This document shows positions 1 to 64,000 of a stretch of DNA of 64,000 nucleotides, piece by piece. Each line of letters begins with the position of its first letter. The stretch's first letter is position 1. The notes beneath the pieces are model-generated. The model searched no databases. It saw nothing but the letters and a program-made list of their open reading frames with translations, and was not told the origin of the DNA. A program made the translations under genes and the position numbers. Source of the DNA: an uncultured Pelagibacteraceae bacterium (GTDB lineage: Bacteria > Pseudomonadota > Alphaproteobacteria > Pelagibacterales > Pelagibacteraceae); assembly GCA_902573425.1 (NCBI GenBank), contig CACGJO010000001.1:186001-250000 (forward strand), read 5' to 3'.

Positions 1-182
1 AGTCTTTTTGTATGTTCCTCAAGTTTAAAGATTTCTCCATTATAAACCCTCTCGCCCTCAAACACACAGCTTGCATAGTGTAAGCCATGATTTAGTAAAT
101 GGACTTTTGCATCTTTCCAATCCACCATATTGGAATTATACCAAATTTTTCCAGTTCTTTTGTCGTAGGGAATATTTTCCAT
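1..182 (-). CDS. ilvE: Branched-chain amino acid aminotransferase, 5' part only
   Basis: The reverse strand from the ATG at 182 reads into the window edge without a stop, giving about 60 N-terminal residues that begin [16 protein letters not shown]. The segment with [20 protein letters not shown] is the typical start of fold-type IV PLP aminotransferases of the IlvE family, which transfer the amino group between glutamate and the keto acids of leucine, isoleucine and valine. The lysine that binds PLP lies outside the window. The gene is divergent from the MarR regulator at 261, leaving a 78-base shared regulatory region. D-amino acid aminotransferases share this fold, but the N-terminus fits IlvE best. 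Confidence 0.88.
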
Positions 183-204
183 TAATTTTAAATTAAATAA
201 TTTT

Positions 205-237
205 TTGCTAACAAAAAAGTATATTTGTTGCTAAAAT
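205..237 (+). promoter_or_regulatory. Candidate promoter/operator of the MarR regulator operon
   Basis: Two copies of TTGCTAA start at 205 and 228, 23 bases apart (about two helical turns). Within them lies an inverted repeat, AACAAA (210-215) and TTTGTT (224-229). A -10-like TAAAAT at 232-237 overlaps the second copy. MarR proteins often repress their own operon by binding symmetric sites over the promoter, so this is a plausible autoregulatory site. The -35 element is weak and this is inference from sequence only. Confidence 0.35.
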
Positions 238-260
238 AAGTCAATATATCTGACCAAAAA

Positions 261-704
261 ATGAAAGAGCTTCTTTATTTAAAGGATGAGCAAATTAAAG
301 ACTGCATTCAGCTACTTCTGTATGCTTATAGAGAAACTTTCTCAGATCCGAAAGATATTTTAAAAAAAAATTCGATGGGGGCAGCCCATCACAGGACACT
401 TCATTTAATTGAGAGAAACGAAGGTATAAGTGTAAATGAGCTTTTGATTAAATTAAAAATAACTAAACAAAGTCTTAATAGAGTGCTCCAAGACTTAAAA
501 AAAATGAAAATTATCAAACAATTAAAAGACAATAATGACTCTAGAAGAAAACTTTTATATTTAGACCAAATTGGAAAAAAATTTTACAATGAGGTATTTC
601 AATCACAAAAAAAACGTATTTTTAATGCACTTAAAGATTCAGACTCCGACTCGGTTATAAAGTTTAAGCAAGTTTTAGAAAAAATTATAAATGGAAAAAA
701 ATAA
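261..704 (+). CDS. MarR-family transcriptional regulator
   Basis: A 147-residue winged-helix DNA-binding protein. The HTH lies around residues 50-80 (ISVNELLIKLKITKQSLNRVL), followed by a wing with DSRRKLLYL, the conserved D-R-R region of MarR proteins. It overlaps the next gene, an OmpR-type response regulator, by 14 bases, so the two are co-translated. A MarR protein next to an OmpR-type regulator resembles the PetP-PetR pair known upstream of the bc1 operon in Rhodobacter capsulatus. Here the bc1 genes lie about 8 kb further on. The role in bc1 control is inference. No ligand can be read from the sequence. Confidence 0.85.
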   Translation: MKELLYLKDEQIKDCIQLLLYAYRETFSDPKDILKKNSMGAAHHRTLHLIERNEGISVNELLIKLKITKQSLNRVLQDLKKMKIIKQLKDNNDSRRKLLYLDQIGKKFYNEVFQSQKKRIFNALKDSDSDSVIKFKQVLEKIINGKK

Positions 705-1368
705 ATACCATATATTAGTAGTTGATGATGATGATAAAATTAAAGAATTAATTAAACAATTTTTAATAGACAAGGGTTTAATAGTTTCTACAGCATCTAA
801 TGCAGATGAGGCAAAAGAAAAAGTAGAATTTTTTAATTTTGATTTAATTATTCTTGACGTAATGATGCCAGGACAAAGTGGTTATGAACTTACTAAAGAA
901 TTGAAAGCTTCGAAAAATATTCCTATTATTCTTTTAACCGCGAAGGGAGAGCCAGAGAATAGAATACATGGCCTCGAAATTGGAGCAGACGATTATTTGG
1001 GTAAACCATTTGAACCAAAAGAACTTCTTCTGAGAATCAAAAATATTATTAGATCTAATAATATGAAAGATTTATTGGATGAGAGTAAAATTGGTGATGC
1101 TGAATTGAATTTAAATAAAATGACAATTAAGTTAAATAAAAAAGTTAAAAAAATTAATTTATCTGAAAAAAACATATTACTTAAAATGCTATCTTCACCT
1201 GGTAAAATATTTTCTCGGACAGAAATTGGAAAGATATCAAAAATATCACAGGAAAGATCTATAGACGTTATGATAACTAGATTGAGGAAAAAAATTGAAC
1301 TTGATCCAAAAAATCCTAAATTTTTACAAACAATAAGAGGTTCTGGCTATGTCCTTTGGATTAAATAA
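691..1368 (+). CDS. OmpR/PhoB-type response regulator
   Basis: A 225-residue two-component regulator. The receiver domain spans about residues 6-120 with the acidic cluster VDDDD near 11-15, the phospho-acceptor Asp56 in ILDVMMPG, a Thr-Ala near residue 85 and the conserved lysine in GKPFEP. The C-terminal winged helix (about 130-225) ends with the Trans_reg_C pattern SIDVMITRLRKKIE and TIRGSGYVL. It overlaps both the upstream MarR gene and the downstream sensor kinase gene (by 20 bases), so the kinase is almost certainly its partner. It may correspond to PetR or to the single OmpR-type regulator of SAR11 genomes. The target genes cannot be told from the sequence. Confidence 0.92.
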   Translation: MEKNKYHILVVDDDDKIKELIKQFLIDKGLIVSTASNADEAKEKVEFFNFDLIILDVMMPGQSGYELTKELKASKNIPIILLTAKGEPENRIHGLEIGADDYLGKPFEPKELLLRIKNIIRSNNMKDLLDESKIGDAELNLNKMTIKLNKKVKKINLSEKNILLKMLSSPGKIFSRTEIGKISKISQERSIDVMITRLRKKIELDPKNPKFLQTIRGSGYVLWIK

Positions 1369-2668
1369 TTTTTTAAAAAAATTTCTACCTAAAAGATTGT
1401 TTTATAGAGCATTAATTATTGTTGCTGCTCCAATTATACTTTTACAATTAACAATTTCGATCGTCTTTTTTGATAGTATTTGGATTAAAGCAAATAAAGG
1501 TATGACCAAATCTCTTGTAGGTGAAGTCAAGACATTATTTGATTCTTTTAATTCAGCAGATACTGATACAGTTATATTTTTGACGAATTTATACAAAAAA
1601 AATTTTGATTTTGTGATAAATATCAAAAAAACTGAGGGCTTGCCAACTACAAAATCGGATAGACGTTTCAGTCCAATGGATAGATCACTTAGAAGAGAGT
1701 TAAAACCCATATTTGGAAATAATTATTGGTTTGATACCGTAACTTATTTAGATCTTGTTGATCTTAGAATTAGAACTAATGATCAAATTATTCAAATCTT
1801 TTTTCCAAAAAGTAAAATTGCTCCGTCATCTGTAAGGGTGTTTGTGTTATGGATAACTCTGCCTTCATTAATTTTAATTCTTATAGCAATTCTCTTTTTA
1901 AGAAATCAAACTCGACCTATCGTGAAGTTGTCTAAAGCTGCAGAGAGATTTGGAAGAGGTGAAAGGGTTGACGATCTGAGACCATCGGGTGCGTCTGAAA
2001 TTAGAAAAGCAACAATAGAATTTGATAAAATGATGAAAAGGATCAACAAACATTTAAATCAACGATCCGAGATGCTGTCAGGTATAAGCCATGACTTAAG
2101 AACTCCTTTAACTAGATTAAAATTACAATTAGCTATGACCGATAAAAAAGATAATGCAAAGAAAATGGCTTCAGATATCGATGAAATGGAAAAAATGCTT
2201 AATGATTATCTTCAATATGCAAAGTCACAATCTGAAGAAGATTATGTTGAAATAGATATAAATGAATTAGTTTTAGATATATTAACAAATTTTGATAGTT
2301 CTAAATACGAGTATAAAGTTAATGAAAAAGTTAAGATATATGGAAGAAAAAATTTATTAAGAAGAAGTTTGTCAAATATAGTTGAAAATGGTCTTTCCTA
2401 CGGCGATAAGATTTATGTAGAGATAAAAAAATCTGTTGGAAATGCAATTGTAACAATTCAGGATAATGGTCCAGGTCTTCCAAAAAAAGAATACGAAAAT
2501 GTTTTTAAACCTTTTTATAGAGTAGATAAAAGTAGAAGTTTAAATAGATCTGGTGTTGGTCTGGGACTTTCTATATCCCAGGATATAGTAAAGTCACATG
2601 GGGGCAATATATTGTTATCTGAAAGTAAATTTAATGGTTTGGCGGTTAAAGTTTCTTTGCCTTTTTAG
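1349..2668 (+). CDS. Sensor histidine kinase (EnvZ-like)
   Basis: A 439-residue inner-membrane sensor kinase. Membrane segments lie near residues 18-42 and 166-186 and flank a periplasmic sensor region of about 120 residues. A HAMP linker follows (TRPIVKLSKAAERFGRG). The dimerisation domain has the phospho-acceptor His248 in GISHDLRTPLTRL. The ATPase domain shows the N box (NIVENGLSYG), the G1 box (DNGPGLP) and the G2 box (GVGLGLSI). The start overlaps the response regulator by 20 bases. The 3' end overlaps ubiK on the other strand by 23 bases. The layout matches EnvZ-type kinases; the signal is unknown. Confidence 0.92.
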   Translation: MSFGLNNFLKKFLPKRLFYRALIIVAAPIILLQLTISIVFFDSIWIKANKGMTKSLVGEVKTLFDSFNSADTDTVIFLTNLYKKNFDFVINIKKTEGLPTTKSDRRFSPMDRSLRRELKPIFGNNYWFDTVTYLDLVDLRIRTNDQIIQIFFPKSKIAPSSVRVFVLWITLPSLILILIAILFLRNQTRPIVKLSKAAERFGRGERVDDLRPSGASEIRKATIEFDKMMKRINKHLNQRSEMLSGISHDLRTPLTRLKLQLAMTDKKDNAKKMASDIDEMEKMLNDYLQYAKSQSEEDYVEIDINELVLDILTNFDSSKYEYKVNEKVKIYGRKNLLRRSLSNIVENGLSYGDKIYVEIKKSVGNAIVTIQDNGPGLPKKEYENVFKPFYRVDKSRSLNRSGVGLGLSISQDIVKSHGGNILLSESKFNGLAVKVSLPF

Positions 2669-2894
2669 TTTTTTTTTGTTTTTTTTTTAATTCGATAATT
2701 TCTTTTTGTTGTTTTTCAATGATTTTTTTTAAAATAGAAAATTCATCTTTTGTAACCAAATCTAGTTTGCTCACAAAGTCCTCCTTTTTAAATTTAATAG
2801 ATGTTGCAATCTCTTTTCTTAAATCTTTAGAAGTAATAAGACCTGCTTCAATAAAACCCGATATCATTTTGAGAATTTTTTGAGAATTATTCAT
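2646..2894 (-). CDS. ubiK: Ubiquinone biosynthesis accessory factor UbiK (BMFP domain)
   Basis: An 82-residue, highly charged helical protein. It has the BMFP/YqiC pattern: an amphipathic N-terminal half (KILKMISGFIEAGLITSKDLRKEI) and a C-terminal coiled coil (LVTKDEFSILKKIIEKQQKEIIELKKK) ending in a lysine-rich tail. UbiK proteins help the ubiquinone-hydroxylation complex under aerobic conditions and bind membranes as trimers. The gene is divergent from lgt (53 bases apart), a neighbourhood common for this family in alphaproteobacteria. It is convergent with the sensor kinase gene and overlaps it by 23 bases. Confidence 0.78.
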   Translation of the reverse strand: MNNSQKILKMISGFIEAGLITSKDLRKEIATSIKFKKEDFVSKLDLVTKDEFSILKKIIEKQQKEIIELKKKQKKTKKAKKL

Positions 2895-2947
2895 AATTTC
2901 ACTTTAAATTATAAGTAATTTAATTTCAATTGTGATAAATTTAACAT

Positions 2948-3739
2948 ATGGTAAATAATTTGAATCCTGTTCTTATCGATTTAGGAATTATCAAAATTCA
3001 TTGGTATTCTCTGGCCTATATATTTGGCATATTAATTGGCTGGTGGTATGGGAGATTTTTAATTAAAAAAAAAGTTAGATTTATCGATCAAGAAAATTAT
3101 ATAAAAAATTTTGATGATTTAATTTCTTACATAATTATTGGCGTAATTATTGGTGGAAGATTGGGATATGTAATATTTTATAATCCTTCATATTTTATTG
3201 AAAGCCCTATTCAAATTTTTAAGTTATGGGAAGGCGGGATGTCCTTTCACGGAGGATTAATAGGTGTTATTGTAAGCGCTTATGTTTTTTCAAATCTTAA
3301 AAAACTTAATTATAAAATATATTTCGATCTAATTTGCTGTGTGGCACCTATTGGAATTTTTTTGGGGAGAGTTGCAAATTTTATAAACAGCGAACTTTAT
3401 GGGACACCCACAGAAAAACCTTGGGGAGTTATTTTTCCGAAAATTGATAACTTAACTAGACACCCCTCACAACTCTATGAGGCATTTTTAGAAGGAATTG
3501 TTTTATTCGTATTAATAAATTTTTTATTCTTAAAAAAGAAATTAAATTACGGAATAATATCTTTTGTATTTTTAATTTCATACAGTTTTTTTAGAATTTT
3601 AGTTGAACAATTTAGAGAGCCTGACAAACATATTGGATATATTTTTAATTTTATGAGTCTTGGCTCTTTACTAAGTATTGCTATGATAATTTTTGCTATT
3701 ATATTTGTGTCAAAAATTAACTCAAATGAAAAAAATTAG
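2948..3739 (+). CDS. lgt: Prolipoprotein diacylglyceryl transferase
   Basis: A 263-residue polytopic inner-membrane enzyme. It transfers diacylglycerol from phosphatidylglycerol to the lipobox cysteine, the first step of lipoprotein maturation. Visible family features are WYSLAYIFGI near the N-terminus, the region GGRLGYV, the HGG motif in MSFHGGLIGV, and the Lgt signature GRVANFINSELYG. About seven hydrophobic segments are present and the length is typical. It overlaps the next gene slightly (ATG at 3726), indicating translational coupling. The next enzyme of the pathway, lspA, is also in this window at 56276. Confidence 0.95.
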   Translation: MVNNLNPVLIDLGIIKIHWYSLAYIFGILIGWWYGRFLIKKKVRFIDQENYIKNFDDLISYIIIGVIIGGRLGYVIFYNPSYFIESPIQIFKLWEGGMSFHGGLIGVIVSAYVFSNLKKLNYKIYFDLICCVAPIGIFLGRVANFINSELYGTPTEKPWGVIFPKIDNLTRHPSQLYEAFLEGIVLFVLINFLFLKKKLNYGIISFVFLISYSFFRILVEQFREPDKHIGYIFNFMSLGSLLSIAMIIFAIIFVSKINSNEKN

Positions 3740-4790
3740 TAAATTATTTTCAAAAAAAAAATCAATGCCGTTAGATTCTTTTTTGGATAAGGTTCTTTAC
3801 GACAGAGATTTTGGTTATTATCAAAAGAAAAATCCTTTTGGAGAAAAAGGGGATTTTATAACTGCTCCAAATATTTCAAATCTTTTTGGAGAAATGATGA
3901 CTATTTGGTTAGTGAGTTTTTGGGAAAAATTGAGAAAGCCAAAAAAAATTAATTTTGTTGAGATGGGGCCGGGTAATGGAGATCTTTGTTTATCTATTTT
4001 ACAAACATTAAAAAATTTTCCCCAAGTTTATAAATCTATAAATATAATTCTTTATGAAAGAAGTGAAACATTAAGAAAAATACAGAGAAAAAGAATTAAC
4101 ACACAAAAAGTAAAATGGATTAAAAATTTGAAGCTAATTAAAGACGGGCCTGTTATATTTTTTGGAAATGAATTTTTAGATGCTCTACCTATAAAGCAGT
4201 TTAAAAAAATAAATGGAAAATTATTTGAAAAATACGTAGAAATTAACAAAAAAAACAACATAAATTTTTTTTTTAAGAAACCTATTAAAAAACAAATAGA
4301 AAAATTAAAAAATTTTGAAGCTATAAAAAACAATATTGTAATAGAATATCCAGAACATGGATTTAAGGAATTAAATGAGGTATGCAAAAAGATCAGACAA
4401 TTAAATGGCGGTGCTCTTTTTATTGATTATGGATATATAAAAGAGCAAAATTTTGATACGCTTCAATCAGTTAAAAAACACAAATTTAACGATATTCTGC
4501 AAAATGTTGGTGAGGCTGATATTACTTCTTTGGTTAATTTTAATTTATACAAGGAATATTTTAATATGAAAAATTTATGTGTAGACAAAATTATTTCTCA
4601 AAGTGAATTTCTTCAAAAACTGGGGATTATGGAAAGGTATAAAATATTAAGTAATAAGTTAGATAATAATGAAAAATCAAATTTATATGGCAGAATAAGA
4701 AGGCTTATTCATCCTAAAATGATGGGAGAAAATTTCAAAGTTATTTTTGCAAAAAATAAAAAATGTAGTTTCACTATAGACCTTAACTAA
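3726..4790 (+). CDS. SAM-dependent methyltransferase, MidA/NDUFAF7 family
   Basis: About 354 residues from the ATG at 3726. An upstream in-frame start at 3693 would lie inside lgt and is less likely. The N-terminus with MPLDSFLDKVLYDRDFGYYQKK and GEKGDFITAPNIS is diagnostic for the MidA/NDUFAF7 family (DUF185). The SAM motif VEMGPGNGDL follows, then FGNEFLDALPIKQF. In mitochondria the homologue methylates an arginine of a complex I subunit and is needed for its assembly. A similar role here is inference. The stop overlaps the pgeF start by one base (TAATG). Confidence 0.88.
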   Translation: MKKISKLFSKKKSMPLDSFLDKVLYDRDFGYYQKKNPFGEKGDFITAPNISNLFGEMMTIWLVSFWEKLRKPKKINFVEMGPGNGDLCLSILQTLKNFPQVYKSINIILYERSETLRKIQRKRINTQKVKWIKNLKLIKDGPVIFFGNEFLDALPIKQFKKINGKLFEKYVEINKKNNINFFFKKPIKKQIEKLKNFEAIKNNIVIEYPEHGFKELNEVCKKIRQLNGGALFIDYGYIKEQNFDTLQSVKKHKFNDILQNVGEADITSLVNFNLYKEYFNMKNLCVDKIISQSEFLQKLGIMERYKILSNKLDNNEKSNLYGRIRRLIHPKMMGENFKVIFAKNKKCSFTIDLN

Positions 4791-5554
4791 TGTTTTATTC
4801 AAAAAATTTAATGAGTGAGGTTAATGTAAAACATTGCTTCTTCTCAAGAAAAAACGGCGTCTCCAAAGGAATATATGAAAGTTTAAATTGTGGTATTGGA
4901 AGTAACGATGACATTAATAATGTTAAAAAAAATTTGGAGATAGTTTCTAAAAATTTCAATATTCAAAGTAGTAAATTGGCGCTAATGAATCAGACTCATA
5001 GTAATAAAGTCATATTTATTAAAGATTTAAATAATTTAAAAAGATTTGATTGTGACGCTTTATTGACAAGTAATAACGACATTGCTCTTTGTGTATTAAC
5101 TGCAGATTGTGCGCCAATATTAATTTATGAAACCAAAAAAAAAATAGTGGGATGCATACATGCTGGTTGGAAGGGAGCATTTTTGGGTATTATTGAAAAT
5201 ACGATATTAAAATTGTCAGAAATGGGTGGAGATAAAAATAAATTAGCTGTAACTGTGGGACCTTGTATATCTCAAAATAATTATGAAGTTAAAAAAGATT
5301 TTTATTCAAATTTTATGTCTCAGTCTAAACAAAACGAAAAATTCTTTGAAAAAAAGGGAAATGAGAAATTTAGATTCAATTTACGAGCATATATAAATAA
5401 AAAATTTCAAGATTTAGGTGTTCAAACGATTGATAATATTGCAGTGGATAGTTTTGCCTCTGAGAACGAATATTTTAGCCATAGAAGGGCCAAAAAGTTA
5501 GGTCAAGATGACTACGGAAGATGCATATCAGCAATTAGAAAAATTGCTTTATAA
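4790..5554 (+). CDS. pgeF: Peptidoglycan editing factor PgeF / laccase-domain protein
   Basis: A 254-residue protein of the YfiH/DUF152 family. Hallmarks are FSRKNGVSKGIYESLNCG near the N-terminus, NQTHSNKV, the block TADCAPIL with a metal-binding Cys, HAGWKGAFLGI, and a GPCIS motif. These residues form the zinc site. Family members have been described as copper-independent purine nucleoside phosphorylases/deaminases and as peptidoglycan editing factors. The ATG at 4790 overlaps the previous stop (TAATG); an internal ATG at 4811 is an alternative. Which activity applies here cannot be decided from the sequence. Confidence 0.9.
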   Translation: MFYSKNLMSEVNVKHCFFSRKNGVSKGIYESLNCGIGSNDDINNVKKNLEIVSKNFNIQSSKLALMNQTHSNKVIFIKDLNNLKRFDCDALLTSNNDIALCVLTADCAPILIYETKKKIVGCIHAGWKGAFLGIIENTILKLSEMGGDKNKLAVTVGPCISQNNYEVKKDFYSNFMSQSKQNEKFFEKKGNEKFRFNLRAYINKKFQDLGVQTIDNIAVDSFASENEYFSHRRAKKLGQDDYGRCISAIRKIAL

Positions 5555-5560
5555 AATTAA

Positions 5561-5589
5561 TTGAAAATTTGACTTATTGGATGTATAAG
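5561..5589 (+). promoter_or_regulatory. Candidate sigma-70 promoter for prs
   Basis: TTGAAA at 5561-5566 and TATAAG at 5584-5589 are separated by 17 bases. They sit in the 46-base gap between pgeF and prs and leave a leader of only about 5 bases or so before the ATG at 5601. This is one of the better matches to a housekeeping promoter in the window. Confidence 0.45.
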
Positions 5590-5600
5590 TAATTTTCCTA

Positions 5601-6533
5601 ATGAAAATTTTATCAGGAACAAGCAACCCTTCACTAAGCAAAAGTATCAGTAAACAGCTTAAGCTTAAATTAATTAACACAAATATTAAAAATTTTGCAG
5701 ATGGAGAAATATATGTTGAGATTAATGAAAACATAAGAGGAAATAGTGTATTTGTAGTTCAATCTACATCTACGCCGGCTAATGACAATTTGATGGAATT
5801 ACTATTGTGTATAGATGCCTTAAAAAGATCGTCAGCCAAAAGTGTTACAGCAGTAATTCCATATTTTGGTTACGCAAGGCAAGATAGAAAAGTTGTACCC
5901 AGAACTTCAATTTCTGCAAAGGTAGTATCAAACTTAATTACCAAAGCAGGTGCCAATAGGATTGTTACAGTAGATTTACATGCTGGTCAGATACAAGGTT
6001 TTTTTGACATGCCAGTAGATAATTTGTTTACCACTCCATTATTTGCAAGATATATAAAAAAAAATATTAAAAGTAAGAATTTAACATGTGTGTCTCCAGA
6101 CGCAGGAGGAATTGAAAGAACAAGGGGTTTGGCAAAAAAAATTAATGCTGACTTAGCGATTATAGATAAAAGGAGACCACAAGCTGGAAAGTCTCAAGTT
6201 ATGAATGTTATAGGTGAAATAAAAAATAAAAATTGTATTATTGTAGACGATATTATTGATAGCGGAGGTACAATAGTAAATGCTGTTGAAGCCTTGATTA
6301 AAAAAGGAGCGAAGGATGTACATGTTTTCGTAACACATGCTGTTCTTAGCGGAGATGCAGTAAATAAAATTAAAAAGTCTAAAATAAAAAAATTAATTAT
6401 TACCGATACTATAGATAATAGTAGAAGAATAAAAAATGTTGGTAAAATACAAGTATTATCAATTGCTCCTCTTATGGCAGAAGCAATAAAGAGGATTTCA
6501 AACTCTACATCTGTGTCAGATCTGTTTAATTAA
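5601..6533 (+). CDS. prs: Ribose-phosphate pyrophosphokinase
   Basis: A 310-residue, full-length PRPP synthetase. It transfers pyrophosphate from ATP to ribose 5-phosphate, giving the PRPP used for purines, pyrimidines, histidine, tryptophan and NAD. Visible motifs are FADGEIYVEINENIRG near the N-terminus, YFGYARQDRK for ATP binding, the pyrophosphate-loop region VDLHAGQIQGFFDMPVDNL, and the PRPP-binding loop IIVDDIIDSGGTI. It is followed at short distance by rplY and pth, a common order in proteobacteria. A good promoter candidate lies directly upstream. Confidence 0.97.
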   Translation: MKILSGTSNPSLSKSISKQLKLKLINTNIKNFADGEIYVEINENIRGNSVFVVQSTSTPANDNLMELLLCIDALKRSSAKSVTAVIPYFGYARQDRKVVPRTSISAKVVSNLITKAGANRIVTVDLHAGQIQGFFDMPVDNLFTTPLFARYIKKNIKSKNLTCVSPDAGGIERTRGLAKKINADLAIIDKRRPQAGKSQVMNVIGEIKNKNCIIVDDIIDSGGTIVNAVEALIKKGAKDVHVFVTHAVLSGDAVNKIKKSKIKKLIITDTIDNSRRIKNVGKIQVLSIAPLMAEAIKRISNSTSVSDLFN

Positions 6534-6576
6534 ACCCTTGTTTTATTTTAAAGTTGGGGTAAATTGGCTCATTCAA

Positions 6577-7347
6577 ATGACAAATAATTTAAAGGCCACT
6601 AAGAGAGAAACAAAAACTAAAGGTCAAATAAATATTTTAAGATCTAAAGGTTTTATACCGGCTATTTTATATGGCGGTAAAAGTCCGAATTTAAAATTAA
6701 GCATAAGTGAAAAATTTGTTGATGACGTTTTAAGAACGGAAAATTTTTTGTCTACAGTGATAGATCTTGACATTGATGGAAAGAAAGAAAAAGTAATTCC
6801 TCGAGACGTTAGTTACCACGTTACGTCGGATAAACCTACTCACATTGATTTTATGCGAATTGTTCAAGGTTCAAATATCATTTTAGAAATCCCGGTTAAA
6901 TTTAAAAATAATGATCAGTGTAGCGGTCTTAAAAAAGGCGGCGTTTTAAATATCGTAAGAAGAAAAATTGAACTAAAATGTCAGGCAGAAACTATACCTG
7001 AAAATATTGATGTAGATTTAGCTGGTTTAGATATTGGTACAAGTATAAGAATATCTTCTGTTACACTTCCTCAAAATGCAGAATTAACAATTACAGATAG
7101 AGATTTTGTGGTGGCCACAATAGCTGCACCAACAATTGTAAAAGAACCTGAAAAACCAGCTGAAGAAACTGCTGCTGAAGGTGAAGGTAGTCAAGAGACT
7201 TCTGCTGAGGGTACAGATACAACAACGGCAGGTAAAGAAGGTGAAGCTTCTAAGAAAGACGATAAAGGCAAAGACCCTGCACCAGATAAAAAACAGTCTG
7301 GTGAGAAAAAAACTGCTCCGGATAAAAAAACTCCTGATAAAAAATAA
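6577..7347 (+). CDS. rplY: 50S ribosomal protein L25/general stress protein Ctc
   Basis: Long-form (TL5/CTC-type) L25, about 256 residues from the ATG at 6577. The start at 6538 would add a non-homologous leader. The N-terminal 5S-rRNA-binding domain runs from KATKRETKTKGQ through LRSKGFIPAILYGG. The CTC beta domain follows and ends near TDRDFVVATIAAP. From about residue 185 there is a low-complexity tail of some 70 residues, first acidic (EEPA, EGEGS, TSAEGT) and then lysine- and proline-rich with repeated PDKK units. The tail is unusually long and is probably disordered. The gene lies between prs and pth, the standard order. Confidence 0.93.
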   Translation: MTNNLKATKRETKTKGQINILRSKGFIPAILYGGKSPNLKLSISEKFVDDVLRTENFLSTVIDLDIDGKKEKVIPRDVSYHVTSDKPTHIDFMRIVQGSNIILEIPVKFKNNDQCSGLKKGGVLNIVRRKIELKCQAETIPENIDVDLAGLDIGTSIRISSVTLPQNAELTITDRDFVVATIAAPTIVKEPEKPAEETAAEGEGSQETSAEGTDTTTAGKEGEASKKDDKGKDPAPDKKQSGEKKTAPDKKTPDKK

Positions 7348-7353
7348 ATATTT

Positions 7354-7926
7354 ATGCTTTTGCTTGTAGGTTTAGGAAACCCCGGTCCCAATAATACAAA
7401 CAATAGACATAATATTGGTTTTAAAATTATAGATGCAATAAACTCTGAATTTAGTCTGTCAAAACAAAAACCTAAATTTAAAGGGCTTTTAACAACTGGA
7501 AATATTCAAGATAAAAAAGTTTATGCGATTAAACCATTAACTTTTATGAATAATTCTGGAGTTTGTATCAAAGAACTTATTGATTATTTTAAAATTGATG
7601 CAAAAAATGTAATAGTTTTTCATGACGATTTAGATATAGACCTAGGAAAAGTAAAAGCTAAATTTGGTGGAACTAGTGCGGGTCATAATGGTATTGAATC
7701 TATTGATAAATTTATTGGTAAAGATTATTCAAGAGTAAGAATTGGAATTGGTCGACCTGAACAAAAAAGTAAAGTTAACAATCATGTCTTAGAAGATTTT
7801 AATGAAAATGAAGAAGATAGAATTAAAGATATTACTGAAAACATTGTTAAATTAATTCCAGCTTTAATTAACAAAGAAATGGATTTATTTTCAAGCAAGG
7901 TAAACCAGAATTTGAATGGGATTTAA
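7354..7926 (+). CDS. pth: Peptidyl-tRNA hydrolase
   Basis: A 190-residue enzyme that releases tRNA from peptidyl-tRNA that dropped off the ribosome. Motifs are VGLGNPGPNNTNNRHNIGF with the catalytic His, KPLTFMNNSG, and FHDDLDIDLGKVK followed by GTSAGHNGIESI. It starts 6 bases after rplY and overlaps the ychF start by 11 bases. The pth-ychF pair is widely conserved. Start and length are typical. Confidence 0.96.
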   Translation: MLLLVGLGNPGPNNTNNRHNIGFKIIDAINSEFSLSKQKPKFKGLLTTGNIQDKKVYAIKPLTFMNNSGVCIKELIDYFKIDAKNVIVFHDDLDIDLGKVKAKFGGTSAGHNGIESIDKFIGKDYSRVRIGIGRPEQKSKVNNHVLEDFNENEEDRIKDITENIVKLIPALINKEMDLFSSKVNQNLNGI

Positions 7927-8989
7927 GTGTGGTATCGTTGGATTGCCTAATGTTGGTAAATCTACATTATTTAATGCTTTAACTTCATCAAAAAACGCAC
8001 AAGCAGAAAACTTTCCATTTTGTACTATCGATCCAAACATAGGTATAGTAGACGTTCCAGATACTCGTTTAAACAATCTATCTGTAATTTCAAAATCTAG
8101 TAAAAAAATTAATGCAAATATAACATTTGTTGATATCGCTGGACTTGTTAAAGGCGCATCAAAAGGTGAAGGTTTAGGAAATAAATTTCTTTCACATATT
8201 AGGGAGGTAGATGCAATAGTTCACCTAGTAAGATGCTTTGACTCGGAAAATATACAGCATGTAAATAAAAGGATTGATCCTATAAATGATTTAGAGACGA
8301 TAAAAACTGAAATATTGCTTGCTGATATTAAGCAAATAGAGAAGAAACTCGAAAAAAATGCAAAAAAAAAATTAACTGAAAAACAAATTAAATTGCTAAA
8401 TGAAATTTTGGCTCGACTCAATGAAGCTGAATCTTTTGATATAAGTTATGATTCGGAAAGTAAAAAATTTCTTACAGAAATCGGGCTTATATCAAACAAA
8501 CCATATATTATAGTATGTAATGTCGATGAGCAGAGTGTGAGGAATGGAAATAATTATACAAAGCTTTTAAAAGAAAAGTATTCAAATCAAAAATTTGTTT
8601 CTATTTGTGCTGATATTGAGAGCCAAATAATAGACCTTAAGCCTGATGAAAGAGAAAATTACATGAAAAATATAGGTTTGGAAAAAACTGGTTTAGATAA
8701 ACTGATTACATCTGGATACGATTTGCTCAATTTAAATACTTTTTTTACCTCTGGCCCTAAAGAAACAAGAGCTTGGACTATTAAAAAAAATACTGCAGCT
8801 CAAAAAGCAGCAGGAGTGATACATAGTGACTTTGAAAAAAATTTTATAAGGGCAGAAGTAGTATCTTATAACGACTTTAAGAAATATGGAAGCTTTGAAA
8901 AAGCAAAGGAAAATGGAAAATTAAGAGTAGAAGGTAAAAATTATTTTGTTAATGATGGTGATGTTTTAATTTTCAGGGTCAATCCTTGA
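7916..8989 (+). CDS. ychF: Redox-regulated ATPase/GTPase YchF (OLA1 family)
   Basis: A 357-residue P-loop NTPase of the Obg group. It has the G1 motif GLPNVGKST (residues 8-16), an FPFCTIDPNIG switch region, G3 in VDIAGLVKGASKGEGLGNKFL, a helical insertion and a C-terminal TGS domain ending in [11 protein letters not shown]. Homologues prefer ATP, bind ribosomes and affect stress responses. The ATG lies inside the end of pth. The 3' end overlaps petC on the opposite strand by 24 bases with no terminator between. Confidence 0.96.
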   Translation: MGFKCGIVGLPNVGKSTLFNALTSSKNAQAENFPFCTIDPNIGIVDVPDTRLNNLSVISKSSKKINANITFVDIAGLVKGASKGEGLGNKFLSHIREVDAIVHLVRCFDSENIQHVNKRIDPINDLETIKTEILLADIKQIEKKLEKNAKKKLTEKQIKLLNEILARLNEAESFDISYDSESKKFLTEIGLISNKPYIIVCNVDEQSVRNGNNYTKLLKEKYSNQKFVSICADIESQIIDLKPDERENYMKNIGLEKTGLDKLITSGYDLLNLNTFFTSGPKETRAWTIKKNTAAQKAAGVIHSDFEKNFIRAEVVSYNDFKKYGSFEKAKENGKLRVEGKNYFVNDGDVLIFRVNP

Positions 8990-9745
8990 CCATAGTTTAC
9001 GCATACTAAAATATACCAGGGTAGATAAAATTATTAGAAAAATCACAACTTTAAATCCTAATTTGTGTCGTGTTTCCAAATGAGGTTCGGCTGACCAGGT
9101 AAGGAAAGTTGTAACATCTTTTGCCATTTGAGTCTGAGTTGCTTTTGTTCCATCGGCATAAGAAACTAGATCGTCTGCAAGTGGATTTGACATTTTAATC
9201 TTGTTACCGTCCATGTATTTGTTGTAGTAGACCCCGTCCTCTAATTGAAAATCAGCAGGTGGTTCTGTATAGCCCATTAAAACTGCATAAATATAGTCAG
9301 CGCCGCCTTTACGTGCTTTTACTAAAACCGACATATCTGGTGGATAAGCTCCGCCATTAGCTGCGGTCGCAGCCTCAATATTTGGATAGGGCGATACAAA
9401 TTTGTCAGAAGGTCTTCCTGGTCTTGTGAACATTTCTCCATCACTATTTGGACCATCGGTTACTTCAAAATTAGCTGCTATTGCTTTTACTTGCTCAACA
9501 GAAAATTCTGGTCCGCCTTTTTCACCAAGGTTTCTATAACTCAGAAGGTTCATAGAATGACATGATGCACAAACCTCTGTATAAACTTGATATCCTCTTT
9601 GCAAAGCGCTTCTATCAAATGTTCCCGTTATTCCTTTAAAGCTCCAATCATATTTTGGAATTTTCATCTCTTCAGCGTATGAAAAATTTGTAATAATAAA
9701 AAAGAATAATAGAAAGCTTAAAGAAGATCTTTTAAATTTACACAT
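8966..9745 (-). CDS. petC: Cytochrome c1, bc1 complex
   Basis: About 259 residues from the ATG at 9745; a GTG at 9757 is a weaker alternative. A signal peptide ([18 protein letters not shown]) is followed by the periplasmic heme domain with the CXXCH site VCASCHSMN and [13 protein letters not shown]-terminal anchor helix ([16 protein letters not shown]) and a short cytoplasmic end follow. It passes electrons from the Rieske protein to soluble or membrane cytochrome c. It is the last gene of petABC and overlaps the end of petB by 8 bases. There is no fusion with cytochrome b, unlike some relatives. Confidence 0.96.
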
Positions 9746-10997
9746 CTCTTTTGTCACTTTTGATAAACTCTGCTTTAGGCATTCCTGTTAAAACTGGCTC
9801 TGTTATACTTAGAGGGAGTGGTTGAGTTTTTTCAATTCTACTAAGTAATGGCAATACTACTAAAAAATGAGCAAAATAATAAATAGTGCCAACTCTTGCC
9901 ACGAAAAGATATAAGCCCTCAGCTGGCATAGCGCCTACATAACCAAGCGCTAAAACATCAACTACAAGAACCCAGAAAAATATTTTGTTTAGAGGCCTAA
10001 AAACAGACGATCTTACTTTGCTACTATCAAGCCACGGTAATACCATCAAAATAAAAATTGATCCAAACATTAAAATAACTCCACCAAGCTTATCGGGTAC
10101 TGAACGCAAAATAGCATAAAAAGGTAATAGGTACCATTCGGGTACGATATGTTTAGGTGTGACTAATGGATTGGCCTGGATGTAGTTATCGCTATGACCA
10201 AGAACATTGGGTGCAAAAAATATGAAACCTGAAAAAATTATTAGAAAAATTAATAAAGCAAATAAATCTTTGATTGTTATATATGGATGAAAAGGAACAG
10301 TGTCTTTTGATGGTTTTTTAACATCAATTCCTATCGGGTTATTATTCCCGGGCACATGTAAAGCCCAGATATGCAAAATAACTAAACCTAGAATTAAAAA
10401 AGGGAATAAATAATGTAAACTAAAAAATCTTGTTAAAGTTGGGTTATCAACTGAGTAACCCCCCCACAACCACGTAGTAATACTCTCTCCAACTAAAGGT
10501 ATAGCGCTAAACAAATTTGTAATTACCGTTGCTCCCCAAAAACTCATTTGGCCCCATGGTAATACGTAGCCCATGAAAGCTGTAGCCATCATAAGTAGAT
10601 ATATTATCATTCCAAGTATCCAAATAACTTCTCTTGGTGATTTGTATGACCCGTAAAACAATGATCTGAATATATGGATATAAACTGCTAAAAAAAACAT
10701 TGAAGCGCCATTACTGTGTATGTAACGGATTAACCATCCGTAGTTTACATCTCTCATGATATGCTCAACACTATTAAATGCTAAATCTGCGTGGGCCACA
10801 TAATGCATTGCTAATACGAGTCCGGTTATAATTTGTGACAATAAACAAAAAGTTAATATACCGCCAAATGTCCACCAATAGTTCAAGTTCTTTGGTGTTG
10901 GGTAATCTGTTAGATGAGAAGCTAAAGACAAAAGTGGCAGTCTATCGTTAAACCACTTTCCGAATTTTGATTTAGGAGTATATGTGTGATCACTCAT
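9738..10997 (-). CDS. petB: Cytochrome b, bc1 complex
   Basis: A 419-residue polytopic membrane protein with the heme-ligand helices of the bH and bL hemes ([36 protein letters not shown] and the later [21 protein letters not shown]). The Qo-site PEWY motif is present in [19 protein letters not shown]. Length and about eight hydrophobic segments match mitochondrial-type cytochrome b. It lies 6 bases downstream of petA and overlaps petC by 8 bases. The complex oxidises ubiquinol and feeds the cytochrome oxidase encoded at 38-44 kb. Confidence 0.97.
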
Positions 10998-11003
10998 TTA
11001 AAA

Positions 11004-11519
11004 TTATCCAATCCTAATTGTATTTTCATCAACAAAAGCATACTTTGGAATTTCCATATTTGTTGGGGCCGGACCTTTTCTAATCCTGCCTGATGTATCG
11101 TAATGAGATCCATGACAAGGACAAAACCATCCATTGTATTCCCCTTTATCAGAAAGAGGTACGCACCCAAGATGAGAACAAATTCCCATCATAACTAACC
11201 ACTCTGCTTTTTTAACTCTATCTTCATCTTTTTCAGGATGTTTTAGATCATCTAAACTTACTGATTGTGCTTCGGAAATTTCTGAGTCTGTTCTCCTCTT
11301 TATAAAGACTGGCTTCCCTCTCCACAAAACCGTAATCGATTTTCCTGGTTCAATTTGGCTTATATCTACCTCTGTTGTCGCCAATGCTTTAACTGAACTA
11401 TCTGGATTCATCTGATCGATAAAAGGCCAAATAGTTGCACCCAAACCAACTGCACCGACCGTGTAACTAGCGGTAAAAAGAAAATCTCTCCTGTTATTTT
11501 TTTTTTCTGAGTCGCTCAT
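11004..11519 (-). CDS. petA: Rieske iron-sulfur protein, bc1 complex
   Basis: About 171 residues from the ATG at 11519. An upstream in-frame start at 11594 adds 25 residues unlike the family. A twin-arginine signal (NNRRDFLFTA) precedes the membrane anchor helix. The [2Fe-2S] ligands lie in CSHLGC and CPCHGSHYD, including the disulfide cysteines. Rieske proteins are exported folded by the Tat system. It heads the petABC operon and is divergent from hemF across about 130 bases. Confidence 0.97.
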   Translation of the reverse strand: MSDSEKKNNRRDFLFTASYTVGAVGLGATIWPFIDQMNPDSSVKALATTEVDISQIEPGKSITVLWRGKPVFIKRRTDSEISEAQSVSLDDLKHPEKDEDRVKKAEWLVMMGICSHLGCVPLSDKGEYNGWFCPCHGSHYDTSGRIRKGPAPTNMEIPKYAFVDENTIRIG

Positions 11520-11609
11520 AAAGTTAAAATAATATTGCTTTTTATTATAAAATAGGGTTATTTTAAAGGGTTGCCAGAGGCCAGAATGACACACAAATTG
11601 AATTAAGTT

Positions 11610-11621
11610 GTCAAAATTGAC
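11610..11621. promoter_or_regulatory. Short dyad in the petA-hemF intergenic region
   Basis: An exact inverted repeat, GTCAA (11610-11614) and TTGAC (11617-11621) with a 2-base spacer, lies in the divergent region between petABC and hemF. A TATAAA follows at 11626-11631. Both operons concern heme-dependent respiration, so a shared regulator would make sense. A dyad this short could occur by chance. Confidence 0.25.
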
Positions 11622-11649
11622 TAGTTATAAACACCGAAAATAATTTTTT

Positions 11650-12501
11650 ATGGAAATAAGTCAGGAAATGGAAAAAAAACTAGCAAGCCAATGGTTTGCC
11701 TTTTTACAACGTAAAATATTAGAAGAATTTCAAAATCTTGAACTAGAATTTTCTAAAAAAAAAGGATTAAAAGTAAAATATTTTAGAAAAAATATTTGGA
11801 GAAAAGATAACCCCCAAGATGGTGGAGGACAATATTATATTTTAAAAAATGGTCAAATTTTTGATCAGGTTGGAATTAATCATTCTACGGTCCAGGGTAA
11901 ATTTCAAAAGAATTATAAATCTAATATTCCTGGAACTAAAAAAAATCAATCCTATTGGGCGTCAGGTATATCGGTTGTAGCACATATGAAAAATCCCAAT
12001 ATCCCAGCTATTCATTTTAACACAAGATTTGTTATTACATCTAAAAGATGGTTCGGCGGAGGTATGGATGTTACGCCAAGCAATAAAGATTTTAATGAGA
12101 AGAAATTTGTTCACAAAAATCTTAAATTCGTGTGTGATAACAATAAAAAAAATTACAAAAATTACAAAAAATGGTGTGATGATTATTTTTACATAAAACA
12201 TCTGGGGGAAACTAGGGGAATTGGGGGAATTTTTTTTGATTACCTTTACAAAGATTGGGTAAAAAATTTTAAATTTATAAGAGATGTAGGAATTTCTTTT
12301 ATTGACATAACTAAAACAATTGTAGAAAAGAAAAAATTCTTAAGATGGACTAAAAAACAAAAAGGTGATCAACTAATTAAAAGAGGTAAGTATGTGGAAT
12401 TTAATTTACTTTATGACAGAGGAACTAAATTTGGATTAAATACCGGTGGTAATATTGATGCAATATTTATGTCATTGCCACCTAATGCGAGATGGAAATA
12501 A
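11650..12501 (+). CDS. hemF: Oxygen-dependent coproporphyrinogen III oxidase
   Basis: A 283-residue soluble enzyme. It decarboxylates coproporphyrinogen III to protoporphyrinogen IX with O2, a late step of heme synthesis. Family blocks are HFNTRFVI, WFGGGMDVTP, the catalytic region around HLGETRGIGGIFFDYL, and the C-terminal YVEFNLLYDRGTKFGLNTGG with SLPPNARWK. It is divergent from the cytochrome bc1 genes, in line with heme demand. Its stop overlaps the greA start (TAATG at 12499-12503). Confidence 0.97.
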   Translation: MEISQEMEKKLASQWFAFLQRKILEEFQNLELEFSKKKGLKVKYFRKNIWRKDNPQDGGGQYYILKNGQIFDQVGINHSTVQGKFQKNYKSNIPGTKKNQSYWASGISVVAHMKNPNIPAIHFNTRFVITSKRWFGGGMDVTPSNKDFNEKKFVHKNLKFVCDNNKKNYKNYKKWCDDYFYIKHLGETRGIGGIFFDYLYKDWVKNFKFIRDVGISFIDITKTIVEKKKFLRWTKKQKGDQLIKRGKYVEFNLLYDRGTKFGLNTGGNIDAIFMSLPPNARWK

Positions 12502-12977
12502 TGGAAAAAGAACCAATTACAATTGAAGGATTAAAAAAACTTAAAAATGAATTGGAAGATTTAAAAAGTAATAAAAGACCTAAAATAGTTGCGGCTATTG
12601 CAGAAGCACGAGGTCATGGAGATTTAAAAGAAAATGCAGAATATCATGCAGCTAAAGAACAGCAGGGTCATGTTGAAACTAGAATTTTGCAAATAAATGA
12701 TTTAATTGCCAGAGCCAATGTCATCGATGTTACAAAAGTTGAAAATGATGGAAAAGTTATTTTTGGATCTACGGTAAGTGTTAAAGATTTAGAAAATAAT
12801 AAAAAAATTTCTTTTAAAATTGTTGGACGAGATGAAGCGGATGTTAAAAAAAATTTAGTTTATTTTAGATCCCCCGTGGGAAAATCTTTAATAGGAAAAA
12901 AGGTTAAGGAATCTTTAATCGTGAATACCCCGTCAGGTGAAAAAAATTACGAAATATTGGAAGTTAAATATATTTAG
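12501..12977 (+). CDS. greA: Transcription elongation factor GreA
   Basis: 158 residues from the ATG at 12501, which overlaps the hemF stop. The ATG at 12492 would add three residues and is less likely. The N-terminal coiled coil carries the conserved acidic tip region (HGDLKENAEYHAAKEQQG). The C-terminal FKBP-like domain ends with SPVGKSLIGKKVKESLIV and TPSGEKNYEI. It stimulates cleavage of backtracked transcripts in RNA polymerase. The stop directly abuts the end of the convergent cca gene with no spacer. Confidence 0.97.
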   Translation: MEKEPITIEGLKKLKNELEDLKSNKRPKIVAAIAEARGHGDLKENAEYHAAKEQQGHVETRILQINDLIARANVIDVTKVENDGKVIFGSTVSVKDLENNKKISFKIVGRDEADVKKNLVYFRSPVGKSLIGKKVKESLIVNTPSGEKNYEILEVKYI

Positions 12978-14222
12978 TTAATTATATTTTTTAATAAGAT
13001 TATTTAAATCTTCCTTTTTTAAATTAAAATCGTTTTCTATCCAAACTTTTTCAGCTTTTTTAAGTATTTCTCCAATTTTTCTTCCACTTTTAAAACCTTT
13101 ATTAATTAAATATTCTCCGTTTAATGGAAATTCCGGTACTCTTAGGTTTGTGATTTCTTTAATAAGATCATCAATTTTTTTTGGGTTATTTGGCTTTATT
13201 ACAGCGTAATAAAATTTTATTAAAGATATCATTTTTTCTTTATTGTGAAAAAAAACATTTTTTTTTAGATCTTTTAAAAAAAAATTTCTATTTTTTTTGG
13301 CTTCATAAAAATACTTATGCAAAAAATTTAGATACTCTTTTAAAAAATTTGAAGTTTTATATTTATGTACAAAATAATTATGATTTTCAGTTTGGTCTAT
13401 TAATAATAGAGCCAAAACTAAATTATGTTCTAACATTATATATTTTTTAATTTCTCTGTTTTCTAATGTATTTAATCTGTTCAAATATTTAAATTCAGGA
13501 AAAATTACATCAAAAATTTCTTTCAATTCATCATTTGATACCAGTTCACTTAAATTATAGAGCTTTGTAATTTTTATAATTTCAGAAAAAATTCTCTCTT
13601 TTGAAAGTTTGAGTATTCCCGGAATATTTTTCTTTATTATTTTAATAGTATCTTTGTCCTTTTCGAAATTTTTATATTGAATTGAAAATCTCAAAAATCT
13701 TATAATTCTTAAATAATCCTCTTCTATACGTTCTTGAGGATTTCCAATAAATTTGATTTTTTTATCTTTTAGATCCCTCCTACCATTATGTGGATCAAAT
13801 ATTTTTCCATTTTGATCCAAATAAATTGCATTAATTGTAAAATCTCTTCTATTTGAATCCTTTTCCCAGCTATTTGTAAATGAAACTTTTGCATGCCTAC
13901 CATCTGTAGAAACGTCCTCTCTCAAAGTAGTTATTTCAAAAATTTCCTTATCCTGTTGTAAAGTTAGGGTGCCATGATCAATACCAGTTTTTAAAACTTT
14001 AAAATTAGTATTTGCAAGTTTTTTGATTACTTCGCCTGGGGTTAGTGTAGTTGCTAAATCTATATCTCCAATTTGTTCATTATTTAAATAATTTCTAACA
14101 CAACCTCCAACCAGCATCACATTATTTTCATTTTTGCTATTAAGACGTAGAAATATCTCTTTAATCTTTTTATCTTTATAAAAGGGAAATAAAAAATTTT
14201 TTATATTGTCAACAAATGGCAT
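12978..14222 (-). CDS. cca: CCA tRNA nucleotidyltransferase
   Basis: About 414 residues from the ATG at 14222. A longer frame to 14276 would run through the tRNA gene and is rejected. The class II nucleotidyltransferase head has VGGCVRNYL and the catalytic GDIDLATTL. Then come the RRDFTINAIYLD motif and the tRNA-binding region around ERIEEDYLRIIRFLRFSIQY. The C-terminal half is lysine-rich and poorly conserved. It adds or repairs the 3' CCA of tRNAs. Poly(A) polymerases share the head domain, but the C-terminus and single copy favour Cca. A tRNA-Gln lies just upstream. Confidence 0.9.
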   Translation of the reverse strand: MPFVDNIKNFLFPFYKDKKIKEIFLRLNSKNENNVMLVGGCVRNYLNNEQIGDIDLATTLTPGEVIKKLANTNFKVLKTGIDHGTLTLQQDKEIFEITTLREDVSTDGRHAKVSFTNSWEKDSNRRDFTINAIYLDQNGKIFDPHNGRRDLKDKKIKFIGNPQERIEEDYLRIIRFLRFSIQYKNFEKDKDTIKIIKKNIPGILKLSKERIFSEIIKITKLYNLSELVSNDELKEIFDVIFPEFKYLNRLNTLENREIKKYIMLEHNLVLALLLIDQTENHNYFVHKYKTSNFLKEYLNFLHKYFYEAKKNRNFFLKDLKKNVFFHNKEKMISLIKFYYAVIKPNNPKKIDDLIKEITNLRVPEFPLNGEYLINKGFKSGRKIGEILKKAEKVWIENDFNLKKEDLNNLIKKYN

Positions 14223-14227
14223 ATTAT

Positions 14228-14301
14228 TGGCTGGGGCGCTAGGATTCGAACCTAGGATGGTGGTACCAAAAACCACTGCCTTACCGCTTGGCTACGCCCC
14301 A
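14228..14301 (-). tRNA. tRNA-Gln (anticodon TTG)
   Basis: The reverse strand folds as a cloverleaf: acceptor TGGGGCG with CGCCCCA, D-stem GCC/GGC, anticodon stem GTGGT/ACCAC with loop TTTTGGT (anticodon TTG, reading CAA), and T-arm CTAGG-TTCGAAT-CCTAG. The discriminator is G and the CCA end is encoded (14228-14230). It lies between ispE and cca in the same orientation. Confidence 0.96.
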
Positions 14302-14334
14302 AAGTTTTTTTTGATATATCATAAAAAAACACAT

Positions 14335-15192
14335 TTAAATAGTTCTAGAGAGCACACACCAAAATTTTGGAAATCTCTTTTTTATTAATTTTAAGCCAAG
14401 TAATGCATCCTTTTTATTTAAAAATAAGCCAAAACAAGCCGATCCTGAACCCGTAATTCTCGAAAACTCACATTTTTTTAATGAAGATAATTCTTTTAAA
14501 ACCTTTTTAATTATGGGAAATCTAGAAATAATTACACTTTCGAGTGAGTTGGTTTCAGACTTCAATTTATCGACCATTTTCAATTTCGAAATCCTATTAA
14601 AAATATTTAATTTTTTAATTTTCTCGTATTTCCTAAATTTACTATAAATATCTTTAGTTGAACTTTTTTTAAATGGATAAACTATCAATAAATAAAAATT
14701 GTGTTTAAAATTAAAATTTTCGATTTTAAGGAAATTTTCTTGAATAATTTTGTTACTTTTGAAAAATATTTTGAAATCTGAACCTAGATATCTTGCAAAA
14801 TAATTAATATCTTTATCTATTATTTTACGCTTTTTATAAAAATATTTAATTATTGTTGCGGCATTACTTGAACCTCCACCAAGTCCAGAAAAGACTGGTA
14901 TATTTTTTTTTATTTTTATTTCGTACTTTGACCTATTATTTATAATGTTTTTTTTTCTCAAAAAATATACACTTTTCAATGCAGAGTTATTTTCAAGTTT
15001 AATATTTTTTTTAAATTTTCCTGTAAATTTGAATTTATCTTTTTGTCCGTTTATTTTTTTTATTACTATCTGGTCATGGAGACTGGTCAAAAAAATTATA
15101 GACTGAATATCATGATATTCATGATTAATTTTTTTGCCTATTTTTAGCGATAAATTAATTTTAGCTGGTGATTTTAAAAACGCTTTAACCAT
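14335..15192 (-). CDS. ispE: 4-diphosphocytidyl-2-C-methyl-D-erythritol kinase
   Basis: A 285-residue GHMP kinase of the MEP isoprenoid pathway. The N-terminal SPAKINLSLKIGKK and the ATP-binding loop PVFSGLGGGSSNAAT are diagnostic. The C-terminal GHMP motif is seen as RITGSGSACFGLF. It phosphorylates CDP-ME before ring closure. IspH, the last enzyme of the same pathway, is encoded at 31847 beside the carotenoid genes. The gene is rich in Lys, Asn and Ile and somewhat divergent. It follows the TPR-protein gene by 13 bases. Confidence 0.95.
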   Translation of the reverse strand: MVKAFLKSPAKINLSLKIGKKINHEYHDIQSIIFLTSLHDQIVIKKINGQKDKFKFTGKFKKNIKLENNSALKSVYFLRKKNIINNRSKYEIKIKKNIPVFSGLGGGSSNAATIIKYFYKKRKIIDKDINYFARYLGSDFKIFFKSNKIIQENFLKIENFNFKHNFYLLIVYPFKKSSTKDIYSKFRKYEKIKKLNIFNRISKLKMVDKLKSETNSLESVIISRFPIIKKVLKELSSLKKCEFSRITGSGSACFGLFLNKKDALLGLKLIKKRFPKFWCVLSRTI

Positions 15193-15205
15193 AATGCTAT
15201 AATTA

Positions 15206-16903
15206 TTAAATATTTTCTAAACCAAATAAAATTTTTCTTTTGATCTTTTTCTTTAGTTTATCTTCTGCTTTAAACTCTAAAGCATTATTCCAATAATACC
15301 TTGCTTGAATTTTATTATTATTCATCCATAGACAATCTGCGAAATGATCATTAATCACCGGGTCTCTTGGCATTAGCATTATTGCAATTTGAAGATATTT
15401 TTTTGCTTCTGAAAAATTCTTGGTTTTAAAAAGAGCCCAGCCAAGTGAGTCAGTGATGTACCCATTATTTTTTTTAAGGTTATTAGCCTCTCTTAACATT
15501 TTCAATGCCTTTTCAATGTTTTGATTTTTTTCAATCCAACTATAAGCTAGATAATTCATTACATACGGTTCTTTGGGTTTAATCCTCAATGACTCTATTA
15601 AATCTTTCTCACCAAGCTTCCACTTATCACTTCGTTCATAAGCCATTCCCCTTCTCTCTAAAACTTCAGGATACAAATTATTTGTTTGATCAATTTCCAA
15701 CAAAATATTTGAATACAGATTTATTGCTTCAGCATAATTTTCGTTACTTTTTAAAAAGTTTGCCAAATCAAATGTTTCTGAAATACTTGCGTCTAAAGTT
15801 TTGTAGATCTGATTTAAAAATTTGCTTGAATTAGGTTCATTTTTTTTATTCATAATTAATGCTATTTGTTTAGCAGAGTACCACTTATATACTGATCCAT
15901 TCTCGTACATTTGTTTATAAATCTTTTTAGCCTGATTGTGTTTATCTAAATTATTAAAATTTTCTGCCAATAAAGCATTGTATGATTTAAATTTAGGATT
16001 TAAAAATTTTGCAATATTTATATAAAAATTTGAAAGTTTATAATCTTCTTGAGAAGAAAGAACATTGGCCAGTATATAAAAAAGTTCAGCTATTATATGA
16101 GTACTATTATTACAATTAAAAATATTTTTATTTGCTTCTCCATTAATTAAAATTTTTTTAAACTGATTAATTAATAAATTAGAGGGAAATTTTTCTGATG
16201 CTGATCTAATTAGATTTATTGCGTCTTTTTCTTGATTATTATTATAAAAGTAATTTGATACAAAAAAATGGTATCTTGAGAAATTCAATTTATCATTATT
16301 TATAACTTTTATAAACTCATTTGCTGTATTGTCTAATTTAAGAAAACAATTACCAAAACTTTTTTGTATAATAGTTAAATTTTCGAATGCAGGATTTGAA
16401 AAATCAAGAAGACTCAGATCATCTTCATTTTGAGTATTTGAAATTTTTGACCATGCAGATAACGAATTTTGTAAAATTTCAGGTACTAAATTACGATTAC
16501 TTGAAAGTTTAAGTTTTTCAAAATAATTTTTGGACTTTACGAAGTTATTAGATTTAAAATAATATATTCCTAAAAAAAGATCAGAGTTAAAATTTGATTG
16601 GTCGATTTTTTCTAATTTTTTAGAATATTTATATGCCTCTTGATATTTTTCAAGGTTAACTAATGATTGGATACGCATTGATGAATATTTTTCGTTTGTG
16701 GTTTTGCCTTTGTCCATTTTTTTGAAAAAAACTTGAGATTTCTCATAATCAAAATTGTCAAAAGAAATGATCCCGGAAAAATAATTAGAGATAATTTTAT
16801 CGTTTTGATTGAATTCTAATATTTTTGCTAAGGCAGAATTGAATATACCTATAAAAATAAAAGTGTATAATAAAGTCTTCCAAAAAATTTTAAATTTGAT
16901 CAT
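15206..16903 (-). CDS. TPR-repeat protein, exported
   Basis: A 565-residue protein with a hydrophobic N-terminal export signal (TLLYTFIFIGIFNSALA) and many tetratricopeptide-like helical repeats. The clearest are near residues 400-540 (for example NLYPEVLERRGMAYERSDKW, PYVMNYLAYSWIEKNQNIEKAL, GYITDSLGWALFKTKNFSEA). Proteins of this layout next to ispE are common in alphaproteobacteria, but no specific function is known to me. It probably acts in the periplasm or at a membrane as a protein-interaction scaffold. The start is 11 bases from the divergent glycosylase start at 16915. Confidence 0.8.
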   Translation of the reverse strand: MIKFKIFWKTLLYTFIFIGIFNSALAKILEFNQNDKIISNYFSGIISFDNFDYEKSQVFFKKMDKGKTTNEKYSSMRIQSLVNLEKYQEAYKYSKKLEKIDQSNFNSDLFLGIYYFKSNNFVKSKNYFEKLKLSSNRNLVPEILQNSLSAWSKISNTQNEDDLSLLDFSNPAFENLTIIQKSFGNCFLKLDNTANEFIKVINNDKLNFSRYHFFVSNYFYNNNQEKDAINLIRSASEKFPSNLLINQFKKILINGEANKNIFNCNNSTHIIAELFYILANVLSSQEDYKLSNFYINIAKFLNPKFKSYNALLAENFNNLDKHNQAKKIYKQMYENGSVYKWYSAKQIALIMNKKNEPNSSKFLNQIYKTLDASISETFDLANFLKSNENYAEAINLYSNILLEIDQTNNLYPEVLERRGMAYERSDKWKLGEKDLIESLRIKPKEPYVMNYLAYSWIEKNQNIEKALKMLREANNLKKNNGYITDSLGWALFKTKNFSEAKKYLQIAIMLMPRDPVINDHFADCLWMNNNKIQARYYWNNALEFKAEDKLKKKIKRKILFGLENI

Positions 16904-16914
16904 AGTTTTAGAGC

Positions 16915-17631
16915 ATGAAAAATAAATTAATTATTAAAAATACTAAAAGTAAGTTTTATCACAAACTGTTAAATAATGAAGTGGTTTACGACAAAAAACC
17001 ATTAAAAAGATATAAACAAAATATCACATCAGTGTATTCAAAAGATAAATTTAAAAATCTAGATTTATTAAAAAATAAAATTAATTCTATTAAAAATTGT
17101 GAACTTAAGAATAGTGCACAACAAATTGTATTTTCAGATGGCAATCCAGATGCAAAAGTAATGATAATCGGAGAAGGTCCAGGTGCAAATGAAGACAAGG
17201 AAGGTAAGCCTTTTGTGGGAAGAGCTGGAAAACTTTTGGATAAAATGCTTCAAGCTATAAAACTTAGCAGAAATAATGTTTATATCTCTAATGTCGTAAA
17301 TTTTAGACCTCCTTTGAATAGAAGGCCAACCGATGCAGAAATAAACAGATACCTACCTTTTCTAACCAATCATATAGAAATAATAAGTCCTAAAATTCTT
17401 TTGCTATTAGGTAGTACAGCTTTAAATGCATTGGTTGGAAATGAAATCGTAATTTCTAAAGCTAGAGGAAAATGGATAAAAAAGAAAATAGGCAAAATAA
17501 ACACTGAAGTTATTGCATCATTCCATCCCGCATTTTTAATGAGACAGCCCGAGCAAAAAAAATATGCTTGGGAAGATTTAAAAATGGTAAGAAAAAAAAT
17601 ATCTGAATTAAAGATAAAATTAAATGGCTAG
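16915..17631 (+). CDS. Uracil-DNA glycosylase, family 4-like, lacking Fe-S cysteines
   Basis: A 238-residue protein with the family-4 UDG blocks: GEGPGANEDKEGKPFVG (about 86-102), NVVNFRPPLNRRPT, and SFHPAFLMRQPEQK with the conserved active-site histidine. It removes uracil from DNA. Family-4 enzymes normally bind a [4Fe-4S] cluster through four cysteines. This protein has only one cysteine (Cys62), and a Tyr precedes PFL where a ligand is usual. A cluster therefore cannot form in the usual way. It overlaps rnhB by 8 bases. Confidence 0.85.
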   Translation: MKNKLIIKNTKSKFYHKLLNNEVVYDKKPLKRYKQNITSVYSKDKFKNLDLLKNKINSIKNCELKNSAQQIVFSDGNPDAKVMIIGEGPGANEDKEGKPFVGRAGKLLDKMLQAIKLSRNNVYISNVVNFRPPLNRRPTDAEINRYLPFLTNHIEIISPKILLLLGSTALNALVGNEIVISKARGKWIKKKIGKINTEVIASFHPAFLMRQPEQKKYAWEDLKMVRKKISELKIKLNG

Positions 17632-18193
17632 TAAAATTTTTGCAGGTGTTGACGAAGTTGGAAGAGGTTGTTTGGCTGGTCCAGTTATTTCTTGTGCTGT
17701 AATTTTAAAAAAAAATATTGACAAAAAAATTCTGAAGGATTCAAAAACTATTTCTTTTAAAGATAGATTAAAAATTGCTGAACATATAAAAAAAAACTCT
17801 TGGTACGCTATTGGTTCTGCCTCTGTTAAAGAAATAGATAAGTATAATATTTTTAATGCTTCTTTACTTTCGATGGAAAGAGCTGCAAAAAAACTTAAAA
17901 GAAAACCGCATATTTTTCTCATCGATGGAACACATGCGCCTAAAAAATTAAAGAATTCAAAAACAGTAGTTAAGGGTGACCAAAAAATTAAGTGTATTTC
18001 AGCAGCCTCTATTGTGGCAAAGGTTTACAGAGATCTTTATATGATAAAATTAGGAAATAAATTTCCTCAATATAAATGGCATAAAAATTTTGGTTACGGT
18101 ACTGACCAACATTTGGGTGCACTGAAAAAATTTGGTATTACAAATTTTCACAGAAAAAGTTATAAGCCTGTACACAACATATTGTCTAGATAG
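17624..18193 (+). CDS. rnhB: Ribonuclease HII
   Basis: A 189-residue enzyme that nicks at ribonucleotides in DNA and at RNA-DNA hybrids. The type 2 RNase H signature GVDEVGRGCLAGPV carries the first catalytic acids. LIDGTHAPK, KCISAASIVAKVYRD and the C-terminal HKNFGYGT with THH-like end segment follow. It overlaps the upstream uracil-DNA glycosylase gene, forming a small repair unit. RNase HI is also encoded in this window, at 33753. Confidence 0.96.
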   Translation: MASKIFAGVDEVGRGCLAGPVISCAVILKKNIDKKILKDSKTISFKDRLKIAEHIKKNSWYAIGSASVKEIDKYNIFNASLLSMERAAKKLKRKPHIFLIDGTHAPKKLKNSKTVVKGDQKIKCISAASIVAKVYRDLYMIKLGNKFPQYKWHKNFGYGTDQHLGALKKFGITNFHRKSYKPVHNILSR

Positions 18194-18236
18194 ATTTCTC
18201 TAACACACAATAGACTCCAAAAGATAAAAAAAAAAA

Positions 18237-18265
18237 TTGACGCTGGATTCAATTTCGGGTTGAAT
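18237..18265 (+). promoter_or_regulatory. Candidate ccrM promoter with GANTC site and dyad
   Basis: TTGACG at 18237-18242 and TTGAAT at 18260-18265 are 17 bases apart, directly upstream of the ccrM ATG at 18273. The spacer holds GATTC (18246-18250), the sequence that CcrM methylates. An exact inverted repeat, ATTCAA (18247-18252) and TTGAAT (18260-18265), covers the spacer and the -10 element. A methylation-sensitive feedback on ccrM would resemble Caulobacter, but this is inference. Confidence 0.4.
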
Positions 18266-18272
18266 TGAATAA

Positions 18273-19340
18273 ATGACGAAAATTATTAACAAGATAGAAA
18301 ATGGAGACTCAATTGAAATTTTAAAGAGAATTCCAGATAAAAGTTTCGATTTAGTTTTTGCAGACCCTCCCTACAATATGCAAATTGGTGAAAAGCTTAC
18401 AAGACCTGATGACAGCAAGGTAGATGGAGTTAACGATAAGTGGGATCAGTTTTCAAGTTTCGAACATTATGATAAATTTTCTAAATATTGGCTGAAGGAA
18501 TGTAAAAGGATTCTGAAAGATAATGGTTCTATGTGGGTGATAGGAACTTACCATAATATTTTCAGACTAGGTTACCATATTCAAAATTTGAATTACTGGA
18601 TATTGAATGATGTAATTTGGAGAAAAAATAATCCGATGCCTAACTTTAAAGGCACTCGATTTACAAATGCACATGAAACTTTAATTTGGGCATCAAAAAA
18701 TAAAAAATCAAGATATACATTTAATTACCAATCTTTAAAATGTTTGAATGATGATTTGCAAATGAGGTCGGACTGGATACTTCCAATTTGTAACGGTAAA
18801 GAAAGATTAAAAAAAGATGGTAAGAAGATTCACTCAACACAAAAACCTGAGGCGTTATTACATAGAATAATATTGGCTACAACAAATAAAGGCGATTCCA
18901 TATTTGACCCCTTCCTAGGTACCGGAACTACAGCTGTTGTTGCAAAAAAATTAGGTCGGAAGTATTTTGGCGTAGAAAAAGATAAAAAATATTTTCAAGC
19001 AGCAAAACAAAGAATTAATGAAACATTGGAAATTAAAGATGATTATCTTGACATTCTTCCAAATAATAAGTCTAAACCAAGAGTTCCGTTTGGATCGTTA
19101 ATTGAAATGGGATTAATAAAACCTGGAACTACTCTTTTTGACGTAAAAAAGAGGTATAATGCTAAAATAATGGTTGATGGAAGCTTAAAGTGTCAAAAAG
19201 CTGAGGGATCAATCCATAAAGTGGCTGCAAAAATTATTGGAGCTGAAAGCTGCAACGGTTGGACTTATTGGCATTATATTTCAGGAAATGACCTTAAGCC
19301 AATTGATAATTTAAGGGAAAAGTTAAGACCTTCTTCTTAA
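18273..19340 (+). CDS. ccrM: Cell-cycle adenine-N6 DNA methyltransferase, CcrM type (GANTC)
   Basis: A 355-residue orphan beta-class N6-adenine methyltransferase. The catalytic motif LVFADPPYNMQIG comes first (about residues 28-40). The SAM motif FDPFLGTGTTAVVAKKLGRKYFGVE follows, then a C-terminal RAMA domain of about 80 residues (PFGSLIEMGLIKPGTTLF to the end). This order and tail match CcrM of alphaproteobacteria, which methylates GANTC during the cell cycle. No cognate nuclease is adjacent. Its 3' end overlaps the convergent flavin monooxygenase gene by 4 bases. Confidence 0.95.
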   Translation: MTKIINKIENGDSIEILKRIPDKSFDLVFADPPYNMQIGEKLTRPDDSKVDGVNDKWDQFSSFEHYDKFSKYWLKECKRILKDNGSMWVIGTYHNIFRLGYHIQNLNYWILNDVIWRKNNPMPNFKGTRFTNAHETLIWASKNKKSRYTFNYQSLKCLNDDLQMRSDWILPICNGKERLKKDGKKIHSTQKPEALLHRIILATTNKGDSIFDPFLGTGTTAVVAKKLGRKYFGVEKDKKYFQAAKQRINETLEIKDDYLDILPNNKSKPRVPFGSLIEMGLIKPGTTLFDVKKRYNAKIMVDGSLKCQKAEGSIHKVAAKIIGAESCNGWTYWHYISGNDLKPIDNLREKLRPSS

Positions 19341-20473
19341 ATAGTTTTGTAAATAATTCCTAAGTATTTGTTTAAAAATTTTTCTTTTTTTGTAATTTTT
19401 CTTAATAGATAATTTCTCGCTTTTACCATTAAGGGATTTGATAAATGAAAAGAAAAATAATTTAACTTTGACCTGCTATTGATAAGTTTAGTTTTCTCAA
19501 GCCGTTTTTTAAAGTAAAGATTTTGGACTGCTTTACTATTTTTAGAGAGTAAATTAAATAACTCATATGCGGCCTCAATAGATTGTGAAGCTCCTTGCGC
19601 CATAGTGGGATGAAAAGTATAAAATGCATCACCTAAATAAAATAAATTTTCATAAATTGATTTTGATGGTTTTTTGCTAGTATATATAGGCCAAGACTCT
19701 AAATTTCCTTTAAATAAATTTTCTAAATTTTTGTTCTGTGAAAGTATTTCTTTTTGGATTAGTGCTCTAGCATCTATATTTGTTTTTAATTTTTGCCTAA
19801 TTATAGTAACTATATTTAATTTCCTATCTTTATTAACTGGATAAATAACAATATGAGCATTTTTTAGCATTATAAGAGATATACTTTTTTCCTCGTAAAT
19901 AAAATCTTGTGTAGATTGAAGTAATGTTCTTATTGCAATTGAACCACTATAACTTGGATTTATATTTTTATTTTCGATAACTGATTTTGTATTTGAAAAA
20001 ACACCATCTGAGACAACAATATAATCTACTAAATCATTGGTATTATCTTTAAAATTAATTAAAAGTTTTTCTTTAATTTTTGAAACTTTTTTTATTTCTT
20101 TTCCAAAGCGAATATTATTTGCGAATAAATTACTCTTTAAAAATTCTATTAATGTTGATCTTCTTAAAGTTGTATATTTTATTTTTTCAGAATTAAAATT
20201 AGACAAATCTAAATTACAAATTTTTTTATCATCCCCAGAATAAAAATTTAATACTAATGGATTAAATAAATTATTATTATTTATATTTAAAAAACCAATT
20301 TTATTTAAAATGGATATGCTATTTGGCGCTAGTTGAATTCCATAGCCTTCCTCCAAGCTTAGAATTTTTTCTTTTTCGTAAACCATTATTTCAAAGTTCG
20401 AATTTGCTTTAAAGAGATTCGCAATAGTGAGACCAGCGATGCCAGACCCTATTATAGCAATTTTTTTTTTCAT
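19337..20473 (-). CDS. FAD-dependent monooxygenase, substrate unknown
   Basis: A 378-residue group A flavin hydroxylase. The FAD-binding GxGxxG fold is at the N-terminus (IAIIGSGIAGLTIANLF), and the second flavin motif GDAFYTFHPTMAQGASQSIEAA is at about 280-300. It resembles salicylate and 3-hydroxybenzoate hydroxylases and UbiH-type enzymes. The substrate, a quinone precursor or an aromatic compound, cannot be decided. It overlaps the mutY stop by one base (TAATG), so it is co-translated with mutY. Confidence 0.82.
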   Translation of the reverse strand: MKKKIAIIGSGIAGLTIANLFKANSNFEIMVYEKEKILSLEEGYGIQLAPNSISILNKIGFLNINNNNLFNPLVLNFYSGDDKKICNLDLSNFNSEKIKYTTLRRSTLIEFLKSNLFANNIRFGKEIKKVSKIKEKLLINFKDNTNDLVDYIVVSDGVFSNTKSVIENKNINPSYSGSIAIRTLLQSTQDFIYEEKSISLIMLKNAHIVIYPVNKDRKLNIVTIIRQKLKTNIDARALIQKEILSQNKNLENLFKGNLESWPIYTSKKPSKSIYENLFYLGDAFYTFHPTMAQGASQSIEAAYELFNLLSKNSKAVQNLYFKKRLEKTKLINSRSKLNYFSFHLSNPLMVKARNYLLRKITKKEKFLNKYLGIIYKTI

Positions 20474-21474
20474 TAATATAAGTTTTCTAATCGTCTAAAT
20501 ATTTTTTTAGTAAATGTGGGTATAAATTCTTTTTTATCATATAACGAATACCAACTTAAGTCTTTTGGAATCTTGCGTGAAAATTTATAATACAAATCTA
20601 TATTTAGTGTTTTGTTTGAAATCGAATTTTTATAATTACATAAAAAATTCCAGTTTTTTACTTTTTGTTTATTTATTTTTTCTTTAATGATGGGAAGATT
20701 GCAGTTTTTTAGAAAACCTAAATCATTTTTATTTGTTAAACCAATTTGTTTGTTATTATTTATATAACAAAAAATACTATAACTTTTTTTACTAAAATTA
20801 ATTGGTGAAGTTAATTTATTTTTTGTATTAGATTTTTTGAATTTACAAAATTTTTTAAAAATACAGATATTACAATGAGGATCTTTTGGTTTGCAGACAA
20901 GGGATCCAAACTCCATTATAGCTTCAACAAAATCTGAGTTTCTTTTTGAATTAAATAATTTATTTCTGTTTTTTGTTACAAATTTTTCAAAATTTATTTT
21001 ATTTTCTCTTTTGTTAATAAGTCTTGAGAAGATTCTCTTAACATTGCTGTCTAGGGCAATTCTGGGCTGGTTATAAACGAGTCCCAATAATGCATTTCCA
21101 GTATAATCACCAATACCTGGAAGCTTTTTAAGCTCAGATAAAGTTTTTGGTAAAATTGAATTTTTTTCTTTAATTATAATTTTAGAAGTCGCTAATAAGT
21201 GCCTGGCTCTTCTGTAATATCCTAATCCTTCCCAGTATTTAAGAATTTGTTTCTCATTAGTTTTTGAGAGTTTTTTAAGTGTTGAGATTTTGTTTGTGAA
21301 TCTTAAAAAATAAGGAATTACAGTTTTAACTTGTGTTTGTTGCAGCATAAACTCACTCAACAATCTATAGTATAGCTTTTTTGGTGAATGAAATGGTACA
21401 CGCCAAGGTAATGCGCGCTTATTATTATCATACCAACTAATTATTTTTTTTGATAAATTAAACTTTAAATGCAT
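20473..21474 (-). CDS. mutY: A/G-specific adenine glycosylase MutY
   Basis: About 333 residues from the ATG at 21474. A start at 21516 would lie inside the divergent gene. The HhH-GPD fold shows LPWRVPFHSPKKLYYRLLSEFMLQQTQV, the catalytic region LPGIGDYTGNALLGLVYN, and DSNVKRIFSR. The [4Fe-4S] ligands are intact in VCKPKDPHCNICIFKKFCKF (spacing 6-2-5). It removes adenine opposite 8-oxoguanine. The C-terminal NUDIX-like domain is poorly conserved. The start codon abuts the start codon of the divergent DUF721 gene. Confidence 0.94.
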   Translation of the reverse strand: MHLKFNLSKKIISWYDNNKRALPWRVPFHSPKKLYYRLLSEFMLQQTQVKTVIPYFLRFTNKISTLKKLSKTNEKQILKYWEGLGYYRRARHLLATSKIIIKEKNSILPKTLSELKKLPGIGDYTGNALLGLVYNQPRIALDSNVKRIFSRLINKRENKINFEKFVTKNRNKLFNSKRNSDFVEAIMEFGSLVCKPKDPHCNICIFKKFCKFKKSNTKNKLTSPINFSKKSYSIFCYINNNKQIGLTNKNDLGFLKNCNLPIIKEKINKQKVKNWNFLCNYKNSISNKTLNIDLYYKFSRKIPKDLSWYSLYDKKEFIPTFTKKIFRRLENLY

Positions 21475-21957
21475 AGTAAAAAAAATTATAATAATAAAAG
21501 TGCCTTCCCTATTCAAGGATTAAGGCCTATGTCTAAAACTCTTCCTAATGGTCTTAAAACAATTTTAAAAAAAGGTGGATACAACTACGCTTCGATAATC
21601 AATAACTGGTCAGATTTAGTTGGAAAACAAATATCTGATGTTTGTTATCCAAAATCAATTAAAACTGGAAAAGAATTAAAAGATGGAATTCTACATTTGA
21701 ATGTTTTTCATGGTGATCAGCTTTTAATAGAATATAATAAATCAAAAATCATAGACAGAATAAATGTTTTTTTTGGATATAAATTTGTAAAAAATATTAA
21801 AATATTTTTAATTAAAGAAAAAATTGATCCTAAAAAAAATATAAATTTTACAAACAATAAAAATTCTAAGTATCAAAAAAAATTGGAAAAGATACAAAAT
21901 CCTGAGTTAAAGAAAAAAATCAATAATTTGATAAATGCATTTAATAACAAAAAATAA
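21469..21957 (+). CDS. DUF721/DciA-like protein
   Basis: A 162-residue protein with the DUF721 pattern: LPNGLKTILKKGGYNYASIINNWSDLVGKQISDVCYP, then a domain with KDGILHLNVFHGDQLLIEY. DUF721 contains DciA, a loader of the replicative helicase in many bacteria. Whether this short alphaproteobacterial form acts so is inference. The order mutY, DUF721, DsbA-like, smc is common in alphaproteobacteria. The ATG at 21469-21471 directly precedes the reverse ATG of mutY (21472-21474). Confidence 0.78.
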   Translation: MHSKKNYNNKSAFPIQGLRPMSKTLPNGLKTILKKGGYNYASIINNWSDLVGKQISDVCYPKSIKTGKELKDGILHLNVFHGDQLLIEYNKSKIIDRINVFFGYKFVKNIKIFLIKEKIDPKKNINFTNNKNSKYQKKLEKIQNPELKKKINNLINAFNNKK

Positions 21958-21958
21958 A

Positions 21959-22567
21959 ATGAAAATTAAATATATTGGGTATTTTACTATTTTTTTTTTA
22001 ACAATATTATGCTTATCTAATTTCAATTCTAATGCTTTGGAGATAGATAAAAAAGTTTATGCTGGAAACAAAGATGCTAAAGTAACGGTAAAAGTATTTT
22101 CTTCCTTGACTTGTCCATATTGTGCCGATTTTCATAAAAATGTTTTTATTAAATTAAAAAAAGAATTCATAGATTCAAACTATGTTCGATTCGAGCACCA
22201 TAGTTTCCCTTTAGATTTGGCCGCTTTGAATGCAGAAAAAATTTTAAGATGTGTGACTGATCACAAAAAAAGAATAGCTCTTTTAGATGAAATTTATGAA
22301 AAACAAGAAGAATGGGCCTCAGGAAATGATATTAACAACATTAACTCCAAATTGTCAAAAATCGCAAAGAAATATGATTTAAATGATGATAGAATAAAAA
22401 ATTGCTTAGTAAATGAAAATTTAGAAAATGAAATATTAGAAATTAGAATAAATGGAAGCAAAAAATACTCTATTCAATCTACTCCCACAATTTTTATAAA
22501 TGAAAAAAAATATGATGGTAAGCATGACTATAATTTATTTAAGAAAGAAATAGAAAAACTATTATAA
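21959..22567 (+). CDS. DsbA-like thiol:disulfide oxidoreductase, periplasmic
   Basis: About 202 residues from the ATG at 21959. An N-terminal signal (YIGYFTIFFLTILCLSNFNSNA) leads to a thioredoxin-fold domain with the active-site motif CPYC in SSLTCPYCADFHKNVF. An inserted helical region follows, then the cis-Pro segment IQSTPTIFINEKKYDG. It fits the DsbA/BdbD (Thioredoxin_4) group, which oxidises or reshuffles disulfides in exported proteins such as cytochromes. It starts 1 base after the DUF721 stop and ends 3 bases before smc. Confidence 0.9.
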   Translation: MKIKYIGYFTIFFLTILCLSNFNSNALEIDKKVYAGNKDAKVTVKVFSSLTCPYCADFHKNVFIKLKKEFIDSNYVRFEHHSFPLDLAALNAEKILRCVTDHKKRIALLDEIYEKQEEWASGNDINNINSKLSKIAKKYDLNDDRIKNCLVNENLENEILEIRINGSKKYSIQSTPTIFINEKKYDGKHDYNLFKKEIEKLL

Positions 22568-22570
22568 ATT

Positions 22571-25150
22571 ATGAATTTTAAAAAATTGGAATTAATCGGC
22601 TTTAAATCTTTCTTTGATAAAACTACTTTTTTTATTCAAGACGGTTTAACGGGGATAGTTGGGCCTAATGGGTGTGGTAAATCAAATATTGTTGAGTCTT
22701 TACGATGGTGTATGGGGGAAACATCTGCAAAAAGTATGCGAGGATCTGGTATGGAAGATATAATATTTTCAGGAACATCAAATAAACCAGCAAAAAATAT
22801 ATCAGAAGTAATAATTACAATAGATAATTCACAAAAAGAGGGTCCTGGAAAATATTTGAATATGGAAGAAATAGTAATCAAGAGGAAAATTGAACGTGAA
22901 AAAGGTTCAAAATATTTTATTAATGAAAAAGAAGTAAGAGCAAAAGATGTACAGACTTTTTTTGCTGACCTATCCACTGGAGCTCACTCACCATCGATAA
23001 TAAGTCAGGGGAAAATTGGAATGATTGTTACAGCAAAACCACAAGAGAGAAAATCAGTTTTAGAGGAGGCTGCGGGAATTTCTGGGATACACATTAGAAG
23101 GCATGAGGCTGAGACAAGATTAAATGCTGCAGAAAATAATCTTAAAAGAGCTGATGAATTAAAAAAACAACAAGAGAAACAACTTGAAAACTTAAAAAAG
23201 CAAGCCGAGGAAGCTACGAGATATAGGGAAATATCTGAAAAAATAAAAACTGTCGAAGCAGGACTTTTTTATTTGAAACTTCAGGAAATTGAAAATGAAA
23301 CTTCTCAAGTAAAAGTTAAGCTTTCAGCGATTGATAATGAAGTTAATTCTGTAAAAAAAGATATTGAGCATAATAAAGAATTAGTGGAGGAAGAAAGTAA
23401 AAAACTTGAGCCATTGAAGGACAAAAAAATTGAAAATTCTTCCTCAATTCAAAAAATTAATTTAGAGATTTCAAATTTAAATGAGGAAGAAAAAAGAGTT
23501 AAAGATTTAAATATAAAATTATTAAATAATATTAAAACTATCCAATCAGATCTGGAGAGGGAGAAAAGTATATCACTAGATGCATCATTAAATGAAAAGA
23601 GAATCTTAGAAGAAAAAAATGAACTTTTAAAAACCGAAAGACAATTATTCGATATTGAAAAAAAATCAGAGATAGATCTAGATTTATCAAGAAGCGAACT
23701 TAAAGATCATCAGATTAAACTTGATGACTTTTTAGAAAAAAAACTGGAGTCTGTTGACCTAAAAGAACAGCTTAAAATTTTTATTAAAATTGATGAAATA
23801 AATAAATCTGTAATAAGAAGTTTAGAGGACTCAAGATTAGATGAGGCGAACTCAGGACTAAAAAAAATTAATGAAATTTTACAAAATCAGATCAAAAATA
23901 TTGAAGTTATAGATAGGAATGATTTGAGTATAAATGTAAAAGGACTTATTGAGAATATAACACTGTCCCAAGAGAGATATGCATCCTCATTTGGTAAAAA
24001 CCAAACAATTAGAAGTGACTCTATAAAAAGAAAGGAAAGAATAAAAAATATTGATCAAGAATTAGAAAATTGGAAAGATCTAAAAGTTAATTCTGAAAAA
24101 ATGATGCTGGAGTTGAGTGATAGAGTTAAAAAAGTTGAATTAGAGTTAGATGAAAACCAAAAGAATCCTGAACAAATTGCAATAAATAAAGGTCAGAATA
24201 TCCAAAAACTTGAAAATACTGAAAAACAAAATAATGATTTAGAAATAGAAATAGAAAAAGTCGAAGCAAATTATATCGAAGCCAATAATAAGCTGCGGGA
24301 TATAGAGGAAAAATCTGTTGTTTTAAGAGAAAATAAAGCAAGACAAGAAGCTACGATAGAGGGAATTGATCAAAGAAAAATGGATCTTATATATTTAGTT
24401 AAGAATGAACTAAAATTAGAGAATATAAACAATTTATTATCTATTTCTGATTTAAACGACTTGCCCAAACCACCATCAGTAAAAGAACAAGAAGATAAAT
24501 TGAACAAACTCAAAAAAGATAGAGAGTCTTTAGGTTCTGTTAACTTAAGAGCAGATGTAGAAACTGAAAAATATAGAGCAACTATAAAAAAAATGGAAGA
24601 TGATAGAACTGATCTTGTATCTGCAATAGTTAAATTAAAATCTAGTATTAATGAGTTAAATCAAAGGGGCAGAGAAAGACTCTTAGATGCTTTTAATAAA
24701 GTAAATAGAAAGTTTAATGAGGTTTTTACAAAGCTCTTTAATGGAGGGAATGCTAAGCTCGAACTAGTAGACTCGGATGATCCTTTAGAAGCTGGATTAG
24801 AAATGTTAGTTTCGCCACCAGGAAAAAGGTTGCAATCAATAACTCTTTTGTCTGGTGGAGAACAGGCTTTAACAGCTATTTCACTTATATTTGCAATTTT
24901 TTTAACTAATCCTTCGCCTATATGTATCTTAGATGAAGTTGATGCACCGTTGGACGATGCAAATGTAACTAGGTTTTGTTCATTGCTAGATCAGCTTATT
25001 TCAATTACTAAAACCAAGTTTATAATAATAACTCACCATGCTTTAACTATGTCGAAAATGAATAGACTTTATGGTGTAACAATGCCTGAAAAAGGTATCA
25101 GCAAACTTGTGGCTGTCGATTTACAACGGGCAGAAGAATTGGTTGCTTAA
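22571..25150 (+). CDS. smc: SMC-type chromosome segregation ATPase, short and apparently hinge-less
   Basis: An 859-residue protein with a complete SMC ATPase head. The N-terminal half has KLELIGFKSF and Walker A GPNGCGKSNIVESLRW (about 32-47). The C-terminal half has the ABC signature LLSGGEQALTAISL and Walker B CILDEVDAPLDDANV (about 775-810). Bacterial SMC proteins are usually about 1150-1190 residues with a globular hinge in mid-chain. Here the middle (about 170-700) looks like continuous coiled coil, and I find no glycine-rich hinge. Only a short helical segment (about 396-455) breaks it. Position after mutY-DUF721-dsbA is standard for alphaproteobacterial smc. No scpA or scpB is in the window. 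Confidence 0.9.
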   Translation: MNFKKLELIGFKSFFDKTTFFIQDGLTGIVGPNGCGKSNIVESLRWCMGETSAKSMRGSGMEDIIFSGTSNKPAKNISEVIITIDNSQKEGPGKYLNMEEIVIKRKIEREKGSKYFINEKEVRAKDVQTFFADLSTGAHSPSIISQGKIGMIVTAKPQERKSVLEEAAGISGIHIRRHEAETRLNAAENNLKRADELKKQQEKQLENLKKQAEEATRYREISEKIKTVEAGLFYLKLQEIENETSQVKVKLSAIDNEVNSVKKDIEHNKELVEEESKKLEPLKDKKIENSSSIQKINLEISNLNEEEKRVKDLNIKLLNNIKTIQSDLEREKSISLDASLNEKRILEEKNELLKTERQLFDIEKKSEIDLDLSRSELKDHQIKLDDFLEKKLESVDLKEQLKIFIKIDEINKSVIRSLEDSRLDEANSGLKKINEILQNQIKNIEVIDRNDLSINVKGLIENITLSQERYASSFGKNQTIRSDSIKRKERIKNIDQELENWKDLKVNSEKMMLELSDRVKKVELELDENQKNPEQIAINKGQNIQKLENTEKQNNDLEIEIEKVEANYIEANNKLRDIEEKSVVLRENKARQEATIEGIDQRKMDLIYLVKNELKLENINNLLSISDLNDLPKPPSVKEQEDKLNKLKKDRESLGSVNLRADVETEKYRATIKKMEDDRTDLVSAIVKLKSSINELNQRGRERLLDAFNKVNRKFNEVFTKLFNGGNAKLELVDSDDPLEAGLEMLVSPPGKRLQSITLLSGGEQALTAISLIFAIFLTNPSPICILDEVDAPLDDANVTRFCSLLDQLISITKTKFIIITHHALTMSKMNRLYGVTMPEKGISKLVAVDLQRAEELVA

Positions 25151-25159
25151 AATTTTCTC

Positions 25160-25447
25160 ATGAGCGACTTAGAGGATTTAAAAACTCGCCTAAAAATTGC
25201 AAAATCAAAATTGCAAAAAGATAAAACTCAAAATGCAGATAAAAAGGGTGTTTTTCTTGGGAATGCATTTAAATTGGGAACAGAGTTGGTCGCAGCCGTT
25301 ATCGTTGGGACAATTATTGGGTTTATTTTAGATAATTGGTTTGGTACTAAACCAATATTAATTATAGTATTTTTCTTATTTGGGGCTGCTGCTGGTATTA
25401 CAAACGTTATTAAAGCTGCAAGAAAAATGCAAAGGGATATAAAATAA
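25160..25447 (+). CDS. atpI: ATP synthase protein I
   Basis: A 95-residue protein with a charged N-terminal half and two membrane helices (LVAAVIVGTIIGFILDNWFG and LIIVFFLFGAAAGITNVI). This is the AtpI pattern at the head of F0 operons. AtpI helps assemble the c-ring and may aid Mg2+ supply. It starts 9 bases after smc and overlaps the atpB start by one base (TAATG). Confidence 0.9.
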   Translation: MSDLEDLKTRLKIAKSKLQKDKTQNADKKGVFLGNAFKLGTELVAAVIVGTIIGFILDNWFGTKPILIIVFFLFGAAAGITNVIKAARKMQRDIK

Positions 25448-26181
25448 TGGCAACAAATCCAATGGAACAATTTCAAGTTCGTAAAATTGGTCCTGAAATA
25501 GAAATCTCAGGAATAAATTTATCCTTCACAAATTCAAGTCTTTTCATGGTTATAAGTGCTGTGTTAATTTTAATTTTACTACTATTTGGTACCAGAGAAA
25601 AAAAATTAATACCTGGAAAAATACAATTGATTTCAGAAATGCTGTATAATTTTATTTCAAAAATGATAAGTGACACAGCCGGTCAAAAAGCTAAGCCCTT
25701 TTTTCCATTTATTTTTAGTTTGTTCGTTTTTATACTCTTCTGCAATATGGTAGGCATGCTACCCTACTCTTTCACTGTCACTAGTCATATAATAGTAACT
25801 TTAACGTTTGCTTTGTTTATATTTATTGGTGTTACGATACTTGGGTTTGTAATGCATGGATTTAAATATTTAAAAATTTTTGTGCCAAGTGGTGTTCCAA
25901 TAGTTTTATTACCAATAATTAGTATCATAGAAATAATTTCTTATCTTAGTAGACCTATAAGCCTATCGGTTAGACTTTTTGCTAATATGATGGCTGGACA
26001 CACAATGTTAAAAGTTTTTGGTGGGTTTGTGATTAGTCTTGGTTTAATTGGAGGTTGGCTCCCTTTAAGTTTTTCAGTTGCTTTAACAGGTTTAGAAATT
26101 TTAGTTGCTTTTTTACAAGCTTATGTATTTGCAATTTTAACATGCATTTATTTAAATGATGCATTGAATTTACATCACTAA
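25447..26181 (+). CDS. atpB: ATP synthase F0 subunit a
   Basis: A 244-residue membrane protein forming the proton half-channels beside the c-ring. Conserved features are FCNMVGMLPYSFTVTSH, then SLSVRLFANMMAGHTMLKVF with the essential arginine, and a final helix with LVAFLQAYVFAILTCIYLNDA. It is translationally coupled to atpI. A strong ribosome-binding site and a 19-base gap separate it from atpE. Confidence 0.97.
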   Translation: MATNPMEQFQVRKIGPEIEISGINLSFTNSSLFMVISAVLILILLLFGTREKKLIPGKIQLISEMLYNFISKMISDTAGQKAKPFFPFIFSLFVFILFCNMVGMLPYSFTVTSHIIVTLTFALFIFIGVTILGFVMHGFKYLKIFVPSGVPIVLLPIISIIEIISYLSRPISLSVRLFANMMAGHTMLKVFGGFVISLGLIGGWLPLSFSVALTGLEILVAFLQAYVFAILTCIYLNDALNLHH

Positions 26182-26190
26182 CAATAAAAA

Positions 26191-26196
26191 AGGAGG
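26191..26196 (+). promoter_or_regulatory. Strong ribosome binding site of atpE
   Basis: AGGAGG lies 5 bases upstream of the atpE ATG at 26201. Such a full Shine-Dalgarno sequence is rare in this window. It fits the need for many c subunits per ATP synthase. Confidence 0.75.
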
Positions 26197-26200
26197 AAAC

Positions 26201-26428
26201 ATGGAACTAGAAGCAGCAAAAATGATCGGCGCAGGTCTTGCCGCAATTGCTTTGGCTGGTGCTGGGGTTGGTATTGGAATAATTTTCGGAAATTATCTAT
26301 CCGGTGCAATGAGAAATCCCTCTGCAGCTCAAAAACAATTTCCAAATTTGCTTTTGGGATTTGCATTAGCCGAGGCCACTGGTCTTTTTGGATTAGTAGT
26401 AGCTTTAATTATACTTTTTGCTTTTTAA
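26201..26428 (+). CDS. atpE: ATP synthase F0 subunit c
   Basis: A 75-residue hairpin of two membrane helices with a glycine-rich first helix (AIALAGAGVGIGIIFGNYL), the polar loop RNPSA and the ion-binding glutamate in FALAEATGLFGLVVAL. I see no glutamine partner in helix 1, which Na+-binding rings usually have, so a proton ring is likely. It forms the rotor ring. Its ribosome binding site is much stronger than those of its neighbours. Confidence 0.97.
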   Translation: MELEAAKMIGAGLAAIALAGAGVGIGIIFGNYLSGAMRNPSAAQKQFPNLLLGFALAEATGLFGLVVALIILFAF

Positions 26429-26439
26429 TTAAAAAAAGT

Positions 26440-27012
26440 ATGAAAAAGTTATTTGCTATAATTACTTTTCTCTTATTTTTAGAGAAAAATCTTTATTCAG
26501 CTGAGGCAGGTATGCCTCAGCTTGACCCTGAGTATTGGCCGTCACAAGTATTCTGGCTTATAATTATTTTTTTAACAATTTACATCTTAATATCAAAAAT
26601 TTTTATTCCTAAAATAAAAGGCAGTATTGATATGAGGGAAGATAAAATTAGAAAAGATTTAGAAGAAGCAAAAACTTTTAAGGAACAAGCAGAATTAAAA
26701 TTAAATGAGTATAATAGTTTGATGGAAACTGCAAAAATCGATGTTAAGAAAATAATATCAAAAAGCAGACAAAAACTAAATGAAGATATGCAAATAAAAA
26801 GAGATGAGGCTCAAAAAAATATAGATAAAGAAATTTTAAACGCTGAAACTGAGATTAAAAAATTTAAAAAAGATTCTTTCAATAAGATAAAGTCAATTTC
26901 GGAAGATATCACATCAAATTTGGTAAAGGATATATTTGGTGAAGATCTTAATAAAAGTAGTGTTGAAGCTTCAGTTCAACAAACAATTAAGGAATATCAA
27001 AAGGGTAAATAA
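26440..27012 (+). CDS. atpF': ATP synthase F0 subunit b' (peripheral stalk)
   Basis: A 190-residue protein with a hydrophobic, signal-like N-terminus, a membrane helix (VFWLIIIFLTIYILIS) and a long charged helix. The run GMPQLDPEYWPSQVFWLI is typical of b' subunits of alphaproteobacteria and cyanobacteria. Together with the next gene it makes the heterodimeric b/b' stalk linking F0 to F1. It lies 11 bases after atpE and 1 base before the next ATG. Which of the two is named b or b' is by similarity only. Confidence 0.9.
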   Translation: MKKLFAIITFLLFLEKNLYSAEAGMPQLDPEYWPSQVFWLIIIFLTIYILISKIFIPKIKGSIDMREDKIRKDLEEAKTFKEQAELKLNEYNSLMETAKIDVKKIISKSRQKLNEDMQIKRDEAQKNIDKEILNAETEIKKFKKDSFNKIKSISEDITSNLVKDIFGEDLNKSSVEASVQQTIKEYQKGK

Positions 27013-27013
27013 A

Positions 27014-27508
27014 ATGATAGATGCAACATTTTGGGTAGCAATCTCTTTCTTGCTTTTTGTGGTTTTACTTTTTTACTTTAAAGTTCCACAAAAAATTGAT
27101 CAATCATTAAGTGAGAGTATAAAAGGTATTAAAAGTGAAATTGAACATGCAGAGAAATTAAAAGATGAAGCCAAAAATATTTTAAGTAATTATGATACTA
27201 AAATTAGTAAATCTAAGACGGAAATTAAAAAAATGTTAGAAGATGCCGAAAAACAAACAGAGCAAAATATAATCAAAACAAACAAAGAATTTCATGAAGT
27301 TATTGAAAATAGAAAAAAAACGGCAGAAGATAAAATTAAACAAATGAAATTACAAGCTATCAAAGATATAAAAAATTTAGCAGTAGAAATAGCTATGAAC
27401 TCTGTTGAGAAAATCATAAAAAATTCTATAGATAAGAAAAAGCTTGATAAAATTTATATTTCAAGCATCGATGAGGCAAAAAAAATTTTAAAAAACAAAT
27501 CAATCTAG
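27014..27508 (+). CDS. atpF: ATP synthase F0 subunit b (peripheral stalk)
   Basis: 164 residues from the ATG at 27014. A longer frame from 26936 lies inside the preceding gene. An N-terminal membrane helix (TFWVAISFLLFVVLLFYF) is followed by VPQKIDQSL and a long charged helix with EKLKDEAKNILSNY, the usual stalk pattern. It is the last F0 gene. The F1 genes are not in the window. The carotenoid gene crtI starts only 16 bases downstream. Confidence 0.93.
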   Translation: MIDATFWVAISFLLFVVLLFYFKVPQKIDQSLSESIKGIKSEIEHAEKLKDEAKNILSNYDTKISKSKTEIKKMLEDAEKQTEQNIIKTNKEFHEVIENRKKTAEDKIKQMKLQAIKDIKNLAVEIAMNSVEKIIKNSIDKKKLDKIYISSIDEAKKILKNKSI

Positions 27509-27524
27509 CGTAAGATCCCAAATA

Positions 27525-28991
27525 ATGGCAAAAAAAGTTATTGTTGTAGGATCTGGATTCGGTGGTTTAGCTTCAGCTCTTAGATTAAGAGCAAAAGGTT
27601 ATGATGTAACTCTAGTTGAAAAACATCCTGACTTGGGTGGAAGAGCTAGAGTTTTTAAAAAAGGTAGCTTTATTTACGACGGTGGACCAACAGTTATAAC
27701 TGCCCCGTATCTTTTTGAGGAATTATTTTCATTATTTAATAAAAAAATTTCTGATTACGTAAAAATAGTACCACTCAATTTATGGTATCGTTTTGTTTTT
27801 AATGATGGACGAACTTTTGATTATTCAGGCCATGAAGATTCGATGGAAAAAGAAATAAGAAAATTTTCTGAAAAGGACCTAGGGGGATATAAGAATTTAG
27901 TTAAGTTTACTGAAAAAATTTTTGATAAAGGTTTTACTGAATTATCTGATAAACCTTTTAATAACTTATCTTTTATGATCAAGCAGATACCTGCTTTGTT
28001 GAATTTAAAAAGTTACAAATCTGTTTATGGATTAGTTTCAAATTATATTTCGAATGAAGAGTTAAGAAGAGTTTTTAGTATGCATCCTCTTCTGGTGGGA
28101 GGAAACCCGTTCACAACAACTTCAATATATACACTTATTTTATTTTTAGAAAAAAAATGGGGTATTCACTATTCAATGGGTGGTACGGGAAGTGTTGTAA
28201 AAGCACTTGAGAAATTAATGAATGAAGAAGGTATTAAGGTAATTAAAGATGCAGAAGTTACAGAAATAATTTCATCCAACAAAATAGTTAAATCTGTAAA
28301 AATCAATAGCTCTAAAATTATAAATTGTGATTATGTTGTTTGTAATTCTGATCCACCGAATGTGTACAAAAATTTAATTAAATCTGAAAATAATTATAAT
28401 TTTATTTTTAAACAAAAAATAAAAAGAATGGATTATTCAATGGGACTTTTTGTTTATTATTTTGGATCAAAAAAGCAATATAAAGATGTTGCTCATCATA
28501 CAATTTATTTTGGAAAATCCTATAAAAAACATTTAGAGAAAATCTTTGAAAAAAAAATTCTATCAGATGATATAAGTTATTATTTACATCGACCTTCTGC
28601 AACAGATCCTAATATGGCACCAAGTGGTCAGGATGCTTTTTACGTCCTGGTTCCAGTTCCTAATAATTTATCAAAGATTAATTGGTCAAATGAAGGTGAG
28701 AAATTTAAAAATTTAGTTTTAGATAAAATGGATAAATCAGTTTTACCTGATATAAAAAAAAATGTTGTTAGTGATTTTTATCTCACACCAGATTATTTTG
28801 AAAAAGATTTGTCTACACTACATGGCTCAGGATTTTCTATACAACCAAAGTTTTCACAATCAGCGTATTTTAGATTTCATAATCAATCTGAGATTTTTAA
28901 TAATTTATATTTTGTTGGTGCCGGAACTCATCCTGGCGCAGGAATGCCAGGTGTAATTTCTTCAGCTAAGGTTTTAGATAAAATTTTATAA
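27525..28991 (+). CDS. crtI: Phytoene desaturase
   Basis: A 488-residue FAD enzyme that desaturates phytoene to lycopene. The N-terminal dinucleotide fold reads VVGSGFGGLASALRLRAKGY, with EKHPDLGGRARVF. The CrtI C-terminal signature is YFVGAGTHPGAGMPGVISSAK. Start and length are typical. It begins 16 bases after atpF, with no visible promoter or terminator between. Its stop overlaps the crtB start (TAATG). It is the first gene of a set leading to retinal. Confidence 0.96.
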   Translation: MAKKVIVVGSGFGGLASALRLRAKGYDVTLVEKHPDLGGRARVFKKGSFIYDGGPTVITAPYLFEELFSLFNKKISDYVKIVPLNLWYRFVFNDGRTFDYSGHEDSMEKEIRKFSEKDLGGYKNLVKFTEKIFDKGFTELSDKPFNNLSFMIKQIPALLNLKSYKSVYGLVSNYISNEELRRVFSMHPLLVGGNPFTTTSIYTLILFLEKKWGIHYSMGGTGSVVKALEKLMNEEGIKVIKDAEVTEIISSNKIVKSVKINSSKIINCDYVVCNSDPPNVYKNLIKSENNYNFIFKQKIKRMDYSMGLFVYYFGSKKQYKDVAHHTIYFGKSYKKHLEKIFEKKILSDDISYYLHRPSATDPNMAPSGQDAFYVLVPVPNNLSKINWSNEGEKFKNLVLDKMDKSVLPDIKKNVVSDFYLTPDYFEKDLSTLHGSGFSIQPKFSQSAYFRFHNQSEIFNNLYFVGAGTHPGAGMPGVISSAKVLDKIL

Positions 28992-29854
28992 TGACTACAA
29001 AAAACTATTTATCTATTTATGCAAAATCATTTAATTGGTCTGGATTTTTTTTACCAAAAAATATTTATGTAAATTGTTCAAAATTATATGATTTTTGTAG
29101 AACTGTAGACAATATCGCAGACCAGGAGGCGAGTTTAGATTATAAAAAAAATGAGCTCATAAAATTTAAAAATAATTTTGAAAACAAAAATTATGAGAAT
29201 GTAGTAATAAAAAATATGTGGACGTTAATGAATGAGTTTAATATATCAAAAAAAATAGTTGATGACTTATTTGACGGTGTGGAGTCAGACATAAAAGAGG
29301 AGGTTAAGTTCAAAAATGAAAAAGAATTATTTATATACTCATATAGGGTTGCTGGGACAGTTGGCTTAATGATGGCTAAAATTTTTAATATTCAAAAAAG
29401 AGATACTCTCCGAAGAGCTATATATTTAGGAATTGCTATGCAACTTACAAATATAGCCCGAGATGTTGTCGAAGATGAAAAAAAAAATAGAGTTTATCTA
29501 ATCAACTACTCAAAAGATACTCTCATAAATATTAAAAAAATTATCTATATTGCTGACACATTTTATAATAGTTCTTTTATTGGTATAAAAGATATTCCTT
29601 TAAACTGTAGATTTTCGATAGTTGTTGCGAGAAGAGTATATAGACAAATAGGTAAAAAAATTTTAAAAAAAAAAAATTTAGATAGCTACAAAAAAGCTGA
29701 AAAAATTTATGTATCTAATTTTGGTAAAATAGTACAAACATTATTTTCCATTAAAGATTTAGTTGTTCTTTTTTTTATTAAAAAAAGTAAGTATGAGAAA
29801 GAAAAAGAATACAATTTAATTAATGAGCATATAGAATTAAATGAGAGAATTTGA
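28991..29854 (+). CDS. crtB: Phytoene synthase
   Basis: A 287-residue enzyme that condenses two GGPP molecules to phytoene. The two aspartate-rich motifs of the squalene/phytoene synthase fold are seen as DFCRTVDNIADQE (about 31-43) and TNIARDVVEDEKKNRVYL (about 152-170). Its start overlaps the crtI stop and its 3' end overlaps crtY by 14 bases. The GGPP synthase gene crtE is not in the window and must lie elsewhere. Confidence 0.95.
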   Translation: MTTKNYLSIYAKSFNWSGFFLPKNIYVNCSKLYDFCRTVDNIADQEASLDYKKNELIKFKNNFENKNYENVVIKNMWTLMNEFNISKKIVDDLFDGVESDIKEEVKFKNEKELFIYSYRVAGTVGLMMAKIFNIQKRDTLRRAIYLGIAMQLTNIARDVVEDEKKNRVYLINYSKDTLINIKKIIYIADTFYNSSFIGIKDIPLNCRFSIVVARRVYRQIGKKILKKKNLDSYKKAEKIYVSNFGKIVQTLFSIKDLVVLFFIKKSKYEKEKEYNLINEHIELNERI

Positions 29855-30920
29855 CTATAAAATATTTGGGGGTGGTTGTGCAGGTTTGTCTTTAGCATAC
29901 CATTTAGAGATAAACGGGAAATTAAGAGACAAAACTTTAGCAATTATAGAGCCAAGAACTGAGTACAAAAGAGATAAAACTTGGTCTTTTTGGAAGGTTT
30001 GTAATCATGAATTTGAAGATTGTGTTATTAAAAGCTGGAATAATTTTTCTATAAAAGCAAATAGCAATTTAAATAAAGTTAATACTAAAAATTATCCTTA
30101 TCAAAGCATTGATAGTGGAAAATTTTATAAAAAAATAACTTCCAAATTAAAAAGAAATAACAACATAAAGTTTTTTAAAGAAGATGAGGTTGGACATTTT
30201 TCAATACTCTTTAATAGTGTCCTCTATCCCAGTTCTGATTTTTTTTTCAAAGAAAATAAAACTAAACTTTGGCAACATTTTCAAGGAGTTGAAATTGAAA
30301 CAAGTGAAAAAATATTTGACGATGAGTCTCTGACTTTAATGGATTTTGATTGTGAACAAAGAAATAATGTTCATTTCTTTTACATTCTGCCTTTCACAAA
30401 AAATAAAGCTCTAGTCGAAACAACTTGGATATCAAGTTTAGAAAATGGAGATTTGACAGATTATGATAATCAATTAAAAATTTATATTGATAAAAATTTA
30501 GGTATAAAAAATTATAAAATAAATTTCAAAGAAAAAGGCTCCATACCATTATTTGAAGTTAACCAACCTGAAACCGGAACTTGTATAAATATTGGTGCCG
30601 CAGGAGGAATGACACGTTTAAGCACAGGATACACTTTTCTCAATATTCAAGAACATAGTAAGTTTATTGTTAAAAATCTTGAGAATATAACTAAAACTAA
30701 ATCTTACCATATTGGCAAAAAATATAATTTTTTAGATAACATTTTTTTAAAAGTATTAAAATCAAATCCTGAAAGAATGCCAAATATATTTTATAAAATG
30801 TTTAATGGAAACACAGAAAGAACAATAAAATTTCTTTCAAATAAAAGTAGTTTTATCGATGATGTTTTTGTTATTTTAAAAATGCCAAAATGGATGTTTA
30901 TAAAATCTCTTTTTAACTAG
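29841..30920 (+). CDS. crtY: Lycopene beta-cyclase
   Basis: A 359-residue flavoprotein of the CrtY family, converting lycopene to beta-carotene. The N-terminal fold FGGGCAGLSLAYHLE binds the dinucleotide. DKTWSFWK is typical of CrtY, and INIGAAGGMTRLSTGYTFLNIQ is the conserved C-terminal block. It overlaps crtB by 14 bases and ends one base before blh. Two-ring cyclisation is needed for retinal formation. Confidence 0.94.
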   Translation: MREFDYKIFGGGCAGLSLAYHLEINGKLRDKTLAIIEPRTEYKRDKTWSFWKVCNHEFEDCVIKSWNNFSIKANSNLNKVNTKNYPYQSIDSGKFYKKITSKLKRNNNIKFFKEDEVGHFSILFNSVLYPSSDFFFKENKTKLWQHFQGVEIETSEKIFDDESLTLMDFDCEQRNNVHFFYILPFTKNKALVETTWISSLENGDLTDYDNQLKIYIDKNLGIKNYKINFKEKGSIPLFEVNQPETGTCINIGAAGGMTRLSTGYTFLNIQEHSKFIVKNLENITKTKSYHIGKKYNFLDNIFLKVLKSNPERMPNIFYKMFNGNTERTIKFLSNKSSFIDDVFVILKMPKWMFIKSLFN

Positions 30921-30921
30921 T

Positions 30922-31863
30922 ATGATGAAAAATATTTACGGTAAACACACATTCTATTTCTCAGTTTTAACAATAATTTTTTCAGTCATTACTTTAATTT
31001 TTGCTAAAAATTTTGAATTTTCAAATCAAACAATAGTTCCTTTTGTATGCCTCTTTTTAATTTTGTCTGTTGGTATATCTCATGGAGCTTTAGACAACTA
31101 TAAAGCAAATAAGATTTTAAAAATTTATAAAATTAATAATAAATTAGTGTTTTATTTCTCTTATATTTGTATTTCAATTTTAATCATTATATCTTGGATA
31201 TTCTTTTCTTTGATAACTCTATTAGCTTTTTTATTAATTGCTTCTTACCATTTTGGTAGGGAGGACACGTCTTTTTTAATTAAAAAAAATTCAAGTTTTG
31301 ATCAATTTTTATACTTGGTGAAAGGTTCTTTAATTATATTCTCGCCCCTCTTCTTTCATACCGATGAAACTTTAAAAATATTTGAATTATTATTTATAAA
31401 TAATAGTTTTTTAATTTTTATTAAAAATGAACATTGGCTAATTAATGTTTGTCTAATATTTAATTTTTTAGGCTACTTATACTTTGTGTTTAGAAATAAT
31501 TTTGATAATTTTGAAATATTATTTTTGGATTTACTTTTAATTCTTCTTATAAATTTTGTTTTTTCACCTTTATTAGCTTTTACAATTTACTTTTGTTTTT
31601 TACATTCCATAAGACATATAATTTCTATTGTTCTTGAATTGGATGAAGCTAATTTTTCAAACGGTATCAAATTGTTTATTAAAAAAGCTCTACCATTAAC
31701 AATTATAACTGCAATATTATATTTATTGGCGGTATTTTTTATTGCAAACTTTTATGGTTTAAATACTGCAATTATGCAAGTTATATTTATTGGTTTGGCG
31801 TCACTAACGTTCCCGCATATATTGCTCGAGTATTTAATTGAAAAAAATGAAACAAAAAATTAA
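30922..31863 (+). CDS. blh: Beta-carotene 15,15'-dioxygenase (Blh/Brp family)
   Basis: A 313-residue membrane protein with about eight hydrophobic helices. Histidines sit in the family motifs: GISHGALDNY (His54), ASYHFGRED (His110), FLHSIRHI (His228 and His232) and FPHILLEY (His299). In characterised Blh proteins such histidines bind the catalytic iron. It splits beta-carotene into two retinals, the chromophore of proteorhodopsin. It closes the crtI-crtB-crtY-blh set and overlaps ispH by 17 bases. No rhodopsin gene is in the window. Confidence 0.94.
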   Translation: MMKNIYGKHTFYFSVLTIIFSVITLIFAKNFEFSNQTIVPFVCLFLILSVGISHGALDNYKANKILKIYKINNKLVFYFSYICISILIIISWIFFSLITLLAFLLIASYHFGREDTSFLIKKNSSFDQFLYLVKGSLIIFSPLFFHTDETLKIFELLFINNSFLIFIKNEHWLINVCLIFNFLGYLYFVFRNNFDNFEILFLDLLLILLINFVFSPLLAFTIYFCFLHSIRHIISIVLELDEANFSNGIKLFIKKALPLTIITAILYLLAVFFIANFYGLNTAIMQVIFIGLASLTFPHILLEYLIEKNETKN

Positions 31864-32782
31864 AATTTTTTTAGCTGCTCCCAGAGGTTTTTGTGCTGGT
31901 GTTGATAGAGCAATTGAAATAGTAAAAAAAGCTCTAAGTAAATATGGTAGCCCAGTTTATGTCAGACATGAAATTGTACATAATAAGAATGTTGTTGAGA
32001 ACTTAAAAAATTTGGGAGCTATATTTGTTGAGGAAATTTCTGAGATTAAAGATAAATCTAGACCAGTTATATTTTCAGCTCATGGTGTACCCAAATCAGT
32101 TCCAAAAGAAGCAAACCTTGAAAAAGTTTTCTATATTGATGCTACATGTCCTCTTGTCTCAAAAGTACATAGAGAAACAGAGCAATTATATAAAAAAGGT
32201 TTTGATATTGTTTTAATTGGTCACAAAAATCATCCAGAGGTTATTGGAACAATGGGACAACTGCCAAAAGGCTCGATCAAATTAATCGAAAAAAAAGATG
32301 AGGTAGATAATTTAAATTTTTCTAAACCTGTGGCCTATGTTACTCAAACAACTTTATCAGTAGATGATACTAAAGAGATAATAGATGCTTTGAAAAATAA
32401 ATTTCCAGATATTAAAGGGCCTATTAAAGAGGATATATGTTATGCGACTACAAACAGGCAAGTTGCAGTAAAAAAGATTGCTCCAAATTGTGAAATGTTT
32501 TTTGTAATTGGAAGTAGAAACTCATCAAATTCTGCAAGATTAGTAGAAGTTGCAAAAAAATCAGGTTGTAAAAATTCTGAACTAATCTTTTACGGAAAAA
32601 ACGCACCATTAGACAAAATAAAAAATTGTAAAACTATCGGTCTATCTTCTGGTGCTTCTGCGCCTGAAGAATTAGTTCAAAATTTTATTTCAGAAATTAA
32701 AAATGATATGGATGTTTCTATTGAAGAAGTAGTTACAGCAAATGAAAATGTGGTATTTAAGCTGCCTAAAGAATTAAATTAA
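31847..32782 (+). CDS. ispH: 4-hydroxy-3-methylbut-2-enyl diphosphate reductase
   Basis: 311 residues from the ATG at 31847; the TTG at 31838 is a weaker alternative. The three cluster cysteines lie in APRGFCAGVDRAIE, DATCPLVSKVH and DICYATTNRQ. The E-H-N residues of the active site are in place, with HEIVHNK and IGHKNHPEVIGT. It makes IPP and DMAPP in the last MEP step. Overlap with blh ties isoprenoid supply to retinal synthesis. Confidence 0.97.
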   Translation: MKQKIKIFLAAPRGFCAGVDRAIEIVKKALSKYGSPVYVRHEIVHNKNVVENLKNLGAIFVEEISEIKDKSRPVIFSAHGVPKSVPKEANLEKVFYIDATCPLVSKVHRETEQLYKKGFDIVLIGHKNHPEVIGTMGQLPKGSIKLIEKKDEVDNLNFSKPVAYVTQTTLSVDDTKEIIDALKNKFPDIKGPIKEDICYATTNRQVAVKKIAPNCEMFFVIGSRNSSNSARLVEVAKKSGCKNSELIFYGKNAPLDKIKNCKTIGLSSGASAPEELVQNFISEIKNDMDVSIEEVVTANENVVFKLPKELN

Positions 32783-33751
32783 ATGGCCATTTATACTAAG
32801 CTTGATAAGGAAAATATTATATCCATTATTTCAAATTATAATTTAGGTGGTATGAAAAATTATCAAGGTATTAAAGAGGGTATAGAAAATACCAACTATT
32901 TAGTGGAGACTGATAAAGGTAAATTTATTTTAACAATTTATGAAAAAAGAGTTAATAAAGATGATCTACCGTTTTTTTCGAAATTGATGGTAGAATTAAG
33001 TAATAAAAACTTTTTTTGTCCAAAGCCAATTTTAAACAAAAATAATAAATATATAAGCGATCTTGGTTCTAAAAAGTTTATGTTAGTTAGTTTTTTAGAA
33101 GGAAAATCAAAGACAAACTTGTCACCAGATGATTGCGGTTCAGTTGGAAAAGAAGCTGCGAGACTTCATGAAATTACCAAAAATTTTAATTTTAAAAGGA
33201 ATAATGATCTTTCTGTAAAATCATGGAGAAAAATTTTTGATCAAGTAAAGGATAGATGTAATCAAATCCATCCAGATCTTCCAAAATTAATTGAGACAAA
33301 TTTGAGGGATGTTGAAAAAGATTGGCCTGAAAATTTACCAAAAGGTATAATACACGCTGATCTTTTTCATGATAATATTTTTTTCAAAAATAACAATTTT
33401 TCAGGTTTTATAGATTTTTATTTTTCATGTAATGATTTTTATGCATTTGAAATAGCAATATGTTTTAATGCACTTTGTTTTGATGGTATAAGTGAAAATT
33501 TAAGCTTTAATGTAACCAAAGCAAAAAAGTTCTTTGAGGGTTACAATGATATACGTAAAATCTCCGATGAGGAAAAAAATTATATTAAAGTTTTATCGCA
33601 AGGTGCCGCTTTAAGATTTCTTTTAACAAGAGTTTTTGACTCCATAAATATTGTTGATGATGCAATCGTAAAAATTAAAGACCCAATTGAATATCTCAAA
33701 CGTCTTGAATTTCATAAAAATGCTAAGGGTTTAGACGATTATATGGTTTAA
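32783..33751 (+). CDS. thrB: Homoserine kinase (aminoglycoside phosphotransferase fold)
   Basis: A 322-residue kinase of the APH-fold ThrB type found in alphaproteobacteria, not the GHMP type. Motifs include KEGIENTNYLVETDKGKFILTIYEKR near the N-terminus, the catalytic loop GIIHADLFHDNIFF and the metal-binding GFIDFYFSC. It phosphorylates homoserine for threonine synthesis. thrC is at 36677 on the other strand. It starts directly after the ispH stop and ends one base before rnhA. Confidence 0.95.
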   Translation: MAIYTKLDKENIISIISNYNLGGMKNYQGIKEGIENTNYLVETDKGKFILTIYEKRVNKDDLPFFSKLMVELSNKNFFCPKPILNKNNKYISDLGSKKFMLVSFLEGKSKTNLSPDDCGSVGKEAARLHEITKNFNFKRNNDLSVKSWRKIFDQVKDRCNQIHPDLPKLIETNLRDVEKDWPENLPKGIIHADLFHDNIFFKNNNFSGFIDFYFSCNDFYAFEIAICFNALCFDGISENLSFNVTKAKKFFEGYNDIRKISDEEKNYIKVLSQGAALRFLLTRVFDSINIVDDAIVKIKDPIEYLKRLEFHKNAKGLDDYMV

Positions 33752-33752
33752 T

Positions 33753-34181
33753 ATGAAATATAAAATTTATACCGATGGAGCTTGTTCGGGAAATCCTGGT
33801 AAAGGGGGCTGGGCAGCAATAATACTGAATGAAAAATCCAATCAATCTAATATTTCAGGAAACGAAGTGAGCACAACAAATAATAGGATGGAATTGATGG
33901 CTCCAATTATGGCTTTAAATAAAATTAAAAAAAAGTCAGAAATTACAATTTATACCGACTCCAAGTATGTCAAAGATGGAATTACTGATTGGATTAAAAA
34001 GTGGAAATTAAATAATTGGAAAAGCGCAAATAAGAAACCTGTAAAAAATAAAGATCTTTGGGTTAAGTTAGATAATTCGTGCCAAAAACATAAAGTAAGT
34101 TGGAAATGGGTTAAAGCTCATGCGGGAAATAAATATAACAATCTTGTTGATGAATTAGCAGTTATAGAGACTCAAAAGTGA
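33753..34181 (+). CDS. rnhA: Ribonuclease HI
   Basis: A 142-residue enzyme that cuts RNA in RNA-DNA hybrids. The DEDD catalytic residues lie in YTDGACSGNPGKGGW, NNRMELMAPI, TIYTDSKYVKDGI and NLVDELA. KWVKAHAGNKYNN holds the catalytic histidine. The thrB-rnhA order is common in alphaproteobacteria, which marks the following restriction-modification pair as an insertion into an otherwise standard region. Confidence 0.97.
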   Translation: MKYKIYTDGACSGNPGKGGWAAIILNEKSNQSNISGNEVSTTNNRMELMAPIMALNKIKKKSEITIYTDSKYVKDGITDWIKKWKLNNWKSANKKPVKNKDLWVKLDNSCQKHKVSWKWVKAHAGNKYNNLVDELAVIETQK

Positions 34182-34186
34182 AAATT

Positions 34187-34948
34187 ATGGAAGATAAAGA
34201 TTTAGAAAATCTAGAATTCAGTTACTTAGAGACTATAAGTGCTATACTTAAGGCAAATATTAGAAATAACATTTTACCAGCTTTGAAATCAATGAATAAA
34301 ATTTCTAGTCACTGGGTAAATATTAAAAAAGATGAAGATAAAGGTTACGATGTTGGTTTTGAAAGAGTTATTTATTCATTACTACAACAAGGATCGTCTG
34401 ATTTAAAAAATGCAAACTCTTCCCCAATTGGCTCTGATCTAATGTTCGAGTCTGATGATGCGGTAATTCATATAGATTTAAAAAGTAATCAACCATCAAC
34501 TAATATAGGAGACCATTGGCAGCCAAAAATCGAAGCAAATCAAAGTTCTTATAAAATAAATTATAATAAAAAAGGACAAGGTGGAACTTTTGCATTTGAG
34601 GGAAATTTACCTAATTATTACAAAGTCAATGATGGTGGCACCATTAAAGAATTGCCGGCCTTAACCTATTTTATTTCGATTTTGTACAATGTTTCTGAAG
34701 GAAAATGTGAAATCATAAATATTAATGTTAGTTGTATGCCGAACGGTCAATTATCTGATGTTTATGGTACAGAACCAATAGGTGCCGGTGGAAATATTAG
34801 TAAAAAAAAATGTAGATTTAAAATGGGAAGATGTAAAAAATTTAAACTTATTAATGAAAAAAGATTAAATAAAATTTATATAAATAGAAACTATATTAGA
34901 AACAACTCTATTCCCTCTAAGATGCAGCTCTTAAAGTTTCTTTCTTAA
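34187..34948 (+). CDS. Type II restriction endonuclease, NgoBV/NlaIV-like
   Basis: About 253 residues from the ATG at 34187; a GTG at 34178 overlapping the rnhA stop is an alternative. A PD-(D/E)xK-type core is visible as SPIGSDLMFESDDAVIHIDLKS (about residues 83-104). The nearby RVIYSLLQQGSSDLKN and GQGGTFAFEGNLPNYY fit my memory of the NgoBV/NlaIV family, which cuts GGNNCC. The specificity is inference. It is convergent with a cytosine-5 methyltransferase, and the two 3' ends overlap by 32 bases. Both genes together form a type II restriction-modification system. Confidence 0.72.
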   Translation: MEDKDLENLEFSYLETISAILKANIRNNILPALKSMNKISSHWVNIKKDEDKGYDVGFERVIYSLLQQGSSDLKNANSSPIGSDLMFESDDAVIHIDLKSNQPSTNIGDHWQPKIEANQSSYKINYNKKGQGGTFAFEGNLPNYYKVNDGGTIKELPALTYFISILYNVSEGKCEIININVSCMPNGQLSDVYGTEPIGAGGNISKKKCRFKMGRCKKFKLINEKRLNKIYINRNYIRNNSIPSKMQLLKFLS

Positions 34949-36158
34949 TTAATATATTTTTTATTTTTTTGGCGATATTTTCGGCAAGTAACACAGGCAC
35001 AGCGTTACCTATTTGTTTGTGCATACTCCTAAAAGTGGCCCCCTCAAAGATAAAATCATCCGGAAACGACTGAAGAATAGCGCACTCTCTAACAGATAAT
35101 CTTCTTTTTAAATTTACATGTATTTCAGGGCTTGTTGCAGTTATTGTATCACTTGGTCTATCCCAGTTAGTTACTCTTAAAGATTGTTCAAATCTTATTT
35201 TTTTCTTTACCAAAGTTGTAACTTGTTTGTCGTATTTATTATCAAATTTTAAAAGTTTTTTTAGTCCTCGCCAATCATCTGGGTTTGGAATACTTCCAGA
35301 GTTATTATCTTTTCTAAACCAATGACCCGCGGTGTGCGCATAACCAAAATGTGCATCAACTTTTTGAGTAGATATGCCAGCTTTTTTTCTCCATTTTTTT
35401 AAATAATCACAAATATCAAATTGGTTAACGTCATATTTTCTTCCCCAAAATTCATCGTGTACATTCGTATCACCAATGTGATTGTGTATAGTGCGGTTTT
35501 TTACGTACAGAGTTTTATTTGTTAATCTTATTTTCGATAGAAAGCCTATGGCATCTTTGGTGCTTATATGTTTATCAAGATGGTCTTTAAACAATGATAC
35601 TTTATTTGTTGATGGTATTTGATGGGATATATTCGGGTAAGAATTTTCCAAACCTAGTCTATTACCAATGATAAAAACTCTCTTTCTTGATTGTGGTACT
35701 CCGTAATCAGCGGCGTTTAAAAGTTTAAAATCTACTTTATAACCAATGCTTTTAAAATCTTTGATAATTTTTTGAAGTACAGCACCTTTTCCTAAAGTAA
35801 TGATCCCCTCAACATTTTCTGCAACAAAGTATTTTGGTTTTTTTACTCTGATTACTCTAAGCATTTGTTTATAGAGCTTGTTGCGACTATCATCTATGTG
35901 GCGACCTTTATTAGCTATTGAAAAACCTTGGCAAGGAAAACCGCCTATAACTAAATCGGCTCCATCTGGGATATTGTTGTTTCTAATTCTCTCGATATCA
36001 CCAAGAACTATATGTTCTCCAATATTTTTTTTATAGGTTTTGACAGAGTCAGGGTCGATATCATTTGCCCAAATTATTTCAAAACCAGCGTTTTTAAACC
36101 CAAGATCCATTCCTCCAGCGCCAGCAAATAAAGAAATTATTTTAAATTTATTTTTCAT
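34917..36158 (-). CDS. DNA cytosine-5 methyltransferase, restriction-modification partner
   Basis: A 413-residue enzyme with the ordered C5-MTase motifs: FAGAGGMDLGFKNAGF (I), the catalytic Cys in IGGFPCQGFSIANKG (IV), ENVEGI (VI), QSRKRVFIIG (VIII), a variable target-recognition region and a C-terminal RECAILQSFPDDFIF with IGNAVPV (IX-X). It should protect the host from the convergent endonuclease. The codon use looks a little richer in G and C than flanking genes, which may point to transfer. Specificity cannot be read directly. Confidence 0.93.
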   Translation of the reverse strand: MKNKFKIISLFAGAGGMDLGFKNAGFEIIWANDIDPDSVKTYKKNIGEHIVLGDIERIRNNNIPDGADLVIGGFPCQGFSIANKGRHIDDSRNKLYKQMLRVIRVKKPKYFVAENVEGIITLGKGAVLQKIIKDFKSIGYKVDFKLLNAADYGVPQSRKRVFIIGNRLGLENSYPNISHQIPSTNKVSLFKDHLDKHISTKDAIGFLSKIRLTNKTLYVKNRTIHNHIGDTNVHDEFWGRKYDVNQFDICDYLKKWRKKAGISTQKVDAHFGYAHTAGHWFRKDNNSGSIPNPDDWRGLKKLLKFDNKYDKQVTTLVKKKIRFEQSLRVTNWDRPSDTITATSPEIHVNLKRRLSVRECAILQSFPDDFIFEGATFRSMHKQIGNAVPVLLAENIAKKIKNILIKKETLRAAS

Positions 36159-36191
36159 ATCTAATGATTCGGAACTTTAACACTTTTTTAA

Positions 36192-36680
36192 TTATATGGC
36201 TTTTAAAAAATTTTCTGCTGCTGAAAGTTCACAAGTTGCTGTTTCTTTTTCTACCTCAAATTTTTTAATAATTTCGTTTTCTACTAACATTGTGTACCTG
36301 TTTGATCTTATACCTAAACCTTTCTCTGATTTATCTACTTCCGCACCAATGGCTTTAGTAAACTTTAGAAAGGGGTCCGCTATCATAAAAATTTTATCGC
36401 CTACTCCTTGATTTTCCCCCCATGCTTTCATTACGTTTGGATCATTCACGGCAACACAAACTATTTTAGATACTCCCTTTTTTTTTGCAGTATCATAATT
36501 TTTTACAAATCCTGGCAAATGAATTGCAGAACAAGTTTTGGTAAATGCTCCTGGCATACCGAGAAGTACAATTTTTTGATTTTTAAAAATATCGCTTGTA
36601 TTAATTTTTTTTACTTCATTTTTTTGGTTTAAGTAAAAAAATTCCGAAACTGGTAGTTTATCTCCAACTTTAATTTTCAT
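36192..36680 (-). CDS. Peroxiredoxin, Prx5 type
   Basis: A 162-residue thiol peroxidase. The peroxidatic Cys lies in GMPGAFTKTCSAIHLPGF. DPNVMKAWGENQGV and DKSEKGLGIRSNRYTMLVE are typical of the Prx5 group. A second Cys in TATCELSAAENFL near the C-terminus could be the resolving residue. It reduces hydrogen or organic peroxides, probably with thioredoxin or glutaredoxin. The start overlaps the thrC stop (ATGA), so it is co-translated with thrC. Confidence 0.93.
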   Translation of the reverse strand: MKIKVGDKLPVSEFFYLNQKNEVKKINTSDIFKNQKIVLLGMPGAFTKTCSAIHLPGFVKNYDTAKKKGVSKIVCVAVNDPNVMKAWGENQGVGDKIFMIADPFLKFTKAIGAEVDKSEKGLGIRSNRYTMLVENEIIKKFEVEKETATCELSAAENFLKAI

Positions 36681-38053
36681 TTAACCTTTTCTAAAATATA
36701 GCTTTTCACATCAGAAATATTATTTTCTAAAATATCATATTTTTCTTTTTTATCTAATATATTACTTAATTGGTTTGGCATCTTAACTTCTTTACTTGTT
36801 GCTACTTTAATCGTTTCCAAAAATTTATAAGGATGCGCTGTACCCAGTATCAAAGTTTCGGACATTAAATTTAATTTTTTTGATGCGCCTACGGCAGTTG
36901 CGGTATGTGGATCAATTATAAAATCAAGTTTATCTGCTATATTTTTTATAATTTCTAAAGTTTCTTTATCGCTCACCTTACAAGCACAGAAATCTTTTTT
37001 TATAATTTTTTTTTGTTCCTCATCTAAACTGAAAGATCCATTTGAGGAAAGTTCAGACATTAAACTAGAAACTTTTTTATCATCATTTTTTACAATATCA
37101 AAAAGAAGCCGCTCAAAATTACTTGCAATTTGAACATCCATACTTGGTGACAACGACTGTCTTACCTTGCTGGGTTTATACTCTCCTGAATTAATTGCTC
37201 TTTCCAAAATATTATTTTCATTTGTAGCTACGATTAATTTTTCAATTGGAAGTCCCATTTTTTTTGCCATATAACCAGCAAAAACATCTCCGAAATTTCC
37301 AGTTGGAACTGAAAAATTAATTTTTTTGTTTTTAAATTTAAATGCTGAGTAAAAATAGTAAACAATTTGACAAACTATTCTTGCCCAATTAATAGAATTT
37401 ACACCTGACATGTTAATTTTTTCTCTAAAACTATTTTCCGAAAACATATCTTTAACAATTTTTTGACAATCATCGAATGATCCTTTTATTGCTACATTGT
37501 AAATATTATCTGAGCCTATCGTTGTCATAATTTTTCTTTGAATTTTTGATATTTTGTTATCAGGATGTAAAACAAAAACATTAATATTTTTTCTATCATT
37601 TAATGCTGCGATTGCAGCTGATCCAGTATCTCCTGAAGTTGCGACTATTATATTAACAGTTTTATTAGCTGAAACTTTTAGTTCATCATACAAGTTGCCA
37701 AGAACCTGCATGGCAATATCTTTAAAAGCTAATGTTGGTCCGTGATAAAGTTCCACTAAATTAATATCACCGATTTTATTTGTTTTAATTACTTCTTCAC
37801 TAGAAAAAATTTTATAGGATTTTTGAATGAGATTTTTTAGATTTGTTTTTGTTATATCAGATGAACAAAAATTAAAAATTATTTCAGTTGCTAATTCTAT
37901 ATAAGATAACTCGCTAAGTTTTTTTATTTCATCTTCATTATAAATTTTAATATTTTTGGGAACAAATAGACCTCCATCAGGTGCTAAACCCCTTAGAAAT
38001 ATATCTTTAAAACTATAACTTTGATTTTTATTTCTTGTACTAATGTATTCCAC
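36677..38053 (-). CDS. thrC: Threonine synthase
   Basis: A 458-residue PLP enzyme making threonine from phosphohomoserine. It has the N-terminal GLAPDGGLFVPK, the PLP lysine in HGPTLAFKDIAMQVLG, TSGDTGSAAIAAL, and VPTGNFGDVFAGYMAKKMGLP. It starts with GTG at 38053, which overlaps the TAG stop of a small upstream reading frame by one base. thrC at the end of the cytochrome oxidase operon is a typical alphaproteobacterial arrangement. Confidence 0.95.
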   Translation of the reverse strand: MEYISTRNKNQSYSFKDIFLRGLAPDGGLFVPKNIKIYNEDEIKKLSELSYIELATEIIFNFCSSDITKTNLKNLIQKSYKIFSSEEVIKTNKIGDINLVELYHGPTLAFKDIAMQVLGNLYDELKVSANKTVNIIVATSGDTGSAAIAALNDRKNINVFVLHPDNKISKIQRKIMTTIGSDNIYNVAIKGSFDDCQKIVKDMFSENSFREKINMSGVNSINWARIVCQIVYYFYSAFKFKNKKINFSVPTGNFGDVFAGYMAKKMGLPIEKLIVATNENNILERAINSGEYKPSKVRQSLSPSMDVQIASNFERLLFDIVKNDDKKVSSLMSELSSNGSFSLDEEQKKIIKKDFCACKVSDKETLEIIKNIADKLDFIIDPHTATAVGASKKLNLMSETLILGTAHPYKFLETIKVATSKEVKMPNQLSNILDKKEKYDILENNISDVKSYILEKVK

Positions 38054-38226
38054 TAATTAGACGATTTCTGTCCTTCTTTAAAATATTTTTTCCAGGACGA
38101 ATTTAATAATCCTAATAAGATAAATGAAAGCACTATGATTAATAAGGCATTTTGACCACCTGAAGTTTCAGATATACAAACAGCACACATAGTTAAGATT
38201 TCAGAATTTAAACTATTAATAATCAT
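38053..38226 (-). CDS. Small membrane protein (57 aa) between ctaG and thrC
   Basis: A reading frame from the ATG at 38226 to the TAG at 38053-38055. It begins MIINSLNSEILTMCAVC and has one hydrophobic helix (ALLIIVLSFILLGLLNSSW) followed by a basic tail (KKYFKEGQKSSN). The ATG overlaps the ctaG stop (ATGA). The stop overlaps the thrC GTG start by one base. Double coupling and the membrane helix argue that it is real. A CxxC pair (MCAVC) precedes the helix. I do not recognise the family; a role in oxidase assembly is inference from position. Confidence 0.65.
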   Translation of the reverse strand: MIINSLNSEILTMCAVCISETSGGQNALLIIVLSFILLGLLNSSWKKYFKEGQKSSN

Positions 38227-38669
38227 TTTTTAAAATAAACAAATTGAATTATAGCTTCTTTTATATTCTTTGTCACATTTGGGTCAACTAATAAAACCAA
38301 CGCGTATTTTTCTTTTTCCCCTCCTTTTAAAGTTTGTTTCTCGTAACAAAAACAGTTCATTTTAGTCATGTAGTCTTTCAGTTCAGGAGGGTAAACCTGA
38401 AAAGTAGCCATTGCAGATATACTTTTTTTACTTAAATTTTCTACTGAATAATTAATTGTTTGCACTTCACCAGGTTTTAAAATTATATTTTTCTCTTCTG
38501 TCTCAAATTTAAAGGGTAAATCGCTATGAACACTTGTAATTAATTTTGTTTGGATTAACTGACTATTACTAATTTCTCCTCTAAAAAAAACAAAAGAAGT
38601 GATTATAAGTATAACTAATAAGCTTATTAAAACAGAAATTAACTTTTTATTTTTAGGCAAATTTATCAA
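38223..38669 (-). CDS. ctaG: Cytochrome c oxidase assembly protein CtaG/Cox11
   Basis: A 148-residue copper chaperone for the CuB site. An N-terminal membrane anchor (LISVLISLLVILIITSFVFF) is followed by the periplasmic domain with LKPGEVQTINYSVENLS and the copper motif MNCFCYEKQTLKGGE, where most relatives have CFCF. It is shorter than the usual 180-200 residues. No ATG is available at the start: the frame opens with TTG at 38669 (or TTG at 38660), inside the end of ctaB. A rare start codon may keep its level low. Confidence 0.88.
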   Translation of the reverse strand: MINLPKNKKLISVLISLLVILIITSFVFFRGEISNSQLIQTKLITSVHSDLPFKFETEEKNIILKPGEVQTINYSVENLSKKSISAMATFQVYPPELKDYMTKMNCFCYEKQTLKGGEKEKYALVLLVDPNVTKNIKEAIIQFVYFKK

Positions 38670-39567
38670 CTAGGATTGAAATGAAAATTGCAAATAAATA
38701 AAGAATTGAGAAAGCAAAAATTTGTTTTGAAATACTCTTTTCAGATTTTTTATCTTTTGTTTTCAATAGTTTGTAACAAATAAATATGTAGTATGTGCTT
38801 AAAGGAAAAGAAAATAACAAATATATTATACCTAAAAATTCTAAATAGTATGGAGCAACGGCTACTGGAAATAATAAAATTGAATAAGCAAATATATTTT
38901 TCTTTGTTGTTTCCACGCCTGATGTAACTGGTAACATTGGTATATTTGCTTTTTTGTAATCTTCTGACTTAAAAAGACTTAAGGCCCAAAAATGTGATGG
39001 AGTCCAAACAAAAATTATCAAAAAAAGAATAATTGGTTCAACAGAAATACTCCCTGTAGCTATTGCCCATCCAATCACGGGGGGTAAAGCTCCTGCCGCT
39101 CCGCCAATCACAATATTTTGTGGTGTCTTCCTTTTGAGCCAAATAGTGTAAACGAAAACATAGAACAAAATTGTTAGGGCAAGCAATGCAGCAGCCATTA
39201 AGTTTGAAAAAAAATATAAAGCTCCAACCGATACGAAAGAAGATACAATACCGAATACAAGCGCCTCATTTTTAGTTAACTTCCCGGTTGGGATTGGTCT
39301 TAAACAAGTTCTAGACATAACTTTATCGACATCAGCCTCATACCAACAATTTAGAGAACCAGCTGCACCTGATCCAAGTGCAACAGCTGTAATTGATAAG
39401 ATTGCATATAAATAATCTACACTTTTATATGGGGCAATTAAGAAACCAACAACACAGGTAAAAATAGCAAGAGACATAACTCTCGGCTTCATTAATTCGA
39501 ATAAAGCTTTTATGTAGTGAATAGTGTCGAATTTAAATTCTCTGGCTTTTGTATCTGTATTAAGCAA
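38653..39567 (-). CDS. ctaB: Protoheme IX farnesyltransferase (heme O synthase)
   Basis: A 304-residue UbiA-type prenyltransferase with about nine hydrophobic helices. The first aspartate motif lies in NCWYEADVDKVMSRTCLRPIPTGKL, and a second polar block is in FWALSLFKSEDYKKANIPMLP. It makes heme O, the precursor of the heme a in aa3 oxidase. The likely start is TTG at 39567 with AGGAT upstream; the first ATG lies deeper, at LMKPRVMSL. It overlaps ctaG by 17 bases. Confidence 0.94.
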   Translation of the reverse strand: MLNTDTKAREFKFDTIHYIKALFELMKPRVMSLAIFTCVVGFLIAPYKSVDYLYAILSITAVALGSGAAGSLNCWYEADVDKVMSRTCLRPIPTGKLTKNEALVFGIVSSFVSVGALYFFSNLMAAALLALTILFYVFVYTIWLKRKTPQNIVIGGAAGALPPVIGWAIATGSISVEPIILFLIIFVWTPSHFWALSLFKSEDYKKANIPMLPVTSGVETTKKNIFAYSILLFPVAVAPYYLEFLGIIYLLFSFPLSTYYIFICYKLLKTKDKKSEKSISKQIFAFSILYLFAIFISILVDKFA

Positions 39568-39585
39568 TTGAGATCCTATTGTTAA

Positions 39586-39936
39586 TTATTCACCTAAGAC
39601 GAAATAAATAAGCCTTGTAAAGACAGTGTACTTACCTTCTGCAACCATCAGACCCACAAAACATGCTATTGCAGTCATTGGCCATAACAAAACATTTACA
39701 AGAGCATATCGTTCCCAAAAGAGGTGCATGAAAAAAGCCATTATCAAACCAGCTTTCAAAAACATAAAGAATAAAATAAGAGACCATCTTAAAAGACCTT
39801 GAAATTGGTACCAGTCAACCATGTAAGAAAAAAAACTTAGAACAAATAGGAGGCCCCATATCCATAGGTATATTCCAATCTTATGGGTTGTTGCTGGTTT
39901 CTCTTTATTTTTGTTTACTTCTGTATTTTCATTCAT
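39586..39936 (-). CDS. Cytochrome c oxidase subunit IV family protein
   Basis: A 116-residue membrane protein with three hydrophobic helices and a polar, lysine-rich N-terminus. The pattern WSLILFFMFLKAGLIMAFFMHLFWE matches the bacterial COX4/CyoD-like subunit IV family. It is a small accessory subunit thought to stabilise the oxidase core. It lies 9 bases after the second subunit III gene and 18 bases before ctaB. Confidence 0.85.
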   Translation of the reverse strand: MNENTEVNKNKEKPATTHKIGIYLWIWGLLFVLSFFSYMVDWYQFQGLLRWSLILFFMFLKAGLIMAFFMHLFWERYALVNVLLWPMTAIACFVGLMVAEGKYTVFTRLIYFVLGE

Positions 39937-39945
39937 TGTACAACC

Positions 39946-40650
39946 TTACCAAAGATAGAAGAATGCGAAAATAAAAACCCAAACTAAATCCACAAAGTGC
40001 CAATAAAGACCTAGTATTTCAATTGAAACATAGTCTGATTTCATTGTTGTAAAAAATCCACGTCTTCCTGTATCAAAGTCTCCTCTGTAAACTTTTCTAG
40101 CAAAAATAAAAAGAAATATTACACCTATCGAGACATGAGTGCCGTGAAAACCGGTTATCATGAAAAAGTAAGATCCAAATTGACCAGCACCAAAAGGATT
40201 TGACCATGGTCTCACACCCTCGTGTATTAGTTTAGACCACTCAAAAGCTTGCATTCCGACAAAAATTAATCCGCCAATGGCTGTGGCAAGAATAAGCCGA
40301 CCACACATTTTTCTATTTTTTTCATAACCATATTTTACTGCTAAAGCCATAGTTCCGCTGCTAGTGATAAGCACAAAAGTCATAATAGCGATTAGAAGCA
40401 GTGGTACCGGCACTCCCATAAAATCAAGTGAAAACACGTGACTAGTATTAGGCCAATCAACAACAGTTGAGGCTCTTCCCTTCATGTAAGAAATTAAAAA
40501 GCAGCTAAATATAAAAGTATCACTCAATAGGAATATCCACATCATAGCTTTGCCCCATTGAACACCTTTAAAGGCAGTTTGATCTGAACCTAAATCGTTA
40601 GGAACACTTTTCCAACCTTTAGGTAGATTATCTAATGATGAGTCTGACAT
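39946..40650 (-). CDS. Heme-copper oxidase subunit III (second copy)
   Basis: A 234-residue subunit III. It has WIFLLSDTFIFSCFLISYM in the first helix, MQAFEWSKLIHEG, the histidine-rich MITGFHGTHVSIGVIFLF, and the C-terminal GLYWHFVDLVWVFIFAFFYLW. The family keeps the oxidase active over many turnovers. It follows another subunit III-like gene (40663) in the same operon, and the two differ clearly in sequence and N-terminus, so this is not a recent duplication. Confidence 0.92.
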   Translation of the reverse strand: MSDSSLDNLPKGWKSVPNDLGSDQTAFKGVQWGKAMMWIFLLSDTFIFSCFLISYMKGRASTVVDWPNTSHVFSLDFMGVPVPLLLIAIMTFVLITSSGTMALAVKYGYEKNRKMCGRLILATAIGGLIFVGMQAFEWSKLIHEGVRPWSNPFGAGQFGSYFFMITGFHGTHVSIGVIFLFIFARKVYRGDFDTGRRGFFTTMKSDYVSIEILGLYWHFVDLVWVFIFAFFYLW

Positions 40651-40662
40651 AATGAGTTTTCC

Positions 40663-41295
40663 TTAACTTGATAACATCAATCCAAAAAGCACTAACCAAA
40701 CAGCTAATAAAAAATGCCAGTAAACTGCACAAATATCAATTAAATTATTAATTTCTTCTTTCTTTAGACTTCTTTTTATAAATTTTGAAGTAGTTTTTCC
40801 CCAAAAATATATCCCACCAATAATGTGAAGACCATGAATTGTTGTGAATAAATAAAAAAATGCATTAGCAACATTGCTTGTAGCATAATACCCTGTATTC
40901 ATTAATTGATACCACACTATTAGCTGACCAATCAAAAAAGAATATGCTAGGAAACCTATAAAATATAAACCGTTTTTGGTCTTATCAAAAAGCTCATTTT
41001 TTGCATATTTTGTTGTTTGATGAAAAACTAAACTACTTATTACTAAAATTCCTGTATTGAACCAAAGAAGCCAAGGCTCTGGCATATTTCTCCAGTCGTG
41101 CACAAGCATTCGATCTGAGTAGGCAACTACAAATAATGAAAAAAGAACTGTACTTGCCGCCATCAAAGTCCTTAGACCTAGTTTTTGTTTCGTTAAGTTA
41201 ACAGTTTGACCTTGATGCTCGTTATCAGCTTCTATTTGATCTTGTTCCCAAGGCTTTTCGGTTAGTAATTGAAAAATAGATTTTTTCTTGCTCAC
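40663..41295 (-). CDS. Heme-copper oxidase subunit III-like protein (first copy)
   Basis: A 210-residue membrane protein with a soluble N-terminus (about 45 residues) and five hydrophobic helices. It ends with FYLFTTIHGLHIIGGIYFWG and ICAVYWHFLLAVWLVLFGLML, which match the last helices of subunit III. The early acidic/helix region of classical subunit III is less clear. It starts with GTG at 41295, overlapping the coxA stop (GTGA). Confidence 0.88.
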   Translation of the reverse strand: MSKKKSIFQLLTEKPWEQDQIEADNEHQGQTVNLTKQKLGLRTLMAASTVLFSLFVVAYSDRMLVHDWRNMPEPWLLWFNTGILVISSLVFHQTTKYAKNELFDKTKNGLYFIGFLAYSFLIGQLIVWYQLMNTGYYATSNVANAFFYLFTTIHGLHIIGGIYFWGKTTSKFIKRSLKKEEINNLIDICAVYWHFLLAVWLVLFGLMLSS

Positions 41296-43121
41296 GTCTT
41301 CTCAACTTTCGCTCCTATAATCTCGCTTGGAGGTTGGGTTTGTGGTATATAATCCTCTTTTGCACCGGGCACACTAAAGTCGTAAGGCCATCTGTAAACT
41401 TTTGGAAGTTCTTTGCCCCAATTACCGTGTTCTGGAGGCATTTGTGGAGTTTGCCACTCTAGAGAGTTAGCTTTCCACGGATTTTTTTCTGCTTTCTTCC
41501 CAAGCCTAGCGCTTGCAAATAAATTGTATAAGAACAACAATTGTGCAGCCCCAACTATTAAAACTGCAATAGTAATGAATTTATTTAAAAGCAATGTTGA
41601 TACATCGACGTAAGGACTATCATAGATTTCATAGTATCTTCTCGGTACACCGACGAAACCTTGATAATGCATTGGAAAATAAATAGCGTATGAACCTATA
41701 AAGGTAATCCAAAAATGAACTTTTCCTAAAGTTTCATTCATCATTCTACCAGTAACTAATGGATACCAGTGGTAAATTGCGCCGAAGACGACAAGTATGG
41801 GAGCAATACCCATAACCATATGAAAATGAGCTACAACAAAATAAGTGTCAGATAAAGGAACGTCCACCGTTACATTTCCTAAAAATAAACCAGTTAATCC
41901 TCCGTTCAAAAAGGTCACAATAAAACCAAGAGAAAACAACATGGGAAGAGATAAAACTATGTTTCCTCTCCATAAAGTTAAAATCCAATTATAAACTTTA
42001 ATAGCTGTTGGAACTGCAATAATTAATGTTGTTGTTGCAAAAAAGAATCCAAACCACGGGTTCATTCCACTAACATACATGTGGTGAGCCCATACAAAAA
42101 AGCTTAAAGCACCAATACCTACTATGGCCCAAACCATCATTCTATAACCGAAAATAGTTTTTCTTGAGTGGACTGATAACAAATCTGAAACAATACCAAA
42201 AGCTGGTAGAGCAACAATGTAAACTTCTGGGTGGCCAAAAAACCAAAATAAATGTTGGAACAATATTGGACTACCGCCTTCATGGGTTAATGTTTCCCCT
42301 AAAGAAACCATTGCTGGCATGAAAAAACTTGTTCCTAGTAAACTGTCGAGTGTCATCATTAAACAACCAACTAATAAAGCTGGAAATGCAAACATCGCAA
42401 GAACAGTTGCGGTAAAAATTCCCCAAATTGTTAAAGGCATTCTCATCAAAGTCATGCCTCTAGCTCTTAATTGTAAAACAGTTATGATATAATTTAATCC
42501 ACCCATTGTGAAACCAGCCACAAATAATATTAGTGAAATTAACATTAAAATTATTCCACCATTATAACCCGGTGTTCCGGCTGTTATTGCTTGTGGTGGA
42601 TAAAGCGTCCACCCTGCTCCGGTGGGTCCTCCAGGCACAAAAAAGCTTGCCAATAAAACTACGACTGCAACCACGAATGCCCAGTAGCTGAGCATGTTCA
42701 CATATGGAAATGCCATGTCTCTAGCTCCACACATCAACGGTATTAATAAATTTCCAAATCCTCCAAGAAATAATGCGGTTAAAAGATATACCACCATTAT
42801 CATCCCGTGCATCGTCACAAATTGATAATAAGAGGAAGGTTCAAGCCAACCAAGTCCAGGCCAAGCCAACTGAATTCTCATTAACCATGATAAAACTAAT
42901 CCTAAAAGTCCAGTTCCTATTGCTGTTAAAGCATATTGAATTCCAATATATTTTGCGTCTTGTGAAAAAACGTATGTAGTCCACCAACTATGTGAATGAT
43001 AAAGTTCCTGATCGGGTAATTCAGCATCTGGAACTGCATCAATGTCTGGTGTTGATACAGATGATGCATCTCCTGCATAGTCTGATTTGGCTTCTAGTTT
43101 ATGTTCATATTCATCTGACAT
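41292..43121 (-). CDS. coxA: Cytochrome c oxidase subunit I
   Basis: A 609-residue catalytic subunit with 12 or more membrane helices. It binds heme a, heme a3 and CuB. Ligand motifs include MHGMIMVVYLLTALFLGGFGN, WFFGHPEVYIVALPAFGI (CuB His-Tyr and the D-channel glutamate), VWAHHMYVSGMNPW (CuB histidines) and YFVVAHFHMVMG (heme ligands). The glutamate in GHPEVY marks an A1-type enzyme. It extends about 50 residues before the first helix. It is the terminal acceptor for electrons from the bc1 complex. Confidence 0.97.
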   Translation of the reverse strand: MSDEYEHKLEAKSDYAGDASSVSTPDIDAVPDAELPDQELYHSHSWWTTYVFSQDAKYIGIQYALTAIGTGLLGLVLSWLMRIQLAWPGLGWLEPSSYYQFVTMHGMIMVVYLLTALFLGGFGNLLIPLMCGARDMAFPYVNMLSYWAFVVAVVVLLASFFVPGGPTGAGWTLYPPQAITAGTPGYNGGIILMLISLILFVAGFTMGGLNYIITVLQLRARGMTLMRMPLTIWGIFTATVLAMFAFPALLVGCLMMTLDSLLGTSFFMPAMVSLGETLTHEGGSPILFQHLFWFFGHPEVYIVALPAFGIVSDLLSVHSRKTIFGYRMMVWAIVGIGALSFFVWAHHMYVSGMNPWFGFFFATTTLIIAVPTAIKVYNWILTLWRGNIVLSLPMLFSLGFIVTFLNGGLTGLFLGNVTVDVPLSDTYFVVAHFHMVMGIAPILVVFGAIYHWYPLVTGRMMNETLGKVHFWITFIGSYAIYFPMHYQGFVGVPRRYYEIYDSPYVDVSTLLLNKFITIAVLIVGAAQLLFLYNLFASARLGKKAEKNPWKANSLEWQTPQMPPEHGNWGKELPKVYRWPYDFSVPGAKEDYIPQTQPPSEIIGAKVEKT

Positions 43122-43139
43122 AATTTATTGTTTTATAGT

Positions 43140-43976
43140 TTATTTATCCTTTTTTACTAGCTGCAAATTGTCATTTTTTCGATTTTTTGCTAGCATTTTC
43201 TCAAATGTTATTTGTTTTGCTTCCCATTTTTTATATTCTTTTTCCTCATCTACTACAACTCTGCCTCTCATGGCATAATGTCCAGTTCCACAATATTCAG
43301 CACATAGGACTTCGAAATCCCCTACTCTAGTTGGGGTCAGCCAATAGTAAGTTACAATGCCGGGGACCATATCCATTTTACCTCTGAATTGAGGTACATA
43401 AAAATTGTGTAAAACATCTATGGTTCTTAATTCAAATTTTACTGGTCGATCTTTCAATACGTGGAGTTCTTGAGCATCAACTAATAGATCATCTTTACCG
43501 TTTGGATCTTCTAAAATTAATCCAAAAGGGTTTTCGTCATTAATATATTTAATATCAGTTTTTCCAAGTATATTGTCTTCACCTGGGAGTCTATATTTCC
43601 AACCCCACTGGTAAGCAAACACTTCTACTTTATAAGCATTTTCTGGAACTGTGACGTATTGGTTCCAAACAACTAGTCCAGGAGCTAATAATGCAGCAAC
43701 CCCAATCGCGGTTGCCCAAGTTAATCTACTCTCCAATTTTTTATCTTCCGGTTTATATTCAGCTCTTCTATCTTTTCTGTAACTATATTTCCAAACACAG
43801 TAAGAAACAAAAAACAATATAGCTACAAATACTGCTCCGGTGATCCAAAATGTCAAAAGAATAGTATCATCCATGTTCCCCCAATTGGAAGCAACCTCTG
43901 TCCACCACCAAGGCGACCAGAAATGAAAAGCTATTGAGCCAACTGTTATTAAGAATATGCTTAAAGCAACTATCAT
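43140..43976 (-). CDS. coxB: Cytochrome c oxidase subunit II
   Basis: A 278-residue protein with an N-terminal helix, a second helix (TFWITGAVFVAILFFVSYCV), a third hydrophobic stretch and the periplasmic cupredoxin domain. The CuA ligands lie in DVLHNFYVP and CAEYCGTGHYAM. It accepts electrons from cytochrome c. No c-type heme domain is fused. It overlaps nothing and starts 1 base after the stop of the preceding small protein gene. Confidence 0.96.
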   Translation of the reverse strand: MIVALSIFLITVGSIAFHFWSPWWWTEVASNWGNMDDTILLTFWITGAVFVAILFFVSYCVWKYSYRKDRRAEYKPEDKKLESRLTWATAIGVAALLAPGLVVWNQYVTVPENAYKVEVFAYQWGWKYRLPGEDNILGKTDIKYINDENPFGLILEDPNGKDDLLVDAQELHVLKDRPVKFELRTIDVLHNFYVPQFRGKMDMVPGIVTYYWLTPTRVGDFEVLCAEYCGTGHYAMRGRVVVDEEKEYKKWEAKQITFEKMLAKNRKNDNLQLVKKDK

Positions 43977-43977
43977 T

Positions 43978-44238
43978 TTATGCGTTTGAAATAATAAAAA
44001 TTCCTATAAGAACAATCCCTGCAATTAAAACATGATTACCCAAATCTATTAGTCCAAGCTTTTTATTTTTTGGGTCAATCAAATCTTTCCATTTAAAAGG
44101 AACTGATTTTCTTTTTACTGCTATCTCAGCCTCGTTTTCATTTTTTTCTAGTCTTAGAGAAACTGAAAAGAAAACGAAATAAATAAATAGTACTAAAAAT
44201 ACTACCAATCCAAGTAATAATGCATAAGCTGTGCTCAT
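43978..44238 (-). CDS. Small membrane protein at the head of the cox operon
   Basis: An 86-residue protein with two hydrophobic helices (about 5-27 and 66-84) joined by a charged loop (LRLEKNENEAEIAVKRKS, WKDLIDPKNKK). It is the first gene of the oxidase operon and ends 1 base before the coxB start, so it is co-translated. I do not recognise its family. Position suggests an accessory subunit or assembly factor of the oxidase, which is inference. Confidence 0.8.
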   Translation of the reverse strand: MSTAYALLLGLVVFLVLFIYFVFFSVSLRLEKNENEAEIAVKRKSVPFKWKDLIDPKNKKLGLIDLGNHVLIAGIVLIGIFIISNA

Positions 44239-44291
44239 AATTTAATTAATTAATACTATATATATTGTCTATATGCATGTTTAATAAGGTT

Positions 44292-44308
44292 TTGCGACAC
44301 TTTTGCAA
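44292..44308 (-). promoter_or_regulatory. Candidate regulatory dyad upstream of the cox operon
   Basis: The inverted repeat TTGC (44292-44295) and GCAA (44305-44308), 9 bases apart, lies in the 100-base gap between rsmE and the cox operon. On the reverse strand TTGCAA at 44308-44303 could serve as a -35 element, with an AT-rich -10 region near 44286-44280. The pattern loosely recalls RegA-type sites of alphaproteobacteria (TGCG...CGCA), but the match is partial. Confidence 0.28.
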
Positions 44309-44338
44309 GGTTTAAATCTCACCAAATTTAGAGGATAT

Positions 44339-45058
44339 TCAGTTGTTTTCCAAGTTGAAATTTAAAATTGTTGTTGATGCAATTGCCGCTGTCTCGGCAC
44401 GTAAAATATTCTTACCTAAAGTGATAGATATTACATTTTTATAATTGGTTATAAACTGCCTCTCTTCTTCTGAGAAATCACCTTCAGGCCCAATTAAAAT
44501 ACAAATTGGATTTTTTTTAGATAATTTATTATATAAATCTTTTGACTGAGAATTAATATCGCAAAAAACAATTTTGCCATCGTCGGGAAAATTTTTAATA
44601 AATTCATCTAGCATCTGTAATTCTTGAATTTTAGGCACTGTGATACGATTAGACTGCTCACAAGCTTCAGTTATAATCTTTTCTGTCCTTTTAATATTAA
44701 TTTCTCTAACAACACTTCTTTCACATAATAACGGAATGAATTTTTGAATTCCCAATTCTGTAGTTTTTTGTATCATCAAGTCTTGAGGAACTTTTTTTAT
44801 TGGTGAAAAAGCTAACCAAATATTTTTTTCATTAGACAAAGGTCTTGATAGTTTTTCAACTTTAAATTCTGTAAAAATTTTTCCTTGATTTAGAATTTTT
44901 ACATCCCACTCACCATCTTGTGAATTAAAAAGTGAAATTTTATCTCCAGCTTTTAATCTGATTACATTCTTTGTATAATGAGATTGTTTTTCAGAAAGTC
45001 TTGAAATAGTACCTGTTTTTAATTTGTTTGAGTAAAAAAGTCTTGCTTTTGATACCAT
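44339..45058 (-). CDS. rsmE: 16S rRNA (uracil1498-N3)-methyltransferase
   Basis: A 239-residue SPOUT methyltransferase. The N-terminal PUA-like domain (SEKQSHYTKNVIRLKAGDKISLFN) is followed by the knotted SAM-binding domain with LIGPEGDFSEEE and LGKNILRAETAAIASTTIL, both diagnostic for RsmE. It modifies U1498 in the decoding site. It is divergent from the quinone oxidoreductase gene with only 21 bases between starts. Confidence 0.95.
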   Translation of the reverse strand: MVSKARLFYSNKLKTGTISRLSEKQSHYTKNVIRLKAGDKISLFNSQDGEWDVKILNQGKIFTEFKVEKLSRPLSNEKNIWLAFSPIKKVPQDLMIQKTTELGIQKFIPLLCERSVVREINIKRTEKIITEACEQSNRITVPKIQELQMLDEFIKNFPDDGKIVFCDINSQSKDLYNKLSKKNPICILIGPEGDFSEEERQFITNYKNVISITLGKNILRAETAAIASTTILNFNLENN

Positions 45059-45079
45059 GAAGAATTTATATAAGTTAGG

Positions 45080-46057
45080 ATGGCAAAATCAATTATAATT
45101 ACTAAGCACGGTGGTCCAGAAGTTTTAGAATTAAAGGATATAAATGTTGGTTCACCTGGTCTTGATGAAATTAAAATCAAAAATTTAGCTATTGGTTTAA
45201 ATTTTATTGATACTTATCATAGATCTGGACTATATAAATTAAAGTTACCATCAGGTATTGGAATGGAGGGAGCTGGTATTGTTCAAGAAGTTGGTTCCTC
45301 AGTTAAAAATTTAAATAAGGGTGATAGAGTAGCTTACTCTCAATTGCCATTAGGATCTTACTCTAACGAAAGGATTATTCCTGAAAAAATTGCAGTTAAA
45401 ATACCAGAGGGGATAAGCGATAAAGTTGCTGCGAGTATAATGACAAAAGGTTTAACTTCACATTATCTTTTGTTTAAAACTTATAAAGCAAAAGCTGGAG
45501 AGTTAATTTTATTTCATGCTGCTGCAGGTGGAGTTGGTCAAGTTTTTTGTCAATGGGCAAAAAGCATAGGCTGTAGAGTTATTGGAACTGTTGGATCAGA
45601 CAGTAAAATTGATATTGCAAAAGAAAATGGATGTGAATTTGTTATAAATTACAATAAAGAAGATTTTGATAAAAAAGTTCTTGAGATAACCGGCAATAAG
45701 GGTGTCGGAGTAGTTTACGATGGTGTTGGAAAAAAAACTTTTGAAAAATCTATTAATTGTCTAAAGCCAATGGGTATGATGATTTCTTTTGGAAACGCAT
45801 CTGGTGCTCTTGATCCTATAGATGTAAAAAAATATATAGCTCATAAAAGTTTATTTTTTACAAGACCAGGATTAGCCCATTATGGAGCAGGAAGAGCGGC
45901 TCTTGAGGATGGTGCTAGTGCTCTTTTTGAACAAATTAAATTCGGTAAAATTAAAATTAATATTTTTAAAGAATACAAACTTTCTGAAGCAAAAAAAGCC
46001 CATGAAGATCTTGAGGGAAGAAAAATTTTAGGTCCAGCTGTATTAATACCTAATTAA
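45080..46057 (+). CDS. qor: NADPH:quinone oxidoreductase, zeta-crystallin-like
   Basis: A 325-residue zinc-free medium-chain dehydrogenase/reductase. It has LNFIDTYHRSGLYKLKLPSGIGMEGAG near the N-terminus, the cofactor fold FHAAAGGVGQVFCQWAKSIG, and the C-terminal GPAVLIPN. It probably reduces quinones or reactive carbonyls with NADPH. The exact substrate cannot be read. It is followed after 3 bases by a DUF1289 gene. Confidence 0.92.
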   Translation: MAKSIIITKHGGPEVLELKDINVGSPGLDEIKIKNLAIGLNFIDTYHRSGLYKLKLPSGIGMEGAGIVQEVGSSVKNLNKGDRVAYSQLPLGSYSNERIIPEKIAVKIPEGISDKVAASIMTKGLTSHYLLFKTYKAKAGELILFHAAAGGVGQVFCQWAKSIGCRVIGTVGSDSKIDIAKENGCEFVINYNKEDFDKKVLEITGNKGVGVVYDGVGKKTFEKSINCLKPMGMMISFGNASGALDPIDVKKYIAHKSLFFTRPGLAHYGAGRAALEDGASALFEQIKFGKIKINIFKEYKLSEAKKAHEDLEGRKILGPAVLIPN

Positions 46058-46060
46058 ATT

Positions 46061-46318
46061 ATGAAATTTATAAGTCCTTGTATAAGTATATGTAAAAGTG
46101 ATCCTAAAACTGATTTTTGTTACGGATGTGCAAGAACAGATGAGGAAAAAAAAGTTTGGAAAAATCCAGAAACAACTAATTCTTGGAAAGAAGAAAACTT
46201 GATTATTCTAAGAAAAAGAATGAGTGAAACTCAGCTAAAAACTTTTAATCAGTCTTATAATGAAAAAATTGAGTTTGGAAAAATGGTTTACACTAAAGAA
46301 TTAAAGAAAGAACCATAA
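46061..46318 (+). CDS. DUF1289 family protein
   Basis: An 85-residue protein whose N-terminus carries the DUF1289 cysteine pattern CISICKSDPKTDFCYGCART followed by EEKKVW. Four cysteines in this spacing suggest a metal or Fe-S site. The function of the family is not established. It is coupled to the quinone oxidoreductase gene and overlaps a convergent small gene by 18 bases. Confidence 0.85.
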   Translation: MKFISPCISICKSDPKTDFCYGCARTDEEKKVWKNPETTNSWKEENLIILRKRMSETQLKTFNQSYNEKIEFGKMVYTKELKKEP

Positions 46319-46492
46319 AACTATCCCCACAAAAGCTAAAATTAATATTAATATTCTCACTCCAAACAAATATCTTTTTAAATTTTTGGAGCCTTCTATT
46401 TCTTTGCTTTTTCCTGCACCAATTCTGATTACAAAATAAAAAACAAGTAATAGAATTAATACAATTATAAGTATAACTGGTTTAGAAAACAT
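46301..46492 (-). CDS. Small two-helix membrane protein (63 aa)
   Basis: A 63-residue protein with two hydrophobic helices (VILIIVLILLLVFYFVI and GVRILILILAFVGIVLWFFL) joined by a basic loop (GAGKSKEIEGSKNLKR). It is the last of three overlapping or closely spaced small membrane protein genes. I do not recognise the family. Its start lies inside the end of the upstream 55-residue reading frame, and its end overlaps the convergent DUF1289 gene. Confidence 0.65.
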   Translation of the reverse strand: MFSKPVILIIVLILLLVFYFVIRIGAGKSKEIEGSKNLKRYLFGVRILILILAFVGIVLWFFL

Positions 46493-46649
46493 TTTTTTTA
46501 TTATGGTATTCTAAAACTAGGTTATTTTCAAAACTTTTAATCGAGGAAGATTTTGACGTCATTATTATCGGCAAAAAAAGTCCAAGTGCATACAAAAGAA
46601 TTATTACTATTGCGGCGATTATAAAAGCTCTAATTGCGTTAATTTTCAT
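46482..46649 (-). CDS. Small membrane protein (55 aa)
   Basis: A reading frame from the ATG at 46649 to the TAA at 46482-46484. It begins MKINAIRAFIIAAIVIILLYALG, one membrane helix, and has a polar C-terminal half (KSSSIKSFENNLVLEYHNKK). It starts 5 bases after the stop of the DUF2721 gene and overlaps the next small gene by 11 bases. The tight spacing and clean start support it. No family is recognised. Confidence 0.55.
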   Translation of the reverse strand: MKINAIRAFIIAAIVIILLYALGLFLPIIMTSKSSSIKSFENNLVLEYHNKKNVF

Positions 46650-46654
46650 AAATA

Positions 46655-47059
46655 TTATTCTTCGTCTATTTTCATGTCAGATAAGTGAAGTTTTAATGCA
46701 CGCGTTGAAACAAAAATTTCACCAAGATATAAAACTATGGAAAAAAGAAGTGAAAGACAACAAAGACCAAAAATCAATCTGGCATAAAAAATTGAATTTA
46801 AATAAAGTGCAAAGACCGTTAGCATATCGAATAGAAAAGCTATTCCTGCACAACCAATTGAATACTTTAAATTGACACTTCTTGCTCTTAAGTTTTTAAG
46901 TTGTTTCTTCCACTCAGGTGGGATGTGTTTCTCAAATACATATTCATCATGAAGTTTTCTAATCAAGGCACTTAAAGTATGAAATCTGCTATTATAAACA
47001 CCCATTAAAAGTGCCATAGCTGGAAATAATAACGCTGCAACTGTGTAGTCAATGCTCAT
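46655..47059 (-). CDS. DUF2721 family membrane protein
   Basis: A 134-residue protein with an N-terminal helix (VAALLFPAMALLMGVYN), a charged middle region including SRFHTLSALIRKLHDEY, and two close C-terminal helices (about 70-115). This matches the DUF2721 layout. The function is unknown. It heads a run of three small membrane protein genes and is divergent from ubiA (51 bases apart). Confidence 0.72.
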   Translation of the reverse strand: MSIDYTVAALLFPAMALLMGVYNSRFHTLSALIRKLHDEYVFEKHIPPEWKKQLKNLRARSVNLKYSIGCAGIAFLFDMLTVFALYLNSIFYARLIFGLCCLSLLFSIVLYLGEIFVSTRALKLHLSDMKIDEE

Positions 47060-47110
47060 ATCGAATCGAATTGATTATGTATTTACTGTTTGGTATTTAC
47101 AAGAAGAATA

Positions 47111-47986
47111 ATGTCTTTTCATATTAAAAACTTCATAAACATTACAAGATTAAACAAGCCAATTGGCTACTTATTATTATTTTGGCCATGTGCATGTGGC
47201 TTATCTTTAGCAAATTATTTTGCGCAAGATTTAATTACCTTTTTTTATTACCTTTTTTTATTTTTCAGTGGTTCAGTTCTTATGAGAAGTGCTGGGTGCA
47301 TTGTAAACGATATTATCGATGAAAAAATAGACAAAAAGATTTCAAGAACAAGTTTAAGACCAATTGCATCTGGATCTTTGAACAAAAAACTAGCATGGTT
47401 TTATGTTTTGGTTCTCTGTTCTTTAGCATTTATTGTATTAATTCAATTTAATTTCTTAACCATTTTATTAGGTATTTTTTCAATGATATTTGCTTTTACC
47501 TATCCTTTTATGAAGCGCATAACTTACTGGCCACAATTATTTTTGGGTTTTACTTTTAACTGGGGGATCATAATGGCTTGGACATCCATGAATAATAGTG
47601 TCAGTTTTTTGCCTTTTATACTTTATTTTGGAGCCATATTTTGGACATTAGGATATGACACCATTTACGGATTACAGGATGCATCAGAAGACGAAATAAT
47701 AGGGGTTAAATCTACTGCAATTAAATTTAAAAAAAATCTTAACCTTTTTATACTGAGTTCTTATTTAATTAGTTCGGTTCTGATTGCTTACGTATTTTTA
47801 AATATAGAGAAAAGTTTTTTTATAATATTTTTATTTTTATTTATGCTTAGTCTATTTTATCAAATTAAAATATATAGTCCTAAAAAACCTGAAAGATGTC
47901 TGAGGGCTTTTAAATTTAATAATATTTCTGGATTTTTACTTTTTATATCTTTTTTTCTAATCTCAATAAAAAATTTATGGAATTAA
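47111..47986 (+). CDS. ubiA: 4-hydroxybenzoate polyprenyltransferase
   Basis: About 291 residues from the ATG at 47111; a TTG at 47090 would extend it. The UbiA fold shows RLNKPIGYLLLFWPCACGLSLA, the first aspartate motif RSAGCIVNDIIDEKIDKKISRTSLRPIASG and the second, YDTIYGLQDASEDEIIGVKSTA. It attaches the polyprenyl chain to 4-hydroxybenzoate in ubiquinone synthesis. It overlaps the MsbA-like gene by 10 bases. Confidence 0.95.
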   Translation: MSFHIKNFINITRLNKPIGYLLLFWPCACGLSLANYFAQDLITFFYYLFLFFSGSVLMRSAGCIVNDIIDEKIDKKISRTSLRPIASGSLNKKLAWFYVLVLCSLAFIVLIQFNFLTILLGIFSMIFAFTYPFMKRITYWPQLFLGFTFNWGIIMAWTSMNNSVSFLPFILYFGAIFWTLGYDTIYGLQDASEDEIIGVKSTAIKFKKNLNLFILSSYLISSVLIAYVFLNIEKSFFIIFLFLFMLSLFYQIKIYSPKKPERCLRAFKFNNISGFLLFISFFLISIKNLWN

Positions 47987-49719
47987 AAGAAATAATATTT
48001 TACTTAAAAAGACTTTATCGAAATTATGTAAAAGAACATATGTGGAGGGTATTTTTGGCTGCTATACTTTCTCTGATAGTCGCTGGAACAACATCGGCTA
48101 TAGCTTGGCTTCTTGATCCTGCAGTTAAGAAAATTTTTATCGAAAATGATAGAACATTTGCAATCTTAATTCCCATTTCAATAATTATAGTTTTTACAGC
48201 GAAAGGGTTGTCTTTATATTTTGCAAGATTTTTAATTATTGTACTGGGATTCCGAGTAATAGAAAAAATCCAAGGACAGATGGCTGGACATATTTTATTA
48301 TCTGATACGCAAAGTTTAGAGTCAAAACATTCGGGTAAATATATATCAAGTTTTTTATATGATGTGGGTCTAATTCAAGGACTAATAAGTACCGGGGTTC
48401 TTAATCTTATGAAAGATACTTTGACTCTAATAACTTTGTTGTGTTTGATGTTTTATCAAAATTGGAAGTTGGCACTTTTCTCAATTATTATGATGCCATT
48501 AGCTGCGTTCTTTGCAAAATCCTTAGGTAAAAGAATGGGTAAGGCAACTACACAAAGTGCTATATCTGCAGGTAATTTCACTATGCTTCTTACTGAAATT
48601 TTAAAAGGTTCAAAAATAATAAAAATATATCAAAGAGAAGATGTTGAAGAAAAAAAGTCTAAAGATGCAATTAAAGACTTAACAGAAAAACAGATAAAGA
48701 TTGGTACTGTTTTAATTAGAGCAACACCAATAATGGAAACACTTACTGGCATAATGATTGCGGGATTTATATTTTTTGCAGGTATTTTAATATCAACTGG
48801 GGAAATAGGCATAAACAATTTTTTTTCTTTTTTAGCAGCTATGATGTTGTCCTATCAACCAATTAGATCTCTCGCCACTTTAAATATGTCTGTATACCAG
48901 GGCACTGCTGCAGCCAAAAGGATTTTCAAAATAATTGATGAAACGATTCAAATTAAAAATAATGAAGAACTTCCAGAAATTGAAATTGAAAAAGCTAACA
49001 TAAAATTTAAAGATGTAAGTTTCCAATACAAAACCGGAAAAGATAGTGCTGTTAAAAATATTAATTTGGATGTTGAGGGTGAAAAAGTTACAGCTTTGGT
49101 TGGTCATAGTGGTGCGGGGAAAAGTACAGTGATGAACTTAATACCAAGATTTTATCAACAACAAACGGGAGAAATTTTTATTGATGATCAAGATATAAGG
49201 AAAGTTTCATTAAAATCATTAAGAAATAAAATTTCTTTGGTTAGTCAGGATATTATTTTATTTGATGATACAGTCGAGAATAATATAAAGTATGCAAAAT
49301 TTGATGCAAACGAAAATGAAATAAGAAATGCATGTAAATTAGCGGCAGCTGACGATTTTATAATGGACTTGCCAGAAAAATATAAAACTATTATTGGAGA
49401 AAATGGAGTAAGACTTTCTGGCGGGCAAAAACAAAGATTATCCATTGCGAGAGCAATATTAAAAAATTCTCCAATAATTTTATTAGATGAAGCAACATCA
49501 TCTTTGGACACTGATTCTGAAGAAAAAGTGCAAAATGCAATATTTAATTTAACAAAAAATAAGACCACGCTAGTTATTGCTCATAGACTATCTACAATTA
49601 AGAAAGCGGATAGTATTATTGTAATGAAAGATGGAAATATTGTAGGAACTGGAAAACATAATGAGCTTTTATCAAAATCAAAAGATTATGAAAGTCTTTA
49701 CAGCAAGCAAGTAATATAA
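47977..49719 (+). CDS. msbA: ABC transporter, MsbA-like lipid A exporter
   Basis: A 580-residue half transporter. Six membrane helices (about 20-310) are fused to an ATPase domain with Walker A LVGHSGAGKSTVMNL, signature RLSGGQKQRLSIARAI, Walker B PIILLDEATSSLD and the H-loop IAHRLST. Flanking genes for lipid A and Kdo assembly support a lipid A flippase role. General multidrug exporters share this layout, so the assignment rests partly on context. Confidence 0.88.
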   Translation: MELKEIIFYLKRLYRNYVKEHMWRVFLAAILSLIVAGTTSAIAWLLDPAVKKIFIENDRTFAILIPISIIIVFTAKGLSLYFARFLIIVLGFRVIEKIQGQMAGHILLSDTQSLESKHSGKYISSFLYDVGLIQGLISTGVLNLMKDTLTLITLLCLMFYQNWKLALFSIIMMPLAAFFAKSLGKRMGKATTQSAISAGNFTMLLTEILKGSKIIKIYQREDVEEKKSKDAIKDLTEKQIKIGTVLIRATPIMETLTGIMIAGFIFFAGILISTGEIGINNFFSFLAAMMLSYQPIRSLATLNMSVYQGTAAAKRIFKIIDETIQIKNNEELPEIEIEKANIKFKDVSFQYKTGKDSAVKNINLDVEGEKVTALVGHSGAGKSTVMNLIPRFYQQQTGEIFIDDQDIRKVSLKSLRNKISLVSQDIILFDDTVENNIKYAKFDANENEIRNACKLAAADDFIMDLPEKYKTIIGENGVRLSGGQKQRLSIARAILKNSPIILLDEATSSLDTDSEEKVQNAIFNLTKNKTTLVIAHRLSTIKKADSIIVMKDGNIVGTGKHNELLSKSKDYESLYSKQVI

Positions 49720-49725
49720 AATAAA

Positions 49726-50994
49726 ATGCTAAAAGTTCTTTACAGTTTTTTAATAATTATTTTTTATTTACCTTATTTTGTTTTTATATTTTATAGAAAA
49801 ATTATTAATAAAGAACATGCTACTAAATTTAAAGAAAAAATTTTACCTAAAAAAATAGTTCGACCAGAGGGTTATTTGTTTTGGTTTCATGCTGCAAGTA
49901 TAGGCGAATTAAATACTGTTTTTCCAATAATTGATTTTTTTTTAAACAAAGATAAAAAATTAAACTTTTTGATTACTACTGTAACATTAAGCTCTTATGA
50001 TCTATTTAAGAAAAAATATAAAAAGAATAATAAAGTTTTTCATCAATTCCTTCCATATGACTCTAATATTTTAGTTAATAATTTTTTTAGAGATTGGAAA
50101 CCAGATATTATTACGTTTGTAGATTCTGAGATTTGGCCAAATTTTTTTTTAAAAATAAAAAAAAATAATTTACCTTTGATATTGCTTAATGCAAGATTAA
50201 CAAAAAAAACTTTTAAAAGATGGAAAATTTTCAAAACTTTTGCCTCTGAAATATTTAGTTCTATTAAAGTTTCTATTTGCTCAAATAAAGAGACTGTAGA
50301 TCATTTATCATATTTTAATTTAAAAAATGTTAAATACTTTGGAAATATTAAATATTGCTCAAATCTACAAAATATAAATTCAGGAAAAAATTTTAAAATT
50401 AATATTGAAGAAAATAACAAAATTTGGTGTGCAATTAGTACTCATCCAGATGAGGAAATCTTCTGTGCAGAGGTGCATCAAATTTTAAAAAAAAATTATA
50501 AAAAAGTAAAAACAATTATTATTCCAAGGCATATTAACCGTATCAAAGATATATTGTTTGTTATGAATAAGATGGGGCTTAAAACTCAAATTAAAAATGA
50601 AAACGATAGTATCGATGAAAATTCTGAAATTATACTCATAAATTATTATGGTTCTGTTTTTAAATATTATGAAAATTTTAAGCAAATATTTATTGGAAAA
50701 TCTATATTGAAAAAATTTAAAAATGATGGAGGCCAAAACCCAATTGATGCAGCAAGGATGGGATGCTTGATTTACCATGGGCCTTATGTGTCAAATTTTA
50801 GAGATATTTATCAATACTTAGATAATGAAAATATTTCAAACTATATAGATAATAAAAATGTTTTAGCAGAAAAATTAATTAAGAATTTTAATTCTAATCT
50901 AACGAAAGATAAGAAGAAAATAGACAAACTAAATAATTATAGTAATGAAATATTTCACAAAGTAATAAAAGAATATGAAAATATTATTGCATGA
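49726..50994 (+). CDS. waaA: 3-deoxy-D-manno-octulosonic acid (Kdo) transferase
   Basis: A 422-residue membrane-anchored glycosyltransferase adding Kdo to the lipid A precursor. An N-terminal helix precedes the region LFWFHAASIGELNTVFPII. FVDSEIWPNFF and LLNARLTKKTFKRW follow, and STHPDEEIF lies in the second Rossmann domain. FKQIFIGKS and GGQNPIDAARMGCLIYHGP complete the family signature. It overlaps lpxK by 4 bases (ATGA). Confidence 0.95.
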   Translation: MLKVLYSFLIIIFYLPYFVFIFYRKIINKEHATKFKEKILPKKIVRPEGYLFWFHAASIGELNTVFPIIDFFLNKDKKLNFLITTVTLSSYDLFKKKYKKNNKVFHQFLPYDSNILVNNFFRDWKPDIITFVDSEIWPNFFLKIKKNNLPLILLNARLTKKTFKRWKIFKTFASEIFSSIKVSICSNKETVDHLSYFNLKNVKYFGNIKYCSNLQNINSGKNFKINIEENNKIWCAISTHPDEEIFCAEVHQILKKNYKKVKTIIIPRHINRIKDILFVMNKMGLKTQIKNENDSIDENSEIILINYYGSVFKYYENFKQIFIGKSILKKFKNDGGQNPIDAARMGCLIYHGPYVSNFRDIYQYLDNENISNYIDNKNVLAEKLIKNFNSNLTKDKKKIDKLNNYSNEIFHKVIKEYENIIA

Positions 50995-51920
50995 AATTAA
51001 TTAAACCAAAATTTTGGGATCAAAAAAATTTGGGGTTTTTCTCATTTATATTGCTTCCATTTTCTTTGATTTATATTGTCATAGCAAACATTTACAAATT
51101 TTTTCAGAAGGAAAAAAAATATTCTGTTCCCATCATATGTGTTGGCAATATTTATATTGGAGGAACTGGGAAAACGCCAATATGTATTAAATTAAAAAAT
51201 TTGTTGGATGAAAAAAGGGTGCCAATAATTATAAAGAAAGAATATAAAAACCAAAAAGATGAAATTGAACTTTTGAAAAAATATTCAAAATTATTAGTTT
51301 GTGAAAAAAGAGGCAAAGGGATTGAGACAGCAATTGAAAAAAAATTTGATACAATTATTTTAGATGATGGCTTTCAAGACAAGAGTATAAAAAAAGATTT
51401 AAATATTTTGTGTTTTAATACTAACCAACAAATTGGTAATGGCCAAGTTTTGCCTGCAGGACCTCTGCGTGAAACATTATCAGCTCTTAAAAATGCAAAT
51501 ATAATTATGGTGAATGGGGAAAAAAACATTGAATTTGAATTAAAATTAAAAAAATATAACAATGAATTAAAGTTTTTTTACTTTAATTATAATTTAAAGA
51601 AATTTGAAGAATTTAAAAATAGAAAGTTAATTGCTTTTGCAGGAATAGGCAATTCTATTAATTTTTTTAATACACTAAAGGATAATCGATTAAATGTGAT
51701 AAAGGAAATTACATTTCCAGATCATTATGACTATTCTGATAATGATTTGGAAAATTTGTTGAAAACAGAGTCTCAAAATAAAGCCAAACTGATTACTACA
51801 GAAAAAGATTTTTTGCGGATGAACCCTTTAAAAAGAAGGCGTTTTGGGTTTGTACCAATCTATGTAAATATAATAAATGAAAATAATTTAATGACTGAGG
51901 TTAATAAAATCTTTAAATGA
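50991..51920 (+). CDS. lpxK: Tetraacyldisaccharide 4'-kinase
   Basis: A 309-residue kinase that phosphorylates the lipid A disaccharide. An N-terminal membrane segment (FFSFILLPFSLIYIVIANIY) precedes the P-loop VGNIYIGGTGKTPICIKL. The conserved IILDDGFQDKSIKKDLNILCF follows, then QVLPAGPLRE. The length is near the family norm. It is coupled to waaA and to the next acyltransferase gene by ATGA overlaps. Confidence 0.95.
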   Translation: MKLIKPKFWDQKNLGFFSFILLPFSLIYIVIANIYKFFQKEKKYSVPIICVGNIYIGGTGKTPICIKLKNLLDEKRVPIIIKKEYKNQKDEIELLKKYSKLLVCEKRGKGIETAIEKKFDTIILDDGFQDKSIKKDLNILCFNTNQQIGNGQVLPAGPLRETLSALKNANIIMVNGEKNIEFELKLKKYNNELKFFYFNYNLKKFEEFKNRKLIAFAGIGNSINFFNTLKDNRLNVIKEITFPDHYDYSDNDLENLLKTESQNKAKLITTEKDFLRMNPLKRRRFGFVPIYVNIINENNLMTEVNKIFK

Positions 51921-52792
51921 AAATTTTAAAATATTTAATAGAAGCTATCTTCATATATGTATTATTTTTTTTATTTAGAATTTTAGGTATAAGTTTAAGC
52001 AGAAAGTTTTCATCTTTTTTATTGGTTAAATTTGGTTTTCTTTTTAGAAAAAAAAAAATTATTAAAAATAATATTTTAAAAGTCTTTAAACAATATTCGG
52101 ATACAGAAAGTGATATATTAATAAAAAAAATGTGGTCTAACTATGGTTTAACTTTTGCTGAGTATGTATTTCTAGATAAATTCAGATTCAACAAACTCCC
52201 TAAAAGTCATATTGAAATTTCTGGTGAAGAAATTTTAGTTAAAGTTAAAAAAGTGGGTAAACCAGTAATTTTTATTTCTGCACATTTAGCAAACTTTGAG
52301 ATAATGGCAATGGAATTGGAAAAAAAAAATATAAATCTTGCTGCCATTTATAGACCACTTAACAATTTTTTTTTAAATCCTTTCATGGTCTATTTAAGAA
52401 AAAAATATCTTTGCAAAAATCAAGTTAAAAAAGGTTTAATTGGAATGAGAGAAACTATAAATTATATTAAAAATAATAACAGTATTGCTTTAATGGTTGA
52501 TCAAAGAGTTGGGGAGTCAGAAAGATATCCGTTTTTTGGTGTACCCGCTCATACAACAACTATACCAGCACAATTAGCTTTAAAATATGATTTAGAGATA
52601 ATTCCTATTTTTTTAGAAAGAAAGGAAGAAAATTTTTTTAAAATGGAAATACAGCAACCAATAAAATATGAAAAAACCCAAAATTCTGATAAGGACAAAA
52701 AAAATATCACAATTGAAATTAACAGAATTATCGAACAGATGATTTTAAAAAATCCTAGTCAATGGATTTGGACCCATTCTAGATGGAAGTAA
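51917..52792 (+). CDS. lpxL: Late lipid A acyltransferase, LpxL/HtrB family
   Basis: A 291-residue membrane enzyme. An N-terminal helix is followed by WSNYGLTFAEYVFLDKF, the acyltransferase motif FISAHLANFEIMAMEL (the H-x4-D/E site), LAAIYRPLNNFF, MVDQRVGESERYPFFGVPAHTT and a C-terminal PSQWIWTHSRWK. It adds a secondary acyl chain to Kdo-lipid A. The specific chain length is not readable. It ends 2 bases from the convergent DUF2093 gene. Confidence 0.92.
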   Translation: MKILKYLIEAIFIYVLFFLFRILGISLSRKFSSFLLVKFGFLFRKKKIIKNNILKVFKQYSDTESDILIKKMWSNYGLTFAEYVFLDKFRFNKLPKSHIEISGEEILVKVKKVGKPVIFISAHLANFEIMAMELEKKNINLAAIYRPLNNFFLNPFMVYLRKKYLCKNQVKKGLIGMRETINYIKNNNSIALMVDQRVGESERYPFFGVPAHTTTIPAQLALKYDLEIIPIFLERKEENFFKMEIQQPIKYEKTQNSDKDKKNITIEINRIIEQMILKNPSQWIWTHSRWK

Positions 52793-52794
52793 GA

Positions 52795-52992
52795 TTATTT
52801 TTTTTGGATTTGATCAATTTTTTTTTTAACTTCTATGGGAGAATAGTATGCCTCTTGAAGTTCAACATTCCAATAAGTTAATTCATTAAGCGGAATTTTT
52901 TTTCCAGAAATTGCACAAGTAACATAATCCCCTTTTTCAACAATTTCAAAATTGTTGGGATGAAATTTAAGTTTTGCTTTATTTCCGTTCAT
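52795..52992 (-). CDS. DUF2093 family protein
   Basis: A 65-residue protein with AKLKFHPNNFEIVEKGDYVTCAISGKKIPLNELTYWNVELQEAY, the full conserved core of DUF2093, which is largely confined to alphaproteobacteria. The function is unknown. It is divergent from purD (27 bases apart). Confidence 0.88.
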   Translation of the reverse strand: MNGNKAKLKFHPNNFEIVEKGDYVTCAISGKKIPLNELTYWNVELQEAYYSPIEVKKKIDQIQKK

Positions 52993-53019
52993 GTTAATTT
53001 GAAATAAGATTTACATTAT

Positions 53020-54288
53020 ATGAATTTATTAGTTATAGGAAGTGGTGGAAGAGAGCATGCAATTTGCTATAAATTGAGACAATCTAGCAGAGTAAATGAA
53101 TTATTTTGCTTACCTGGAAATGCAGGTACAAAAAAAATTGCAAAAAATATAAATCAAGATATTTCAAATTTTGAGGAAATTTATAAAATCGTAAAGCAAA
53201 ATAAAGTTGATATCGTTATTATTGGTCCAGAGGAACCGCTGGTGAATGGCATAACTGATTTCCTAAAAGAAAAATCAGTAAGGGTTTTGGGTCCAAGTAA
53301 ATTTGCAGCTCAATTAGAAGGGTCTAAAGCTTTTATGAAAAATTTATGTAAAAAAAATAATATTCCAACTGCTGATTTTGGTGTTTTTGATGAATTTGAC
53401 GTGGCTTCAAACTTTATTCAAAAATCTAAAATTCCTATTGTTGTTAAGGCTGACGGTCTTGCCGCAGGAAAAGGTGTTTTAATTTGTAATTCAAAAGAAG
53501 AAGCAATAATTGAAACTAAAAAAATTCTTAATGGAAAATTTAAATCTTCAAAAAAAGTTGTACTAGAGGAATTTTTAGAAGGTGAAGAATTAAGCTATTT
53601 TGTTTTGGTTGACAAAAATTCTTATAGTTTTTTTGGATCTGCACAGGATCATAAAAAAGTTGGTGAGGGAGATACTGGGTTAAATACTGGGGGTATGGGT
53701 GCCTACTCTCCAGCAAAAAATTTGACAGAAGATTTGGATTCTAAAATAAAAAATAAAATAATAGAACCAACACTTAAGGCGATGAAAAATCTCGGATATC
53801 CTTATACTGGTTTTCTATATGCAGGTTTGATGATTAAGAACGGTGAACCCTATTTAATTGAGTACAATATTAGAATGGGAGATCCTGAATGCCAAGTGCT
53901 AATGATGAAATTAAAAACAGACTTATTGAGTATTATTGAAGCAACTACAAATAATAATTTGAGTAAATTAAAAATTGAGTGGGATAATAAAAAATGCATT
54001 ACAATTGTTTTATGCGCTAGAGGATATCCTGGAGAATATGTAAAAGATAAAGAGATAAAAAATTTATCAAAAATTCATTTAGATAAAAATAATCAAATAT
54101 TTCATGCTGGAACTTACGAGATAGATGGTAAAATATTTTCGAAAGGTGGCAGAGTTTTAAATATAACCTCCTCAAGTAATGACCTTAGAGAGGCTAGAAA
54201 TAGTTCTTTATCAAACCTAAAAAAAATCGACTGGGATAGTGGTTTTTTTAGAAAAGATATTGGTTGGAAAGCTATCAAAAAAAAATGA
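53020..54288 (+). CDS. purD: Phosphoribosylamine-glycine ligase (GAR synthetase)
   Basis: A 422-residue ATP-grasp ligase of purine synthesis. N-terminal GSGGREHAICYKL, then GPEEPLVNGI, the glycine-rich ATP loop KADGLAAGKGVLIC, GEELSYFVLVDKNS, GDTGLNTGGMGAYSPA and YNIRMGDPECQVLMMKL. Start and length are typical. Its stop overlaps the rsmD start (ATGA). PRPP, an upstream purine precursor, comes from prs in the same window. Confidence 0.97.
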   Translation: MNLLVIGSGGREHAICYKLRQSSRVNELFCLPGNAGTKKIAKNINQDISNFEEIYKIVKQNKVDIVIIGPEEPLVNGITDFLKEKSVRVLGPSKFAAQLEGSKAFMKNLCKKNNIPTADFGVFDEFDVASNFIQKSKIPIVVKADGLAAGKGVLICNSKEEAIIETKKILNGKFKSSKKVVLEEFLEGEELSYFVLVDKNSYSFFGSAQDHKKVGEGDTGLNTGGMGAYSPAKNLTEDLDSKIKNKIIEPTLKAMKNLGYPYTGFLYAGLMIKNGEPYLIEYNIRMGDPECQVLMMKLKTDLLSIIEATTNNNLSKLKIEWDNKKCITIVLCARGYPGEYVKDKEIKNLSKIHLDKNNQIFHAGTYEIDGKIFSKGGRVLNITSSSNDLREARNSSLSNLKKIDWDSGFFRKDIGWKAIKKK

Positions 54289-54854
54289 GGATCATTGGTG
54301 GCAAATTAAAGAATAAAAAAATTAATTTCCCAAAAAATATTAAAACAAGACCACTAAAAGACAATGTAAGAGAGAATATTTTTAATATACTTTTGCACTC
54401 TAAAATTATTGATATAAATTTTGAAAGTGTAAATGTGCTTGATCTTTATGCTGGATCAGGATCTTTTGGAATAGAATGTCTATCAAGAGGTGCGTCAAAT
54501 GTAATTTTTGTCGAGAAAGACCTAGATGCTCTATTTAATTTAAAAAAAAATATTAATGATATTAATTTATCAAAAAATTCCAAAATTATATCAAAGGATA
54601 TTAATTTATTCTTTAATGCCATAACTTTGAAAGATAATAAAAAATTTAACATAATTTTCTTTGATCCGCCTTACACAGATAAGAGTTTTATAAATTATTT
54701 AAAAGTAATAAAAGAAAAAGGTCTTTTAGATAAAAAACATATTTTAATAATACATAGGGAGGTAAAGTCTAATGATAATTTAGAAAGATATTTAAATATT
54801 ATTGAAAATAGAATTTATGGTCGATCACAAATTTTTTTTGGAAGAATTTTTTAA
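54285..54854 (+). CDS. rsmD: 16S rRNA (guanine966-N2)-methyltransferase
   Basis: About 189 residues from the ATG at 54285, which overlaps the purD stop. A frame start at 54264 lies inside purD. It opens with MRIIGGKLKNKKI and RPLKDNVRENIFNIL, then the SAM motif VLDLYAGSGSFGIECLSRGASNV and the catalytic FFDPPYTDKSF. These are typical of RsmD, which methylates G966. It overlaps the convergent pgi gene by 4 bases. Confidence 0.95.
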   Translation: MRIIGGKLKNKKINFPKNIKTRPLKDNVRENIFNILLHSKIIDINFESVNVLDLYAGSGSFGIECLSRGASNVIFVEKDLDALFNLKKNINDINLSKNSKIISKDINLFFNAITLKDNKKFNIIFFDPPYTDKSFINYLKVIKEKGLLDKKHILIIHREVKSNDNLERYLNIIENRIYGRSQIFFGRIF

Positions 54855-55972
54855 ATCAAAAACTTTTTTGTTAAAATTTTAACTTTTTCGACCGCAGGTT
54901 GGTCAAACGCATTTACTTTCATTAATTTTGCCATGTATATGGTTTCAAATATAAACAAAAGAAATAGGTCTGCTATAGTTTTTTCATCAAATGCGTTTAT
55001 TTTAAATTCTCTATAGGGAATTTTACTTGTTTTTAAAACTTCTATGAATGCTTTTTTTTGTGAATTTTTAATGTGATCATAGCTTTTTTTATTTAAAAAC
55101 TTAACTTTTTCCCCAAAGATTTTGGAATTAAATTTAAAATAATTTTTTTGTTTAGAACTAAAAACATAAAAAAATTTATCTTTTGGCCCATCTAAATATA
55201 ATTGCATCAAACTGTGATGATCTTTTGGTGCATTTGAAATAATTGGGATAAATCCCTTTTTGTTTTTTCCTAAACTTTCCGCTAAAAGTTGTTGGGACCA
55301 AAATAAAAAGTCGTCCAATTGAGGAACATAATTAAAAAATACTAATGTTTTAATTTTTTTTTGATATAATTTTTTTGTATTTTTTTTAGAAATAACAAAA
55401 TTTTTTTTATTTTTATAAAACTGTAAAAGTTTTTTTTTAATTTTATATGGGTTAAGACCCATTAGATAAGCTGGAACCATACCTACTTCAGAAAAAATTG
55501 AGTAACGTCCACCAATATTATGGTTATGTTTTATAAAAAAATAATCTTTTTTTTTTGCCAGATTAAATAAAGTATTATTTTTTTTTTCTGATATTATGAT
55601 CACATTATTTTTTTTTAAATAATTTTTATAATATCCAGTATTAAGTATAGTTTCGGTAGTATTTCCAGATTTCGAAATAATTATAAATAAAAACTTTGAT
55701 GGATTTTTTTTTATATCTATACTTTTTAATAATTTAAAATCTAAGTTGTCTATAAATATAAAATTTTTTTTTATTTTGTGCTTAAGAAAGGAGTACAAAG
55801 CTTTTGATCCAAGAATGGAACCGCCCATCCCTATTATTATAACCGTTTTGAATTTTTTAAACTTTTTGATCTTATTAAAATTAAAATTATTACTTTTTTT
55901 GGCACTTAAAGATCTCAACAAACTCGGATTTTTGTTCAAAATCTTATCCTTAAAATTATCTGCTTTGATCAT
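54851..55972 (-). CDS. pgi: Glucose-6-phosphate isomerase, short form
   Basis: A 373-residue PGI, much shorter than the common 440-560 residues. Core motifs are present: IIIGMGGSILGSKALYSFL (sugar-phosphate loop), ISKSGNTTETI, HNIGGRYSIFSEVGM, QQLLAESLGKNKKGFIPI with the catalytic Glu, DHHSLMQLYLDGP, and NAFDQPAVEKVK near the C-terminus. N-terminal helices of larger forms are missing. Very lysine-rich composition reflects the AT-rich genome. It follows the BamF-like gene by 1 base. Confidence 0.9.
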   Translation of the reverse strand: MIKADNFKDKILNKNPSLLRSLSAKKSNNFNFNKIKKFKKFKTVIIIGMGGSILGSKALYSFLKHKIKKNFIFIDNLDFKLLKSIDIKKNPSKFLFIIISKSGNTTETILNTGYYKNYLKKNNVIIISEKKNNTLFNLAKKKDYFFIKHNHNIGGRYSIFSEVGMVPAYLMGLNPYKIKKKLLQFYKNKKNFVISKKNTKKLYQKKIKTLVFFNYVPQLDDFLFWSQQLLAESLGKNKKGFIPIISNAPKDHHSLMQLYLDGPKDKFFYVFSSKQKNYFKFNSKIFGEKVKFLNKKSYDHIKNSQKKAFIEVLKTSKIPYREFKINAFDEKTIADLFLLFIFETIYMAKLMKVNAFDQPAVEKVKILTKKFLI

Positions 55973-55973
55973 T

Positions 55974-56279
55974 TTAAGGTTTTTTTCTTAATTCTCTTAA
56001 AATCATATTTTCTAAATTTGACGATGCCTCTGAACTTGAATTTGAATTGTTCGCACTACTTATTGCAGCTTCTAAAGAGGAGTTAACATCTTTTGTTTTT
56101 TTTGATTTTGGAATTGGTAAATTATCATAGTCTGGTGGTAATATAAGTGGATCCTTCTTCTTTATTAAAAATTCGTCAGTTGTCTTTTTTTTTTGACCAG
56201 TTACTGCATCCCTAAAATTGGTACATCCATTTAATCCTATGAAAATTATAATAATAAAAATTATTTTTAAATATCTCAT
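55974..56279 (-). CDS. BamF/DUF3035-like outer-membrane lipoprotein
   Basis: A 101-residue protein with a lipoprotein signal: a hydrophobic stretch (IIFIIIIFIGLNG) and the lipobox cysteine at GLNGC. The mature part has TDEFLIKKKDPLILPPDY, the conserved core of the DUF3035 family, of which BamF in Caulobacter associates with the beta-barrel assembly machine. The C-terminus is serine/asparagine-rich and probably disordered. It overlaps lspA by 4 bases, which fits: LspA matures it. Confidence 0.75.
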   Translation of the reverse strand: MRYLKIIFIIIIFIGLNGCTNFRDAVTGQKKKTTDEFLIKKKDPLILPPDYDNLPIPKSKKTKDVNSSLEAAISSANNSNSSSEASSNLENMILRELRKKP

Positions 56280-56767
56280 GTGTTTTTTTTTAATACAAAT
56301 TCTTTTATTACCATAGCAAAAATACCAAGAGAAATAAAAATATCTGCAAAATTAAAGGTAAACCAATGCATGTTTCCTACATGAAAATCTATAAAATCAG
56401 GAACAGCGAAATATGTAAGCCTGTCATAAACATTTCCTACGGCTCCTCCTAAAATAAAGGACACAATTATTTTTCCCGTGTTATCTGATATGACCATCAA
56501 ATATACAAGATAAACTATAATTATTAAAATTATTGCTGATATTAAATGGTATAAAAAACTTGTATCTAGACTTAAAAGACCAAAAGCAATTCCCTGGTTC
56601 CAATTTAAAGTAATGTTAATAAAATCATTTAAAAAAATATCCCCTTGTTCTGATTGAATTTTTTTAATGACACTAATTTTTGAAATCCTATCAATTCCAA
56701 AAAATATTAGAATTAAAAACAGACTAATTATATCAAATTTTTTTACTTTTATTTTATTTTCCAGCAT
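56276..56767 (-). CDS. lspA: Lipoprotein signal peptidase
   Basis: 163 residues from the ATG at 56767. A longer frame to 56815 lies deep inside ileS. Four membrane helices and the catalytic aspartates are visible in GNVYDRLTYFAVPDFIDFH and FNFADIFISLG, as are NLTLNWNQGIAFGLL and GGAVGNVYDR. It removes the signal peptide after Lgt has lipidated the cysteine. Order ileS-lspA is standard; the overlap with ileS is 14 bases. Confidence 0.94.
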   Translation of the reverse strand: MLENKIKVKKFDIISLFLILIFFGIDRISKISVIKKIQSEQGDIFLNDFINITLNWNQGIAFGLLSLDTSFLYHLISAIILIIIVYLVYLMVISDNTGKIIVSFILGGAVGNVYDRLTYFAVPDFIDFHVGNMHWFTFNFADIFISLGIFAMVIKEFVLKKNT

Positions 56768-59498
56768 TTTGTAATGGACAAATTTTAGTTCTTGAACATT
56801 TATTTTTATTTGCACTTGATACTATTTTCCAACATCTTGCACACTTTGTGCCGTCAGCTTTTTCAACAGATACTAATAATTGATCTTTAACATCATCCTT
56901 TATAGTTTTTGTAACATTAGATGTAATAAAAAGTTCTTCTGCGTCTACGCTATTAAGAATTTCATGGTTTTCTTTTGATAAAGAAATTTTTACATCAGCT
57001 TCCAAACTAGAACCAATTATTTTTTTTGACCTTTTTTCTTCTATGGCGATATTAACTTCTTGTCTAAAAGAAAGTAATTTTTCCCATTTTTTGTAAAGAG
57101 TTTCATTTTGCCAATTTTCTGGTAATTCAGGAAAAGTTTCCTCATGAATACTTATTTTTTTATCTTTATTTGATAAGTCAGTTATTTCCTCAGTTGTGAA
57201 TGATAAAACTGGTGCATACCATTTTAACAGACACTCAAGAATTATATTTAGTAAAGTTACACAGGATCTTCTCTTTTGTGAACTTACTTCATCGCAATAC
57301 AATGTGTCTTTTCTTATATCAAAATAAAACGAAGATAGATCAAGTGTACAAAAATTTAGCAACTCTTTTTGAAGCTTGTGAAAATTATAGTCTTTTAGGC
57401 TCTTCTTAATTTCTAAACTTAAAAAATAAAGTTTATGCAATATTACCTGCTCTAACTCTGGTAATTCTTTCACTTTAATTGAGTTAAAATTTTGCGGACT
57501 GTAATTGTCTCTTAAATTTCCTAAAATATATCTGAAAGTATTTCTTATTTTCCTATAAGATTCAGCATGTTGTTCTAATATCGTGTGATCTATTCTTAAA
57601 TCCTCTGCATAATCTGAAGAAGCAACCCAAAGTCTAAGTATGTCAGCACCATATTTTTTTAAAATATCGTCAGGTGAAATAATATTGCCCGCAGATTTTG
57701 ACATTTTCATCCCTTTACCATCCACTACAAACCCGTGTGATAGTATACTATCAAAAGGAGCTCTACCCCTAGTTCCGCAAGACTCTAAAAGAGAGGAGTG
57801 AAACCAACCTCTGTGTTGGTCAGAGCCCTCTAAATACATTGATGCTGGCCATTTTAAATCTTTTCTTTTTTCCAAGACAAATGAATGTGTTGATCCACTA
57901 TCAAACCAAACCTCTACTATGTCATTTGATTTTATATAATTTTCTTTATTATATTTTTCTCCAAGAAACCTCTGTGGATCATCATGAAACCAACAGTCTG
58001 ATCCCTCTTTCTCGTAAATCTTTGCAATATTTTCTATTACCTCAGGATCTCTTAAAGGTTCATTAGTTTTTTTATCAATAAAAATTGGCAAAGGAACTCC
58101 CCAAGAACGCTGCCTTGAAATACACCAGTCAGGCCTTGTTTCGATCATTGATCTGATTCTTGCTTTCCCTTTTTCAGGGAAAAATATTGTTTTATCAATT
58201 GATTCAATTGCTTTTTTTCTAAGTTTATGACTTTCCATTGATATAAACCACTGTGGTGTAGCTCTATGAACTAATGGTGCTTTTGACCTCCATGAATGAG
58301 GATAGCTATGTAACAAACTACCGTTTCCCAAAAGATTATTTTGTTCTTTTAAATTTTTAATAATAATTTCATCTGCTTTAAATACATGGGTTCCCTCGAA
58401 GATTGGTATATTTTTTGTATAAAGACCATCATTATTCACTGTTTCGATTGCTTTCATTCCATGTTTTAAACACAAATTAAAATCGTCAGGTCCATGGCTA
58501 GGGGCACAATGAACTATTCCTGTACCCTGGTCTAGAGTAACAAAATTGGCGTCTAACATTGGTACATCATGCTCATAACCTAAATTTTTAAATGGATGAG
58601 AACATAAAGTATTTTTGAACTCCCTTCCTTTAAAAGTTTTCAAAACTTTATGTTTTCCTAAGTCACAACTTTCGATAACTGAATTAATCAATTTTTCAGC
58701 AACAACAATTTTATTTTTACCAATATCTAAAACTACATAATCAATATCTTTATTATAAGCTAATGCTTTATTTGCTGGTATTGTCCATGGCGTTGTAGTC
58801 CAAATAATAATAGATGTATTCTTTAAATAATCTTTATCAGATTTTTTCACATTAAAACTTGCGTAAATAGTATTTGATTTATGATCTCTATATTCTACTT
58901 CTGCATCTGCTAAAGCTGTCTTTTCAACTGTTGACCATAATACTGGCTTAAAGCCTCTATAAAGACTTCCTTCTTTAAGAAATTTCCCTAGTTCTCTTAC
59001 AATTTGTGCCTCTGCATCATAACTCATTGTGGAATAATAATTTTCCCAATCACCTATTACACCTAATCTTTTAAATTCTTTTTTATGTATTACAATCCAC
59101 TTCTCTGCAAATTCTCTACACTCTTTTCTAAAATCTTTTATAGGTATTTCATCTTTATTCTTTTTTCTTTTTTTATATTGTTCCTCAATTTTCCATTCTA
59201 TCGGTAAACCATGACAATCCCATCCTGGAACATATATTGAGTCCTTATCATCCATTTGATGAAATTTTATAATAATGTCTTTCAAAATTTTATTAAGTGC
59301 TGTTCCCATATGTATGTGCCCGTTAGCATAAGGGGGGCCATCATGAAGAACGAATTTGGTTTTGCCTTCTGACTTTTTTCTTAATCTCTCGTAAAGTTTA
59401 ATTTTGTCCCAAGTTTCTAATATTTTTGGTTCCTTGGAAGGTAGATTTGCCTTCATAGAAAAGGATGTTTTGGGAAGATTTAAATTATTTTCAGCCAT
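56754..59498 (-). CDS. ileS: Isoleucyl-tRNA synthetase
   Basis: A 914-residue class I synthetase. HIGH motif in PPYANGHIHMGTAL (about 55-68), the editing domain with TTTPWTIPANKALAY, the KMSKS loop GMKMSKSAGN and an anticodon-binding C-terminus with a zinc site (CARCWKI and CSRTKICPLQ). Length is typical for bacterial type I IleRS. It is part of a minus-strand operon from the HAD gene and ribF to pgi. Confidence 0.97.
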   Translation of the reverse strand: MAENNLNLPKTSFSMKANLPSKEPKILETWDKIKLYERLRKKSEGKTKFVLHDGPPYANGHIHMGTALNKILKDIIIKFHQMDDKDSIYVPGWDCHGLPIEWKIEEQYKKRKKNKDEIPIKDFRKECREFAEKWIVIHKKEFKRLGVIGDWENYYSTMSYDAEAQIVRELGKFLKEGSLYRGFKPVLWSTVEKTALADAEVEYRDHKSNTIYASFNVKKSDKDYLKNTSIIIWTTTPWTIPANKALAYNKDIDYVVLDIGKNKIVVAEKLINSVIESCDLGKHKVLKTFKGREFKNTLCSHPFKNLGYEHDVPMLDANFVTLDQGTGIVHCAPSHGPDDFNLCLKHGMKAIETVNNDGLYTKNIPIFEGTHVFKADEIIIKNLKEQNNLLGNGSLLHSYPHSWRSKAPLVHRATPQWFISMESHKLRKKAIESIDKTIFFPEKGKARIRSMIETRPDWCISRQRSWGVPLPIFIDKKTNEPLRDPEVIENIAKIYEKEGSDCWFHDDPQRFLGEKYNKENYIKSNDIVEVWFDSGSTHSFVLEKRKDLKWPASMYLEGSDQHRGWFHSSLLESCGTRGRAPFDSILSHGFVVDGKGMKMSKSAGNIISPDDILKKYGADILRLWVASSDYAEDLRIDHTILEQHAESYRKIRNTFRYILGNLRDNYSPQNFNSIKVKELPELEQVILHKLYFLSLEIKKSLKDYNFHKLQKELLNFCTLDLSSFYFDIRKDTLYCDEVSSQKRRSCVTLLNIILECLLKWYAPVLSFTTEEITDLSNKDKKISIHEETFPELPENWQNETLYKKWEKLLSFRQEVNIAIEEKRSKKIIGSSLEADVKISLSKENHEILNSVDAEELFITSNVTKTIKDDVKDQLLVSVEKADGTKCARCWKIVSSANKNKCSRTKICPLQNAGK

Positions 59499-59503
59499 AT
59501 TAT

Positions 59504-60412
59504 TTACTTTGCATCTTTTATATCTTTTTTGATCTGTTTTTTTAATTCTAAAATATTTTTAAATCTTTTTTCACCTCGTATAAATTTAATTAGCATTATT
59601 TTAATTCTTTTATCATATAAATTTTTATTAAAGCTAAAAATATGAGCCTCAAGAATTAATTTCTTCTTTCCAAATGTTGGTCTATATCCAACATTTACAA
59701 TACCTTTTTTTTTGGTTTTATTACCTATAAGAATTTTTGCTGAATATACTCCAAGTTTAGGAACTATATAATTCTTTATATCAATATTACATGTTGGAAA
59801 ACCAATAGTTCTTCCTCTTCTATCACCTCTTTGAACCTTGCCTTCTATTGTCCAAGATCTTCCTAGTAGCTTATTGGCATATTCTATTTTACCATTTTTA
59901 ATTTTATTTCGAATTAGCGTCGATGAAACTGTTAAATTTTTTTTATTTAAAGGTGTTATTGTTTTAGTTTTATAATTAAAAAAAACCTCTTTTTTTTTTA
60001 ATAATTTAATATCACCAGCTCTATTTTTTCCAAATCTAAAATTTTTACTTATAAAAATTAATTTTACCTTGAGTTTTTTATAAACAATTTCTCTAATAAA
60101 ATTTTCAGAGGAAATATTTGAAAATTTTTCGTTGAACTTTTTAATAATCAAAAAATCTAATCCATATTTTTTTGATGATAAAATCTTTTGATTTAAAGAG
60201 TCGATTCTATAATTTTTCAATTTTTTATTAAAAAACATTATTGGTAATGGGTGAAATACTAAAAGGCCAAATTTTAAATTATATTTTTTTGCAATAAGTT
60301 TACCTTGATTGATTACCTTCTGGTGACCCAAATGAAAACCATCAAAATTTCCAATAGCGATTGCAGAATTTTGAAATTTTTTTTCTATTTTAAAATTTTT
60401 ATAGATTTTCAT
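59504..60412 (-). CDS. ribF: Bifunctional riboflavin kinase/FAD synthetase
   Basis: A 302-residue enzyme making FMN and FAD from riboflavin. The N-terminal adenylyltransferase has IAIGNFDGFHLGHQKVI and the conserved STLIRNKIKNG. The C-terminal kinase has GRTIGFPTCNIDIK and later GIVNVGYRPTFGKK. The order ribF-ileS-lspA is widely conserved. It lies 5 bases upstream of ileS and abuts the HAD gene. Many flavoproteins in this window depend on its product. Confidence 0.96.
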   Translation of the reverse strand: MKIYKNFKIEKKFQNSAIAIGNFDGFHLGHQKVINQGKLIAKKYNLKFGLLVFHPLPIMFFNKKLKNYRIDSLNQKILSSKKYGLDFLIIKKFNEKFSNISSENFIREIVYKKLKVKLIFISKNFRFGKNRAGDIKLLKKKEVFFNYKTKTITPLNKKNLTVSSTLIRNKIKNGKIEYANKLLGRSWTIEGKVQRGDRRGRTIGFPTCNIDIKNYIVPKLGVYSAKILIGNKTKKKGIVNVGYRPTFGKKKLILEAHIFSFNKNLYDKRIKIMLIKFIRGEKRFKNILELKKQIKKDIKDAK

Positions 60413-61225
60413 TTACCAGGTTAACTCTTTTTGGAAAAAATTAGATTCTACTTCATTTTGTTCTAATAAATCATTAATAAATTTTTCATTTACAGCTTTA
60501 TCTTTATGAACGCCACCAGTAATAAATATAGAGTCTAATTTCATGTTGTTTGCACCTTTAATATCTGTTTTAAGGTTGTCACCAATTACTAATGTTTTTT
60601 GACTCATATCCAAACAAGAAAGGTAAACTTCTTTATACGGTTTTCCGAAGTATATTACACTGCCCCCAATACTTTCAAAAACTTGTGCAATTTTTCCTGC
60701 ACAATATTCCTCCTCCGATCCCCTATGAACAGTTAGATCGGGATTAGTACAGATAAATTTTTTATTTTTAAAATTTTTAAGTAAATTTTCATAAAATTTT
60801 AAATTTTCCTCCTCTTCATCAAGCAAACCAGTACATAAAATAAAATCGCAATTTTCAAGAGTAGTTTTATTTTCTTTAAACTCAAAAAATAAAGATTGAT
60901 CTCTTGGTGGTCCTAAATGAAAAAACTTTTTACCAAATTTTTCTTCTTTTAAAGAATTTCTAGCTGCTTCTCCCGATGTGAATATATTTTTTAGGAATTT
61001 CTCTTCCATATTTAATTTCTTCAGAAATTCTTTAACTTTATTGTTGGGTCTGGGCGCATTTGAGAGAAAAATAATTTTTTTTTTATTCTCATCTAATTTT
61101 TGAATGACCTCTAAAGCTGAAGAATAAAGTTTAATTCCATTATGCATTACACCCCATAAATCGATTAAAAATGCATCATATTCATTATATATTCTTGACA
61201 AATGATCTAATTTTTTAATTTTCAT
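60413..61225 (-). CDS. HAD-superfamily class IIA hydrolase
   Basis: A 270-residue phosphatase of the NagD/class IIA HAD group (TIGR01459-like). It has the nucleophile motif DAFLIDLWGVMHNGIKLYS, LSNAPRPNN, the cap region, YFGKPYKEVY and TLVIGDNLKTDIKGANN. The natural substrate is unknown. It is the first gene of the ribF-ileS-lspA operon in this window, as in other alphaproteobacteria. Confidence 0.92.
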   Translation of the reverse strand: MKIKKLDHLSRIYNEYDAFLIDLWGVMHNGIKLYSSALEVIQKLDENKKKIIFLSNAPRPNNKVKEFLKKLNMEEKFLKNIFTSGEAARNSLKEEKFGKKFFHLGPPRDQSLFFEFKENKTTLENCDFILCTGLLDEEEENLKFYENLLKNFKNKKFICTNPDLTVHRGSEEEYCAGKIAQVFESIGGSVIYFGKPYKEVYLSCLDMSQKTLVIGDNLKTDIKGANNMKLDSIFITGGVHKDKAVNEKFINDLLEQNEVESNFFQKELTW

Positions 61226-61269
61226 AGGAAATTCAACGTTTTTTTGACCGTTTTTTTTTTTATCATAGA

Positions 61270-61298
61270 CTTGAAATATTTTAAATACATACCATATT
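61270..61298 (+). promoter_or_regulatory. Candidate heat-shock (sigma-32-like) promoter of groESL
   Basis: CTTGAAA at 61270-61276 is followed after 15 bases by CCATATT at 61292-61298. This resembles the sigma-32 pattern CTTGAAA then CCCCATNT, and also the alphaproteobacterial CTTG plus CYTATNT form. It lies 30 bases before the groES ATG. No CIRCE inverted repeat is seen, so HrcA control is unlikely. Confidence 0.5.
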
Positions 61299-61327
61299 CC
61301 TCATTATTATAAATTAAAGGAGTTTTC

Positions 61328-63294
<1,967 letters not shown>

Positions 63295-63309
63295 GACCCA
63301 AATATCTCA

Positions 63310-63350
63310 AAAAAAATTTAAAAGGCGGGTTTTTACTCGCCTTTTTTTTT
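63310..63350 (+). terminator. Rho-independent terminator after groEL, likely bidirectional
   Basis: A 10-base-pair stem AAAGGCGGGT (63321-63330) pairs with ACTCGCCTTT (63335-63344), with one G-T pair and a TTTT loop, followed by a T run to 63350. An A run at 63310-63316 on the other side would act as a T tail for the convergent gene. It is the only clear hairpin terminator I found in the window. Confidence 0.92.
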
Positions 63351-63367
63351 GCCTATAGAAAATTAAT

Positions 63368-64000
63368 TTAAACAAAATTATTTTTTTGACAATATACGAA
63401 AAATTCAAACACCCCATGTTTTTTTGATTTTTCACAATAAATTTTAGAATTACTATAATTTAAATTATAAGCCTTAAGTCTTTTTTCAAAATTCCAATAG
63501 TTGTGACCCGTGTATTGCGAAGAAAAATCATCTAAATCTGTTCCTTCGTGAATAAAAATGAAATTTTTAATTTTATTTGTTATTTTGAAAAATTTATCAA
63601 TATCTTGATGATTTAAATATATTAAACATCCAGATGATATAAATAACGTGTCTATATCATTTTGATATTTTTCTATAGCATCCCACTTGCCATTTATAAC
63701 CCAGCTATTAGGAAAATTTTTTTTTAGAACATCGCAGCAATATTTGTTTCCTTCAATAAACATTAGATCGAACTTTTTGTCTTTGAAGTATGGTCCCATA
63801 CCAGACATAAAATCACAGACTTTTTTATTTTCAAAAAGATAATTAAAGTCAGTGAATACTTTATCAACGATTTTTGAGAAACGGTTATGATGTAAATGAG
63901 CGTAATGCCAATAAAGCGATCTTTTACTAAGCCAGTAAGTTTGATTAAACTCCGGTGTATTTGGCTTATTATAGTTAGCATCAGTATCAAAACACAGCAG
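63368..64000 (-). CDS. Methyltransferase-like protein, 3' part
   Basis: The frame is open from the window edge (64000) to the stop at 63368, giving 210 residues without an N-terminus. Internal starts (for example 63808) are not the real start. After a segment rich in aromatic and histidine residues (TYWLSKRSLYWHYAHLHHNRFSKI) comes VCDFMSGMGPYFKDKKFDLMFIEGNKYCCDVLKK. This looks like a class I SAM-binding fold (motif I and the acidic end of beta-2). SGCLIYLNHQDIDKFF could be motif IV. I do not recognise a specific family. It is convergent with groEL. Confidence 0.6.
   Translation of the reverse strand: MLCFDTDANYNKPNTPEFNQTYWLSKRSLYWHYAHLHHNRFSKIVDKVFTDFNYLFENKKVCDFMSGMGPYFKDKKFDLMFIEGNKYCCDVLKKNFPNSWVINGKWDAIEKYQNDIDTLFISSGCLIYLNHQDIDKFFKITNKIKNFIFIHEGTDLDDFSSQYTGHNYWNFEKRLKAYNLNYSNSKIYCEKSKKHGVFEFFVYCQKNNFV

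Follow-up and report, generated by a model that had tools for sequence, protein, structure and literature searches.

SMC proteins organize chromosomes as rings across most of life, and the hinge is regarded as a central element of SMC complexes and a possible gate for DNA. Can a bacterial Smc do without it? The question is raised by a gene in the window, a stretch of 64,000 nucleotides from an uncultured member of the Pelagibacterales (SAR11). A preliminary description, made from the letters alone, had read this gene as an smc whose product keeps both ATPase half-heads and appears to lack a hinge.

The smc gene and its ATPase heads

The gene (window 22571-25150, + strand) is an 859-aa open reading frame (ORF) with an ATG start. 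Its product matched Pfam SMC_N in two half-heads (E value, 6.9e-51), and its best NCBIfam match was SMC_prok_B (TIGR02168; 674.7 bits, against a cut-off of 567.35), so that the half-heads are indeed intact. Walker A, signature, and Walker B motifs of a split ABC-type ATPase head are all present. Across 68 sequences the motif columns are invariant or nearly so, and those of GPNGCGKSN (columns 31 to 39) are invariant. In six pairs of sequences, dN was well below dS in both heads and arms. We conclude that the ORF, by its sequence, encodes an ortholog of bacterial Smc.

Relatives were collected with phmmer (202 hits), keeping only ORFs closed at both ends within their own locus. Of 137 relatives found in named genomes and others, the 80 kept from named genomes are SAR11-type records. 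The closest, from a Pelagibacteraceae single-cell genome, is 99% identical. A PF02463 search of the window's own genome (G000) returned 12 matches, made up of both halves of smc, a 598-aa frame, and weaker matches below the cut-off. The 598-aa frame (G000:C1:235150; 39.2 bits) is RecN-like by size only. The search found no second smc in this assembly, which is 79.5% complete. The features of the locus are listed in Table 1.

Table 1. Features of the smc locus, in window coordinates
Feature	Position	Strand	Basis or remark
mutY-like gene, conserved neighbor	20473..21516	-	Match in 9/10 loci
DUF721-like gene, conserved neighbor	21469..21957	+	Match in 9/10 loci
DsbA-like gene directly 5′ of smc	21935..22567	+	10/10 loci
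N-terminal ATPase half-head, residues 1-170 (GPNGCGKSN)	22571..23080	+	SMC_N, TIGR02168; border approximate
N-terminal coiled-coil arm, residues 171-419	23081..23827	+	Predicted AlphaFold helices
Better conserved N-arm patch, residues 331-345	23561..23605	+	Mean majority fraction 0.67, 36 Pelagibacterales sequences
Apical region, residues 391-465, site of distal arms and hinge in other alphaproteobacterial Smc	23741..23965	+	
Predicted apex hairpin turn, residues 420-422 (DSR)	23828..23836	+	AlphaFold break between helices 397-419 and 423-446
C-terminal coiled-coil arm, residues 423-669, with an approximate C-terminal border	23837..24577	+	AlphaFold; alphaproteobacterial Smc HMM match 415-858
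Better conserved C-arm patch, residues 466-510, candidate arm-arm contact	23966..24100	+	0.61-0.70, letters only
C-terminal ATPase half-head, residues 670-859 plus the stop codon (LLSGGEQ, LDEVDAPLDDAN)	24578..25150	+	SMC_N, TIGR02168, alphaproteobacterial Smc HMM
atpI-like gene directly 3′ of smc	25160..25447	+	9/10 loci

Search for a hinge

The Pfam hinge model PF06470 gave nothing for the window Smc at an E value of ≤10 (HMMER filters discard most weak matches). This model has blind spots: it does not match the Caulobacter protein, it does not match at an E value of ≤10 an 865-aa alphaproteobacterial Smc (L126) described below, and it matched only 91 of the 289 class genomes searched. Since it misses other alphaproteobacterial hinges as well, we dropped it as sole proof of absence and trained a hinge HMM on 30 Smc proteins of the Alphaproteobacteria, which was run at maximum sensitivity. 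All 16 untrained Smc proteins of 961 to 1517 aa used as positive controls were detected (48.7 to 150.3 bits), as was L126 (78.2 bits). The other 130 short Smc proteins scored at most 2.3 bits, and this HMM found no match in the window Smc. An HMM of the whole alphaproteobacterial Smc matched the window protein over positions 1 to 392 and 708 to 1150; the 315 positions between them (393 to 707), which hold the distal arms and the hinge, lie opposite only 22 window residues (393 to 414).

Profile-profile comparison gave the same result. Using hhalign, we compared the hinge profile with the middle of SAR11 family f1 (0.0% for two queries), of SAR11 family f2 (0.1%), and of L125, a related short Smc from a second order (0.1%). 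Divergent single-sequence controls were recovered at 98.9% (L126), 98.7% (L129), 98.9% (L131), and 98.3% (L137). A larger hinge alignment (A3; 46 of 47 hinge stretches, with L102 omitted), set against 68 full-length SAR11 Smc proteins (A1), reached 0.3% and aligned to the head. Pfam, the alphaproteobacterial HMM, hhalign, and AlphaFold are thus all without a hinge in the window Smc, as the preliminary description had proposed. No significant hinge hit, no globular hinge fold, and no second full-length smc was seen, the three observations that it had named beforehand as contrary to its claim. As read from sequence and prediction, the protein has neither the hinge nor the outer portions of the two arms found in other alphaproteobacterial Smc proteins. 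Because no hinge was found, we regard it as an Smc ortholog without the canonical SMC architecture.

We rejected short length as evidence of hinge loss. L126, encoded in a genome of a single 1.41-Mb contig (G176, presumably HIMB59-type), resembles the window Smc in its near-equal length, its shortened arms, and its gene neighborhood (locus L229) but differs in retaining a hinge (residues 370 to 482). Since L126 has much shortened arms and yet a hinge, shortening of the arms can be separated from loss of the hinge.

Arms, apex, and predicted fold

AlphaFold, run on an alignment of 68 sequences, predicted helices in the window Smc at residues 171 to 211, 215 to 394, 397 to 419, 423 to 446, 450 to 530, and 532 to 613, with shorter ones thereafter. 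The protein is helical from 171 to 723 except for short breaks and a looser stretch at 614 to 660, in the form of a long antiparallel coiled coil. Block pLDDT was 81 to 92 over residues 261 to 580 but 64 to 73 at kinks near 391 to 400 and 441 to 460. Both in this model and in that of a 798-aa relative (L219), the heads were poor (long stretches with pLDDT of <50; pTM, 0.31 to 0.32); hence, only the arms and apex were used. The L219 model has helices at 173 to 389 and 393 to 554, with three residues between them (pLDDT there, 67 to 75). The window turn at 420 to 422 appears to correspond to these residues, 390 to 392 (IRSLEDSRLDEA and KELVNAQKNDEA), and therefore the 859-aa protein looks like this hairpin lengthened by about 30 residues in each arm. 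Among relatives the apical stretch varies in length and is shorter in many. Foldseek comparison with the PDB gave Smc5/6, Rad50, condensin, and Smc heads as best matches (TM-scores of <0.3, normalized to the query) and was uninformative, given the elongated shape of the model and its poorly predicted heads. Sequence and prediction together point to a plain antiparallel coiled-coil hairpin on intact heads, with very roughly 220 to 260 residues per arm. The short stretch near residues 396 to 455 that the preliminary description had placed where a hinge would be does lie at the hinge site; by none of the tests applied is it a hinge remnant, and it forms the apex of the predicted hairpin.

Conservation was measured as the mean majority fraction per block, counting letters only, in 36 Pelagibacterales sequences. 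Apex blocks (residues 391 to 465) scored 0.34 to 0.39, the lowest block included, and 0.22 to 0.32 when gaps counted against a column. Variable arm blocks came near the apex values (256 to 270, 0.39; 556 to 570, 0.40), and among 12 equal-length rows the apex values (0.43 to 0.55) overlapped those of blocks 241 to 270 (0.49 to 0.50). In 30 canonical alphaproteobacterial Smc proteins, hinge blocks 521 to 540 and 601 to 640 (L075 numbering) reached 0.70 to 0.75, the highest values within 221 to 940, and other hinge blocks 0.50 to 0.62. The conservation peak that other alphaproteobacteria show at the hinge is gone from the SAR11 apex. By region, dN was highest at the apex in four of six pairs; of the other two, one had an intermediate apex value and the other its lowest value there. 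Since the apex has no conservation peak and the dN pattern is mixed, we see no order-wide apical dimerization element.

Distribution of the hinge-less form

We searched 147 Pelagibacterales genomes, an even sample of a larger group. An Smc protein was found in 136; the other 11, five of them at least 90% complete, gave no Smc match. Not one of the 147 had a hinge match at 0.001. Hinge loss is therefore order-wide in the sampled Pelagibacterales, in keeping with the earlier suggestion of a lineage-wide change in a small genome. Nor did the alphaproteobacterial profile find a hinge encoded elsewhere in these genomes, its single match being a 217-aa frame at an E value of 0.144. The 129 Pelagibacterales Smc proteins extracted, a partly redundant set, are all of 798 to 881 aa, and some come from single-contig genomes.

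Across the class, the A3 hinge profile found the domain in 90 of 142 genomes, 44 of which are independent of A3, since 46 gave a row to it. Seven of the 97 genomes with a TIGR02168 match at 1e-40 had no hinge match: G000 and G001, which belong to the order; G169; and G162, G190, G210, and G282, in which smc is matched only in part or as fragments. In the small order that includes G169, a related frame of 806 to 820 aa is present in 5 of 6 genomes; the G169 protein, L125, the sole member of its order so checked, has no hinge by profile. This second small order thus seems to be hinge-less too. In a tree built from the heads alone (64 rows and 399 columns, with a bootstrap that had not settled), the Pelagibacterales rows grouped together (100/99) and L125 was unplaced. 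Under the approximately unbiased (AU) test, a single clade uniting Pelagibacterales and L125 was not rejected (P = 0.349), a result that does not by itself establish their unity. The Pelagibacterales and the order of G169 would represent one or two losses of the hinge.

Arm length seems to vary upward as well: three alphaproteobacterial Smc proteins (L141, L142, and L143) have 1345 to 1517 aa, with hinges present. As a separate observation, 45 of the 142 alphaproteobacterial genomes, some nearly complete, had no TIGR02168 match at 1e-40, possibly reflecting lost or very different condensins.

We considered viral carriage of the hinge-less smc and rejected it. Of 236 pattern matches in viral contigs, only 13 encode any relative, none is close (26 to 54% identity), and 11 of the 13 align over only 24 to 61 query residues. 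The other two (L252 and L253), frames of about 703 aa, cover most of the query but score only 33.5 to 36.9 bits and have no significant hinge match.

Gene neighborhood and condensin partners

We compared the neighborhood at ten selected loci: eight hinge-bearing, one hinge-less (L230), and L233, which comes from the same taxonomic order. The genes beside the window smc, which we take to be mutY, DUF721, DsbA, and atpI, belong to an order, mutY-DUF721-dsbA-smc-atpI-atpB, that is common to hinge-bearing and hinge-less alphaproteobacteria in this set, and the window smc is thus also a positional ortholog. Misses in Table 1 are genes not matched or lying beyond the stretch examined. Farther out, ccrM and rnhB occur in 6 of the 10 loci. 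Gene order and profile scores tie the window Smc, as far as sequence can, to the Alphaproteobacteria. Between the ccrM-like gene and mutY, the window has an ORF resembling an FAD-binding monooxygenase (19337-20473; PF01494) that is unmatched in the ten other loci.

The genome also encodes the usual partners. Adjacent scpA and scpB genes lie at G000:C5:58964-59611 and 59719-60180. ScpA and ScpB were each found in 27 of 41 relatives, the window's own genome included, and ParB was found in 22 of 26, again including the own genome. Many of the relatives without a match (14 for ScpA and ScpB, 4 for ParB) are incomplete. Two parS-like sites with 2 mismatches each are present in the own genome, one of them about 1.2 kb from parB; the backward control gave 0. 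The usual ParB/parS loading pathway seems to be in place, and we infer that it works.

Proposed mechanism and alternatives

We consider it likely that the protein is a hinge-less Smc ortholog that still acts as a condensin. It would remain part of Smc-ScpAB, loaded by ParB at parS. ATP-dependent head engagement would bring two Smc chains together, and ScpA would connect them by binding one chain at its neck and its partner at the cap. The arms may contact each other side by side as a zipped rod, perhaps via the two better conserved patches (331 to 345 and 466 to 510), and DNA would be held mainly within the head-ScpAB clamp, with the upper compartment closed weakly or transiently.

For the apical end of such a condensin, we tentatively favor arm-arm contact as the link. 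That there is no apical link whatever is somewhat unlikely, a contact between hairpin tips or a further partner protein at the apical end is in each case improbable, and some other arrangement is very improbable. Findings described in the available text of two papers led us to favor a condensin held by heads, kleisin, and arm-arm contact. In Bacillus subtilis, Smc with a Rad50 zinc hook instead of a hinge supports normal growth (PMC5344682). In that chimera the hinge is swapped for another dimerization domain, whereas in SAR11 Smc it is gone. Shortened Smc constructs that still dimerize function at arm lengths of 253 to 267 residues, and natural prokaryotic arm lengths cluster at 238, 341, and 515 (PMC5344682). 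The window arms, at very roughly 220 to 260 residues (approximate borders), are near the shortest cluster. In the apo state, SMC arms lie zipped together and the head clamp probably forms a core compartment, while a large hinge-closed ring is called common among SMC complexes and the hinge is the apparent main DNA entry of cohesin (PMC10512200).

Alternatively, the complex could be topologically open, its Smc chains joined at the heads and by ScpA only, so that a working SAR11 Smc-ScpAB condensin without apical dimerization would load at parS and organize the chromosome as a clamp and not as a closed ring. The apex, which varies in length and sequence and has no element conserved across the order, is consistent with this reading, as is the retention of ScpA and ScpB. 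Against it, arms of some 220 to 260 residues have been kept and are conserved in parts, which suggests that the arms have a joint role, and we regard an open clamp as rather unlikely. If true, it would mean that condensins in nature can function with no hinge and no closed tripartite ring and, together with the actinobacterial case discussed below, that marine bacteria have lost the hinge more than once.

Dimerization of the hairpin tips in place of the hinge, close to the coiled-coil tip contact raised in the preliminary description, fits an apical hairpin sequence that reads alike in the 859- and 798-aa proteins. It also fits a motif near the apex, GYDD(P/T)xxWTxIFxxKFY, which is carried by all six f2 Smc proteins (L117 to L122) but by none of the 125 other short ones. 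The middle of the 131 short Smc proteins (129 from Pelagibacterales plus L125 and L126) contains no CxxC. Conservation at the apex is among the lowest in the protein, although arm stretches 241 to 270 and 556 to 570 are about as variable, and it has the highest dN in four of the six pairs. With no order-wide conserved element and a varying length at the apex, a tip contact is unsupported, and we judge it improbable. In f2 itself, the motif could be a small tip contact.

It is highly unlikely that the former condensin is now a repair ATPase like RecN or Rad50. These proteins also resemble heads on hinge-less coiled coils, but SMC_prok_B is the best NCBIfam match, the genome has a separate RecN-sized frame (the 598-aa SMC_N match) as well as ScpA, ScpB, ParB, and parS-like sites, and there is no CxxC. 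RecN is not among the best 25 of the 30 NCBIfam families that match the window Smc.

The possibility that the middle conceals a hinge too diverged for the profiles to detect draws on the known failure of PF06470 with alphaproteobacterial hinges (Caulobacter and L126). We consider it largely refuted and most unlikely: the alphaproteobacterial profile detects even divergent hinges and yet found nothing, no strand is predicted between residues 123 and 755, a three-residue turn joins the two long helices of the 798-aa relative, and the apex has no conservation peak where hinge-internal blocks peak in canonical relatives. A truncated or chimeric gene or an assembly error, which the 79.5% completeness of the genome might have suggested, is already refuted by the uniform 798- to 881-aa range of the 129 Pelagibacterales proteins, some in single-contig genomes, and by dN values far lower than dS in both heads and arms, and has next to no chance of being correct.

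Relation to known systems

The window Smc shares with canonical alphaproteobacterial Smc (TIGR02168) its heads, head-proximal arms, gene neighborhood, and ScpA, ScpB, and ParB in the genome. It differs from the canonical form in having 22 residues in place of the 315 profile positions of hinge and distal arms. Rad50/SbcC is likewise a coiled-coil ATPase without an SMC hinge; it has a CxxC zinc hook, whereas the window Smc has no CxxC, has SMC-type heads, and is accompanied by a kleisin gene in the genome. MukB is also a chromosome-organizing SMC relative, and its Pfam model gave no match to the window Smc at an E value of ≤10 and matched 3 of 36 relatives (best E value, 0.096).

The closest parallel is a hinge-less SMC clade in marine Actinobacteria (Sussfeld et al. 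2025, PMC12153180). As described in the available text of that paper, it has heads on an antiparallel coiled coil, no hinge, and no CxxC, as in SAR11, and is likewise marine. It differs in being placed near the base of actinobacterial SMC, and the loss is therefore presumably independent of that in SAR11. The words "SAR11" and "Pelagibacter" are absent from its main text. The SAR11 order is described as the most abundant marine microorganisms in the available text of PMC10308909, which has no mention of condensin, the lone string match being "condensing." We found no report of a hinge-less SMC in SAR11 in the literature searched, which covered few subscription journals. Thus, the hinge-less form is already known from Actinobacteria (PMC12153180), and the SAR11 case appears to be new.

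The sampled SAR11 Smc proteins probably hold DNA in a manner beyond standard models. Natural loss of the hinge with heads, ScpAB, and ParB kept makes it possible to test directly which functions of SMC depend on a hinge and on ring closure, and the SAR11 and actinobacterial cases point to repeated hinge loss among marine bacteria.

Other genes in the window

A C5 cytosine DNA methyltransferase gene (window 34917-36158, - strand; PF00145, 4.4e-86) is faced by a 256-aa ORF (34178-34948, + strand) that has no Pfam match at 0.01 and directly follows an rnhA-like gene. Together, the two (34178-36158) are possibly a type II restriction-modification pair. Window 27525-31863, adjoining ATP synthase-like genes, holds three genes that we presume to be crtI, crtB, and crtY, followed by a beta-carotene 15,15′-dioxygenase gene (PF15461, 8.6e-56). 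These genes probably serve the supply of retinal.
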